NCBI GenBank assembly: GCA_021842405.1 | Contig: JAKBZR010000010.1 | Coordinates: 1-53,904 of the forward strand | Length of the DNA stretch: 53,904 bases | Source of the DNA: a bacterium | GTDB lineage: Bacteria > Armatimonadota > Chthonomonadetes > Chthonomonadales > JAMCWF01 | Direction of reading: 5' to 3' | Shown here: positions 1-53,904 of the stretch, piece by piece | Layout: each line of letters begins with the position of its first letter | Numbering within the stretch: the first letter of the stretch is position 1 | The notes under the pieces: model-generated | Told to the model about the DNA's origin: nothing | Database searches by the model: none | The model's input: only the letters and a program-made list of their open reading frames with translations | Program-made: the position numbers and the translations under genes

Positions 1-18
1 TTACGACCATATTGGATG

Positions 19-138
19 CACCCCCACCCTAACCCTCCCCCGTAAACGGGGGAGGGGATTAAGAGGGACTGGGGGGCAAGATAAAAGCACCGCCGCTAAA
101 CTCCCTCCCCCTTGAGGGGGAGGGCTAGGGTGGGGGTG
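19..138. repeat. Intergenic inverted repeat (CACCCCCACCCTAACCCTCCCCC ... GGGGGAGGGCTAGGGTGGGGGTG)
   Basis: 23-bp arms at 19-41 and 116-138 are reverse complements with about one mismatch; each arm is followed by its own small CCCTCCCCC/GGGGGAGGG-type hairpin. Confidence 0.75.
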
Positions 139-191
139 AGTTCTCATGCGTTTATTAGTAAATGTCTTCATTAATAACTTCCGAACTGAGG

Positions 192-1910
192 TCATTGATT
201 GGATTCGGGTCCCATCAGCACGCGGACGACTTCCTCGATGGTGGTCAAGCCGGCAAGGGCTTTCCGCATACCCGCATCCCGCATCACCATCATTCCTTCC
301 GTAATCGCTTGGCCTCGAACAATCGAAGCTGATGAACGTCGGAGCACCATTTCACGGATCGGATCGCTCATCGGCATTACTTCGAAAACAGCGGTTCGCC
401 CGCGCATACCTCGATTGCACTTAGTACATCCTCGCCCATACCGGAGGATCGGTCGCTGATCGGCCAATATAGGTATTCCCAACGCCTCAATGGTGGCGGT
501 GCTGGGAATCTGTTCTTCAGCGCAGTTTGGACACACTAGTCGCACCAGCCGCTGGCCCAGCACGCCGATAATTGCAGAGCTGATTAAGAAGGGTTCCACC
601 CCCATATTGAGGAGGCGAACCAGTGAGCTCGGCGCATCATTGGTGTGGAGGGTGGAAAAGACGAGATGGCCGGTCAGTGCCGCCTGGATCGCAATCTCAG
701 CCGTCTCCGGATCCCGGATTTCGCCGACCATAATCACATCGGGATCCTGCCGAACCAGAGTCCGCAGGCCATTGACGAAGGTGACGTTTATTTTAGGGTT
801 AACCTGGACTTGATTAATACCGGTGAGGTGGTATTCAACCGGGTCCTCGATGGTGTTGATATTCAGAGTGGAATCGTTGATTTGGTTGATGGCGGAGTAG
901 ATCGTCGTTGTTTTGCCGGAACCGGTTGGACCGGTTACGAGCACCATGCCATAAGGTCGCCGGATAAAGCTCTCAAACAGAGATTTCTGCTGTGGGAAGA
1001 AACCCAATTTGTCTAAGGAATAGTGAATTCCGCTTTTATCGAGAATCCGCATCACGACTTTTTCACCGTAAATGGTCGGCATCACTGAAACCCGAATGTC
1101 GTACTCCTGATCGCCGTCCTTAAAGCAAAAGCGCCCATCCTGCGGCCGGCGGTGCTCAGCGATATTGAGCGATGAAATAATTTTCACCCGTGAGGCGACG
1201 GCGGCGTGGTTGTGGGTGGGTATGGTCATCTGATCATAAAGGAGGCCGTCAATCCGATAACGAACCCGCACCGAGTGCTCCTGAGGCTCGATGTGAATGT
1301 CACTGCTGGAATGCATGATGGCGCCCATAATGACCGAATTGACAAGCCGGACAATCGGCGCGTCCTCCGCCAATCCGATCAGCCGATCAATGGAGAGCTC
1401 CTCCTCGCGTGGGGAAACGGCCGCGATATCGTTCAGCGCGAGCATCGCCTTGTGCTGAGCATCAAAGCAGCGATTGATGGCCGATTTGAGATCGGGTTGC
1501 GGCGATAGGAAGGGGATTATTCTGCGATCTAAGCGAGCCTGCAACTCATCCAGTAAAGTTATATCGAGCGGGTCGGCCATTGCAACATAGAGGTCTTCTC
1601 CCGCTTCCGAAAACGGCAACATCAGTTTCCGGCGTGCGAGGTGTTCCGGGATCAGGCGAGCAATAGACGGGTTAATGGGGTACTCCGACAGGTCAATGTA
1701 GGGATAGCCAAGCAGGGATTCGAGCCAACGACCTAGAACGGTGGATGATATAACGCCTAATTCAAGTAGGGTCTCGCCCAGAAAAGCGCCGGTCTGTTTC
1801 TGGCGACTGAGTGCCTGGTTCAGTTGATCTTCGTCAATTATGCCGGCCGCAAGGAGCTGCTCTCCCAACCGTCCGGGGCGGCTTCTGATTAATCCGGTTA
1901 CTGCATTCAT
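192..1910 (-). CDS. Type II secretion / type IV pilus assembly ATPase (GspE/PilB family)
   Basis: 572 aa; N-terminal MshEN-like region; Walker A GPTGSGKTTTIYSAI, RQDPDVIMVGEIRDPETAEIAIQAALTGHLVFSTLHTND, and CPNC...CTKC zinc motif. Confidence 0.95.
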   Translation of the reverse strand: MNAVTGLIRSRPGRLGEQLLAAGIIDEDQLNQALSRQKQTGAFLGETLLELGVISSTVLGRWLESLLGYPYIDLSEYPINPSIARLIPEHLARRKLMLPFSEAGEDLYVAMADPLDITLLDELQARLDRRIIPFLSPQPDLKSAINRCFDAQHKAMLALNDIAAVSPREEELSIDRLIGLAEDAPIVRLVNSVIMGAIMHSSSDIHIEPQEHSVRVRYRIDGLLYDQMTIPTHNHAAVASRVKIISSLNIAEHRRPQDGRFCFKDGDQEYDIRVSVMPTIYGEKVVMRILDKSGIHYSLDKLGFFPQQKSLFESFIRRPYGMVLVTGPTGSGKTTTIYSAINQINDSTLNINTIEDPVEYHLTGINQVQVNPKINVTFVNGLRTLVRQDPDVIMVGEIRDPETAEIAIQAALTGHLVFSTLHTNDAPSSLVRLLNMGVEPFLISSAIIGVLGQRLVRLVCPNCAEEQIPSTATIEALGIPILADQRPILRYGRGCTKCNRGMRGRTAVFEVMPMSDPIREMVLRRSSASIVRGQAITEGMMVMRDAGMRKALAGLTTIEEVVRVLMGPESNQ

Positions 1911-2058
1911 ATCCTAAAGCGCCATCCAGACATCCAGCAAAACGTTTCATTTTCGATGTCTTATCAACTTAGTAAGTAGAATTGCATTATAGAAGAATGC
2001 GGACAATCTGTCAAATATACTGGGCACGAAAGCCGACAACGCATTCATCCTGCTAAAG

Positions 2059-2190
2059 TAACAGTTCAGGTTTGCGGGAATGGTTTTCGTTCGACCCCAC
2101 CCCAGCCCTCCCCGCAAGCGGGGAGGGTGTTGATTATTGCTATAGGGGTAAAGCCTGCTGCCTAAATTACCCAGAGAACTGAACTCATTC
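2059..2190. repeat. MITE-like dispersed element, copy A
   Basis: Ends AACAGTTCAGG... and ...GAGAACTGAACTCATTC; central CCCTCCCCgcaagCGGGGAGGG hairpin; right ~60 bp nearly identical to copy C at 26249-26392. Confidence 0.75.
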
Positions 2191-2287
2191 GGCACTTCAC
2201 GAAGACTGGGAGATGCCCCTAGATTATTATTCGGCAATGTCATAACGCTAATGAGGTTGTTGGAAAGTTGCTGGAGCCCGCCGCTTC

Positions 2288-2340
2288 GTCATTCCCGCAT
2301 GGCTCCACTCCAGTGGAGCGGATGGCGGGAATCCAGTCCA
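2288..2340. repeat. REP-like palindromic repeat (GTCATTCCCGC...GGCGGGAATCCA), copy 1
   Basis: gtcattcccgcatggctccactccagtggagcggatggcgggaatcca; near-identical copy at 53459-53511. Confidence 0.8.
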
Positions 2341-2373
2341 TTGCCTACCGGTAACCATAGATGCTGACGTTCT

Positions 2374-2466
2374 CCTGTCATTGCAAGAAGCCGCGAAGCG
2401 GCGGCGAAGCAATCTCGCCTTGCTGAGGGGGATTGCTTCGCTCCCTTCGGTCGCTCGCAATGACAT
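2374..2466. repeat. REP-like inverted repeat (TGTCATTGCAAG...GAAGCAATCTCG / GGATTGCTTCGCTC...CTCGCAATGACA)
   Basis: The two arms TGTCATTGC..GCGAAGCAATC and GATTGCTTCGC..GCAATGACA are inverted copies; a related fragment gattgcgagcgacgcgaagcaatctcg occurs at ~39991-40017. Confidence 0.75.
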
Positions 2467-2690
2467 GATTACGAAGTGTTCGGATTATGAGATAGATACC
2501 CCACTGGATTCCCGGTTTCGCTTTGCGCTCCCGAGATGACAACCGGGGAGCGCTACCGTACTTTTCAAAATCTCCCCGCGCCTCATGCCGGTCGCCGGCT
2601 TCCCCAATCCACTGACAGCCCACTTAATCCCCTACTCAACACCCCCTTAAAAATCCGCTGAAAAAATCTTTGAAATTGGTGAGAAAACTC

Positions 2691-2719
2691 TTGACATCGC
2701 TGGATTCTTTTGGTACGAT
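2691..2719 (+). promoter_or_regulatory. Sigma70-type promoter of the LacI-family regulator gene
   Basis: TTGACA (2691-2696), 17-nt spacer, TACGAT (2714-2719), upstream of the CDS at 2766. Confidence 0.8.
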
Positions 2720-2752
2720 CTAGAAAACGTTTTCTAGAAAGCGATTTCTAGA
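2719..2752. promoter_or_regulatory. Two overlapping LacI-type operators
   Basis: TCTAGAAAACGTTTTCTAGA (2719-2738) is a perfect 20-bp palindrome; TCTAGAAAGCGATTTCTAGA (2733-2752) is a palindrome with one mismatched pair. Both have the central CG typical of LacI/GalR operators and sit at the -10/start region. Confidence 0.8.
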
Positions 2753-2765
2753 GCATTTAATTCCA

Positions 2766-3788
2766 ATGAATGAGACATCCATAAGAAAAAAACCGGCCGC
2801 CCAGAATTCGAAGCTGACGATCAAGGAGATTGCCTGCAAGCTCGACCTATCGCCGGCGACCGTATCCCGCGCCCTGCACGATCCGGAAAGCCCGTTCGTG
2901 TCGCGCAAAACCCGGCGCCGAGTCCAGGAAGCGGCCGCCCAGTTGGGATATCGCCCCAATTTAACCGGCCGGGCGCTGGCGACCGGACGGACCCACCTGA
3001 TCAGCCTCTGGATCAACAATCCCTACATGCCCTACTATGCAAACATCGCGCGCTGCCTGCACCAGGAATCGGTGAAGCGGGGCTACCATCCGATCATCCG
3101 CAGCGTCAGCACCCTCAGCTCTGAACCAACCCACTGGGAGGCTCCCGATGGATTGGCCGACGGCATTATCGCCTCCGATGTGAGGGAGCCGCTCCTAAAG
3201 CTGCTCGATCTATCACCCTCGCTCAGGAGGCCGTTGCTCAGCATCGGAGTTCTCTGCGTCCAGAAGGTGGATCACGTTGCCATTGATCTTTACGCCGGCG
3301 CGGTGGAGGCGGTCGAGCACCTCGTCTCAACGCGATCGGGCCGTATTACCGCTTTACAGTATAGGGAAAACGACCCACGTGCGGTCGCTTATCACGATGT
3401 AATGGATCGTGCGGGACGCGCTGATGAGCTGGTGATCATCCCCGATGAAACGAGAAGCTCCAACCGCCGGTTTATCCGCGATTATATCGAGGCGCGCGGA
3501 CATCCGGCCGCCTTCTTCTGCCACAACGACGACGTGGCGATCGCCGCCTATCGCGCACTGTGCGACCTGGGCTTGCGCGTTCCGGACGATGTGGCAATTG
3601 TTGGCTGCGACGGCATCGAGGACACCGAGTACCTGCCGGTTCCCATCACAACCATCGTTTCACCGGTTCAGGAGATGATTGCGATCGGGTGGCAATTCCT
3701 GGAACATCGGATGGATGAGCCATCGGCCCCAATCCAATCCGCAACCCTGCTGCCCAAGCTGGAAATTCGCGAATCTTCGATGGGATGA
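2766..3788 (+). CDS. LacI-family transcriptional regulator
   Basis: N-terminal HTH LTIKEIACKLDLSPATVSRALHDPESPFVSRKTRRRVQEAAAQLGYRPN plus periplasmic-binding-like sensor (AIVGCDGIEDTEYLPVPITTI). Confidence 0.95.
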   Translation: MNETSIRKKPAAQNSKLTIKEIACKLDLSPATVSRALHDPESPFVSRKTRRRVQEAAAQLGYRPNLTGRALATGRTHLISLWINNPYMPYYANIARCLHQESVKRGYHPIIRSVSTLSSEPTHWEAPDGLADGIIASDVREPLLKLLDLSPSLRRPLLSIGVLCVQKVDHVAIDLYAGAVEAVEHLVSTRSGRITALQYRENDPRAVAYHDVMDRAGRADELVIIPDETRSSNRRFIRDYIEARGHPAAFFCHNDDVAIAAYRALCDLGLRVPDDVAIVGCDGIEDTEYLPVPITTIVSPVQEMIAIGWQFLEHRMDEPSAPIQSATLLPKLEIRESSMG

Positions 3789-3931
3789 AGTCCGCTGTCG
3801 AGCTTGCTGCTTGGACGCATCGGGAGAGCCGGACGGATTGGAGTTGACGATCTGAACGATTAAAAGTAATTAGGCATCGTTCCCTTTATTCTACTACTAC
3901 AACTCAAAGGCAAAGAAAGGAAGGTCTCAGA

Positions 3932-4675
3932 ATGATTAAGCGTATCAATCGAGCGTTCACCCTCATCGAGTTGCTCGTCGTTATCGCGATTATCGCGATA
4001 CTGGCCTCCATTCTCTTCCCGGTATTCGCACAAGCCCGCGAGCAGGCTCGCAAGGCTTCGTGCTTGAGCAGCATGAAACAAATCGGGTTGGCTGCCATGA
4101 TGTACGCTCAGGACTATGACGAGACGTACGTCCAGGCAAGTGACTGGAATCAACGAAACCCGCCATGGATGGTGGTGAATGGCGTTCAAATACATAACTG
4201 GACTGAACTTCTCCAACCATACTCAAAGGATAATTACGCAATCATGGAATGGGGTTGCCCCAGCGCCAATTATCCACGATCTCCCTGGGGAGAAGACGAG
4301 CCGGCGCCCGCTTCAAAAGGTCCGAACTACTCCTACAATCATCTGTTTGGAATCAATGGCGTGGCTTGGTCCTGGTACGTAACCACCAGTATGGCGCAAG
4401 TGCAGATGCCGGCCGATACCATTATGATTTCGGAGTGCGGACGTGTAGGCAGCGGTCCCTGGTACGGCACCTACATCACTCCGTGGTGGTACGATCACTA
4501 CTACATTGATTTTGGCCCGTCGGCATGGTGGCGCCCACCGATCGCCCATAGCCAAGGAATGAACGTGGCCTGGGCGGACGGGCATGCCAAATTCGTGCAG
4601 CTCGCTATGTTTATGAAAGGGCCAAACGTTGACCCATACTACTGGCTGCTCGACAAGGGCAACCTACAACCTTAA
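3932..4675 (+). CDS. DUF1559-like pseudopilin (prepilin-type N-terminal methylation domain)
   Basis: [49 protein letters not shown]-terminal [17 protein letters not shown] (H-X-DG-like motif). Confidence 0.9.
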
Positions 4676-4791
4676 TCTTACTGTTGCCTTCTAGTCGTCA
4701 CCGGCCGATGCGATAGCGGTCCAAGGGCTGATTGACAATGAAGTGTAGTTGGCCCTTGGGCCCGATTATTAAATTTGAGGAGGTTAGGGAA

Positions 4792-5058
4792 TTGAATAAA
4801 AATAGAAAACCCACAAAGAACAACCTACCGATTGTGCCCATCGCGCTGATCGTGATAACATTAATCGCTCTGTCTTTTTTGATTTCCTCTATCAGCGGCG
4901 GAATGCATAAGCGGGGTGGTTTTGTTCCCTCTGCAAAGGTTTGGAAAGAGCTACAGGCGAGAGGTGGGGCTAAGGAACCCATGCCACCAATTCCAATGCC
5001 AGGCGGCGGTACATTTTCCGGGACTAGAGCGCGTGAAACCCATGCGCCAATTCACTAA
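4792..5058 (+). CDS. Small single-pass membrane protein, hypothetical
   Basis: TTG start at 4792 preceded by GAGGAGG; one TM segment NNLPIVPIALIVITLIALSFLISSI; Pro/Gly-rich C-terminus. Confidence 0.6.
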   Translation: MNKNRKPTKNNLPIVPIALIVITLIALSFLISSISGGMHKRGGFVPSAKVWKELQARGGAKEPMPPIPMPGGGTFSGTRARETHAPIH

Positions 5059-5182
5059 TAACCCAGCGCCCGAGCGCATCAGCAGAGTTCATAACGGGGG
5101 TTGGATATACCGATTTGCAACAAAGACGAATTGATCTTCCAGCCGCTAAAATAGCGATTTTGAATGCATAATAGTACATGGT

Positions 5183-6505
5183 ATGCGAAAAATTATTATT
5201 TTCTTATTGCTCGCCGTCTTTTTCGGCGCAGGATGTACCCTCCATCGCATTGACCCGAACAAGGGCACCCCAATCGAGGTGGCGGTGTTTGACGGGGGCT
5301 ATGGTCTCGGATGGTACCGTAAAATCGCTCGCAGCTATGAGGCGACCCATCCGACCGTTAAAATCAACTTATGGGGAGACCCTCGAGTTGACCAGGAGAT
5401 TGAGCCCCGCATCCTACGGGGCGATCCTCCCGATCTGGCGAACGCCGGCTTGCCGATCTGGAAATTGATCGTGGCCGGCCAGCTCTATCCGCTGGATCAC
5501 ACGCTAGACAGCCCCGCTTACGGTCAACCGGGCCTGACCTGGCGCCAAACCCTCGTGCCAGGCATCCTGCGAGATTTTCAGTATCGCGGCAAAACCTACG
5601 CGATGCCATCCAACCTCGGCGCATGGGTTTGCTGGTACAATGAGCGCCAGTTTCGCCGACATGGCTGGAAAGTGCCGCATACCTGGGGACAATTCACCCG
5701 GCTTTGCGATCAGATTAAAGCGTCCGGTATCGCTCCACTCGCTTTTCAGGGAAAATATCCGAGCTACGCTTGGCCGACCTTGCTTTCCCTCTATGAGCGC
5801 TTGGTGCCGATGAAACGGTGGTACGCGGTGCAGAATCTAGAGCCGGGCGCCTTTATGGATCCCCAATTCATTCACGCCGCCCGGCTTTTGCAGCAGATGG
5901 CGGTGCGCTACTTTGAGCCGGGAGCGCTGGCGATGACCCATACCGAAAGCCAGATGGAATGGGTGAATGGGAGGGCAGCGCTCGTTTTTTGCGGGCTCTG
6001 GCTTGAAAACGAAATGAAAAACGCCATTCCACCCGGCTTCGAGATGGCCTGCTTCCCGGTTCCCACGATCAAAGGCGGCAAAGGCGATCCCAACGCCGTT
6101 TATGGCGGCGGGGGAGAGGATTTCTTTGTCTTCGCCCACGCCAAGCATCCGAAATTAGCATCGGATTTCCTGAAATATATGTTGAGCAAAGAGAACTCGC
6201 ACTCCTACATTCATCAGCTTGATACGCTCTCACCGGTTCGCGATTCCACTCGAGGAATCACCTTATCCCCCGAGCTGCAAAGCGCGGAGAAGATCGTCGC
6301 CCATTGCTCCTTCTTTTTTCAAGATCGCCTGACCACCCTCTACCCCGGGTTTGGGGATACCGTTCTTCAAGATGCGTTGATTGACCTGCTGGCCAATCGA
6401 ATTACTCCGGAGCAGTTCGCCAGGAGGCTGGAGGCGGGCGCCGATAAGATACGGCGCGATCCCGATATCTACAAGCCACCGCCGATGGATCCACCGGAAG
6501 AATGA
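5183..6505 (+). CDS. ABC transporter extracellular sugar-binding lipoprotein
   Basis: Lipobox-like signal peptide (IIFLLLAVFFGAGC) and family-1 solute-binding protein features (EVAVFDGGYGLGWYRKIARSYEATHPTVKINLW); followed by two permease genes. Confidence 0.9.
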   Translation: MRKIIIFLLLAVFFGAGCTLHRIDPNKGTPIEVAVFDGGYGLGWYRKIARSYEATHPTVKINLWGDPRVDQEIEPRILRGDPPDLANAGLPIWKLIVAGQLYPLDHTLDSPAYGQPGLTWRQTLVPGILRDFQYRGKTYAMPSNLGAWVCWYNERQFRRHGWKVPHTWGQFTRLCDQIKASGIAPLAFQGKYPSYAWPTLLSLYERLVPMKRWYAVQNLEPGAFMDPQFIHAARLLQQMAVRYFEPGALAMTHTESQMEWVNGRAALVFCGLWLENEMKNAIPPGFEMACFPVPTIKGGKGDPNAVYGGGGEDFFVFAHAKHPKLASDFLKYMLSKENSHSYIHQLDTLSPVRDSTRGITLSPELQSAEKIVAHCSFFFQDRLTTLYPGFGDTVLQDALIDLLANRITPEQFARRLEAGADKIRRDPDIYKPPPMDPPEE

Positions 6506-7383
6506 AACGAGGCCGCGAGCAGAAGCTGTTTATATTAACCTTTCTAGGGCCGCCCCTTGCCCTTTACGCCGTATTTGTGCTGCTGCCCGCCTTCAACGCC
6601 TTCCGGTACAGCTTAACCCGGTGGGACGGCTTGAGCGCGCCCGTCTGGATCGGGCTGAGTAACTTTCACAAGATTTTAACTTCCGGATCTACCTTCCTGA
6701 AGGCCATCGAGCACAACCTCTTCCTCACCTTTGTGCCTGGTCTCATCATACTGCCGTTGGCCCTCTTTTTTGCCTATAACATTCACCAGCGGGTTTTCGG
6801 CGCCCGCTTATTCAGAATTACCTTCTTCTTCCCCAACGTGATCAGTTCGGTCGCGATCGCGCTGCTCTGGATTCTCATCTACAGCACTACCAATGTTGGG
6901 CTGTTGAACAATTTACTCAAAATGTTCGGCTACCGCCATCCGTATGCCTTTACCGCCAGCGATCATCTCCTCTGGGCCATCGTGCCCATGATCGTATGGA
7001 CCGCAACCGGCTTTTATATGGTGCTTTTCCTGGCATCCATGGAAAACATCCCGGAAACCTTTTACGAGGCAGCCCGCTTGGATGGCGCCACCCCATCCCA
7101 TCAGTTCTGGCATATCACCCTGCCCCTGATGTGGGATGTGCTGACTACCGGCGTCGTCTTCTTGGTGGTCGGCGGCCTTAAGTTTTTCGACGCGATCTGG
7201 GTCATGGAAAACGGCCACCCCACCCCCGATACCCACACCATGGCCACCCTGATGTACTCCGAAGTTTTTCAGGAGTACAACGTGGGATACGGCACCGCCG
7301 TCTCGGTGATGCTGTTCCTGTTCGTGCTGGCGGCCACCTTGATCAGCCTGCGCCTGATGCGCCGTGAAAGGCTGGAATATTGA
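6502..7383 (+). CDS. ABC sugar transporter permease (MalF/UgpA type)
   Basis: EAA-type loop YEAARLDGATPSHQFWHITLPLM, six TM pattern; overlaps the SBP gene by 4 nt (ATGA). Confidence 0.93.
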   Translation: MKRGREQKLFILTFLGPPLALYAVFVLLPAFNAFRYSLTRWDGLSAPVWIGLSNFHKILTSGSTFLKAIEHNLFLTFVPGLIILPLALFFAYNIHQRVFGARLFRITFFFPNVISSVAIALLWILIYSTTNVGLLNNLLKMFGYRHPYAFTASDHLLWAIVPMIVWTATGFYMVLFLASMENIPETFYEAARLDGATPSHQFWHITLPLMWDVLTTGVVFLVVGGLKFFDAIWVMENGHPTPDTHTMATLMYSEVFQEYNVGYGTAVSVMLFLFVLAATLISLRLMRRERLEY

Positions 7384-8318
7384 TGGCGGCGCCGTTTTCC
7401 AAGCTGACAAAAGGCCTGAAAATTGCTTTTTTAACCGCTTACCTGGTGACGGTTGTATTCCCGATGATCTGGGTCCTTTATACCAGCGCCAAGAATACCC
7501 AGGAAATCTATCGAAGCCCGTTCGGGCTTCCAAAATTCATCACATCCCCAAGCCGCCGACACATTAAGTCGCTGATTACCAACTATCGTAAGGCTTGGGT
7601 GGACAGCCATTTCGGGCGTTATTTCTTTAATAGCATCTACGTGGTGGGAGTCAGCCTCGCGCTCATTCTTTTGCTCGGATGCATGGCGGCCTATGTTCTG
7701 GCCCGGTTTGAGTTTTGGGGACGCAACGCGATTTACCTGCTATTTCTGTGCGGACTGCTCATACCGATGCAACTGGTTTTGATCCCCCTCTTTTTCCAAT
7801 TTACCGATATGGGCAACTGGCTGACCAACCTCTTCGCCCCACCGGTGCGCGCACTGGGGCTGGGCGAGTTGACGATTTCGCTCCAAAACTCCCACGCCGG
7901 CCTGATATTGATCTACGTCTCCGCCAGCCTGCCCTTCACCGTCTTTGTATTGACCGCTTTTTTCCGAACGCTGCCCGGTGAGCTTCGCGAGGCAGCGATG
8001 CTTGATGGGGCGAGCGAGTACCGCACCTTTTTCTCGATTATGATGCCGCTCGGCAAACCCGGCATTGTGACCACCGCCATCTTCAATTTCTTGGGGTTGT
8101 GGAACGAGTATCTCTTCGCACTGGTATTTTTAACCTCAGACCGTTTGAAAACGCTGCCGCTGGGGATCGCCAGCCTCTCCATGCAGGCGCAATACCGAAG
8201 CGACTTCGGGCTGCTGTTTGCCGGTCTGGTTATCTCGATGCTGCCGGTTCTGCTGGTGTACATCGTACTGCAGGAGAAGCTTACCAAAGGCATCACCATC
8301 GGAGCGCTTAAAGGTTGA
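7383..8318 (+). CDS. ABC sugar transporter permease (MalG/UgpE type)
   Basis: EAA loop LREAAMLDGASEYRTFFSIMMPLGKPGI; ATG overlaps the previous stop codon (TGATG). Confidence 0.93.
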   Translation: MAAPFSKLTKGLKIAFLTAYLVTVVFPMIWVLYTSAKNTQEIYRSPFGLPKFITSPSRRHIKSLITNYRKAWVDSHFGRYFFNSIYVVGVSLALILLLGCMAAYVLARFEFWGRNAIYLLFLCGLLIPMQLVLIPLFFQFTDMGNWLTNLFAPPVRALGLGELTISLQNSHAGLILIYVSASLPFTVFVLTAFFRTLPGELREAAMLDGASEYRTFFSIMMPLGKPGIVTTAIFNFLGLWNEYLFALVFLTSDRLKTLPLGIASLSMQAQYRSDFGLLFAGLVISMLPVLLVYIVLQEKLTKGITIGALKG

Positions 8319-8346
8319 TAAACAACCATTTTGTGACGGAAAATAA

Positions 8347-10371
8347 ATGACCACCCTACATATTGAGCCTTACCCAATTCCGGCTGCCGACCTGGGTTCG
8401 GAAAACCCGCTGCCCATGTTTCGCGGCCCGGACAATGACGGTACCGTCAACGTGGATGGGGATGTGCCGCCGCAAGATCGAGCGCGTCTGGGATGGCGGA
8501 CGGCATGGCGGATATTGCCCCATCGAGTCCAAGACAACTACACCCGCACCAAATCCCCCCACGCTTTTGATTCGCTCGTGCTGGAGAACCATTTTCTGCG
8601 CGCCGTCTTTTTGCCGCGCTTTGGCGGCCGCCTGGTATCGCTCTACTATAAACCCGGCAATCGGGAGCTGCTGGCCCGCAATCCGGTGTTTCAACCGGCG
8701 AACCTGGCGCTGCGAAACGCCTGGTTCAGCGGCGGTATCGAATGGAATTCAGGCCAGCCCGGACATCACTATCTGACCTGCTCATCGGTGTTCGCGGCCG
8801 AGGTGGAAGGGCTGGATGGGACGCCGTGCCTACGCCTTTACGAGTGGGACCGTGTGAAGGGTTATACCTGGCAGATTGATTTCCACCTGCCGAATAACTC
8901 ACCCCTTCTTTTCGCCCACACGCGAATCGCCAATCCACACGACGATGAAATCGCAATGTACTGGTGGACCAACATCGCGGTTGAGGAGCGTGAGGATATC
9001 CGCGTTTTAGTGCCGGCTGAAACGGCGCTTTGTAACCCCTACTGGAAGGGATTGCAGATGGTAGACCTTCCACAAGTTGGTGGACGCGATATCAGCTACA
9101 GCACCCGCATTCCGCATGCTTTTGACTTCTTCTCCCGAATCCCACCCGATCGGCGGCGCTGGATTGCCGCGCTGGATGAAAAAGGGAGCGGCTTTTTCGA
9201 AACCTCCACCGATCGGCTGATCGGCCGGAAGCTCTTTTGCTGGGGTAGAAGCCCAGGCGGGCAGCAATGGCAAGAGTTCCTGGCCGAGCCCGGTTTCGCC
9301 TACATCGAAATACAGGCCGGGCTCGCCCGCACGCAGATGGAATGCATCCCGATGCCCGCTCACACTGAATGGGAATGGACGGAAGCGTTCGGCTTTCTCC
9401 AGGCTGATCCGGCCCATGTGCATTCGGAGGACTGGAAGGTTGCATGGATGGGTGTGGCGGAAGAGATTGAACGGCACATTCCCCGCCACTCGTTGGAGAG
9501 GATGGATGCTGAATTTACCAAGATTGCGGCGTGGCCTACCGCTCGCGTGCTGAGCCGCGGATCCGGTTGGGGCGCTCTGGAGCGCCGGCGATGCTTGGCG
9601 GGTGGCACTTCCGATAAAATTCCTCAAAATTTAACCTTCAACTGCGAGGACATTGGAGATGAGCAGGTGCCATGGACAAGTCTACTCGAAAAAGGATTCC
9701 TCCCCTGCCGATCGCCCTCCGAAAATCCCGGCGCGCTTATGGTTCAATCGGAATGGCAAACCCTGCTCGAAGCGAGCCTACGCACAACGGAAGGAGGCCA
9801 CTGGCTTGCCTGGTGGCATCTGGGCAATATACGAATGGAGAATCGGGACATTGAGGGCGCCTGCCAGGCATGGGAAGAATCCATATCCCGCCGAGCATCG
9901 GGGTGGGCATACCGGAATCTCTCGGTGGTGGCGCAGCGGCGAGGCGATATCGAAGCGGCTTGCCGATGGATGGAAAAAGCCTGGGAGATCGGCCCCAAAA
10001 TCGCGCCGTTGGCTATCGAGTACGCTCAAATCCTTTTAAATAAAAATCGTGCCTATGAGCTGCTGGAATTCATCCGCACATTACCGGAAAATTTACGCAC
10101 TCATGAACGAATCCTTTTGCTCTGGGCAAAAGCAGCCCTTGACACCGGTGAAATAGACGGTGTCGAGCGCATCTTTGAACATGAATATGCCGCAATCCGC
10201 GAAGGAGAGGTCACTTTAACCGACCTCTGGTTTAACTTCCACTTACACCGCCTTGCGAAAGCAGAGGGGATTCCGATTGATGAACAACTGCGTGAGCGGG
10301 TTCGCCAGGAGTATCCACCGCCTCGAAGGATTGACTTTCGAATGGCGGCCGAAGCGCGGAGCAGCAAATAG
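8347..10371 (+). CDS. DUF5107-like/TPR-containing protein, probable carbohydrate-active protein
   Basis: RAVFLPRFGGRLVSLYYKPGNRELLARNPVFQPANLALRNAWFSGGIEWNSGQPGHH resembles DUF5107 proteins; TPR-like C-terminal half. Confidence 0.75.
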   Translation: MTTLHIEPYPIPAADLGSENPLPMFRGPDNDGTVNVDGDVPPQDRARLGWRTAWRILPHRVQDNYTRTKSPHAFDSLVLENHFLRAVFLPRFGGRLVSLYYKPGNRELLARNPVFQPANLALRNAWFSGGIEWNSGQPGHHYLTCSSVFAAEVEGLDGTPCLRLYEWDRVKGYTWQIDFHLPNNSPLLFAHTRIANPHDDEIAMYWWTNIAVEEREDIRVLVPAETALCNPYWKGLQMVDLPQVGGRDISYSTRIPHAFDFFSRIPPDRRRWIAALDEKGSGFFETSTDRLIGRKLFCWGRSPGGQQWQEFLAEPGFAYIEIQAGLARTQMECIPMPAHTEWEWTEAFGFLQADPAHVHSEDWKVAWMGVAEEIERHIPRHSLERMDAEFTKIAAWPTARVLSRGSGWGALERRRCLAGGTSDKIPQNLTFNCEDIGDEQVPWTSLLEKGFLPCRSPSENPGALMVQSEWQTLLEASLRTTEGGHWLAWWHLGNIRMENRDIEGACQAWEESISRRASGWAYRNLSVVAQRRGDIEAACRWMEKAWEIGPKIAPLAIEYAQILLNKNRAYELLEFIRTLPENLRTHERILLLWAKAALDTGEIDGVERIFEHEYAAIREGEVTLTDLWFNFHLHRLAKAEGIPIDEQLRERVRQEYPPPRRIDFRMAAEARSSK

Positions 10372-10380
10372 AGGAGGGCG

Positions 10381-12840
10381 ATGATGAAACGAACCAGGCG
10401 TGAGCTATTGCGGGACAGCTTGCTGGCTGGAGCGATCTCCATGACGAATTCATCCACATCGAACATCGAGACCCACGAAATCAAGTCCGTCACAAAGCTG
10501 GGATTAGCGAATCGTTTCATTTCAATGACCTTTGATCGGGATACCGGCGCTCTCACCAGCCTGTTCAATGAAGCCAGTCGTGATGAGTACATGAAGGACG
10601 CCAGCCATGAAGGCAACCCATTTCGAATCTACCTGGACACCACCGAGCTGCCACCTCCCGCAACCGACCCGAACTGGTGGTCAGGGAAAATCGAAGGAGC
10701 GATGGGCGGACAAATTGTGGACGCTGCTGATTGTCGGCTCCACGCCGCTCATTTCCGGCGGAAAGCCCGATCGGGGTCGCTGCATTTACTCTATCTTCAC
10801 CCATCATTGAATATCCAGTTTGACCTTGCTGCTAACCTCCCAGACGATGACATCATCGCCGACTTTCAGTTAACCATCCATAACCTGTCTTCCCAGCGCC
10901 ACACCGTGATGACCGCCTTCCCCCACCTTACCGGGCTCCAGCTTGGCCCTTCCCGAGACACGAATTTGGGCCTGCTGCTGGCGCATTACGGTATTCCAGG
11001 CATTCCAGCCTGGCAGGACAGCGGCGGGTTTTATGGCCGAGAGGTCACGATGCAGTGGCAGGCCGTCTACGATTCATCAATGGACGAAGGCTTTGGCTTC
11101 ATTGTGCTGGACGCCGAAATGCAGCCGAAGCTGATCCGCCGTTTCGTTCCGAGCGGTATGTCGGCCCTATATCTCCTGCCGGTGCCCGTTGAGCCGGGCG
11201 GTGCGTACCGGTACCCGGCGGCCCGCTTGATCGTTCATCGTGGTAATTGGCGCGTGGTGGCTCGGCGTTATGGGGACTGGTTTCAGCGAAATTTCAAGCG
11301 GAGAAAGTCTCCTGAGTGGCTCAAAGAAATAGACCTCTACGGCGGCGGCTGGATACCCTCGGCCGAAGCGGTCTCCAAAGCGAAGCAGCACCCTGAGAGC
11401 GGCGGCTTTGCCTCATTTCGCCAACTGCCGGACCTCTACCTCAATGCACAATCCGACGTCGGTGAGTGGGCGCAATATAATGACGGCGTTCGCACCGATC
11501 CGTCCTCCTATGGCCCCTATATGGCGGACGGCGTTTACGCCCCACGCCTCGATCTGGGTGGCATCGCCGCATTGCGTGAGGGAGTGGCAAGGGCGCACAA
11601 AATAGGCCGGCGAACCCTTCTTTATGTGGCTGGCAACAGCATCCTGAAGGACAGCCCCATTTTGAAAGGTACTCGGCTGGAAGACTGGCTGCTGATGGAT
11701 CAGCCGGGAAAGATGTACGACATTGGATATCCGAACGGAATCAGCGTATGTCCAGGTTACAAGCCCTGGCAGGATCATCTGGCATCACTCGCTCGGCAAC
11801 TGCTCGCTGAAACCGGAGTGGACGGTATCCGGCTCGATGAGCTGGCCACCTTTGTCCCCTGCTTCAATCCGGCCCATCACCATCGTAGCCCATTTGATTC
11901 AAACCAATGGCTGCGGGAGCTGGTGAAAAAAGTGCGCGCCTCGATGGATGAGGTGAACCCGGAAGCGGCCCTTTTCACTGAATCTCCCATTGATTACCTG
12001 CATGAATCGTGTAACGGCGCGCTCCATATGTTCTTCTCCTACCGTGACATCGAAGCGATGAGGGTGGCCATCCCCGATTACATTGGTGCGGCGTACCACG
12101 GTGGGGCGGTGGAATCGGCGCTGGGCGGTTGGATTGGGACCAAAGCGGTCGCTCGTCGCACTCAATGGCCTTGGACGTTTAGGGGCGTGCCCGATCGCCC
12201 GAAATGGTATCGCATCGGGCCGGGGCCGGTCTTGCGGTGGCACGAGCTGCGAGCCGGTTTCCCGGACGCGGTAGTGAACGGTGAGGTGGCTCTGGCTGAC
12301 CCCCTGGCGATTGACGCGCCGCACTGGGTAGGCCGGCTGTGGAAAGGGCGGCGCTATTGGTTGATGACCGGGGGCAATCTGGATGCCTCTCCATTGAACG
12401 GTGAAATAACGGTTCGGCTGCCGGAACTGCCGGATGAAGTGACGACCGCCTTTGAATTTGACGCTTTTACGCTCCAAATGCGCCCCGCCCACCTCCAACG
12501 GAGCGATGGTGTCTGCGCCGTCACGGTGGCCGATTCGGTCAGCGCCATTCTGCTGCCCAAACCGATCTGCCCGCCTCTGCTGCAAATTGATACGGAAACG
12601 CTCAAGATCAAAAGAGGCGAATCGCTTGCGCTTAACATCACCTCCTTTTCAGCATGGAATGAAAATAAAAACCAGGTTAATATCGCAGCCTCATGTCCCG
12701 GCCTTGAAGTGCATCCCGATCATTGCGATATCCCTCACCGTCTCGTTTTATCGGCACCGACCGACACCCAACCTGGTTTTTATCCTCTGCATCTGCGGGG
12801 CGATTCTCTTCCCCTCAAACGATGGGTTCAGGTGGTGTAA
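10381..12840 (+). CDS. Tat-exported glycoside-hydrolase-like protein (DUF6259-like)
   Basis: RRELLRDSLLAGAIS signal; TIM-barrel-like segment GVDGIRLDELATFVPCF...EAALFTESPIDYLHES. Confidence 0.65.
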   Translation: MMKRTRRELLRDSLLAGAISMTNSSTSNIETHEIKSVTKLGLANRFISMTFDRDTGALTSLFNEASRDEYMKDASHEGNPFRIYLDTTELPPPATDPNWWSGKIEGAMGGQIVDAADCRLHAAHFRRKARSGSLHLLYLHPSLNIQFDLAANLPDDDIIADFQLTIHNLSSQRHTVMTAFPHLTGLQLGPSRDTNLGLLLAHYGIPGIPAWQDSGGFYGREVTMQWQAVYDSSMDEGFGFIVLDAEMQPKLIRRFVPSGMSALYLLPVPVEPGGAYRYPAARLIVHRGNWRVVARRYGDWFQRNFKRRKSPEWLKEIDLYGGGWIPSAEAVSKAKQHPESGGFASFRQLPDLYLNAQSDVGEWAQYNDGVRTDPSSYGPYMADGVYAPRLDLGGIAALREGVARAHKIGRRTLLYVAGNSILKDSPILKGTRLEDWLLMDQPGKMYDIGYPNGISVCPGYKPWQDHLASLARQLLAETGVDGIRLDELATFVPCFNPAHHHRSPFDSNQWLRELVKKVRASMDEVNPEAALFTESPIDYLHESCNGALHMFFSYRDIEAMRVAIPDYIGAAYHGGAVESALGGWIGTKAVARRTQWPWTFRGVPDRPKWYRIGPGPVLRWHELRAGFPDAVVNGEVALADPLAIDAPHWVGRLWKGRRYWLMTGGNLDASPLNGEITVRLPELPDEVTTAFEFDAFTLQMRPAHLQRSDGVCAVTVADSVSAILLPKPICPPLLQIDTETLKIKRGESLALNITSFSAWNENKNQVNIAASCPGLEVHPDHCDIPHRLVLSAPTDTQPGFYPLHLRGDSLPLKRWVQVV

Positions 12841-13071
12841 TGTTACGCCCGTCAACTCGTCTATAGATATTACTTCGGCAATGTTATAGCGCAATCAGCC
12901 TAACCTCACTGCCCCTGCCGTCATTCCTCTCCCATAGTAATTGACGGCCCCATCAGTATGGTAAATCGCAGCGGCCTCAAGTTGTATCAATTTTTAGCTA
13001 CAAGAAGGATTCCGACCGGCACCTCTCGAACTAGCAACTCGAACATTTAAACCACAAAGGAGCTGACTAAA

Positions 13072-13986
13072 ATGGAATTGGGCAGCGGTTCACATCGCTA
13101 CGAGGTGGTCTCCGGCTGGGGTCAGTTGCCGCCTCAGGTGAAACTTGGATATACCCATGGCGTGGTCAACGATACCCAGGGCCGGATTTACATATTCAAT
13201 CAAAGCGCAAACGCCGTCATCGTACTCAACCAGGAGGGGAGCTTCCTCAACTCCTGGGGCGCCCAGTTTGCCGAAGGCGCACACGGAATGTATCTGAGCC
13301 AAGAAACGGACGGAGAGTATCTCTATCTATCCGACTACGTCCAGCACGCCGTCACCAAGACAACCCTTGACGGCGAGGTAATTTGGGCGATTGGCGTTCC
13401 AAAAGAAGCCGGTGTCTACCAATCGGAGGACCAGTACCGCCCGACCGATGTGGCGGTCGCTCCCAACGGCGACTTTTACGTCTGCGACGGTTACGGCTTG
13501 AGTTGGATCCATCAATACGACCACGAGGCGAATTGGATACGGAGCTGGGGCGGATTGGGCAGCGAGCCAGGCCAGCTCAACTGTCCGCATGGCATCTGGG
13601 TGGATACGCGAAGCGATGAACCCGTTCTACTCGTCGCCGACCGAGCCAATATCCGCATCCAAATATTTACGCTGGATGGGGTTCATCTTGGCTTTGTATC
13701 CGAGGAGCTGCGCTACCCCTGCTGTTTCTACCAGTTCAACGATGAGTTGTATATCCCTGACCTTCATGGTCGCGTCACCATCTTCGATCGTCACAACCGG
13801 CTGATCACCCACCTGGGAGATAATTTAGCGGTGTGGGAGCGACCGGGATGGCCCAATTTGCCGCCCGAACAGCGGGAAGTGGGGAAATTTATTTCACCGC
13901 ATGCCGCCTGCGTGGCTCCCAATGGAGATATCTACGTGGTGGAATGGATTTCGGACGGCCGCATCACCAAGCTGCGGCGACGGTAG
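13072..13986 (+). CDS. NHL-repeat beta-propeller protein
   Basis: Repeated GxIYVxDxxNxRIQIF-type blades (GRIYIFNQSANAVIVLNQEG, VLLVADRANIRIQIFTLDG, GDIYVVEWISDGRITKL). Confidence 0.85.
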   Translation: MELGSGSHRYEVVSGWGQLPPQVKLGYTHGVVNDTQGRIYIFNQSANAVIVLNQEGSFLNSWGAQFAEGAHGMYLSQETDGEYLYLSDYVQHAVTKTTLDGEVIWAIGVPKEAGVYQSEDQYRPTDVAVAPNGDFYVCDGYGLSWIHQYDHEANWIRSWGGLGSEPGQLNCPHGIWVDTRSDEPVLLVADRANIRIQIFTLDGVHLGFVSEELRYPCCFYQFNDELYIPDLHGRVTIFDRHNRLITHLGDNLAVWERPGWPNLPPEQREVGKFISPHAACVAPNGDIYVVEWISDGRITKLRRR

Positions 13987-15517
13987 TTGTTTCGGCGGCC
14001 GGATCCATCGCATCATTGGATTCGACCGCTTCCATGAGCCATTCGCGCCCAGGATGATGAGTTGATCGCATCGTAATTAAGCCCAGGTTCGCAGCCAGGT
14101 CGTGCGGGGAAATACCGACCACCCGCACCGGCCTGTCGAGGTTCTGGCTAAGTTCCGAAACGGTGACGTCATCCAAAAACAGATACTCATCGCGTAGGCA
14201 GATTGAAGGGATGATCACTTCGCCCAGCACCGGAAAACGCTGCAACTGCGCCAGGATGTCGGTGGCGGTAAGTAGGCCGGTTACATTGATGCCACCGCCG
14301 AAGAACTCATTTTTTACCACGCAAAGGTTGAGCTGAAGGCCACTGATCCGGTTCAACTGACCAATAAAATCGGCCAGCGCCGGTGCCGCCAACTCACCGG
14401 TCACAACGGTGGCTCGATAGGAGCCAGTCATTTTGTCCGGTAAGCGCCGCGCCAGCGTGCGCTGCCGCTCCTTGAAAAGCCGTATCGTTCCCACGCCGTC
14501 CTCATACTGGGGGAACCGCTCATAATGTCGGATGCCGGGCACCGATCTTCCTGCCATCACATACCACTCATCGGACAACCAGACAAAACGGGTTCCCAGT
14601 TCCCTTAAATACTTCATCTGACGCCCATGTACGTTTCTTATCATCCGGCGGGCGTAATCCGCGTTACCGGCCTTCAATTTTGGCAGCTTCTCTCGAAATT
14701 TCGTTAAGCCGACCGGCACAACGGCAACCGACAACACCCCGTGAGAACGGGTGTACGGGTAAAACTCATCGCGATCCGCCGAATCCTGGCTTTCATTTTC
14801 AGATAAAGACGGATGCCGGGCTGCCAGCTCATCCAGCGTTTCCTCCAGCACCACCCCATCGTTGATCCCAGGACACAGCACAATTTGCGCGTGAACATCA
14901 ATATGTGAGCGTCTGAGATCATCAAGTTGCGGCAATATCGGGGCCGATCCTTTTTTTCCCAGCAGTTGACCTCGAATTGCCGGGTCAGTGGCGTGGACCG
15001 AAACATAAAGCGGCGAAAGGCGCTGCTCCTTGATACGGTTGTACTCGCCTTGGCTTAAATTGGTCAGCGTGATGTAGTTGCCATGAAGGAATGAAAGCCG
15101 AAAATCGTCATCCTTGAGGTAAAGCGAGCGCCGCATCCGCTTCGGCATCTGATGGATAAAGCAAAAAACGCATTGGTTGTTGCAGACATAGATGGAATCG
15201 GCTAGATCCTGTTCAAATCGTAAGCCCAGGTCGGTGCCGGGCAGCTTCTCAATCTCAACCGTTACCCGACTAGCGCCCCTCAAAAGCTGGACGCTCAGCA
15301 TAGAATCATGGGAATAGTAGCGGTAGTCCAACACATCCATAATGAGGCGACCATTTATGCTTAAGATTATATCTCCGGGGCGTAGACCAGCCGCTGCCGC
15401 CGGGCTGTCGGCCTCGATTCGGTGGATGATAAGGCCGCTCATACTAGTCTGTTGCGTGTGTTTCTCACCGGAGTCAAGCTGAATCCAGCTCGGTAGATCG
15501 GACCGATTGATACTCAT
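13964..15517 (-). CDS. PDZ/DUF512 radical-SAM-like protein
   Basis: PDZ-like N-terminus (IEADSPAAAAGLRPGDIILSING), CNNQCVFCFIHQMPKRMRRSLYLKDDDFRLSFLHGNYITLTNL, DUF512-like C-terminus. Confidence 0.9.
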   Translation of the reverse strand: MSINRSDLPSWIQLDSGEKHTQQTSMSGLIIHRIEADSPAAAAGLRPGDIILSINGRLIMDVLDYRYYSHDSMLSVQLLRGASRVTVEIEKLPGTDLGLRFEQDLADSIYVCNNQCVFCFIHQMPKRMRRSLYLKDDDFRLSFLHGNYITLTNLSQGEYNRIKEQRLSPLYVSVHATDPAIRGQLLGKKGSAPILPQLDDLRRSHIDVHAQIVLCPGINDGVVLEETLDELAARHPSLSENESQDSADRDEFYPYTRSHGVLSVAVVPVGLTKFREKLPKLKAGNADYARRMIRNVHGRQMKYLRELGTRFVWLSDEWYVMAGRSVPGIRHYERFPQYEDGVGTIRLFKERQRTLARRLPDKMTGSYRATVVTGELAAPALADFIGQLNRISGLQLNLCVVKNEFFGGGINVTGLLTATDILAQLQRFPVLGEVIIPSICLRDEYLFLDDVTVSELSQNLDRPVRVVGISPHDLAANLGLITMRSTHHPGREWLMEAVESNDAMDPAAETTTVAAAW

Positions 15518-17106
15518 AGATTAACCGGCGGTTCCGCTTCTTTGCGCATCAACCCGTAGGCCACGCTTTCGACCAGTGCGTGCCAACTCGCCTCGATCAT
15601 GTTGGTTGATACCCCTACCGTGCTCCAGGTCTGCTCTCCGTCGGTTGAGTCGATAATGGTGCGCACCTTGGCGGCGGTGCCATCTCGTACGTTCACCACT
15701 CTTACCTTGAAGTCGGTCAGCTTGATGTTGGCCAGTTGAGGATAAAATTCCAGCAGCGCCCGCCGCAGCGCCGAGTCGAGGGCGTGTACCGGACCATCTC
15801 CCTCAGCCACCGAATGACGCTCCACCCCATCCACACTGACCTTTACAGTGGCTTCTGTCAATACTCCGTTTTGACCCCTCTTTTCCACAATCACTCGAAA
15901 CCCCATGATATCAAACAGCTTACGGTCGGTGCCGGTCACGTCCTTCAGCAGCAGTTCGAAAGAAGCTTCGGCACCTTCGAATGAGTACCCTTCGTTTTCA
16001 AGCTCGGTGACACGCTTTAATATCGCTTTGATTTCCGGTGAACCTTTAGCTAAATTGAGCTCGTGCTTCTGCGCCTTGCTGACGATGGTGCTGCCGCCCG
16101 CCAGCTCCGATACCAGCATGCGACGGCTATTGCCCACCTCCTCCGGCTGGATATGCTCATAAGTTCGGCTATGTTTGAGCACCGAATCGATGTGCACTCC
16201 ACCCTTGTGCGCAAATGCGCTCCGCCCAACGAACGCCTGTCTCGAGTTGGGTGGAATATTGGCGACCTCATCCACGTACTGGGAGAGAGCGGTGAGGTGC
16301 TTCAGCGAATCGGGCAACAAGCACTCGCGGTCCATTTTCAAGCGCAGCGCCGCGATTACCGAGACCAGATTCGCATTGCCGCATCGCTCGCCGTAACCAT
16401 TTATAGTCCCATGTACGTGAACGGCACCCGCGCGAACGGCGGCCAATGTGTTTGCAACTCCACATTCGCAATCGTTATGAGCATGAATACCGATCGGCGC
16501 TTTGATCTCCTTGATGACTTGGGTGACGATGTCGTAAATTTCATCCGGCAGCGTGCCGCCGTTGGTGTCGCATAAAACGATAAGCGACGCGCCCGCGCTT
16601 TCCGCCGCCTTGAGCGTGCTGATCGCGTACTCCCGGCAACATTTATAGCCATCAAAGAAGTGTTCCGCATCGTAAATAACCTGCCCAACCCGGCCGACAA
16701 GCCATTTGACGGAATCGCGAATCATCTCTAGGTTGACTTCCATTGTGGTTCGAAGCGCGTGCGTTACATGCATATCCCAGGATTTGCCGAAAATCGTCAC
16801 CACCGGTGTTTTTGCTGCGATCAGCTTGTACAGGTTTTCATCCTCATCGGCAGTAGTATTCGGTCGCCGGGTGCTCCCAAAAGCGGCCAAGCGTGCGTGA
16901 TGGAGCCGCTCTCGCTCCATTCGCTCAAAAAACTCCACATCTTTCGGATTGGATCCCGGCCATCCCCCTTCGATATAGTCCACCCCGAACTCATCCAGCT
17001 TCTTCGAGATGCGGATCTTATCATCCAGCGAAAAGTTGATCCCTTCGCCCTGGCTGCCGTCCCGTAAGGTCGTATCGTATATTTCAATCCTGTTGTTTGA
17101 TCTCAT
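15514..17106 (-). CDS. cimA: Citramalate synthase
   Basis: IEIYDTTLRDGSQGEGINFSLDDKIRI, GGWPGSNPKD, HAHNDCECGVANTLAAVRAGAVHVHGTINGYGERCGNANL, C-terminal allosteric domain. Confidence 0.92.
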   Translation of the reverse strand: MRSNNRIEIYDTTLRDGSQGEGINFSLDDKIRISKKLDEFGVDYIEGGWPGSNPKDVEFFERMERERLHHARLAAFGSTRRPNTTADEDENLYKLIAAKTPVVTIFGKSWDMHVTHALRTTMEVNLEMIRDSVKWLVGRVGQVIYDAEHFFDGYKCCREYAISTLKAAESAGASLIVLCDTNGGTLPDEIYDIVTQVIKEIKAPIGIHAHNDCECGVANTLAAVRAGAVHVHGTINGYGERCGNANLVSVIAALRLKMDRECLLPDSLKHLTALSQYVDEVANIPPNSRQAFVGRSAFAHKGGVHIDSVLKHSRTYEHIQPEEVGNSRRMLVSELAGGSTIVSKAQKHELNLAKGSPEIKAILKRVTELENEGYSFEGAEASFELLLKDVTGTDRKLFDIMGFRVIVEKRGQNGVLTEATVKVSVDGVERHSVAEGDGPVHALDSALRRALLEFYPQLANIKLTDFKVRVVNVRDGTAAKVRTIIDSTDGEQTWSTVGVSTNMIEASWHALVESVAYGLMRKEAEPPVNL

Positions 17107-17145
17107 CTTTCTTTAAATTCCTTCACCCTCCCTAAAAAGCATCCA

Positions 17146-17484
17146 CTATACCGCCGCTTCACCCCTCTCGCCGGTGCGAATGCGAACCGCCTCCTCCACC
17201 TGGTAGACAAAAATTTTACCATCTCCGATTTCGCCGGTTGCCGCCGTCTCCATCACCGCTTCCACCGCCTCTTCCGCCAGCGCATCGGGCACTACAACCT
17301 CCACCTTAACCTTTGGGAGCAGATTGACCACATAGGTGTTCCCGCGATACTTTTCGGTTCGCCCTCGCTGGCGGCCGTATCCGCGCACGTCGGTCACCGT
17401 CATACCGGCCACCCCGATAGCGGTCAACGCCTCCTTCACCGCGTCAATTTTAATGGGGCGTATCACGCACTCGATCTTTTTCAC
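17146..17484 (-). CDS. glnB: P-II family nitrogen regulatory protein
   Basis: GTG start at 17484 gives a 112-aa protein MKKIECVIRPIKIDAVKEAL...GYGRQRGRTEKYRGNTYVVNLLPKVKVEVVV...GKIFVYQVEEAVRIRTGERGEAAV; P-II signature with T-loop Tyr. Confidence 0.93.
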   Translation of the reverse strand: MKKIECVIRPIKIDAVKEALTAIGVAGMTVTDVRGYGRQRGRTEKYRGNTYVVNLLPKVKVEVVVPDALAEEAVEAVMETAATGEIGDGKIFVYQVEEAVRIRTGERGEAAV

Positions 17485-17488
17485 CCGT

Positions 17489-18118
17489 TTAAGCCTCTCG
17501 TTGTAATGCCATATCCGTTTTTTCGATATCCGCCGCTTCGCCGTCCTTCCGGGTGCGCAGCAACCTCGCCGGCACGCCGGCGACAACCGCGTCGTCCTCG
17601 AATGACTTGGTCACGACTGCCCCGGCTCCAACCACAACGTTGTTACCCAACCGGATGCCGCCCAGCACCTTCGCTCCAGCCCCGATCGCCACGTTATCAC
17701 CCAATTCCGGCACTCCGCTCTGCGTTTGTCCGATCAGTACTCCGTGAGTGATCGTCAAGTTGCGCCCCGCGATGAGTTGGCAATTAATGACGATCGAACC
17801 GTAGTGATCAATCCGCAGTCCGCCATCAATGGCAGTCGTTCTTGGCAGCTCGATTTGCAGTTGAAAACGAACCCAATTAAACCAATAGTAATAATAGAGA
17901 TCCGCGATCTGCCGAACGATCGGTATCCGGCAACGGAAATAAACCCCTTGCCCATAACGATACACGATAACCGCCAATAATCCAGGATGCTGGTATCCCT
18001 CCGCGATGAGCCGTCGAATGAACGCGAGCGACCAGGGACGGCAGCCCAAGCCGGTATAACGCTGCAAATCGGCGGTCAGCGTTCGCCACCAGTTTTTACC
18101 TCGATCCTCCAACCGCAT
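17489..18118 (-). CDS. Serine O-acetyltransferase-like hexapeptide-repeat protein
   Basis: Hexapeptide repeats GLRIDHYGSIVINCQLIAGRNLTITHGVLIGQ...GDNVAIGAGAKVLGGIRLGNNVVVGAGAVVTKSFEDDAVVAGVPARLL. Confidence 0.8.
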   Translation of the reverse strand: MRLEDRGKNWWRTLTADLQRYTGLGCRPWSLAFIRRLIAEGYQHPGLLAVIVYRYGQGVYFRCRIPIVRQIADLYYYYWFNWVRFQLQIELPRTTAIDGGLRIDHYGSIVINCQLIAGRNLTITHGVLIGQTQSGVPELGDNVAIGAGAKVLGGIRLGNNVVVGAGAVVTKSFEDDAVVAGVPARLLRTRKDGEAADIEKTDMALQREA

Positions 18119-18157
18119 CTTCCGCTCTCAACTCTACCGATCGCAGATTTCACTGAA

Positions 18158-19243
18158 TTAAACGGCGCCCAACTTTTCGATCACGCTCTGCCCCATCGCG
18201 CAGGTCCCGATGGCCGATTGGCCCGCCGTTGCGATATCGGCGGTTCGGTAACCAGCTTGCAACACAACATCCACCGCCCGCTCGATCATCGCCGCCGCAT
18301 CTTCGTGATTGAGGCTGTATCTCAACAGCAGAGCGGCCGACAAAATAGCGGCCAGCGGATTGGCTTTGTTTTGCCCGGTTATATCGGGCGCTGAACCATG
18401 CACCGGCTCGTAGAGACCGGGTCCGCTCGAGCTGAGGCTAGCCGACGCCAGCATTCCCAAGCTGCCGGTCAACATCGCCGCCTCATCGCTTAAAATATCC
18501 CCGAACATATTTTCGGTTAAAACCACGTCAAACTGAGCCGGATTACGAACAAGCTGCATTGCGCAGTTATCAACCAGCATATCGGTGAGCTCCACGTCGG
18601 GGTAACTCTCGGCAACCCGGGCCACCACCTCTCGCCAAAGCCGCGAAGTCTCCAGCACATTGGCTTTATCCACCGAGCAGACTCGCTTGCCGCGCCTTTT
18701 TGCTGCCTGAAACGCTACGTGCGCAATTCGCTCGATTTCACTCACCTCATAGGCGCTGGTATCCACCGCACGCCGGCCGTCGTCCGACCGCCCCTTCGGC
18801 TGACCAAAATAGATTCCGCCCAACAGCTCCCTCACAACCAGTATGTCCAGGCCTTTTGCGACCAGCTCCGGCTTTAGGCTGGAGGCCGAAGCCAGCGCCG
18901 GATAGAGTCGGGCCGGCCGTAAATTGGCAAAAAGGTTTAATTTCTTGCGAAGCGGTAGCAATCCACCGCGCTCCGGCCGAATCTCGGGCGGCTCCAGGTT
19001 ATCGTATTTCGGCCCGCCGACCGCACCAAACAGCACCGCATCGCTGGATTGGCACAGGGCGAGCGTTTCCGGCGGTAGAGGGTGGCCGGTGGCATCGTAA
19101 GCGGCGCCGCCCACCAGCGCTTCATGAAACTCCAGATGGAGCCGACACCGCTCTGCAACCGCCTTTAATACCGCCACCGCCACCTTCACGACCTCCGGCC
19201 CGATCCCGTCTCCGGGCAGCACCGCTATTCGCTTAACGTCCAA
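18158..19243 (-). CDS. leuB: 3-isopropylmalate dehydrogenase
   Basis: [87 protein letters not shown]. Confidence 0.97.
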
Positions 19244-19339
19244 TCATCCGCTTCCTTCCTGAAAATAGATATCATCGCCGCCGATACGTTTTTGAGGCAT
19301 CCACGCTGAGGATACGACAATATTAGCCCCTTCTCGATA

Positions 19340-19481
19340 GAATGAGTTCAGTTCTCTGTGTAATTTAGGTAGTAAGCTCCCCTACCGCAATTATCAACTC
19401 CCTCCCCCCTCGTGGGGGAGGGTTGGGGCGGGGGGGCAATCAATGCTGCTATAAACCATCCCCATAAAATCGAACTCTTTC
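19340..19481. repeat. MITE-like dispersed element, copy B (inverted orientation)
   Basis: GAATGAGTTCAGTTCTCTGTGTAATTTAGG ... CCCTCCCCCCTCGTGGGGGAGGG ... CATAAAATCGAACTCTTTC; its reverse complement aligns along copy C. Confidence 0.8.
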
Positions 19482-19527
19482 TCTCAACATGATTCAGAGA
19501 CAAAATGACCCTGAGAACCGCTCAATC

Positions 19528-20055
19528 TCAGAGGTCGCGCCGCCACAATCTCATATAATCCCCAAACCCCATCTTGCGCCAGAATGCCTGCGATATAGGA
19601 TTTGCATCCGCCACGTAAAGCTCGATCGAGCGGACCCGCTCCCGCTGAAACCAGTTTTCCATCGCCTCAACGAGGTGATTGCCGGCTCCGCACCGCCGCC
19701 AGCGCTCTTCAACGAAAGCATCCGAAATAAATCCAATCCGCTCACCCGGCCACATTCGGGTTCCGGCGCGCACCTCGCCGACCATATAGCCGATAATTTC
19801 GCCGTTGGCCAGCTCCGCCACAAACACTGCCGTGTCAAATCCTCGTATCATGCCAGAGATATGGTGATCATAATCGCGTTCAGCGCCCGGCTGAAGCCGA
19901 AATCGGGGGTCGAGCTCGGCATGGTACTCGATCAGTTTTCGCCACAGCAATACCAACAGCTTACGATCGCTGGAGCGGGCGCGTCGGATCGTGAATCCGG
20001 CCTCCGACTGGCAAGCATTCACGGCGCCGGGCTTGTCCCTACGATTTGTCTCCAA
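19528..20055 (-). CDS. GNAT-family N-acetyltransferase
   Basis: [21 protein letters not shown]...[11 protein letters not shown]...[55 protein letters not shown]. Confidence 0.9.
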
Positions 20056-20656
20056 CTCCTACCAGCCACCTTTTTCTCTTCGCTTCATATTCCGTGATCC
20101 GATCCTCAATTTGCAAGGTCATTCCGATATCGTCCAACCCGTTTAGTAGACAGTGCCGCCGAAACGCATCTACCTCGAACCGTAGACTCAGTCCGCCCTC
20201 ATCCGTGATAGACTGACTTTCCAGATCAACCGTCAACTCATAGCCGTTTCGGTCATTGGCCTTTTTGAAGAGATCAGCCACGATTGCTTCGTCCATTCGG
20301 ATGAGCAGCATACCGTTCTGGAAGCAGTTGTTGAAAAAGATATCCGCAAATGATGACGCAATGATCACTCGAATGCCATAATCGGATAGCGCCCATGGTG
20401 CGTGCTCCCGAGACGAGCCACAACCAAAATTTTTACCGGTCACCAGAATGGATGCACCTCGAAATGCGGGATGGTTTAGCTCGAAATCGGGATTTGGCGA
20501 ACCGTCCGCACGGTATCTCCAATCATAAAATAGGAATTCGCCGAATCCGGTTCGCTCGATCCGCTTGAGAAACTGCTTCGGAATGATCTGATCGGTATCC
20601 ACATTGGCGCGATCCAGAGCGGCCACGATTCCCTTCACTTGCTTTAACGGTTGCAA
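20039..20656 (-). CDS. leuD: 3-isopropylmalate dehydratase small subunit
   Basis: TTG start with [69 protein letters not shown]. Confidence 0.95.
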
Positions 20657-20717
20657 AGCTTACTCTCCTTTCCTTAATCCCAATGATGGTTCAAAGACCG
20701 TGTTGTCCCGCTCTCCC

Positions 20718-23700
20718 TCAATCCGGCTCGACCCGCACCCCATCAATGTTGACGAACGTATTATTTGAACGTTTAGAGTGTTCACCGAGCACTTCCACCG
20801 TTAGGCGATGAGGGCCTTCCCCGTTAAGCTGCTTTTGATAGATGCAAACTCCCCAAATGTCATCGGCCGAATAGGTATCCACCTTCTCCATCGCTCCGCC
20901 ATCCACACTGACGCCCACAATGCCACAATCCGCGCCCAGCTTCGAAAACAAAAGCACCTTTTTCCCGGTAAACTTCAGCTCGGCCCGGGCGCCCTTCTCA
21001 TGGGAAAAAGAAATAGTACCTTTATAAGCCGGCTGCAAGTTGTTTTCCCGCTGCCAGCTTCCGGTGTACTCGATATCCTTGCCAACCTGGTCATCGTAGA
21101 TTTGCGACCGCTTCGCCGTCATACCGTCAGCCGCTGTTTTATTGGAAACGTTGCTCGCGCCATCCACCGCTCGCACTTCGTAGTTGGCCGCTAAATCCGC
21201 CCCCGCTGAGTGGTCAAAGTAAAATCGCCCCTTCGCTACCCAATCTACTCGCTCGCCATCCCGGAATATCTCATAATACGATACCCAGTTATTGTCGGCG
21301 CTGGGTTCCCAAGTCAGTTCGATCCCGGGATACCCCATATTGATCCCCCGCCGCTTCTTCGCGTTGCCGGGTTCAGTCGGCGGCTCTTTATCGAGCCGGC
21401 TTCCCGGATGAAGTGGCAGATTGAGGTAGATCAGCTCGCCCGGCCTCATTGGATCGAGGTAAATGCCACGCTCCATCAAGTCCCGCCCGACCCATCTCTG
21501 AATGTCTTCCGCCTCCTGAAATGAGACGAGGTACTCCGCATTCGGAATGAGTCCTTTCGGCCGAATGGTAATCGCCCCCGACGGCGGCCGCTTTGGCACA
21601 ATGATTCCGCGCAATCCATCGCCGCTCAATCGCTGAAGGTACATCGTCGGGTCATCGCCCGTTATGATCGGCCGATAAACCCTTACCCAGCGCCCAACCA
21701 CTCCCTGGTGAAATAGATAGTGATAGATATCAATGAGTAATCGGATCCCCTCCAGCTTCTCCGGATCCCAAGTGTCCCCGGTCATATCAAAATTGATGCA
21801 CAACAGCCCGCGCCAGATCGCCTTATCATAATCGTTCGGGTTCCAGCGATCCGGTATGTCGCTCGTCTTATCCGGCGGGAATAACAGCGACGCATAATAG
21901 TTACGGAGAATGCCGACCGCTCCATCGCTGAATGATAAGGTGGACGCATAACGCACATAGTCATAGCCGCCGTAGTTACCGCCTCCATTCACTGCCTGGA
22001 ATGCGCACTCGGGATGCCGATCGAGAAAGCCTCTCAATATCTCCCTGAACCCTTCATCCTGCCCTAACTCCGGCGTGTCGTCATTCTTGATGGGCGCGGT
22101 GAAGAAGCTGTCATTTCTCCACTCAAAGCGCCCCCAACGCTTGACGAACTCATCGAGCTGGCCGCTAATAAATCGGACGACCTCCGGGCGGGACATATCC
22201 AGCGTATCTCCAATCAGCCAATCCGGATGCTCCCGGCCAACCTTCGATTTCGGGTCAACCGTGTATAAGAAGGCGTAGATAAGCTGCCCCATCCCATACT
22301 TTCGCAGGTAGTTGCCGGTAACTCGGAAATCGGGGCCGTTCCAATCGCCGGCCCGATCCCACCAGCCCCAGTCCCGGTGGTACACGTCGCCGCCCACCTC
22401 CCGCATCAAATCCACCACTCGGAAGACCTTCCGAAAAGTGCTGCCGTAATCCGGGTCGCCGCCCAGCCAGGATACCCCTGGCTGATTCCAGCCCGTCCCT
22501 TTATACCAGTACCCGAGCAGCCGAATTGCCGGAAACCAGTCTTTCCGGGTATAGTCCCATAAATACCGATACTGCCAATCCAAACATTCGTTGCCGGCGT
22601 TATCCAAGTCTCCTCGATATAGACCAACAAACGACTTCGGTGTTGTAATGGCCTCGCCCGGCGCTAACGTCTTTTGAAATCCGGCCAGATTTAAAGCGGA
22701 TTGAACCGCGCCGTCCGGCTCTAACCTATAATCGGAGGTCCAGTGGCCGAAGTAATCCCAGCCCCAAAATATCCCCTCACCGCTATCCAAGCCATATAGC
22801 GATGCCCACGGCGCATAACTGCTGGTGCCGGGACGAAATCCGTAGTTCGGGTTGTAGCCGCTGACGTTACCGGTATTGCAAACCGCGCCGGTAATCCGGA
22901 CGCGGCCCGAATGGGGAGCAACCCATACCCTTGACACATCTTGATTCACATCGGGATGCTCGCTGTCCGGCCCGATGAACGGCGTGCCGGTCACGTTATC
23001 CACTGCTTTCCGCCATTGCTTGTGCGCCGGATAGTAGACCAGATCAATGAAGCGGCCGTCTTGCCGGTATTGGTAACGCCAGCCATTTTTACCTTGTTCG
23101 CCGCTGAATTCAGCCGAGGCGGTGTGGCTTTCACCATCGGCATAGGTGATGGTTGGGTTAAACGCGGTTGTATCCCAGCCGATGTTGTGGTTCATGTTCA
23201 CCATAAAAATCAGCTTATCGCCTCGTTTGATATCGGCCGTTACCTCGAATGGAACCGTAATGGTGGCATTCGGAACGTATTGCCAGCCGCTTGCCGGCCA
23301 GATCGGCTTGTCATTGAGCAGTATCATAGCGTTAATGCCGTCACCGGGAAATCCAGGCGCCTTCCCCTGCTTAAAGGGAAAAGGGTCGTATGAATCGAAG
23401 CGACGTGGCTTATCGGCCGGCAGCTTTTCGGCTCGCAAGTCCCAGGATCCCTCCTGATTCTCACCGCCGGTGATCCAGCGAAACTGCAATTGCGAGGGAT
23501 CGCCCACTCTTGTTGCAAGGCGCAAAAAGCCTGGATTCTTAATGGAAATCGGCCGGCCGCTTGCATTTTTGATGGTAATCCATTCTCGAATAATGCTTGT
23601 CCCCGGATAGCTGAGATAGCTTTTTGTGACCTGAACCGCGTCCCGTGAAACCGTAATGTCGAGTTGTCTCTCTCCCAGTTTCAACCGCCGCTGGCTCGAT

Positions 23701-24083
23701 CCGACCAGGCGCCAGCCTCCGCTGGCGCCGGTAATCCCTTCAGCTTCTCCATCCACCCAAAAACAAAACTCATCGGATAGGCTCTCCGGCCCCATCAGCT
23801 CGTAGCCGGTGATCGGGTCCCGAAAGCTCTTCATCAAAAAACGCCCGTTTTCGAGCGCCACGATCCGCTCAACGAAGGCGGTGCCGAAAGTCCACTGGTT
23901 ACCACGATGGCGAATGAACGCCTTATCCTCCACCCGAGTTTTCCTCTCATTCGGTAAATCTTCCGACCGATCGAAACGGGGTAATTCGGTTGTTGATGCG
24001 GTTGCCGCTAACGCGGCACCCGCCGTTGCTCGCTTAATGAAATCTCTACGAGTTAAAGAAATCGGCCGGCCGGCGTTCCTCAT
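20718..24083 (-). CDS. Large Tat-exported alpha-galactosidase-like (GH36/GH27-like) protein with C-terminal Fn3-like and carbohydrate-binding-like domains
   Basis: RRDFIKRATAGAALAATAS Tat signal; GDVYHRDWGWWDRAGDWNGPDF and GRFEWRNDSFF barrel segments; Fn3-like ELTWEPSADNNWVSYYEIFRDGERV; beta-rich C-terminus. Confidence 0.65.
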   Translation of the reverse strand: MRNAGRPISLTRRDFIKRATAGAALAATASTTELPRFDRSEDLPNERKTRVEDKAFIRHRGNQWTFGTAFVERIVALENGRFLMKSFRDPITGYELMGPESLSDEFCFWVDGEAEGITGASGGWRLVGSSQRRLKLGERQLDITVSRDAVQVTKSYLSYPGTSIIREWITIKNASGRPISIKNPGFLRLATRVGDPSQLQFRWITGGENQEGSWDLRAEKLPADKPRRFDSYDPFPFKQGKAPGFPGDGINAMILLNDKPIWPASGWQYVPNATITVPFEVTADIKRGDKLIFMVNMNHNIGWDTTAFNPTITYADGESHTASAEFSGEQGKNGWRYQYRQDGRFIDLVYYPAHKQWRKAVDNVTGTPFIGPDSEHPDVNQDVSRVWVAPHSGRVRITGAVCNTGNVSGYNPNYGFRPGTSSYAPWASLYGLDSGEGIFWGWDYFGHWTSDYRLEPDGAVQSALNLAGFQKTLAPGEAITTPKSFVGLYRGDLDNAGNECLDWQYRYLWDYTRKDWFPAIRLLGYWYKGTGWNQPGVSWLGGDPDYGSTFRKVFRVVDLMREVGGDVYHRDWGWWDRAGDWNGPDFRVTGNYLRKYGMGQLIYAFLYTVDPKSKVGREHPDWLIGDTLDMSRPEVVRFISGQLDEFVKRWGRFEWRNDSFFTAPIKNDDTPELGQDEGFREILRGFLDRHPECAFQAVNGGGNYGGYDYVRYASTLSFSDGAVGILRNYYASLLFPPDKTSDIPDRWNPNDYDKAIWRGLLCINFDMTGDTWDPEKLEGIRLLIDIYHYLFHQGVVGRWVRVYRPIITGDDPTMYLQRLSGDGLRGIIVPKRPPSGAITIRPKGLIPNAEYLVSFQEAEDIQRWVGRDLMERGIYLDPMRPGELIYLNLPLHPGSRLDKEPPTEPGNAKKRRGINMGYPGIELTWEPSADNNWVSYYEIFRDGERVDWVAKGRFYFDHSAGADLAANYEVRAVDGASNVSNKTAADGMTAKRSQIYDDQVGKDIEYTGSWQRENNLQPAYKGTISFSHEKGARAELKFTGKKVLLFSKLGADCGIVGVSVDGGAMEKVDTYSADDIWGVCIYQKQLNGEGPHRLTVEVLGEHSKRSNNTFVNIDGVRVEPD

Positions 24084-24092
24084 TTTATTCCT

Positions 24093-24659
24093 TTACCGAT
24101 CCGGCTGGATCGGACGAATGGGGTATTTCTGGTCGTTACGCTCCGAATTGTCAGCGATATACTGCTCCAGCCTGTTTTGCGCCGCCATCTTTTTTGCCCA
24201 ATCCATCATGGCCGTGCGCTCCTGCTGATATTCCATGATCGGCACGCCCATCCCGCAACTGGTCTGCGCCGATTCCACTCCGCACCAGAAAATCTGCCTA
24301 ACGGTGGCCTTGTCGAACTCTGAAAAAAGGCTTTGCATCAACTCGGTAAACCTCTCATCCTCCTTGCCGATCACCTCAGCCCGGCAATAGACCCGTAAAA
24401 TAAGTGGCTTTTCATCGAAGCTGCACCACATCAGCGTCAGATCGCCTCGCTCGCAAACGTGATGGGCGGTCTCGTTTCCGCTGCCTGGAAAATCAAGATA
24501 GGCGATACAATGATGGCCGATGATCCGCAAGGAGCGGTATCCCTTCGGTGATACGTTGATACGGCCCGATCCGCCTGGAGCCGAGGCAACGAAAAAGACG
24601 TGCTGCTTCCGGATAAAATCCTGCAGCTCGTCGGTCAATTCCGGATAAAACTTGGCCAT
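24093..24659 (-). CDS. Pyridoxamine 5'-phosphate oxidase-like protein
   Basis: FIRKQHVFFVASAPGGSGRINVSPKGYRSLRIIGHHCIAYLDFPGSGNETAHHVCERGDLTLMWCSFDEKPLILRVYCRAEVI. Confidence 0.85.
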   Translation of the reverse strand: MAKFYPELTDELQDFIRKQHVFFVASAPGGSGRINVSPKGYRSLRIIGHHCIAYLDFPGSGNETAHHVCERGDLTLMWCSFDEKPLILRVYCRAEVIGKEDERFTELMQSLFSEFDKATVRQIFWCGVESAQTSCGMGVPIMEYQQERTAMMDWAKKMAAQNRLEQYIADNSERNDQKYPIRPIQPDR

Positions 24660-24760
24660 CTAGAACCTCACCTCAGTCATCCGTCGAACGAAGGAACCTC
24701 CAATAAACTTACCGCACCCCTCCCCATCTTGCAAGGGAAGTTTCAATACCCCCCAGCGTC

Positions 24761-26191
24761 TCAACTGGCTTTTTCCTCCATCTTAAACTGGCGGATATCG
24801 CTGAGGTGGCCGGTGATTGCCGCCAAGGCCGCCATCTCGGGACTCATAAGGTGAGTTCGACCGCCTTTGCCTTGTCTCCCCTCGAAATTCCGATTTGAGG
24901 TGGAAGCGCATCGCTCACCGGGCAGCAGATAGTCCGGATTCATTCCCAGACACATGGAACATCCCGCATCCCGCCATTCGAAGCCGGCCTCCTTGAAGAT
25001 ACGATCCAGTCCTTCCGCCTCGGCCTGGCGTTTCACTTGTGTTGAGCCGGGAACCACCATCGCGTGCACACCGGAAGCCACTTTTTGATTTTTCACCACC
25101 GCGGCGGCCGCTCTCAAGTCCTCGATGCGGCCGTTGGTGCACGAGCCGATAAACACCCGTTGCACCGGAATCTCTTGCAGTGGAATATTAGGCTTCAACC
25201 CCATGTATTCGAGCGCCCGCTCGGCCGACTTTCGATCCGCCTCATTGCTCATCTGGCTAGGATCGGGCACTCGGCCATCAATGGGTGCAACCATACCAGG
25301 GCTGGTTCCCCACGTCACCTGCGGGGCAAGTCGGGATACATCAATCACCACTGTCCGGTTATAAGTTGCCCCAAGATCGGTCGGCAGCGTCCGCCAGTGG
25401 GCAACCGCTTCATCCCAAAGGTTCCCTTTGGGCGCGCCGGGCCGACTCTTTAAGTAGTCAAATGTCTTCTGGTCCGGCGCAATCATACCGGCGCGCGCCC
25501 CCGCTTCAATGGACATATTGCAAATCGTCATCCGCTCTTCCATTGAAAGCGAACGGATCACCTCACCGGTGTATTCAACCACATAACCGGTCGCGCCGTC
25601 AGTGCCGGTTTGTCCGATGATGCCTAAAATGATGTCTTTTGCCCTCACTCCAAACGGTAGTTGGCCGTCAACCCGTATCTCCATCGTTTTCGGTTTGTTC
25701 TGCCTTAAACACTGGGTAGCCAAGACGTGCTCCACCTCCGACGTGCCGATCCCAAACGCGAGTGCGCCGAATGCGCCATGGGTCGAGGTGTGACTGTCCC
25801 CGCATACGATCGTCATCCCCGGCTGGGTGAGGCCAAGCTCCGGTCCGATGATGTGCACGATCCCTTGCCGTTGGTCATTTAAATCAAAAAGGGTGATCCC
25901 AAACTCATAGCAGTTCTGCCGTAATGTCTCCACCTGCCGCCGCGAAATGACATCCGCAATGGGGAGGCTGCGGTCGGTGGTGGGAACATTGTGATCCATT
26001 GTGGCGATCGTTTGGGTGCGGCATCTTATCTCGCGATGATTTAGCCGCAAGCCCTCGAACGCCTGTGGGGAAGTGACCTCATGAATCAGATGAAGGTCAA
26101 TATATAGAACCGCCGGCTGGTCGGGCGGCGCATCAACAATATGCTCCTCCCATATTTTGTCGAACAGAGTTTTCGGTTTCATAAGAATCAC
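24761..26191 (-). CDS. leuC: 3-isopropylmalate dehydratase large subunit
   Basis: [75 protein letters not shown]. Confidence 0.97.
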
Positions 26192-26248
26192 TCAATCCTT
26201 TAAATTTACTGCCTGTTTACAAATGTTGATAGGATGTTGTTGTAAAAG

Positions 26249-26392
26249 AAAGAGTTCAATTTTAGGGGAATGTTTTCTAGCAGCATGAGTCGCCCCCCAC
26301 CCCAACCCTCCCCCACGAGGGGGAGGGAGATGATTATTGCTATAGGGGTAAAAGCCTGCTGCCTAAATTACCCAGAGAACTGAACTCATTCT
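26249..26392. repeat. MITE-like dispersed element, copy C
   Basis: AAAGAGTTCAATTTTAGGGGAATG ... CCCTCCCCCACGAGGGGGAGGG ... GATTATTGCTATAGGGGTAAAAGCCTGCTGCCTAAATTACCCAGAGAACTGAACTCATTC. Confidence 0.85.
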
Positions 26393-26417
26393 TGTAAAAA
26401 TCGCTGGATACTGCCAT

Positions 26418-26460
26418 TTCGTCATTCCCGCCTGCCTACCGCAGGCAGGCGGAAATGACG
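26418..26460. repeat. Palindromic REP-like repeat (CGTCATTCCCGCCTGCCTaccgcAGGCAGGCGGAAATGACG)
   Basis: Near-perfect inverted repeat; outer GTCATTCCCGC shared with the repeats at 2288 and 53459. Confidence 0.7.
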
Positions 26461-26495
26461 GTACAGTGGGTATTACCGTATTTATCAACAGCCTC

Positions 26496-26738
26496 CTAAG
26501 TCGCGGTAGGTTCAGTTGCTTTGACTAAAGCCAATAGCTCGCTGGCATACTCAGGTAGGGCAAGATAGACCCGATTCCCGATTTTTTTCTCGGTATAGCC
26601 CGCCGCTCGGTAGTCGGCGGTGCAGTGTCGGCAGAGATGCCGTGGCTCCAGCCAAGCATCGGAACGTCTTTCTAATAGATACGCGGTATGATGGTCATCC
26701 TCCTTAAACTCCATTTCGCAGATTGGGCAATGGATCAT
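26496..26738 (-). CDS. Small zinc-ribbon-like hypothetical protein
   Basis: 80 aa; CPIC ... HLCRHC spaced cysteine pairs. Confidence 0.55.
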   Translation of the reverse strand: MIHCPICEMEFKEDDHHTAYLLERRSDAWLEPRHLCRHCTADYRAAGYTEKKIGNRVYLALPEYASELLALVKATEPTAT

Positions 26739-26791
26739 GACCCTTTACTATTCCTCCAACTATCGGTGTATTCTTTTCAGATCCGGTTGAT

Positions 26792-28339
26792 TTAGACATG
26801 GGCGAGCGTTGAAGTGTGTGCGCTGGGCGTCACCCGATCCAATAGTTTGTTCAGCGCCTGCAGATAGGCCTTGGCGCTGGCCACAATAATATCCGAGTTG
26901 GCGGACCGGCCGTTATAGACGTCGTTGCCCTGCTGTATCCGGATCGTCACCTCGGCCAGCGCATCAATTCCTTCCGTCACCGCCTGAATCGAAAACTCGA
27001 TCAAATTGTTTTCCACATTGACGATTCGGTTGACCGCCCGATAAACGGCATCCACCGGACCGGTGCCGTGCGCCGAATCCACCAGAATCTGTCCGTCACT
27101 CTTCCGAAGCTGAACGGTGGCGGTTGGAATGTTGTGATCGCCGGCTACCGCCTGCACGTGCAGAAGCTCGTAGGTCTGCCTCACCGCTGAGGTTGCCTCC
27201 GCCACCAGCGCCTCGAGGTCTTCATCGTAGACCGTCTTTTTCTTATCGGCCAGCTCCAGGAACCGCTCGTAAACTTTCTCGAATTGATCCTCGGTAAACG
27301 AGTAGCCGAGCTCTTGCAGCCGGTGCCGAACCCCATGCCGTCCCGATCGCGCGGTTAAGATGATCTTGCTCTCCAGTATTCCCACCGATCTTGGATCAAT
27401 GATCTCGTAGGTGGAGCGCTCTTTCAACACCCCGTCTTGATGGATACCGGAAGAGTGGGCGAAGGCGTTGGCGCCCACGATCGCCTTGTTCGGTTGAACC
27501 AGCAGTCCGGTCATGCTGGAGACCATTCGGCTCGTCTTGTAGATCTCTTCGGTCACGATTCCGGTTTCGGTGGCAAATACGTCGTTGCGGACTTTCATCG
27601 CCATCACGACTTCTTCCAGGCTGGTGTTGCCGGCCCGCTCCCCAATTCCGTTCACGGTGCACTCCACCTGGCGCGCCCCGTTCATCACGCCGGCCAGCGA
27701 GTTGGCCACCGCCAGCCCAAGATCGTCATGGCAGTGAACCGAAACCACCGCTTGGCCGATATTGGGAACGTGCTCCATCACGTAGCGGATCCGATCACCG
27801 TACTCGCCCGGCGTCATGTACCCGGTCGTATCCGGTATATTGATGACCGTCGCTCCGGCCTTTATGACGGCCTCGATCACCCGGCATAGGTATTCCGGGT
27901 CGGCTCGCCCCGAATCTTCCAGAAAATACTCCACATCATCCACAAACCGCCGCGCGTACTTCACCGCCTCCACCCCGCGCTCCATAGCCTGCTCACGGGT
28001 CATTTTGAGCTTGTATTGTAGGTGGCTGTCGGAAACTCCCAGCCCGGTGTGAATCCGAGCGTGAGCCGCCCCCTTGAGCGCTTCGGCCGCCGCGTCAATG
28101 TCCTTCGTCACCGCCCGGGTCAACCCACAGACGGTCGCGTTCCTCACGACCTTGCAGACTTCCTGCACCGCTTGAAAATCGCCGGGCGAGCTGATCGGAA
28201 AGCCGGCCTCGATGATGTCAACGCCCAGACGCTCGAGCTGCCGGGCGATTTCCACCTTTTCGGCAACGTTCAGCGACGCCCCGGGCGACTGCTCCCCGTC
28301 TCGCAGCGTAGTATCAAAGATATAGATTCGAGTTGTCAC
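26792..28339 (-). CDS. leuA: 2-isopropylmalate synthase
   Basis: [103 protein letters not shown]-terminal LeuA dimer domain. Confidence 0.97.
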
Positions 28340-28446
28340 CTATTTCCCCTTTCACCCTCGGAGCGGGATCTCCGCCTCCAACGGTAGGTGCCATTGCGCT
28401 AATGCCGGATAAGCACCGCGCATATTGGATTACTTTTTGAACACTT

Positions 28447-29040
28447 CTATTTGCTGTATTCATTTGCATATTTTTGTTTCTTTGCTTTTACCGCCGGATA
28501 GGATAAAAATATGACGGGCTGTCCATGGCTTCGTTTGGGTTTCTGTTTTCTTTGTATGACCGTTATGATTGGAATATTGAAAGTAGTACGCTTTACTCTA
28601 AACCCTACGTGATACTCGTATCTATTACGACTGAGTATGCCTAGGGCGACGATTGTCACCCACAACGCTCCAGCGATTATCGCTTCATAAAATGCTGGAT
28701 CATGGTCACTGTTCGTCAGCCATGAGATCAATAGAAAGACAGGTAAAAGCGGGGTGCATAGCTTATGCGTAAAATGCAACGCATGTATCGCTTCGAGCAA
28801 TCCTGTCTTTTTCATAAATTTTAGTATTTTGACTTTTATATAGCATTTGTAAAACTGTGAGTTGAAAAATGCTTTAATACCATACCCGGCTTCGATGAGT
28901 ACAGCAATGCCACTGCCGATCGCTACCATCGCTGCGATTGACGCCCACTGATCGGCGGGAGAATCCGCATAACAGCACAATGTCAGACTTCCACAAAACA
29001 ACGCAACGGATGCAATTGTGATCCAGATATGTTTTTTCAT
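28447..29040 (-). CDS. Hypothetical membrane protein
   Basis: 197 aa with several hydrophobic segments; no family recognised. Confidence 0.5.
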   Translation of the reverse strand: MKKHIWITIASVALFCGSLTLCCYADSPADQWASIAAMVAIGSGIAVLIEAGYGIKAFFNSQFYKCYIKVKILKFMKKTGLLEAIHALHFTHKLCTPLLPVFLLISWLTNSDHDPAFYEAIIAGALWVTIVALGILSRNRYEYHVGFRVKRTTFNIPIITVIQRKQKPKRSHGQPVIFLSYPAVKAKKQKYANEYSK

Positions 29041-29154
29041 TGACCTATGAAATAACGAATTTATTACGCTTTATGCATCTATTACCCTACGTTATAACGG
29101 TCTACATGTTGAGTTTGTCGGACAGGCTCATTTATTATTTTTGACGGGTATGTA

Positions 29155-29871
29155 TCATCCATGGATCCAATTATTCCAATTATCCAAACACAATTCAACT
29201 ACTTGCCCGTTCTTTGTGACGTAGGACGACCACTCTCCTTCATAATATGGTCTACCACTTAAGTAGTGGACATAGTGTGCTTTCCCAAAGTAAAAGAGAA
29301 TTTTATAATTTCCTAACCGCCCAATCTCCGAAGGCTTGCCAAGGGCAGAATAGATTGCTTTTTCTAATGTTCCCAATCTTATGTCAGACTCGGTGTGAAG
29401 CAAAGACCAATTTTGATTCACCTTTCTTCCACTATGTCGGCTGATTGCTGAAAGAATAACTAATTGTTCATTAGCCTCGACGCCAAGATATATTAACCTA
29501 ATCCCATTTTTATCTCGATAAAATCTGGCAACATAGGGAAATTTAGCTCCATAGGCGGGGTATCCCTGTTTTATATTGAGACTAAATTGGTTTGAAGCGA
29601 CATTTACCAGATTGCCCAACCGATGATCTACTCTACGTTTCATACCTACCTTTATAAGATACCGAGTCGGAATGAACTCAAACCAATTATCTTTTGGGTA
29701 CCAACGGGACTTGATATAAGCAAGAATAATCGCGTCGTGTTTTGGTGTAACAACACCCTGTTGGAAAGCGCCGGCTGTCTGTCCAAAAGTAACTACTACA
29801 CATACGACTAAAGCAATCCTCTTGATAGCAGAACCTAATCCCCCCACCAATCCAACTCGGTTTACATTCAT
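29155..29871 (-). CDS. Hypothetical secreted protein
   Basis: Start at 29871 (MNVNRVGL...) has an AAAAGG-like RBS; signal-peptide-like IKRIALVVCVVVTFGQTAGAFQ. Confidence 0.55.
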   Translation of the reverse strand: MNVNRVGLVGGLGSAIKRIALVVCVVVTFGQTAGAFQQGVVTPKHDAIILAYIKSRWYPKDNWFEFIPTRYLIKVGMKRRVDHRLGNLVNVASNQFSLNIKQGYPAYGAKFPYVARFYRDKNGIRLIYLGVEANEQLVILSAISRHSGRKVNQNWSLLHTESDIRLGTLEKAIYSALGKPSEIGRLGNYKILFYFGKAHYVHYLSGRPYYEGEWSSYVTKNGQVVELCLDNWNNWIHG

Positions 29872-29979
29872 TGGACTACCTTTTGATTCCTTTTTCCCTG
29901 CAAAGGCCGACATATTACTGAGGGCGCCAAATAGTTTACATAACAATTATATTATACCGCTCGAAATAACATTGCGATA

Positions 29980-30315
29980 TCAATTATTTAATGTCCTCAT
30001 AAAACGATTTTGCTGATCCAGCGCCCTCCATTCGGCCTCCGTATAGACTTGTAAGTCCACCGGCACCGGAAAATCACCGGTCTCCCAACCGACAGCGCGT
30101 GTAATAAGCAGGCACTCTGACGACTCCACAATCACAATCAGATCAAGGTCGCTTCCCACACCCCAATCGCCGCGTGCATACGAGCCGAAAAATCCTATTC
30201 GTCGAATATCGGCTCGCTGTTCCAACACTTTCTCGCGCCAACGACAAAGCGCATGTTCAATCCGCTTCCGGTTGGGCCATTTTAGCACGAACGAATTCAA
30301 TGGTCTGACTGGCAT
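29980..30315 (-). CDS. MNT-type nucleotidyltransferase domain protein
   Basis: GFFGSYARGDWGVGSDLDLIVIVE (GSxxxG...DxD nucleotidyltransferase motif). Confidence 0.85.
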   Translation of the reverse strand: MPVRPLNSFVLKWPNRKRIEHALCRWREKVLEQRADIRRIGFFGSYARGDWGVGSDLDLIVIVESSECLLITRAVGWETGDFPVPVDLQVYTEAEWRALDQQNRFMRTLNN

Positions 30316-30351
30316 ATAGAACCGCAGCCTCTATTTCAACACCGAGTCCTT

Positions 30352-31410
30352 TTACGCCGGTTTCTTCTGGGCGTCCTGCTTTTGGGTGTGCCCCGATTTG
30401 ACCTCATCCATAGTAACGGCCGGCTTGATCCAGGTCATCATCTTGCGCAGCTCTGCGCCCACCTTCTCGATCGGGTGCGCCCGCTCCTGCGCCTCGATCG
30501 CGCGAAATACCGGCCTATTCGCCTGATTCTCCAGTATCCACTCCTTCGCGAATGCGCCCGTCTGTATCTCCCGCAGCAATCCGCGCATCGTCTCCCGCAC
30601 GTGCTCGTCAATCACTCGCGGGCCGCGCGTCATATCGCCGTATTGCGCCGTGTCGGAAACCGAGTATCGCATGCCCGCAATGCCCGATTCGTAGATCAAA
30701 TCCACGATCAACTTCAGCTCATGCAGGCACTCAAAGTAGGCGATCTCGGGCTGGTATCCGGCCGCTACCAGCGTCTCAAATCCCGCCTTGACCAACGAGG
30801 TAGCGCCGCCGCACAGCACCGCCTGCTCGCCGAATAGGTCGGTCTCGGTCTCCTCTCGGAACGACGTTTCCAACACTCCGGCCCTGGTGCTGCCGATGCC
30901 CTTCGCATAGGCCAGCGCAATATCTTTCGCCCGACCGGTCGGATTTTGATGGATCGCGATCAAGCAAGGCACCCCCTGCCCCTCGGTAAAGACCCGCCTC
31001 ACCAGATGGCCGGGCGCCTTCGGCGCCACCATGAAGACATCCACATTCTCCGGTGGAACGATCTGCCCGAAGTGGATGTTGAAGCCGTGAGCAAATGCCA
31101 GCGCGCTGCCCGGCTTTAAATTCGGTTGAATGAACTCTTTATAAACCGAAGCCTGATATTCATCGTTGATGAGGATCATCGTGATATCGGATTCGTGAAC
31201 CGCCGCCCCTACCGACAGCACCCGTAGGCCGGCCCGCTCGGCCCGCTCCCACGATTTGCCGGGTCTCAGTCCGATTCGAACATCCACGCCGCTGTCCTTT
31301 AGGTTCAGAGCGTGTGCGTGCCCCTGGCTGCCGTAACCGATGATTGCGATTTTTTTCCCCGAAAGCACATCCAGATCGGCGTCGCTGTCGTAATAGATGT
31401 TAACTGGCAT
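30352..31410 (-). CDS. ilvC: Ketol-acid reductoisomerase
   Basis: [101 protein letters not shown]. Confidence 0.97.
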
Positions 31411-31447
31411 TTATATCTCCTTTGTTGATCCATTTCGTGTATTTTTT

Positions 31448-32527
31448 TCAAAATTTCATCCCACTGCAGAACTCATAGCTCTCGATGATCTCGCCCGCGT
31501 CGGCGGTACCGGTCGTGCCGAGCTTTCGGATGGTAATCGAAGCAGCCAGGTTGGCGATCGCCGCCGCCTCTTCCGGCGTCGCACCGGCGCATAACGCCGC
31601 AATCAAGCCCGCCCCCGCGCTGTCACCGGCGCCCACAATGTCAATCGGGCCGCTCACCGGAACCGCCGGCACCCGTATTGTTGAATCGCCTCCGATCACC
31701 AGCATGCCCTCCGAACCGAGCGTTAAAAAAACCCGACCTTCCACTTGCTCGGAGAGCGCTTTCCCGCACCGAGCCGCCTGCTCATCGTTATGCGCATTTG
31801 ACTTTGCGAACTTGTAACTCATTGCCTTCGCAGCTTCTTGCTGATTTGGCTTTACGTTCATATAGCGAAACTCTCCGACCCGCATACGGGAGTCGGCCAG
31901 AAATATCTTATCCGCATGCTCTTTCGCGCAACGGCTCAACTCATCGCGAATCTTATCGCTCACCGCACCGTGGTTTCGCTCTTGAACCTGATCCCCAATA
32001 ATGATACCGTCTACCATCGCCACAATCTCGCAGATCGCCTGAATAATTCGCTCTTCCACTTCTCGATTCAAAGGACACCAATTCTTCCGATCCAGCCGGT
32101 TCATTTCGGTCTCGGCGCCGTCCGCGCCGATGCGCATCGGTTTCATATAGGTCGGCGTATGAACCGCACCGATTGTAATCAACCGCTCATCGCTGACCCC
32201 CAACCGCCTCAAGCCCTGCCGAAGCTCGTATCCCTCCCCGTCATCACCACAAAAGCCAACCGCATGCACGGCGCCAACGCCCATCGCAATGAGATTGGCT
32301 GCCACCGTTCCGGCCGCGCCAGGACTGTGGCGGGTCTCCACCACCTGGTAGGCTTCCAACCCGGTCTCCAGCGAAGCCTCACTGCGGGATGGATCAATCA
32401 CCAGATACTTGTCCAGGAAAAAATCACCCACAATCGCGATTTTAACCTGGCGCATTCGGCCTAGGATTTCGTACAGTCTCTCCTCAGTGATGAGCTCTTG
32501 AATCCGCGATGTCTGTCGGACGTTCAT
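31448..32527 (-). CDS. PfkB-family carbohydrate kinase, RfaE/HldE kinase-domain-like
   Basis: VKIAIVGDFFLDKYLVIDPSRSE, SPGAAGTVAANLIAMGVGAVHAVGFCGDDGEG, PIDIVGAGDSAGAGLIAAL (PfkB signature 2). Confidence 0.88.
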   Translation of the reverse strand: MNVRQTSRIQELITEERLYEILGRMRQVKIAIVGDFFLDKYLVIDPSRSEASLETGLEAYQVVETRHSPGAAGTVAANLIAMGVGAVHAVGFCGDDGEGYELRQGLRRLGVSDERLITIGAVHTPTYMKPMRIGADGAETEMNRLDRKNWCPLNREVEERIIQAICEIVAMVDGIIIGDQVQERNHGAVSDKIRDELSRCAKEHADKIFLADSRMRVGEFRYMNVKPNQQEAAKAMSYKFAKSNAHNDEQAARCGKALSEQVEGRVFLTLGSEGMLVIGGDSTIRVPAVPVSGPIDIVGAGDSAGAGLIAALCAGATPEEAAAIANLAASITIRKLGTTGTADAGEIIESYEFCSGMKF

Positions 32528-33519
32528 CGAGTGGCGCTCGGACTTTCCGCCGTTATGTTCTCTCGCTCCAATAACAAGCGGCGCAAATGCGGAATGCTTT
32601 CCCGGTGATCGGCCCGGATGTAAAAGCTTTCGCCGCCGTCGCTGACGGTCCGCACCAAAATCGTTTTGAATGGCCGGTAGTAGTAGCGCGGATCCGATTT
32701 TGGCGCCTCTGAATGGAGATCCTCACCTAGCTCAATCAGGTCAAAAACCACCGTCGTGAAGTGGGCGATGGTCTCACCTTTACGCTGCGCTACGTTTCGC
32801 GCCATCGCGAGCGCTTTCAAATAGACCTCCGGTCCCATCACCGACGTGCCGACATTCAGCATTACGCCGCCCTCCAAGCGGCTCACCGATTCAGTGAAGA
32901 TAAGAAAGTCCTCGTAGGTCGCCTTGCCCACCGCCGCTCCGTCAAAATTTGGATGCTCATGCGTAATATCCTGACCGATTGCGATATGACAGGTGACCGG
33001 TATGCCCAGTCTCCATCCCGCCGCCAGGATGCTGATATCCACATGGGGGGGCCGGGTTTCGGACAAATAGCGTCCCATTGCCTCACCCACGCCTTCACCG
33101 CGGACGGCGCCTTCGCGAATGATGTCGTTGATCTCCCCTGTCTCACGCCATAAACCGAACTCGCCGTTGCGAATGTATCGAGCCACGCTCTCGGTGGATG
33201 CGCCGATCAGTGCGAGCTCGTAATCGTGAATGACGCCCGCCCCATTGAGCGCCACGTGCGTGAGGTAGCCTCGCTCCATCAAGTCTATCACGAAACGGCT
33301 CATCCCTACCTTGATGACATGAGCGCCCATGATCAATATCACCGCGCTCCCACTATCTTTGGCGGCTGCCATTCGCGCGGCCAGGATGGCAAGCCGCTCA
33401 TCCGGCATCTCCCCTAATTCCATATCTAACGGCAGCACATCGGCGAGGATCATGTCATGCCGACGCTCCGAAAGCGGTTTTATATGAAGCTTACTCCGAT
33501 CAAAACGGGTATAACGCAA
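32524..33519 (-). CDS. Deoxyhypusine synthase-like protein
   Basis: DHS-like Rossmann segments AVILIMGAHVIKVGMSRFVIDLMERGYLTHVALNGAGVIHDYELAL and GIPVTCHIAIGQDITHEHPNFDGAA...LEGGVMLNVGTSVMGPEVYLKALAMARN. Family assigned by eye. Confidence 0.55.
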   Translation of the reverse strand: MRYTRFDRSKLHIKPLSERRHDMILADVLPLDMELGEMPDERLAILAARMAAAKDSGSAVILIMGAHVIKVGMSRFVIDLMERGYLTHVALNGAGVIHDYELALIGASTESVARYIRNGEFGLWRETGEINDIIREGAVRGEGVGEAMGRYLSETRPPHVDISILAAGWRLGIPVTCHIAIGQDITHEHPNFDGAAVGKATYEDFLIFTESVSRLEGGVMLNVGTSVMGPEVYLKALAMARNVAQRKGETIAHFTTVVFDLIELGEDLHSEAPKSDPRYYYRPFKTILVRTVSDGGESFYIRADHRESIPHLRRLLLERENITAESPSATR

Positions 33520-33523
33520 AATG

Positions 33524-34354
33524 CTAGCCCCTCTCGTCGAATAAAAATGACAGCAGCCCCTCGGATTCCCGATAATCCGGAATGATCAGATCGGCGCCGG
33601 CTCGCTCCAAGCGCTGGCATTTCCAATCATCCCATCCCTTGCGCTCCGATTCGTTGGATGCCACCCCAATGGCCACCCCGCCCGCTTTCTTCACCTCTTC
33701 GATCTCCACGAATCCATCGCCGAACCCTAAAAGCTCCGAGCCGTCCAGCCGGTTCTCTTCCAGAATCATCCGGATGACCTGATCCTTGTCAAAATCGAGC
33801 TGCCCCTCCCGGGCGCCGTAAATTCCCTCAAAATATTCGCTGATGCCCAGCGCCGCCGCCTCGTCTTGAACCGGCAGCTCATCGGTGCCGCTGGCCAGAT
33901 AAAGCCGCACGCCCCGCTGTCGCAGTCCCTTCAGTAGGTTGATCGAGCCGGGCACCATCATATCTTCCGGCGATATACTGCCCTCGTTCAGACCTGCCAC
34001 ACGGCCCGCGATACGATCCCAGAGCAGCTTGATGTATCGGTGCTTGTACTCGATCGGATCGAGCGGGATCGCTCCCCGCTTTCTGATCTGGTCCGCCAGC
34101 TCTTTCATCTGGTAGATGGTCTGCTTGCCGGTCAGCCGGTAAACCGATTCACGAACTGAGACCGCCAGTTTGTCAACGTCTTCATTTGGGTTGACCGACC
34201 GCAGCTCTTCAACCATCATCGGGACCATCACATCCATCCATCCCTGCCGGATTAACGAGAGCGTTCCATCAAAATCAAATAGCGCGGTCTTAATTTTTCT
34301 TCGGGAAAAGCCCGGATTTATTATCTTTATAAATGAAATCGGCTGGTTGCTCAT
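33524..34354 (-). CDS. HAD-superfamily hydrolase
   Basis: IKTALFDFDGTLSLIRQGW (motif I), LYLASGTDE (motif II), LLGFGDGFVEIEEVKKAGGVAIGVASNE (motif IV). Confidence 0.92.
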   Translation of the reverse strand: MSNQPISFIKIINPGFSRRKIKTALFDFDGTLSLIRQGWMDVMVPMMVEELRSVNPNEDVDKLAVSVRESVYRLTGKQTIYQMKELADQIRKRGAIPLDPIEYKHRYIKLLWDRIAGRVAGLNEGSISPEDMMVPGSINLLKGLRQRGVRLYLASGTDELPVQDEAAALGISEYFEGIYGAREGQLDFDKDQVIRMILEENRLDGSELLGFGDGFVEIEEVKKAGGVAIGVASNESERKGWDDWKCQRLERAGADLIIPDYRESEGLLSFLFDERG

Positions 34355-34911
34355 TGGGCCAATCGCTGGCGAAGCTGGACAAAAACGATGTGGAGCACCA
34401 CCATGTGGACATCTTCGATTTGCTGCATGCTCTCACTCGAAACCACAAAACTTTTTTGCACGATTGACGCCAGCTTCCCTCCTTTATATCCGCACATTCC
34501 ATACGTGATCGCACCAATCCGGTTCGCCGCCTCAATTCCATTCAGCACGTTGGCGGAGTTGCCGCTTCCGCTAATCCCAATCACCACATCACCCGGCTCC
34601 GCCCAAGCCTCCACCTGAGGGGTAAAGATGTTGTTGTAATCGGTGTCATTCGCCCACGCCATGAGTAGAGGTGTATTATCGGACAGGCAGGCTGCCTTCA
34701 AGGCTCGCCCGCTCTCCAGCGCGATGCACTTTTGCAAATCATTCACGATGTGGGAAGCGCTCGCTGAGCTTCCGCCGTTGCCCATCAATAGAACCCGCTT
34801 GCCATCGCGCCAGCACCCCTCCAGATCATCCACCAGCGATTGGATAAACGTCTCCGGAATTTCATTGAGCAGTTTTTGTAATTGATCGAGATACTCCCTA
34901 ACGGATATCAC
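34351..34911 (-). CDS. SIS-domain phosphosugar isomerase, GmhA-like
   Basis: LLMGNGGSSASASHIVNDLQKCIA, NDTDYNNIFTPQVEAWAEPGDVVIGISGSGNSANVLNGIEAANRIGA. Confidence 0.88.
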   Translation of the reverse strand: MISVREYLDQLQKLLNEIPETFIQSLVDDLEGCWRDGKRVLLMGNGGSSASASHIVNDLQKCIALESGRALKAACLSDNTPLLMAWANDTDYNNIFTPQVEAWAEPGDVVIGISGSGNSANVLNGIEAANRIGAITYGMCGYKGGKLASIVQKSFVVSSESMQQIEDVHMVVLHIVFVQLRQRLAQ

Positions 34912-34931
34912 TTTTCCTCCTTTTGAATACG

Positions 34932-35210
34932 TGCATGTTATTACTTGGCAATGTTATAGCGTAATTCTCCTAACCTCACCGCTTCTGCCTGTCGGCGCCG
35001 CCCACAACGCACCAATCCCCTAAACCCTAAACCTAAACCCTAAAGGTTTTTAAAACCTTTAGGGTTTCACCCCAATGTACGTGGGGGAGGCCCCGCCGAA
35101 CTGACCTTCCTCGTAATTAAAACCTGCACCCCTAGCTCCTGCCGGTTGACTTCACTGCAGGGCCGGTATAAGCAGAGCTTATGCGTTATTATATTGCCGA
35201 ATTAATATAA
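34932..35210. repeat. Candidate second MITE-like element bounded by imperfect inverted repeats
   Basis: Left TATTACTTGGCAATGTTATAGCGTAA; right end, reverse-complemented, TATTAATTCGGCAATATAATAACGCATAA. Related termini occur alone at ~12869 (ATTACTTCGGCAATGTTATAGCGCAA) and ~2226 (TTATTCGGCAATGTCATAACGCTAA). Confidence 0.45.
35035..35067. repeat. Perfect 33-bp palindrome AAACCCTAAAGGTTTT-T-AAAACCTTTAGGGTTT
   Basis: 16-bp arms, 1-nt centre; preceded by CCCTAAA-type short repeats (cccctaaaccctaaacctaaaccctaaagg). Confidence 0.85.
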
Positions 35211-35220
35211 TGGAACCGAT

Positions 35221-35988
35221 CTATTCATACGGCCGGCTGCCCGCAAAAATGGCAAGCTCGAAAAACTTCCAAAAACAGTCCACATCCACAAAGCCGATCT
35301 CGCGCAGCCACTGCATCTGCCGCTCCAGCGGAATCAACCGGTTTGCCGCCTTGTCGGGCCGCCCGCTGAGCTCATCATAAACTTCGCTAAAATCGGCCGA
35401 CTGGCCCTTTTCCTGCCGGAATGCCGCCAACCGAGCTGCATAAGCCCTCTCAAACAGCTCCTCACCTCGCGAAGAGAGGCTGGCCACGTGCTCCGCATGA
35501 ATAAATATTCCGCCCGGCTTTAAAATATCAAAAACCGCTTCATAGATGCGCCGCTTCGCCGTATCGTCTAAATGGTGAACCGCATAACCGGAGACGATGA
35601 CATGGTAGGACTGCTTATGCAGAATCTGGAGCCAATCCGGTTGTGATAGATCCGTCTCGATGAATTGAACCCTCTCCTGGTACTGTGCCAATTGCTGCCG
35701 AGCAACCTTCAGCATCGCAGGTGAACCATCCACTCCAACTCCGATGGCGTTGGGATAGGCCCCCAGCACCAACTCCAGCAGGCGCCCGCCGCCGCACCCA
35801 AGATCGGCCACACTGATTGGCTTTTCAACCGGGTAAGGGATTAATCTCAGCATCACTTCATCCTGAGTGTGCACCTCCGGCAGCGCCGCGCTTCTTTCTT
35901 CGGTATAACGTTGGGCAACCGCCGAATGCTGCCAGACTCGCCAGCTTCGATCAATTGTTTCGTGGCTACTGTTTGCTTTCATACCCAT
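35221..35988 (-). CDS. Class I SAM-dependent methyltransferase
   Basis: ISVADLGCGGGRLLELVLGAYPNAIGVGVDGSPAMLKVARQQL, YHVIVSGYAVHHLDDTAKRRIYEAVFDILKPGGIFIHAEHV. Confidence 0.92.
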   Translation of the reverse strand: MGMKANSSHETIDRSWRVWQHSAVAQRYTEERSAALPEVHTQDEVMLRLIPYPVEKPISVADLGCGGGRLLELVLGAYPNAIGVGVDGSPAMLKVARQQLAQYQERVQFIETDLSQPDWLQILHKQSYHVIVSGYAVHHLDDTAKRRIYEAVFDILKPGGIFIHAEHVASLSSRGEELFERAYAARLAAFRQEKGQSADFSEVYDELSGRPDKAANRLIPLERQMQWLREIGFVDVDCFWKFFELAIFAGSRPYE

Positions 35989-35989
35989 T

Positions 35990-36340
35990 CTATTTCACCC
36001 GGCTCTTCGATTGGCTCGTTAATTTCCGCCCGATCATGCCGCCGATCACCCCACCCAACAATCCAATCCCAACGAAAACGAGCAAGTTTACGATCAGGTT
36101 ACGAACGGTATCCATGCCCATTCGGTTGGTGATCCCGTTATAAAACTGCCAGAGCAGCCAGTTCAGCGGACCGATAGAACCGATCAATAGCCCAATACCG
36201 GCATAAAAACGAATCCGCTTTCGCGCCGCCCCAATTCCAGCACCGATCAGCAACCCGGTCAGTGGCAACAGCCAAACCAGCAACACGAAAAGGTGGTTGA
36301 TGGCGTGCATACTGATCAGTTCACGGGTTGGATTGGTCAT
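35990..36340 (-). CDS. Hypothetical membrane protein
   Basis: 116 aa with Gly-rich TM segments (LLPLTGLLIGAGIGAARKR; LLVFVGIGLLGGVIGGMIGRKL). Confidence 0.6.
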   Translation of the reverse strand: MTNPTRELISMHAINHLFVLLVWLLPLTGLLIGAGIGAARKRIRFYAGIGLLIGSIGPLNWLLWQFYNGITNRMGMDTVRNLIVNLLVFVGIGLLGGVIGGMIGRKLTSQSKSRVK

Positions 36341-36389
36341 TATCGTTCATAGGTAGATGCAGTAGATAACCTGCATCTACCCCACCGCC

Positions 36390-36917
36390 TCAAGCGGTCC
36401 GCGGGCCGCGCGCCATCGCGATAATGCCGGTACGAACCAGCTCCTTGATGCCGTATGCGCCCAGCAGCTCAGCCACTTTATCCAGTTTTTCAGAGCCCCC
36501 GGTCACCTCGATGATAAATGTTTTGTCGCTCATGTCAATGATCCGGCCCCGAAATATCTCGACGATCTGCATGATCTCATTTCGATGCCGTGGCTCGGCC
36601 CCCACCTTGATTAACGCCAACTCCCGATCAACCGCCGGCTGCTCGGTATAGTCCACCACTTTGATCACCTCGATCAGCTTATGCAACTGCTTGGTGATCT
36701 GCTCCAATACCAGGTGATCGCCCCCGACCACAATCGTCATCCGTGAAATATCCGGATTCTCGGTCACCGAAACCGCCAGCGATTCGATGTTGTAGCCGCG
36801 ACGGGCAAAGAGGCCGGATACCCTGGCGAGGACGCCGGGATGATTTTCCACCAACGCTGTAATGGTATGTCTTTGCTGCAACTGTGCGAGCATTGCCGTG
36901 CTGATGTTCGTCGCCAA
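36390..36917 (-). CDS. ilvN: Acetolactate synthase small (regulatory) subunit
   Basis: HTITALVENHPGVLARVSGLFARRGYNIESLAVSVTENPDISRMTIVVGGD, ACT domain; directly downstream of ilvB. Confidence 0.96.
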   Translation of the reverse strand: MATNISTAMLAQLQQRHTITALVENHPGVLARVSGLFARRGYNIESLAVSVTENPDISRMTIVVGGDHLVLEQITKQLHKLIEVIKVVDYTEQPAVDRELALIKVGAEPRHRNEIMQIVEIFRGRIIDMSDKTFIIEVTGGSEKLDKVAELLGAYGIKELVRTGIIAMARGPRTA

Positions 36918-36931
36918 TCCCGCTCCCTCCT

Positions 36932-38722
36932 TTACTGATTCTTCTCCACCGTCTCAACGTACTGCTCCAACACTCGCTCCTCATCAGCGAAGGACCAGAC
37001 TTCGCTGTCGGTATGAACCTTTGCTTTCAACTGCTCCAGGTCTTTCCGAATCATCATCTGCTCCACCGTTTGACCGGATGGGATGAACGGGTAGACGTTT
37101 TCCTCGGTTGGAATCACGCAATCAATGACGGTGGGACGATCCCGAACCGCCAGCGCTCTCTCCAATACCGAAACCACCTCTCCCGGTTGGGCGACCCTCA
37201 TTCCAACCGCGCCATACGCCTCCGCCAGTCTTACGTAGTCCGGAGACGCCTCCAAATTGGTATGGCTGTACCGTTGAGAGTAGAACATATGCTGCCATTG
37301 CCGCACCATCCCCAGTGACCGGTTGTTGATGATCGCCACGATGATCGGTAGGCCATAAACGGATGCCGTCATCAGCTCTTGTGTGCACATCTGGAATGAG
37401 CCATCGCCCGATAGGCATACCACCGTCTCATCAGGGAATGCCTTCTGCACCCCGATCGCGGCCGGCATCCCATAGCCCATCGTTCCCAATCCACCGGATG
37501 TAATAAATTGGCGGGTTCGCCGGGTTTTATAATACTGGGCCGCCCACATCTGATGCTGCCCCACATCAGTGGTCATAATCGCCTTCCAGTCGGTCGCCTC
37601 ACCGATCTTCTCGATGATGTACTCGGCATACAGCTTGCCATCATCCGGATAGAGGAGAGGAAACAGCCGCTTCCACTCCATAATTTGATCGTTCCAGGAG
37701 CTCCACGGTCGTGGCTTTACATGTTTCAACAGGTCTTGCAACACCAGCTTCACATCGCCCACGATGGGTATATCCGGCTGAACCACCTTGCCGATCTCCG
37801 CCGGATCAATGTCAATGTGAATGATCTTCGCGTTTGGCGCGAAGCGATCCACCTTGCCGGTTACCCGATCATCGAACCGCGCGCCCACTGCAATCAACAG
37901 ATCGCAGTTGTTCACCGCATGGTTGGCGTAGGCGGTGCCATGCATTCCCAACATGCCGATTGAGTTCCGATGCGTTTCGTCAATGGAGCCCTTGCCCAAC
38001 AGCGTAGTGGTGGTCAGGATATTGGTTCGCTCCGATAGCTCCGTCAACTCCATCTGCGCCCCGGCCGCCACACAGCCGCCGCCCACGTAAAGCACCGGTC
38101 GCTGCGCCTCCGCAATCGCCTGAGCCGCCTTTTTGATCTGCAGCTCATGACCGCGTGTGTTCGGCCGGTAGCTCGGAATATCCACGTTCTGCGTGTAGCT
38201 CTCCGGATCCCATTCGATCTGATCAATGCTCACATCCAGCGGCAGATCAATCACCACCGGGCCCGGGCGGCCGGTTCGGGCGATATAGAACGCCTCCGCG
38301 ATGACCCGCGGAAGATCAGCCGTGCGCTTCACCAGGAAATTATGCTTGGTCACCGGCAGCGTTACCCCGGTGGCGTCCACCTCTTGAAAGGCATCTTTCC
38401 CAATGACCGAGGTTCGCACCTGGCCGGTGATCGCCACCATTGGAATTGAATCCATGTAAGCGGTTGCAATCCCGGTCACCATATTGGTTGCGCCCGGTCC
38501 GCTGGTTGAAAGGCATACACCAACCTTGCCGGTTGCGCGGGCATAGCCATCCGCCATATGCGCCGCCCCTTGCTCATGGCGTACGAGAACGTGCTCGATT
38601 TCGGTGCAATCGTAAAGCGCGTCGTAGATAGGAAGGACGGCTCCTCCCGGGTACCCGAAGACGTGCTGCACGCCTTCTCGACGCAAACATTCGAGCAAAA
38701 TTTTCGCTCCCGACATTTTCAT
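36932..38722 (-). CDS. ilvB: Acetolactate synthase large subunit
   Basis: MKMSGAKILLECLRREGVQHVFGYPGGAVLPIYDAL, VLVRHEQGAAHMADGYARATGKVGVC, TPP motif VVCLSGDGSFQMCTQELMTASVYGLPIIVAIINNRSLGMVRQWQ. The ORF track extends 21 codons further upstream. Confidence 0.96.
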   Translation of the reverse strand: MKMSGAKILLECLRREGVQHVFGYPGGAVLPIYDALYDCTEIEHVLVRHEQGAAHMADGYARATGKVGVCLSTSGPGATNMVTGIATAYMDSIPMVAITGQVRTSVIGKDAFQEVDATGVTLPVTKHNFLVKRTADLPRVIAEAFYIARTGRPGPVVIDLPLDVSIDQIEWDPESYTQNVDIPSYRPNTRGHELQIKKAAQAIAEAQRPVLYVGGGCVAAGAQMELTELSERTNILTTTTLLGKGSIDETHRNSIGMLGMHGTAYANHAVNNCDLLIAVGARFDDRVTGKVDRFAPNAKIIHIDIDPAEIGKVVQPDIPIVGDVKLVLQDLLKHVKPRPWSSWNDQIMEWKRLFPLLYPDDGKLYAEYIIEKIGEATDWKAIMTTDVGQHQMWAAQYYKTRRTRQFITSGGLGTMGYGMPAAIGVQKAFPDETVVCLSGDGSFQMCTQELMTASVYGLPIIVAIINNRSLGMVRQWQHMFYSQRYSHTNLEASPDYVRLAEAYGAVGMRVAQPGEVVSVLERALAVRDRPTVIDCVIPTEENVYPFIPSGQTVEQMMIRKDLEQLKAKVHTDSEVWSFADEERVLEQYVETVEKNQ

Positions 38723-38816
38723 GGCTGGGTGTCTCCTAACTGTCTGTAATAGACGATCATTGCTTGGCGAATATCCGGGTGGCATCCAATTCCATAACCC
38801 CGGATACTCACGAAAC

Positions 38817-39476
38817 TTATTTTTTGGCCGGCGGACCAGGCATCATTGGCAGTGCCATCTCGACCACCTTGTACCCTGCCGGCGGCTTGAAATAGGTAGC
38901 CGGTTCGTGAATGTTCCACTTCCAATTTTGATAGACCGTAACCAGATGAATCGGAATCTGCTGGGGGCCGGCCTTCCCATCCGATACCACCTTCAATGTT
39001 CTATTTCTCTGAGATGGAATAGTCCAGAGGTTAACCGTTAGTCCTTGAACAGTAGACTGGTAATGCACGCATTGCACCTTATCCACCACTTCGACGCCGA
39101 TCTTTTTGACACCGGCACTCTTTAGGCCTACCAGCTCATTTCCAAACACATTACTTTGGCCTCGAATGTGATCATAGATGTTAGCCGGCAACGAGATGTG
39201 ATGAGCTTCATGAGTTTTAGGATCGAGGAGCCATACATTTGTTCCGTTTTCGATCCGAATCATCGTGTTAGGCCCCTCAACCTGGTCAGCACGGTACATC
39301 GTATTGCTGATGAACCACATTTTGGTTACAATAGACCTCGATTGGTTGCCGACAGTGCCGGTTGTACGTGCTTCACCATAGAAGCTTGGCGACTTTTGTG
39401 GGCTTTTTGCTGAAGCCGATCCGCTTAAAACAAGCACGACACCCAGCAACAACCCCGCATTTAGCCATTTTCTCAA
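38817..39476 (-). CDS. Secreted protein, LolA/outer-membrane-lipoprotein-sorting-like, uncharacterised
   Basis: Signal peptide WLNAGLLLGVVLVLSGSASAKS; beta-rich pattern VTKMWFISNTMYRADQVEGPNTMIRIENGTNVWLLDPKTHEA. Confidence 0.6.
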   Translation of the reverse strand: MRKWLNAGLLLGVVLVLSGSASAKSPQKSPSFYGEARTTGTVGNQSRSIVTKMWFISNTMYRADQVEGPNTMIRIENGTNVWLLDPKTHEAHHISLPANIYDHIRGQSNVFGNELVGLKSAGVKKIGVEVVDKVQCVHYQSTVQGLTVNLWTIPSQRNRTLKVVSDGKAGPQQIPIHLVTVYQNWKWNIHEPATYFKPPAGYKVVEMALPMMPGPPAKK

Positions 39477-39607
39477 TGCTCTTTCCTCTCTGGTTCCAGT
39501 TGGGGAACCACCTCATCATCCTTTGCGGATCAGAAATGGAATCCTCAACATTTCAACCAGCCATCTCATCTCTGATTTGGTATTCGCAACGGAATGAGCC
39601 CTCATAA

Positions 39608-39640
39608 CAAAAAACCCCTCGTCCACCCAAGGGACGAGAG
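39608..39640 (-). terminator. Rho-independent terminator of the T-box leader
   Basis: Reverse complement CCTCTCGTCCcttgggtGGACGAGGGGTTTTTTG. Confidence 0.88.
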
Positions 39641-39890
39641 GCTAGCCTCACGTGGTACCACCCTTGTAGACCTTTTCCCGTTTTATGAGGAAAAACGGTC
39701 CACTTTCGGCGCGATATCGGGCGCTCCCGGCATCCCCTACTCTCAACCAGATCCTTAGATTTCAGGGAAACTACTCTGAGGCGAGCTTCTCCAACCGCCC
39801 TTGCCATCTCGCACCAACCGATGGCTCTCTGAAACTGAAGCAAGTCGGATACTTTCCTCTTCATCGCATTGCGTAATAAATTACTGCTGT
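39608..39890 (-). ncRNA. T-box leader (tRNA-sensing riboswitch) upstream of the ilvBN region
   Basis: On the minus strand: Stem I elements GCGATGAAGAGGAAAGTA and AGAGAGCCATCGGTTGGTGCGAGATGGC, then the T-box motif AAGGGTGGTACCACG (~39651-39665) followed by the terminator. Confidence 0.92.
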
Positions 39891-39894
39891 GGCT

Positions 39895-39924
39895 ATAATA
39901 GCATATTCGAAAATGTTCAGTCAA
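39895..39924 (-). promoter_or_regulatory. Sigma70-type promoter of the T-box transcript
   Basis: Minus strand TTGACT - 18 nt - TATTAT, just upstream of the leader. Confidence 0.7.
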
Positions 39925-39939
39925 CCCATCGCGAATTTT

Positions 39940-40120
39940 GAATGAGTTCAGTTTTATGGGAATGATTTTCGGCCCCTCACAAGGGGGTGTGATTGCGAGC
40001 GACGCGAAGCAATCTCGTTCCCCAGCCCTCTACCAGGATTGGGAAAAGAGTTGCCTGCCTGGCGGCAGGCAGGGAGTGAGGGTCTGCTACATAAATTACC
40101 TACCGAACTGAACTCCTTCC
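39940..40120. repeat. MITE-like dispersed element, copy D (with embedded REP-like sequence)
   Basis: GAATGAGTTCAGTTTTATGGGAATGATTTTCG ... TCTGCTACATAAATTACCTACCGAACTGAACTCCTTC; contains gattgcgagcgacgcgaagcaatctcg and GCCTGCCtggcGGCAGGCAGG. Confidence 0.75.
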
Positions 40121-40147
40121 GAATTTTTTTATGAAAGAGGCATCCCC

Positions 40148-40999
40148 GTGAAATTTGTACCCGCTCATATACGGGACTGGAAAATCGGCGCTCCCGATAC
40201 CGCCATCACCCTTATTGCCGGGCCTTGCGTGATTGAGAGCCGGGATTTGTGCTTCGAGGTGGCCGATGCGGTCTGCAAGATCGCTAAACAGCACCGTATT
40301 CACACTATTTTTAAGGCCTCCTTCGATAAGGCCAATCGGAGCAGCGCCGACTCTTTCCGCGGGCATGGAATGGATAAAGGGCTCGAAGTTCTGGCCGAGA
40401 TCAGTTCAAAATACTCCATACCGGTCACCACCGATATTCATGAAAGCTGGCAGGCTAAGCCGGTCGCTGAAGTGGTGGAGTTGCTCCAAATACCCGCATT
40501 TCTATGCCGGCAAACCGACCTGCTGGTGGCGGCCGCTCAAACCGGACGTGCGGTAAATGTGAAGAAAGGGCAGTTTATGGCCCCTTGGGATATGAAAAAC
40601 GTGGTTGATAAACTGGAACAATTCGGTTGCCAGAACATTTTACTGACTGAGCGGGGCGCCTCCTTCGGTTACAACTCGCTGGTGGTTGATTTTACCTCCT
40701 TGCCGATCATGCGCTCGCTCGGTCGTCCGATTGTGTTCGATGCCACCCACAGCGTCCAACAACCGGGCGGGCTGGGCTCCGCTACCGGCGGCCGACGGGA
40801 GTTTATCCCCCATCTAGCCCGCGCCGCAGTGGCGGTCGGGATTGATGCGCTTTTTATGGAGGTCCACCCCAAGCCCGATCAAGGCAAATCCGATCCTGCT
40901 ACCATGTTCCCGCTCGATCGCCTGGATTCACTCATAACGGGACTGATCGAGCTGCACCAGGTCGCTCGTCGTATCGAGATACTGGGATCTTCGGCTTGA
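40148..40999 (+). CDS. kdsA: 3-deoxy-8-phosphooctulonate synthase (Kdo8P synthase)
   Basis: [101 protein letters not shown] start. Confidence 0.96.
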
Positions 41000-41025
41000 C
41001 ACCCCATCTCTAAACCCGATATACT
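40996..41025 (+). promoter_or_regulatory. Sigma70-type promoter upstream of hrcA, overlapping the kdsA stop codon
   Basis: TTGACA (40996-41001), 18 nt, TATACT (41020-41025); hrcA ATG at 41039. Confidence 0.7.
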
Positions 41026-41038
41026 TTATACATACAAA

Positions 41039-42100
41039 ATGAGCACCAATCGCACCAATACACTCTATCAACTGGATAGCCGGAAGGACCGGATACTCCA
41101 TGCGGTGGTGAGCGACTATATTGCCACCGCGGAGCCCATCGGATCGGAATGGCTTGTCGCTCACTACGATTTCGGCGTGAAGCCGGCAACTATCCGCAGT
41201 GAAATGGCCGAGATGGCCGATCTTGGCTATCTGAAGCAACCGCACGTGAGCGCGGGCCGCATTCCGTCTGACCTGGGCTATCGCTACTTCGTGGACACCC
41301 TTATTGATGTAAAAAAAGATTTCGATTTACCATCGCACTATTTGCTGCAAAAGCTAGCTGATCGCGCCACACTGGAAAATATCTTGATTCACACTTGCCG
41401 TATTTTGTCTGAGTTAACGAGCTACCCAACCATTGCCAGCCAGCCGGACATGGATCAAATAACGGTGCGGCATGTCTATCTCTCTACCGCCGGATCGCAC
41501 CACTTAGTTATTTTCCTTTTACTTAGCAGCGGGCAGGTGACGCATTGCAGCTTGAACGTGGCAGAGATACCGTCCCCATCCCGACTCCAGGAGATCGCGA
41601 ATTGGTTAACTCAAGAACTGAGCGATATGCCGTTCAATCAGATTGCAAACATCACCCATATTGAACCACCGCTCCGGCTCGCGATCTTTGCCCCTTTAAT
41701 TTCGCAATTGAAGGACGAGATTCTATCGGTCTTAAATAGGCTGGATGATAACCGCTTGCTGTTGGAAGGAACCAATTTAATGCTTCGCCAGCCTGAGTTT
41801 CAAGATATACGGCGGTTGGACGCCGTTCTCGGCCTGCTGGAGCAGGGCGCCGTAATCCTTCAACTTTTGAAACGGTTTATCGCCGGTGACAGCGTTTCCG
41901 TTCTGATTGGGTCCGAGGCAGCGGTTGATGCGGTGAAAGATTGCAGCGTGGTTGGAGCCCAATACACGATCGGAAACCGGCCGGCCGGATACCTGGCAGT
42001 GATCGGCCCGACCAGAATGGAATACAAAAAAACGATTTCGGCGGTGGATTTTATCGCGCACCACCTCAGCGACTTGCTGACCGAAGTGTATCTGCAATAA
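41039..42100 (+). CDS. hrcA: Heat-inducible transcription repressor HrcA
   Basis: LDSRKDRILHAVVSDYIATAEPIGSEWLVAHYDFGVKPATIRSEMAEMADLGYLKQPHVSAGRIPSDLGYRYFVDTL; HrcA C-terminal GPTRMEYKKTISAVDFIAHHLSDLL. Confidence 0.95.
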   Translation: MSTNRTNTLYQLDSRKDRILHAVVSDYIATAEPIGSEWLVAHYDFGVKPATIRSEMAEMADLGYLKQPHVSAGRIPSDLGYRYFVDTLIDVKKDFDLPSHYLLQKLADRATLENILIHTCRILSELTSYPTIASQPDMDQITVRHVYLSTAGSHHLVIFLLLSSGQVTHCSLNVAEIPSPSRLQEIANWLTQELSDMPFNQIANITHIEPPLRLAIFAPLISQLKDEILSVLNRLDDNRLLLEGTNLMLRQPEFQDIRRLDAVLGLLEQGAVILQLLKRFIAGDSVSVLIGSEAAVDAVKDCSVVGAQYTIGNRPAGYLAVIGPTRMEYKKTISAVDFIAHHLSDLLTEVYLQ

Positions 42101-42179
42101 ACGGAAGACTGTTTGCCCCGCCCGCCTTGCCAATGATGAATACCCGATTTGAACCGATTAAGGAGTGTGTACGATACCC

Positions 42180-42881
42180 ATGCGAAAGAAAATCACCGTC
42201 AGTGAAGATGGCTACCGAGAAGAGCCGGTAGCTAACAACGCTGCACCGGCGGAAACGCAGGCTTCAACCGAATTACCGGAAGAGAGCATCGAACCGGAAA
42301 TAGCTGCTCCCGCCGAAACGCCGACTGCTGCTGAGGAGGAGACGGTACCGCAAATCGTCCTGTCCCAGGAGAAGTATGAAGCGATCATTCAGGAGCTTGA
42401 GGATGCCAAAAAGCAAGCGGCTACTGAGCACGATCAATACTTGCGCACGCTGGCCGAATTTCAAAACTTCCGACGGCGGTCGGCCGAAGAGCGAAAAGAG
42501 AACATTCAGTCTGCGAACCGTGAGCTGATACTGAACATTTTGCCGATACTGGACAACCTTGAACGCGCACTGGCCGCATCCGAGGTGATGAAAAATTCGG
42601 CTGAAACCGGCGATGAAAAGGTCGGTCAGAAGTTCGAATCCTTGCACACCGGCGTCATGTTAACGCTCCGGCAGATGCAGGAGGTGCTGCGCCAAATGGG
42701 GGTCACTCCGATTGAGGCGGTTGGCGCTGAGTTTGACCCCGCCATGCACGAGGCGGTGTTTCACGTTGAAACCACCGATCAACCCGACCAGACCGTGATG
42801 GAGGAGTTGGAGCGCGGTTACATGATCCATTCCCGCGTCTTACGCCCTTCTAAAGTGAAAGTGTCAAAAGGAACCTCGTGA
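42180..42881 (+). CDS. grpE: Nucleotide exchange factor GrpE
   Basis: DQYLRTLAEFQNFRRRSAEERKE...LILNILPILDNLERAL...GVMLTLRQMQEVLRQMGVTPIEAVGAEFDPAMHEAVFHVET. Confidence 0.95.
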   Translation: MRKKITVSEDGYREEPVANNAAPAETQASTELPEESIEPEIAAPAETPTAAEEETVPQIVLSQEKYEAIIQELEDAKKQAATEHDQYLRTLAEFQNFRRRSAEERKENIQSANRELILNILPILDNLERALAASEVMKNSAETGDEKVGQKFESLHTGVMLTLRQMQEVLRQMGVTPIEAVGAEFDPAMHEAVFHVETTDQPDQTVMEELERGYMIHSRVLRPSKVKVSKGTS

Positions 42882-44233
42882 ACAAAAGAGTTCATTTTGG
42901 CACTGATGGGGTTAGAGGGAAGGCGAATCTCGATTTAACGCCCCAGTTCGCGCTTCGGCTCGGCATGGCGGCCGCCACGGTGCTAGGACGTCATTCTGAT
43001 AACCAGCCCATAATTGTAGGGCGTGATACGCGACTCTCGGGTGACATGCTGGAAAGCGCGCTGAACGCAGGCTTAGCCTCGATGGGAGCAACTGCCATTC
43101 GGATCGGCATTGCACCCACTCCAGCCGTCGCCTATATCACCGGCACCGTCGGCGCTTGCGCAGGCGCCGTAATCTCCGCATCCCACAACCCATTTGACGA
43201 CAATGGGATTAAATTTTTAGGCCCGGAGGGCGGCAAACTTCCCGATGAAACGGAGTGCGAGATCGAAACGGAGTTGGGGAATCTGGAGCATCTCTCACTG
43301 CCGGTGGAAGATCGGATTGGTCGGGTTAAGGATAACCCTGAACTGCTCATCAAGTACGCCTGTCACCTCAAATCCACCAGTCAATTCCCGCTGAAGGGGA
43401 TGTCACTCGTCGTGGATTGCGCCAATGGGGCTGGCTTCGAGATCGCTCCTCAAATTTTCAGCGATCTCGGCGCCGACGTCATCCCGATCTCAAACTCACC
43501 GAATGGCACTAATATTAACCGGGACTGCGGTTCCACCCATCCTGAAGCAATGTGCATAGCGGTGAAGAAACAGCACGCACTGGCGGGTCTGGCGCTGGAT
43601 GGCGATTGCGACCGGGTCATCATGGCGGACGAAAAGGGACATATAATTGACGGTGACCGCCTGATGGCGATCTGCGCCATCGAGCTGGCGCGTCAGGAAC
43701 AGCTTTCCCCACGATTGGTTGTTGCGACTATTATGAGTAACGTGGGCTTGGAAAAGGCGCTGGAAAGGCATCACATCGGTCTGATTAGAACCAACGTCGG
43801 TGACCGATACGTGGCCGCCGAAATGAGCCGAACCGGCGCTCTGATTGGCGGTGAGCAGTCCGGCCACATCCTTTTTCGCAGCTTAATGCCGACCGGAGAC
43901 GGAATTTTAACCGCGTTGCAGGTGCTCGATGTAGCGGTGGGGAGCGGGCGCCCGCTCTCGGAGTTGGCCTCGGTGGTAGAGCAGTATCCCCAATTGCTGA
44001 AAAATGTGAGGGTCTCTCAGCGTTTGGACTGGGATAAACACCCTAAAATATCGCGCGCCATTCTTGGAGCGCAAGAAAAGCTGGGATGTCCGGATTGGCT
44101 GTCGGTCCGCCCCAGTGGTACTGAGCCGGTTATCCGCGTGATGGCCCAGGGAACCGATCCTGATGTGGTTCAGGAAGTGGTGAACTCACTCTGCGAATTG
44201 CTGGTCACTGAGCTGGGCGCTCCATCTCAATGA
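42878..44233 (+). CDS. glmM: Phosphoglucosamine mutase
   Basis: FGTDGVRGKAN, VGRDTRLSGDMLESAL, GAVISASHNPFDDNGIKFLGPEGGKL, LDGDCDRVIMADEKGHIIDGD, GGEQSGHILF, RPSGTEPVIRVMAQG. Confidence 0.94.
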   Translation: MNKRVHFGTDGVRGKANLDLTPQFALRLGMAAATVLGRHSDNQPIIVGRDTRLSGDMLESALNAGLASMGATAIRIGIAPTPAVAYITGTVGACAGAVISASHNPFDDNGIKFLGPEGGKLPDETECEIETELGNLEHLSLPVEDRIGRVKDNPELLIKYACHLKSTSQFPLKGMSLVVDCANGAGFEIAPQIFSDLGADVIPISNSPNGTNINRDCGSTHPEAMCIAVKKQHALAGLALDGDCDRVIMADEKGHIIDGDRLMAICAIELARQEQLSPRLVVATIMSNVGLEKALERHHIGLIRTNVGDRYVAAEMSRTGALIGGEQSGHILFRSLMPTGDGILTALQVLDVAVGSGRPLSELASVVEQYPQLLKNVRVSQRLDWDKHPKISRAILGAQEKLGCPDWLSVRPSGTEPVIRVMAQGTDPDVVQEVVNSLCELLVTELGAPSQ

Positions 44234-44313
44234 ATTTTGCTGAATTTTGCTTGAAACTATTGTGGTCGTGAACCCATCGCAGCTATGTGTAAATCTTAGC
44301 TTGAGGAGATGGA

Positions 44314-45102
44314 TTGCTGCTGGCACTCGATATCGGCAATACCAATATTTCGCTGGGCGTTTATGAGGGCGCCGATCGCATCGCGGATTGGCGAATCCGT
44401 ACCGATCGGGATCGCACCGCCGACGAACACGGCATCCTGATCAAGCACCTCCTTGAGCACCGGCACATCGCAATTCATCAAATTAGGGCGATCGCCATCT
44501 CTAACGTTGTTCCCACGATGAACGAGGTGCTGCATCAGCTCTCGATTCGCTACTTTGGGGTGGAACCGTTTTTTGTGGGGCCGGATACGGAATTCGGCTT
44601 CGCCGTTCACTACGATCCCCCGTCCGATGTGGGCGCCGACCGCCTGGTAAACGCCGTTGCCGCCTACGCCCAATACGGCGGCCCCTGCATCGTGGTGGAT
44701 TTCGGCACTGCCACCACTTTTGATGTGGTGGCTGAAAACGGCGACTATCTCGGGGGCGCCATTGCACCCGGGATCGGTATCTCAACCGAAGCTCTTTTTC
44801 GCCTGGCATCCCGGCTTTATCGGGTTGATCTCGTTGCTCCACCGCATGCGATTGGGCACACCACTCCACAGGCCATGCAGTCCGGAATTCTATATGGCTT
44901 TGCCGGCCAGGTTGATGCATTGGTCGAGCGAATAAAGGCTGAATTGAAGGGCAGCGCTCGCGTCATTGCAACCGGTGGCTTGGCTGAACTGATCGCGAAA
45001 GAAAGCCGCACCATCGAGCAGATTGATCCATTCCTGGCGCTGGACGGATTATGTATTTTAGCGGAACGAAATCATGTAAAGTGGAGCCACAAAAGTCTGT
45101 AA
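44314..45102 (+). CDS. coaX: Type III pantothenate kinase
   Basis: MLLALDIGNTNISLGVYEG (TTG start), DPPSDVGADRLVNAVAAYAQYGGPCIVVDFGTATTFDVV, GGAIAPGIGISTEALFRLASRL. Confidence 0.95.
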   Translation: MLLALDIGNTNISLGVYEGADRIADWRIRTDRDRTADEHGILIKHLLEHRHIAIHQIRAIAISNVVPTMNEVLHQLSIRYFGVEPFFVGPDTEFGFAVHYDPPSDVGADRLVNAVAAYAQYGGPCIVVDFGTATTFDVVAENGDYLGGAIAPGIGISTEALFRLASRLYRVDLVAPPHAIGHTTPQAMQSGILYGFAGQVDALVERIKAELKGSARVIATGGLAELIAKESRTIEQIDPFLALDGLCILAERNHVKWSHKSL

Positions 45103-45911
45103 TGAACCCGCAAAAACCGCTTCAATTTGTGGAGATCGCCCCTCACTACGACCTCTTGATGCGAGGCGTCCCCTACTCGATGTGGGTACACTACCTTCAA
45201 CAAATCTTTCAACGCTTTGATGCTTCACCCCGGCGGATCCTCGACCTGGCATGCGGAACCGGAACCGTTAGCCTTCTGCTTCAGCGGACCGGCTATGAGG
45301 TGATCGGCGTGGACATCTCCCCCGATATGATAGCGGTGGCGCAAGAGAAAGCCCATAAATCACGGAGCAGTGCCCGATTTTACTGCCAGGACGCTTGTGA
45401 TCTCGACATTCCGGAAGAGTCGTTTCAAATCTGCGTCTCTCTCTTTGACAGCCTGAACTACATTCTTGAACCGACCCGATTGAGACAGGCGTTCCAGCGG
45501 GTATCGAACCTGGTGGAAAGGGGCGGCCTGTTCATTTTTGACCTCAATACCGAATACGCGCTCGCCACTCGAATGTTCGACCAAACCCAAACTTCAGCCA
45601 ACGCACCGTTGCGATACCGCTGGCGCAGCAGCTTTGACGCCGACACACGCCTATGCCGAATTGAGATGGAGTTTCAACTCCATGAGCGGCAAGGAGACTG
45701 CAATTTTTATGAGGAGCATTGGCAATACGCGTACCGTGAAGATGAAATATTGAGTATGTTAAAAGCAGCCGGGTTTTTTCCCATTGAAACCTATCAGGCT
45801 TACACTTTTTTACAGCCAGGTCCCAAATCCGACCGCGTGTTCTATGTAGCAAAACGCTCTGATGAAAATGTGAAAGATTTGCAGGAGTTCAACGATGAAT
45901 CCTCGAAATAG
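45102..45911 (+). CDS. Class I SAM-dependent methyltransferase
   Basis: RRILDLACGTGTVSLLLQRTGYEVIGVDISPDMIAVAQEKA; ATG at 45102 overlaps the coaX stop (TAATG). Confidence 0.92.
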   Translation: MNPQKPLQFVEIAPHYDLLMRGVPYSMWVHYLQQIFQRFDASPRRILDLACGTGTVSLLLQRTGYEVIGVDISPDMIAVAQEKAHKSRSSARFYCQDACDLDIPEESFQICVSLFDSLNYILEPTRLRQAFQRVSNLVERGGLFIFDLNTEYALATRMFDQTQTSANAPLRYRWRSSFDADTRLCRIEMEFQLHERQGDCNFYEEHWQYAYREDEILSMLKAAGFFPIETYQAYTFLQPGPKSDRVFYVAKRSDENVKDLQEFNDESSK

Positions 45912-45986
45912 CAGCCCATCAAGCTGCTTAGATTCGAGCTGAGCCCGCTTTTTGAATGGACGCTCAATTGCGGGCCAAGGAGGAAA

Positions 45987-46733
45987 ATGATGCCAATCGT
46001 AGCTATTACCGTTGAATGCGACGCCGCCAACTCCGAGAAATGCTTCACTCTCGATCTGGTGAAGGTGGCCGAAGATCAGATCGTACCACTTACCTGGTTG
46101 ATTAACGTGTCGGAACACGAGCCGATGGCAAATATCAAGCTGTATCACACCGAGTATTTCCATCGCATACCATCCTGGCACGAGTACGGCCTTCAAGTCA
46201 CCTTTGAAAATAACAATGGCTACATTGCTGACCCCGATCATAGAGCAAACCTGATCCGACTGGGAAAAGACGTGCTCAAACAGGGTCATCTCAAGCCCAC
46301 CTCATTTCGGGCAACCTATGGTGAGCTGATCGCCAGTGATATTAAAGCATTGGAAGACATCGGAATTTTGGTGGACGCTTCGGCCACACCGAATGTACCG
46401 GCTGAGCGCCATGTGGGATGGGATAAAGCCCCAACCCAAACCTATCACCCATCCTACGATAATCTACTGGTCGAAGGAAATGCCCAGCTTTTAATCTCGC
46501 CGGTTGCGACCTATAAGGAACGGCCCGGCTATCTCACCACGAGCTGGCCCGATATGGAGCTTCTGCTGGAAAAAGAGGCCTGTATGCGCGCCTATGTCTT
46601 GGTTTGCAAGGATAGTACGGATTGCATCGATTCGTTTGTAAAAACGATTCAGGTTCTTAAGGACCAACGCACCTGTTTCGTGACCCTTACCCAGATGGCG
46701 ACCAATCCCTGGCTATGTCCGATGCTGTTTTAA
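45987..46733 (+). CDS. Polysaccharide deacetylase (NodB)-like protein, possibly degenerate
   Basis: VAITVECDAANSEK, VPLTWLINVSE, FHRIPSWHEYGLQVTFEN, PTSFRATYGELIASDIKALEDIGILVDASA follows the NodB-fold motif order. Confidence 0.5.
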   Translation: MMPIVAITVECDAANSEKCFTLDLVKVAEDQIVPLTWLINVSEHEPMANIKLYHTEYFHRIPSWHEYGLQVTFENNNGYIADPDHRANLIRLGKDVLKQGHLKPTSFRATYGELIASDIKALEDIGILVDASATPNVPAERHVGWDKAPTQTYHPSYDNLLVEGNAQLLISPVATYKERPGYLTTSWPDMELLLEKEACMRAYVLVCKDSTDCIDSFVKTIQVLKDQRTCFVTLTQMATNPWLCPMLF

Positions 46734-47740
46734 TTAAAGAGCAAGCAATCAGCGGCGCACGATTTAACGCGGACGACACCGTGAGCGATTATGGCGATTG
46801 GCTGCTGGAATATCACGCCATCCGCCGCAAGGCCGGTCTGCTCACTTTGCCTCATCTCGGATATCTCTCCGCGTTTGGCAGGGATGCCGTTCCTTTCCTT
46901 CACAATTTGTTGAGCAATGACCTGTGGCCGCTTTCAAACGGCGCCCCGTACGTTCATGCATGTGCGCTTAACTCCACCGGTCACCTTCTTGCCGATATCA
47001 CGGTCGTTGCGCATCCTGATCACCTATTGTTGGTGGTGCCGTTAAGCCGATTATCGAAAATTCAGCAGTACCTCAACGATTTCTTGATTACTGAAGATGT
47101 CGAAATCGGCGATGAATCGGATAACTGGACGATCATATCGGTTCAAGGGCCACTATCCAAGCAGGTAATCACCGAACTGAACGATCTATCCGCCGTGCAG
47201 GCATTTCCAATGGATCGAACCGGCAGCGGCGGCACTGATCTCCTTGTCGCATCGGATCGTGCCGCTGAGCTCTGGCGAGCACTGACTAAGGTCGGCATCC
47301 AGTCGGTCGGGTGCAAGGCTTATCACGCGCTGCGCATTGAAGCCGGCATCCCGCTGTACGGTCTGGATATGGATGAAAGCATCCTTCCCATCGAAGCGGG
47401 GCTGGGTGAAACTCATATCAGTTACAAGAAAGGCTGTTATATCGGCCAGGAGGTGATAGCCCGAATCCGGGCGCGGGGTCACACCAATCGAGCGATTACC
47501 GTATTGAGTATCGAAGGTGATCGTGCGCCGGAGCATCGCGATCCGATTATAGCTGCGGCTACCACCGACCATCCGGTCGGTTGGGTGACCAGTGTGAGCG
47601 AATCGCCTATACTGAACTCATTGATCGCCCTTGGATACGTCCGCCATGAGAACCGGACAAATGGCAATCACCTGTTCATAAAATCCAAAGGAGTCAGTAT
47701 TGGAGCAACCATCATCGAAGCGCCGGTCCGCCGATGTTGA
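46715..47740 (+). CDS. ygfZ: Folate-binding protein YgfZ / GcvT-like
   Basis: YgfZ signature KKGCYIGQEVIARIRARGHTNR; GcvT-like fold (YHAIRRKAGLLTLPHLGYLSAFGRDAVPFLHNLLSNDLW). Confidence 0.9.
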   Translation: MSDAVLIKEQAISGARFNADDTVSDYGDWLLEYHAIRRKAGLLTLPHLGYLSAFGRDAVPFLHNLLSNDLWPLSNGAPYVHACALNSTGHLLADITVVAHPDHLLLVVPLSRLSKIQQYLNDFLITEDVEIGDESDNWTIISVQGPLSKQVITELNDLSAVQAFPMDRTGSGGTDLLVASDRAAELWRALTKVGIQSVGCKAYHALRIEAGIPLYGLDMDESILPIEAGLGETHISYKKGCYIGQEVIARIRARGHTNRAITVLSIEGDRAPEHRDPIIAAATTDHPVGWVTSVSESPILNSLIALGYVRHENRTNGNHLFIKSKGVSIGATIIEAPVRRC

Positions 47741-47773
47741 CGGGGCGCCGTTCGCAGATAGGGGAATTGACCG

Positions 47774-49545
<1,772 letters not shown>

Positions 49546-49784
49546 TCATACACCCCTTGAAAATTTTACACGAATTGAAATCTCACATCCGGCTTTCGCT
49601 ACTGTCCGCTCCGGCCGGTGGACTTTTCGTTGCCTTCAGTATAAGCGACGAATTCGGCGCAAGTCAACCTTCAAGGCTCAAACTAAGAGCGCCGATTCAC
49701 GGATAATTCCAGAGGGGAAACGGTATCAATGCTCCAATCAATCTTGCTCGGTGATGGGGCGATTAGAATAAAAATCTCAATCGG

Positions 49785-51221
49785 TTAAACGGCGACCTGG
49801 CTGAGTTGGTTGTCGGTGCAACTGATCATCACTTTTTCACCATTCACCACTGTCTCAAGGTGAACCGGCCGCCCCCAGAGCGATTCGATGGCGCGCAGGG
49901 TGCGGGAGGTGTAATCGGCATCCAGGTCTTTGCCATCGTGAGCGTGCCGTAAAAATAGCTCGCCCCGCCGCTGATAATCCCCGTCCTCGACCCACACCAC
50001 TGGTACGCCCATATTGGTCATCCCATCCACCAATGCATCACGGACGTGGCGCCAGTCGGTATCGGTTACCACCCATCGAAGCTCACCGTTCTCCTCCTCC
50101 AGGTGATAGGTGTAAAGATCGAGATTCCGTACCAAGCGGGCGGTTAAGTACTTGCGTAAAAACGAGACATCGGATTCGGAGCGGCGAACCTCAAATATTT
50201 TTTCGAGGCCGCTGGCGCCGCTATAGGTCACTTTCTCGCCCCGCCAATCCTCCTCACTATCCTCCGAATTCAGCTCGCCGTTCCACCGGCGCTCGATATC
50301 CTTCAATATTTGGTAACCGACGTGGTAGGGATTCATTGACATTCGCGATCCGGCCGATAAAACCGATGCGTGCATTCGTCGGAACTCCAAGTGCTCGTCG
50401 CTGCTCAAGGGAAGCTCGCTTAAAATCTTTTCATGCCAGTAGCTCGCCCAGCCCTCGTTCATGATCTTCGTCCGCATTTGAGGATAAAAGTAGATCATCT
50501 CCTCACGAACGATCTGTAAAACATCGCGCTGCCAATCCCGCATATCACGAGCATACTCGGCGATAAAGCGCAACAAATCGGTGTGGGGTCGAGACGGTAG
50601 TTTGCGGGAAGCGTCCTTTTTCATCATTGATTCGCTTCCCTGCTCCTGTCCCAATCTCCAGAGATCTTCGTATTCCGAATGGGATTTCTTGATTTCAGCA
50701 TCCGTATCGGTCTGATCAAGGTGTACCGATGGATCGAAGTGCTGCTCGATGGTTAACGCACGGTCAACAAAATCTTCAACTTCCATCGTTCCCAGCTCCG
50801 CTTCATATCCGCGAATCCGTTCCGCGTGCAGCCTTACCTTCTCAACCATCTGCCGATCGGTCTGCTCAAAGTAGAGGTTATTTCGGAAGAAATCGGAGTG
50901 GCCGAGCACATGGGCGACCACCAGCTTATGCGAAATCAGTGAGTTGCTCTCCAACAAGAAGGCTTCGGTGGGGTTGGTGTTAAAGACGATCTCATATATA
51001 CGAGACAGGCCGTACTCGTAACTGGTTTTTTGACGGTGGTAGTCGCGGCCGAAAGTCCAGTGTGAGAAGCGGGCGGGCAAACCGTATGCCCCAAGCTCAT
51101 AGATAATGTGATCGGGCACTACCTCGAAGTGGGTTGGGAAGGGGTTTAACCCCAGTTCTATCGCTTTATCCCAGGCTAATTCAATCCATTTTTCAAGCTC
51201 AACGCGCTCCGATTGATTCAT
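49785..51221 (-). CDS. SpoVR family protein
   Basis: EVVPDHIIYELGAYGLPARFSHWTFGRDYHRQKTSYEYGLSRIYEIVFNTNPTEAFLLESNSLISHKLVVAHVLGHSDFF; KIMNEGWASYWHEKIL. Confidence 0.95.
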   Translation of the reverse strand: MNQSERVELEKWIELAWDKAIELGLNPFPTHFEVVPDHIIYELGAYGLPARFSHWTFGRDYHRQKTSYEYGLSRIYEIVFNTNPTEAFLLESNSLISHKLVVAHVLGHSDFFRNNLYFEQTDRQMVEKVRLHAERIRGYEAELGTMEVEDFVDRALTIEQHFDPSVHLDQTDTDAEIKKSHSEYEDLWRLGQEQGSESMMKKDASRKLPSRPHTDLLRFIAEYARDMRDWQRDVLQIVREEMIYFYPQMRTKIMNEGWASYWHEKILSELPLSSDEHLEFRRMHASVLSAGSRMSMNPYHVGYQILKDIERRWNGELNSEDSEEDWRGEKVTYSGASGLEKIFEVRRSESDVSFLRKYLTARLVRNLDLYTYHLEEENGELRWVVTDTDWRHVRDALVDGMTNMGVPVVWVEDGDYQRRGELFLRHAHDGKDLDADYTSRTLRAIESLWGRPVHLETVVNGEKVMISCTDNQLSQVAV

Positions 51222-51298
51222 GGTGGGTCACCACTAGAGTTAAAAATGCTCACTCCGAATTGTCCGTTGTTCATTTAGGCGCCGGAATACGAAGATAA

Positions 51299-52186
51299 TT
51301 ATCGGTACTCATCCGCCATTTCGTTCAATAAGGCGCATCCATCGGTGCCATCCGGATACTGCTCGGTCCACATGTGATTTTCGCAGGTGGCGGCCAGCTT
51401 CAGGTGCTTGGCATGCATATCGCTGAACAGCCAGTTACAGCCGCCGTTATGCGATTGGAACGGCCCCTCCGAGCCACCATCCGGACCGCGATTGGGTATG
51501 AACCAATCCCCCAGATCGGGGTAGGATTCCCGGCTTTCCAATAGTAAAATCAAATTCGATGGATCATTGATCTCCGCTAAATAGCGCGGTCGCACCCATC
51601 GCTCTCCATACCAGCATGCCGGCACCGCCTCGTGAAAGAAACTCCCATTGTAAGCATACGAAGCGGGAAGCCATTCCGTTCTAGGGTAAAACGCATTGGT
51701 CTCATCTCCCGGCGCACTGTTATATCCGCCCACATACCAAGCGTAGGAGTTGGATGGACATTGAAATACCGGTATGCTCTTGATGTAGGGGAAAACAACC
51801 CGCTTCCAGTTTACACTGCTGCCCTGTAGACCATCCTCCGGTGGCGAGTTGGGTGAAGATGAGGTGCAGCCGGTGAGCGGATGATATTGATCGGGGAAGC
51901 GGCTCATTGGAAATGTGTCGTCGTAATCCTGCAGATAAAGGTCAATTGCGGTCCCAACCTGCCGCATGTTGGAAAGGCACTCAATGCGGCGAGCCGCTTC
52001 CCTGGCCTGCGCGAATACCGGAAAAATCAGAGCGGCCAGTATAGCAATAATAGCTATAACAACAAGCAACTCAATGAGCGTAAATCCGCTTCTCCTGCCC
52101 GCCAATCGGATCGGAACTGCTCGGCCGCCCATTTTATTCTCCCCGATCTCAATGATCATTTTCGATGTATGGGAGCTGTCAGTCAT
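51299..52186 (-). CDS. DUF1559-like pseudopilin (prepilin-type N-terminal methylation domain)
   Basis: [51 protein letters not shown]-terminal [19 protein letters not shown]. Confidence 0.9.
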
Positions 52187-52465
52187 TCCCTATCCGAAGA
52201 TTGCTTGCCTATGACTTAGCCCTGTTTTCAATGCTGGCCTTTTTCGATAGTAATGAATGATGATCCCCACTATGAACGAGCATCAATTGACCGATGAATT
52301 ACCCTATGAGGTTGTTGAAAAAGTCGTTTGATACTGCTACATCCACCTATGCATAATAATAAGATGGTGGGACACCAAGTTTGGTTGCGCTTCCAATCCT
52401 ACCATTTATTGAAATAGGGTTACTCTTAGCAGCATGTTCCTGCCTCCGATGGTTCATAAGGCATC

Positions 52466-53287
52466 TCAGGCTGAAAAGCGTTGTATCTCCTCCCCCAAAG
52501 TAGAGATGACCTTCTCATCAATGGCGCTGTCTTTGTAACCGTAGATATGGAAATGGGCTTTGCGGCTGAGCGCAGCGCGTGCCATTGCCCGCGCCCGATC
52601 TGGACCGGGGTTGATCACCGGCCCGCAGTCGGTATTGTTGATGGTCGGCTTACCAGCGGTCGTCAAGCGCACTGTTTTTTCGTTGAAATCCCCACAATGG
52701 TGCCAATCCACATAATCGAACCCTCCCACCTTTGGGTCCCCTCGCCCGCCGTCACCGTTGGCCGCCTTCAACCCCTTCCACTCCTCCAAGGCGTAGCGCA
52801 TCCAACGGTAAGCTTTTCCTTCTTCCCTACTGTCGGGTTCGGAGACTCCCATCAGAACCACCCCTTCGGTCCCGATGTGCTGAATGATCTCTTTGAGACG
52901 CGCACGGAACCAGTCATCGCTTTGTTGGCGCAGAGCACTCGCGTTCCAGTTGACTAAAGAAATGAGCGTCGTAATACGGCGCTTGCGCATCGCCTCTACG
53001 AATCGGCGGGCTATCTCCACGTGGGTTTCAACGGACTCACCTTTTCTGGCAGCCTGGTTAAACCATGCCACGTATTCAATCTCAGTCAGCGTGCACCCGG
53101 CGGAATAAAGCAGGCCGGCCAGTTTCGTGGGATCAATTGTGTGCCAAAGGTTGACCACGCCATATCCGATGAGAACGGGCGCACGGTGCTTCGGGGGTGG
53201 ATAGGGAGTACGGACACGGGGCCTGCTTTTTAGCGCGGCCATCGAAGCGGCGCCGGCAAGAAACTCCCTCCTCGTTAGTGCTGACAT
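52466..53287 (-). CDS. Tat-exported hypothetical protein (possible TIM-barrel)
   Basis: TRREFLAGAASMAALKSR Tat signal; segments such as TLISLVNWNAS and GTEGVVLMGVSEPDSREEGKAYRWMRYALEEWK. Confidence 0.6.
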   Translation of the reverse strand: MSALTRREFLAGAASMAALKSRPRVRTPYPPPKHRAPVLIGYGVVNLWHTIDPTKLAGLLYSAGCTLTEIEYVAWFNQAARKGESVETHVEIARRFVEAMRKRRITTLISLVNWNASALRQQSDDWFRARLKEIIQHIGTEGVVLMGVSEPDSREEGKAYRWMRYALEEWKGLKAANGDGGRGDPKVGGFDYVDWHHCGDFNEKTVRLTTAGKPTINNTDCGPVINPGPDRARAMARAALSRKAHFHIYGYKDSAIDEKVISTLGEEIQRFSA

Positions 53288-53458
53288 CGGCCTTTCCTTT
53301 CCAGCATTTCCCTCTTACTTCGGAATGCGCTTATTATTTTGGCCTCAAGTATAGGTCGTTTTCAATGGAAACGCAATCCTATGTAAGAGTTCAGCTTCAT
53401 GGAAATAATTTGCGGCAGCATTGATCGGCACCACGCACTTTAGGGCTTCGTCCTGCTC

Positions 53459-53511
53459 GTCATTCCCGCATGGCTCCACTCCAGTGGAGTGGATGGCGGG
53501 AATCCATCCGG
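53459..53511. repeat. REP-like palindromic repeat, copy 2
   Basis: gtcattcccgcatggctccactccagtggagtggatggcgggaatcca; one base different from 2288-2333 over this segment. Confidence 0.8.
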
Positions 53512-53600
53512 ATTCAAGCCAACCGTCCAATCCACCGCTTCACACATTGAGAGGGGATATCGAAAGCGGGAACCCACAGAACTGAAACCCCTCGCACTGA

Positions 53601-53904
53601 CGTAACAGTTCAGTTCTCCGGGCAATTTCGGCGGGTGTTACAGGGCGGTGTGCCTTGACCCCCATCCCGACCTTCCCCCTAGGAGGGGGAAGGAGCACGG
53701 AACGGTTGCGAGGAGGAAGAGAGTAGGACAAGTTTAAGGTGGAAGGAAAGGATGGGGTGCGACGTAGTAATCGCCAAAACCCAGTCCGAATCCCTTCCCC
53801 CTGAGAGGGGGAAGATTCTATGATTTTTGTCAAGCACCAAGTTTTGCCGTAAGAGTTCAGTTTTGCGGGAGTGATTTTTGTTCGCGCCCACCCCAGCATT
53901 CCCC
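53601..53904. repeat. MITE-like repeat termini (partial or nested copies, truncated by the window end)
   Basis: GTAACAGTTCAGTTCTCCGGGCAATTTCGG at ~53602 and GTAAGAGTTCAGTTTTGCGGGAGTGATTTTTGTTCGCGCCCACCCCAGC from ~53849; GC-rich CTTCCCCCtaGGAGGGGGAAGG hairpin between. Confidence 0.6.

Follow-up and report, generated by a model that had tools for sequence, protein, structure and literature searches.

The window analysed here is a stretch of 53,904 nucleotides from a genome of the Armatimonadota. Within it, four consecutive minus-strand genes form a compact cassette, which lies next to genes of the ilv group. The features of the locus are as follows.

34912-35220, upstream of the SIS gene: cassette leader of 309 bp, with a palindrome and repeats
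34351-34911, minus strand: SIS-domain sugar-phosphate isomerase, GmhA-like, with a GTG start
33524-34354, minus strand: HAD hydrolase of the HAD_2 type (PF00702/PF13419), presumed sugar-bisphosphate phosphatase
32524-33519, minus strand: GSU2086-family protein (NF052581), type i, presumed hydride-shuttling sugar epimerase, with a TTG start
31448-32527, minus strand: PfkB sugar kinase of a divergent HldA/RfaE type (PF00294)
30352-31410, minus strand as for the cassette: ilvC, given for context and outside the pathway

All four cassette open reading frames are real genes, each with a family match (Pfam, NCBIfam). The SIS and HAD genes overlap by 4 nt (ATGA), a 4-nt gap separates the HAD and GSU2086 genes, with a GAGAGGGG stretch preceding the GSU2086 start, and the GSU2086 and PfkB genes again overlap by 4 nt (ATGA), exactly as the initial annotation had described. 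The cassette is flanked by ilvBN and ilvC, the latter beginning 37 bp downstream with a Shine-Dalgarno sequence of its own. Between ilvBN and ilvC (30352-38785), a methyltransferase gene (35221-35988) and one for a small membrane-like protein accompany the cassette. No ilv neighbours were found at any other GSU2086 locus examined, so this setting is local to the window and was rejected as a conserved feature. Four telomere-like CCCTAAA repeats (35018-35044) are present along with the palindrome in the leader.

The isomerase, kinase and phosphatase encoded here belong to the same classes as those of the ADP-heptose pathway, although the isomerase and kinase are divergent and the phosphatase is of another HAD class. 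The SIS protein matches SIS_2 and scores 111 bits against the GmhA equivalog model TIGR00441, under the cut-off of 209.45. Its best PDB relatives are phosphoheptose isomerases, with DiaA also matched, and its GNGGS, SGxS and C-terminal (E/D)xH motifs align with the PDB matches. The PfkB protein scores 98.7 bits against PF00294 and keeps a GAGDSAGAG motif; against the HldA equivalog TIGR02198 it reaches 147 bits, under the cut-off of 345, and its PDB matches include the heptose-7-P kinase 4e84. In the HAD protein, DFDGT and GDGxxE motifs are present, and comparison with the GmhB families of NCBIfam gave no match, the protein being of the HAD_2 rather than the GmhB type. Cassette-type PfkB and HAD domains are fused at two other loci, once beside a GSU2086 gene of the insertion type described below (L146, 2086-3987) and once within a GmhA-HldD-HldC operon, where the fusion supplies both kinase and phosphatase (L212, 5887-7821). 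Through the latter arrangement, both of these cassette-type enzyme classes, PfkB and HAD, are tied to the heptose route.

Further heptose genes are located elsewhere in the same genome. HldC is encoded on contig C44 (TIGR02199, 192.5 bits, above cut-off), unlinked to the cassette and with a second, canonical-type HldA as a close neighbour; a GmhB-like gene is found on contig C99 and two GT9 genes on contig C168. The nucleotidyltransferase that had been called absent is thus missing from the cassette but not from the genome. A further difference from the ADP-heptose pathway is the lack of a recognisable HldD: a search of the window genome for HldD (TIGR02197) returned no match at E up to 1e-40, and GSU2086 is found in its place. 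The 300-bp spacer between hldA and hldC on C44 was searched for a remnant of GSU2086, with no significant match. The initial annotation had weighed its proposal against an independent, complete heptose cluster elsewhere in the genome; such a cluster is only half present, with HldA and HldC outside the cassette, because the sole GmhA-like isomerase match of the genome is the cassette SIS protein. The simplest account is a single heptose route whose genes are scattered over several loci, or a pair of related routes with GmhA in common.

The third gene had been described as deoxyhypusine synthase (DHS)-like. Its product is a member of the GSU2086 family (NF052581; 381.2 bits against a cut-off of 250, residues 6-313), an already catalogued but little-studied family of unknown function. 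The HMM check against PF01916, the DHS family, that had been proposed gave no match, either in a Pfam scan of the cassette proteins or anywhere in the genome at E values up to 1e-3 (the control was positive in 7 of 14 genomes). An AlphaFold model built with 46 relatives (pLDDT 94.1, pTM 0.92) was compared with known structures using Foldseek. The top matches, all at TM about 0.5, were ArgZ (6juy), AgrE (6lrh/6lrg) and LOR/SDH (3c2q), with DHS next (Pyrococcus horikoshii enzyme, E 5.7e-8, TM about 0.5). The likeness to DHS therefore holds at the level of fold but not of family, and on the model GSU2086 is predicted to have the NAD-type Rossmann fold of the group formed by the ArgZ/AgrE ornithine cyclodeaminase (OCD) domain, LOR/SDH and DHS. 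Profile comparisons against PDB and against TIGR00300 are in agreement across the first half of the Rossmann fold, where the HDxE...GxS/T motif of ArgZ/AgrE and LOR/SDH (TIGR00300, PF21570) aligns. However, identity to these proteins is ~15%, GSU2086 lacks an arginine or ornithine gene context, and its score against TIGR00300 is 18.8 bits over a single 96-residue stretch (cut-off 410.8). NAD-bound structures among the fold relatives are those of AgrE-OCD (6lrg, a ternary complex with NAD+) and DHS. Many polar residues are invariant (H67, H98, D99, N131, H178, D184, H187, K235, D260, R282 and H305) and look catalytic; the lysine, K235, may or may not correspond to the catalytic lysine of DHS. 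Literature searches found no work on DHS with heptose or on nickel-pincer with ornithine cyclodeaminase.

In Geobacter, GSU2086 is reported to lie between hldE and gmhA in an operon for sugar biosynthesis and to be a hypothetical cytoplasmic protein, and all three genes of this set (GSU2085-2087, hldE-hypothetical-gmhA) are listed as affecting electrode growth (PMC5585712); no other papers naming GSU2086 were found. Heptose-type kinase and isomerase genes are neighbours of the family member in both GSU2085-GSU2087 and the window, but the Geobacter triplet has a bifunctional HldE and lacks a HAD gene, whereas the window has a HAD gene, a separate PfkB and an unlinked HldC.

Conservation of the cassette was assessed by scanning bacterial and archaeal genomes for GSU2086, which gave at least 80 named loci. 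Among the matches listed, 65 cross-phylum loci have 1 kb or more on each side, and in 37 of these GSU2086 directly follows HAD and directly precedes PfkB. This order recurs far above chance and is seen in Armatimonadota, Chloroflexota, Acidobacteriota, Planctomycetota, Aminicenantes, Bacillota and others. Of the four-gene order predicted to be conserved, the HAD-GSU2086-PfkB part thus holds in several phyla, but a SIS gene directly upstream is rare (L013 and L080 among the matches listed). In Acidobacteria the SIS gene comes after the cassette, often behind a ROK kinase, and a ROK kinase is near the cassettes of both Acidobacteria and Chloroflexi. At one Chloroflexi locus (L036), the cassette has SIS, ROK and what by eye are likely genes for ABC permeases close by, a hint of sugar salvage.

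A tree of 127 GSU2086 proteins contains three clades, namely type i, its sister type ii, and a divergent clade whose members have an insertion. Type i, which includes the window protein, has the HAD/PfkB context, and the insertion type is sometimes also found beside HAD and PfkB. In the type-ii crown, HldA and/or HldC is adjacent in 34 of 42 rows (Armatimonadota), and KdsB, KdsA, GT9 heptosyltransferases or UbiA are often neighbours; these type-ii loci are LPS inner-core operons. Three genomes of the same phylum encode GSU2086-HldC fusions in a single open reading frame (L121, 431-2080; L122, 2002-3678; L123, 2111-3655), with both domains exceeding curated cut-offs. At deltaproteobacterial, Nitrospinaceae and archaeal loci, type-i proteins are also accompanied by GmhA, HldC and an HldC/PfkB fusion, lying inside GmhA + HldE/HldC operons in L103, L107 and L109 and with HldC in L104; the archaeal locus, L107, additionally has a transaldolase and GmhB. 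GSU2086 is unlikely to be a replacement for GmhA, since a SIS gene adjoins it in L107, L128, L163 and L166, or for GmhB, whose gene is beside it in L107. Many genomes carry a type-i cassette together with a type-ii copy, the latter often within an HldA/HldC operon (e.g. G005 and G232); in these, type i therefore does not simply stand in for a missing HldD. Some type-i genomes are without an HldC match (e.g. G264-G269). A GSU2086 subclade in two genomes (L016 and L018, from G186 and G182) has as neighbours a gene resembling sugar isomerases and an SbcD/SbcC-like pair, and lies apart from heptose genes; the neighbours were named by eye from sequence rather than by HMM.

HldD carries out an NAD+-dependent, redox-neutral epimerisation at C6 (PMC10948575). 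We observed that GSU2086 and HldD are almost mutually exclusive in Armatimonadota: across 291 genomes, 120 have GSU2086 only, 25 have HldD only and a single one has both. HldD was counted above cut-off (26 genomes), and the 121 genomes with GSU2086 include three with fragmented matches below cut-off; the presence sets were hand-transcribed from result tables, and the HldD, HldC and LarC totals agree with the tallies. The avoidance gives a Fisher p of 8e-6 by genome, a value inflated by lineage structure, and of 0.003 by family, with two families having both. Decay of GSU2086 in the one genome with both, a MAG (G240), was rejected, since the break falls at a run of N and is an assembly gap, not evidence. 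Where GSU2086 is absent, HldD holds the equivalent operon places beside HldE, HldA or HldC. Approximately 100 HldC-positive genomes have neither protein at the thresholds used; the epimerase may be dispensable in these, or divergent ones may have been missed.

We propose, with a probability of about 0.5, that the four genes form a module in which GSU2086 is the epimerase and which supplies cell-surface glycans with a heptose in activated form (or a heptose phosphate). The SIS protein would convert sedoheptulose-7-phosphate to aldoheptose-7-phosphate (the GmhA role), PfkB would phosphorylate C1 (the HldA role), the HAD protein would remove the 7-phosphate (the GmhB role), and HldC from contig C44 could provide nucleotidyl transfer. 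GSU2086, as an NAD(H)-type enzyme, would take a hydride off a sugar carbon and return it to the opposite face. This epimerisation would be redox-neutral like that of HldD, on an unrelated fold, and could amount to HldD's job or to an analogous one on a related heptose. AgrE and DHS shuttle a hydride internally with zero net redox change. Since both have been solved with NAD bound, and HldD is likewise redox-neutral with NAD+, an epimerase on the DHS/OCD fold would be chemically natural. All substrates are inferred, as are the direction in which each step runs, the cofactor and the activity as an epimerase. Membership of the pathway is well supported by the genes present, the conservation of their order, the fold, the fusions, the operon surroundings and the near exclusion of HldD.

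A wider proposal is made tentatively, namely that GSU2086 replaces HldD without being its orthologue, using the DHS/OCD fold to epimerise a nucleotide-heptose or a heptose phosphate. This replacement would be widespread, occurring in Armatimonadota, Acidobacteriota, Planctomycetota and Chloroflexota as well as in Geobacter, and the window cassette would be a second, paralogous branch making a different heptose. The main uncertainty concerns the substrate of the window protein. Because types i and ii coexist in many genomes and some type-i genomes are without HldC, that substrate may be another heptose or a different sugar phosphate.

The same observations would also suit a cassette that handles another sugar phosphate (a hexose, pentose or uncommon ketose), either in salvage or for some other glycan, with GSU2086 as its dehydrogenase or epimerase and only type ii engaged in heptose synthesis. 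Consistent with this are the ROK kinases near the cassettes of Acidobacteria and Chloroflexi and the L036 permeases, which could mean sugar salvage, and the scores of SIS and PfkB, well under the GmhA and HldA equivalog cut-offs. Nevertheless, we consider it rather unlikely, given that type-i GSU2086 is itself in GmhA + HldE/HldC operons, that a cassette-type PfkB-HAD fusion is within the L212 heptose operon, and that the cassette supplies the only GmhA-like gene of a genome in which the remaining heptose set is otherwise present. It is improbable that GSU2086 acts in the heptose pathway as something other than an epimerase, either channelling or regulating HldA/HldC or catalysing another hydride-linked step: HldC fusion and HldA adjacency would also suit a partner protein, but the many invariant polar residues of catalytic appearance and the near exclusion of HldD argue against this.

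The cofactor could also be the nickel-pincer nucleotide (NPN) rather than NAD. NCBIfam names the distant relative TIGR00300 NPN-dependent, the NPN gene larC is present in the window genome and in 108 of the 121 GSU2086 genomes, and several f35 genomes have larC without LarA and without a strong TIGR00300 match. However, larC is absent from 13 GSU2086 genomes, several of them >95% complete, its association with GSU2086 is driven largely by one family (f15) that is without both, TIGR00300 is present in f15 genomes without larC, and AgrE was solved with NAD+ (6lrg). The link to LarC was therefore set aside as a correlation arising mostly through one family, and an NPN-dependent GSU2086 is judged very improbable. 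In f15 (e.g. G079, G134, G135), TIGR00300 proteins are present in complete genomes devoid of larC, and some genomes of this family have LarA-type proteins without larC. Hardly credible is a DHS-type reaction, as had been suggested, in which GSU2086 takes an aminoalkyl group from a polyamine and places it on a sugar phosphate or a glycan: DHS shares the overall fold (TM about 0.5), but PF01916 is unmatched, sequence and fold are nearer ArgZ/AgrE and LOR/SDH, no polyamine gene was recognised among the neighbours, there is no eIF5A context, the genomic linkage is with heptose genes, and nothing points to such transfer.

The original proposal was upheld in part, namely for a coupled, little-described SIS-HAD-X-PfkB cassette that is linked to heptose chemistry and whose X is related in fold to DHS. 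The cassette is real, conserved and little studied, and on our best reading it is a variant nucleotide-heptose module in which GSU2086 is the interesting part. If this is true, a large uncharacterised family would gain a function, and the Geobacter electrode-growth gene would become directly testable. It would also extend to sugar epimerisation a fold that is known from ornithine cyclodeamination and from deoxyhypusine synthesis, and would explain how many LPS- or glycan-making lineages cope without HldD.
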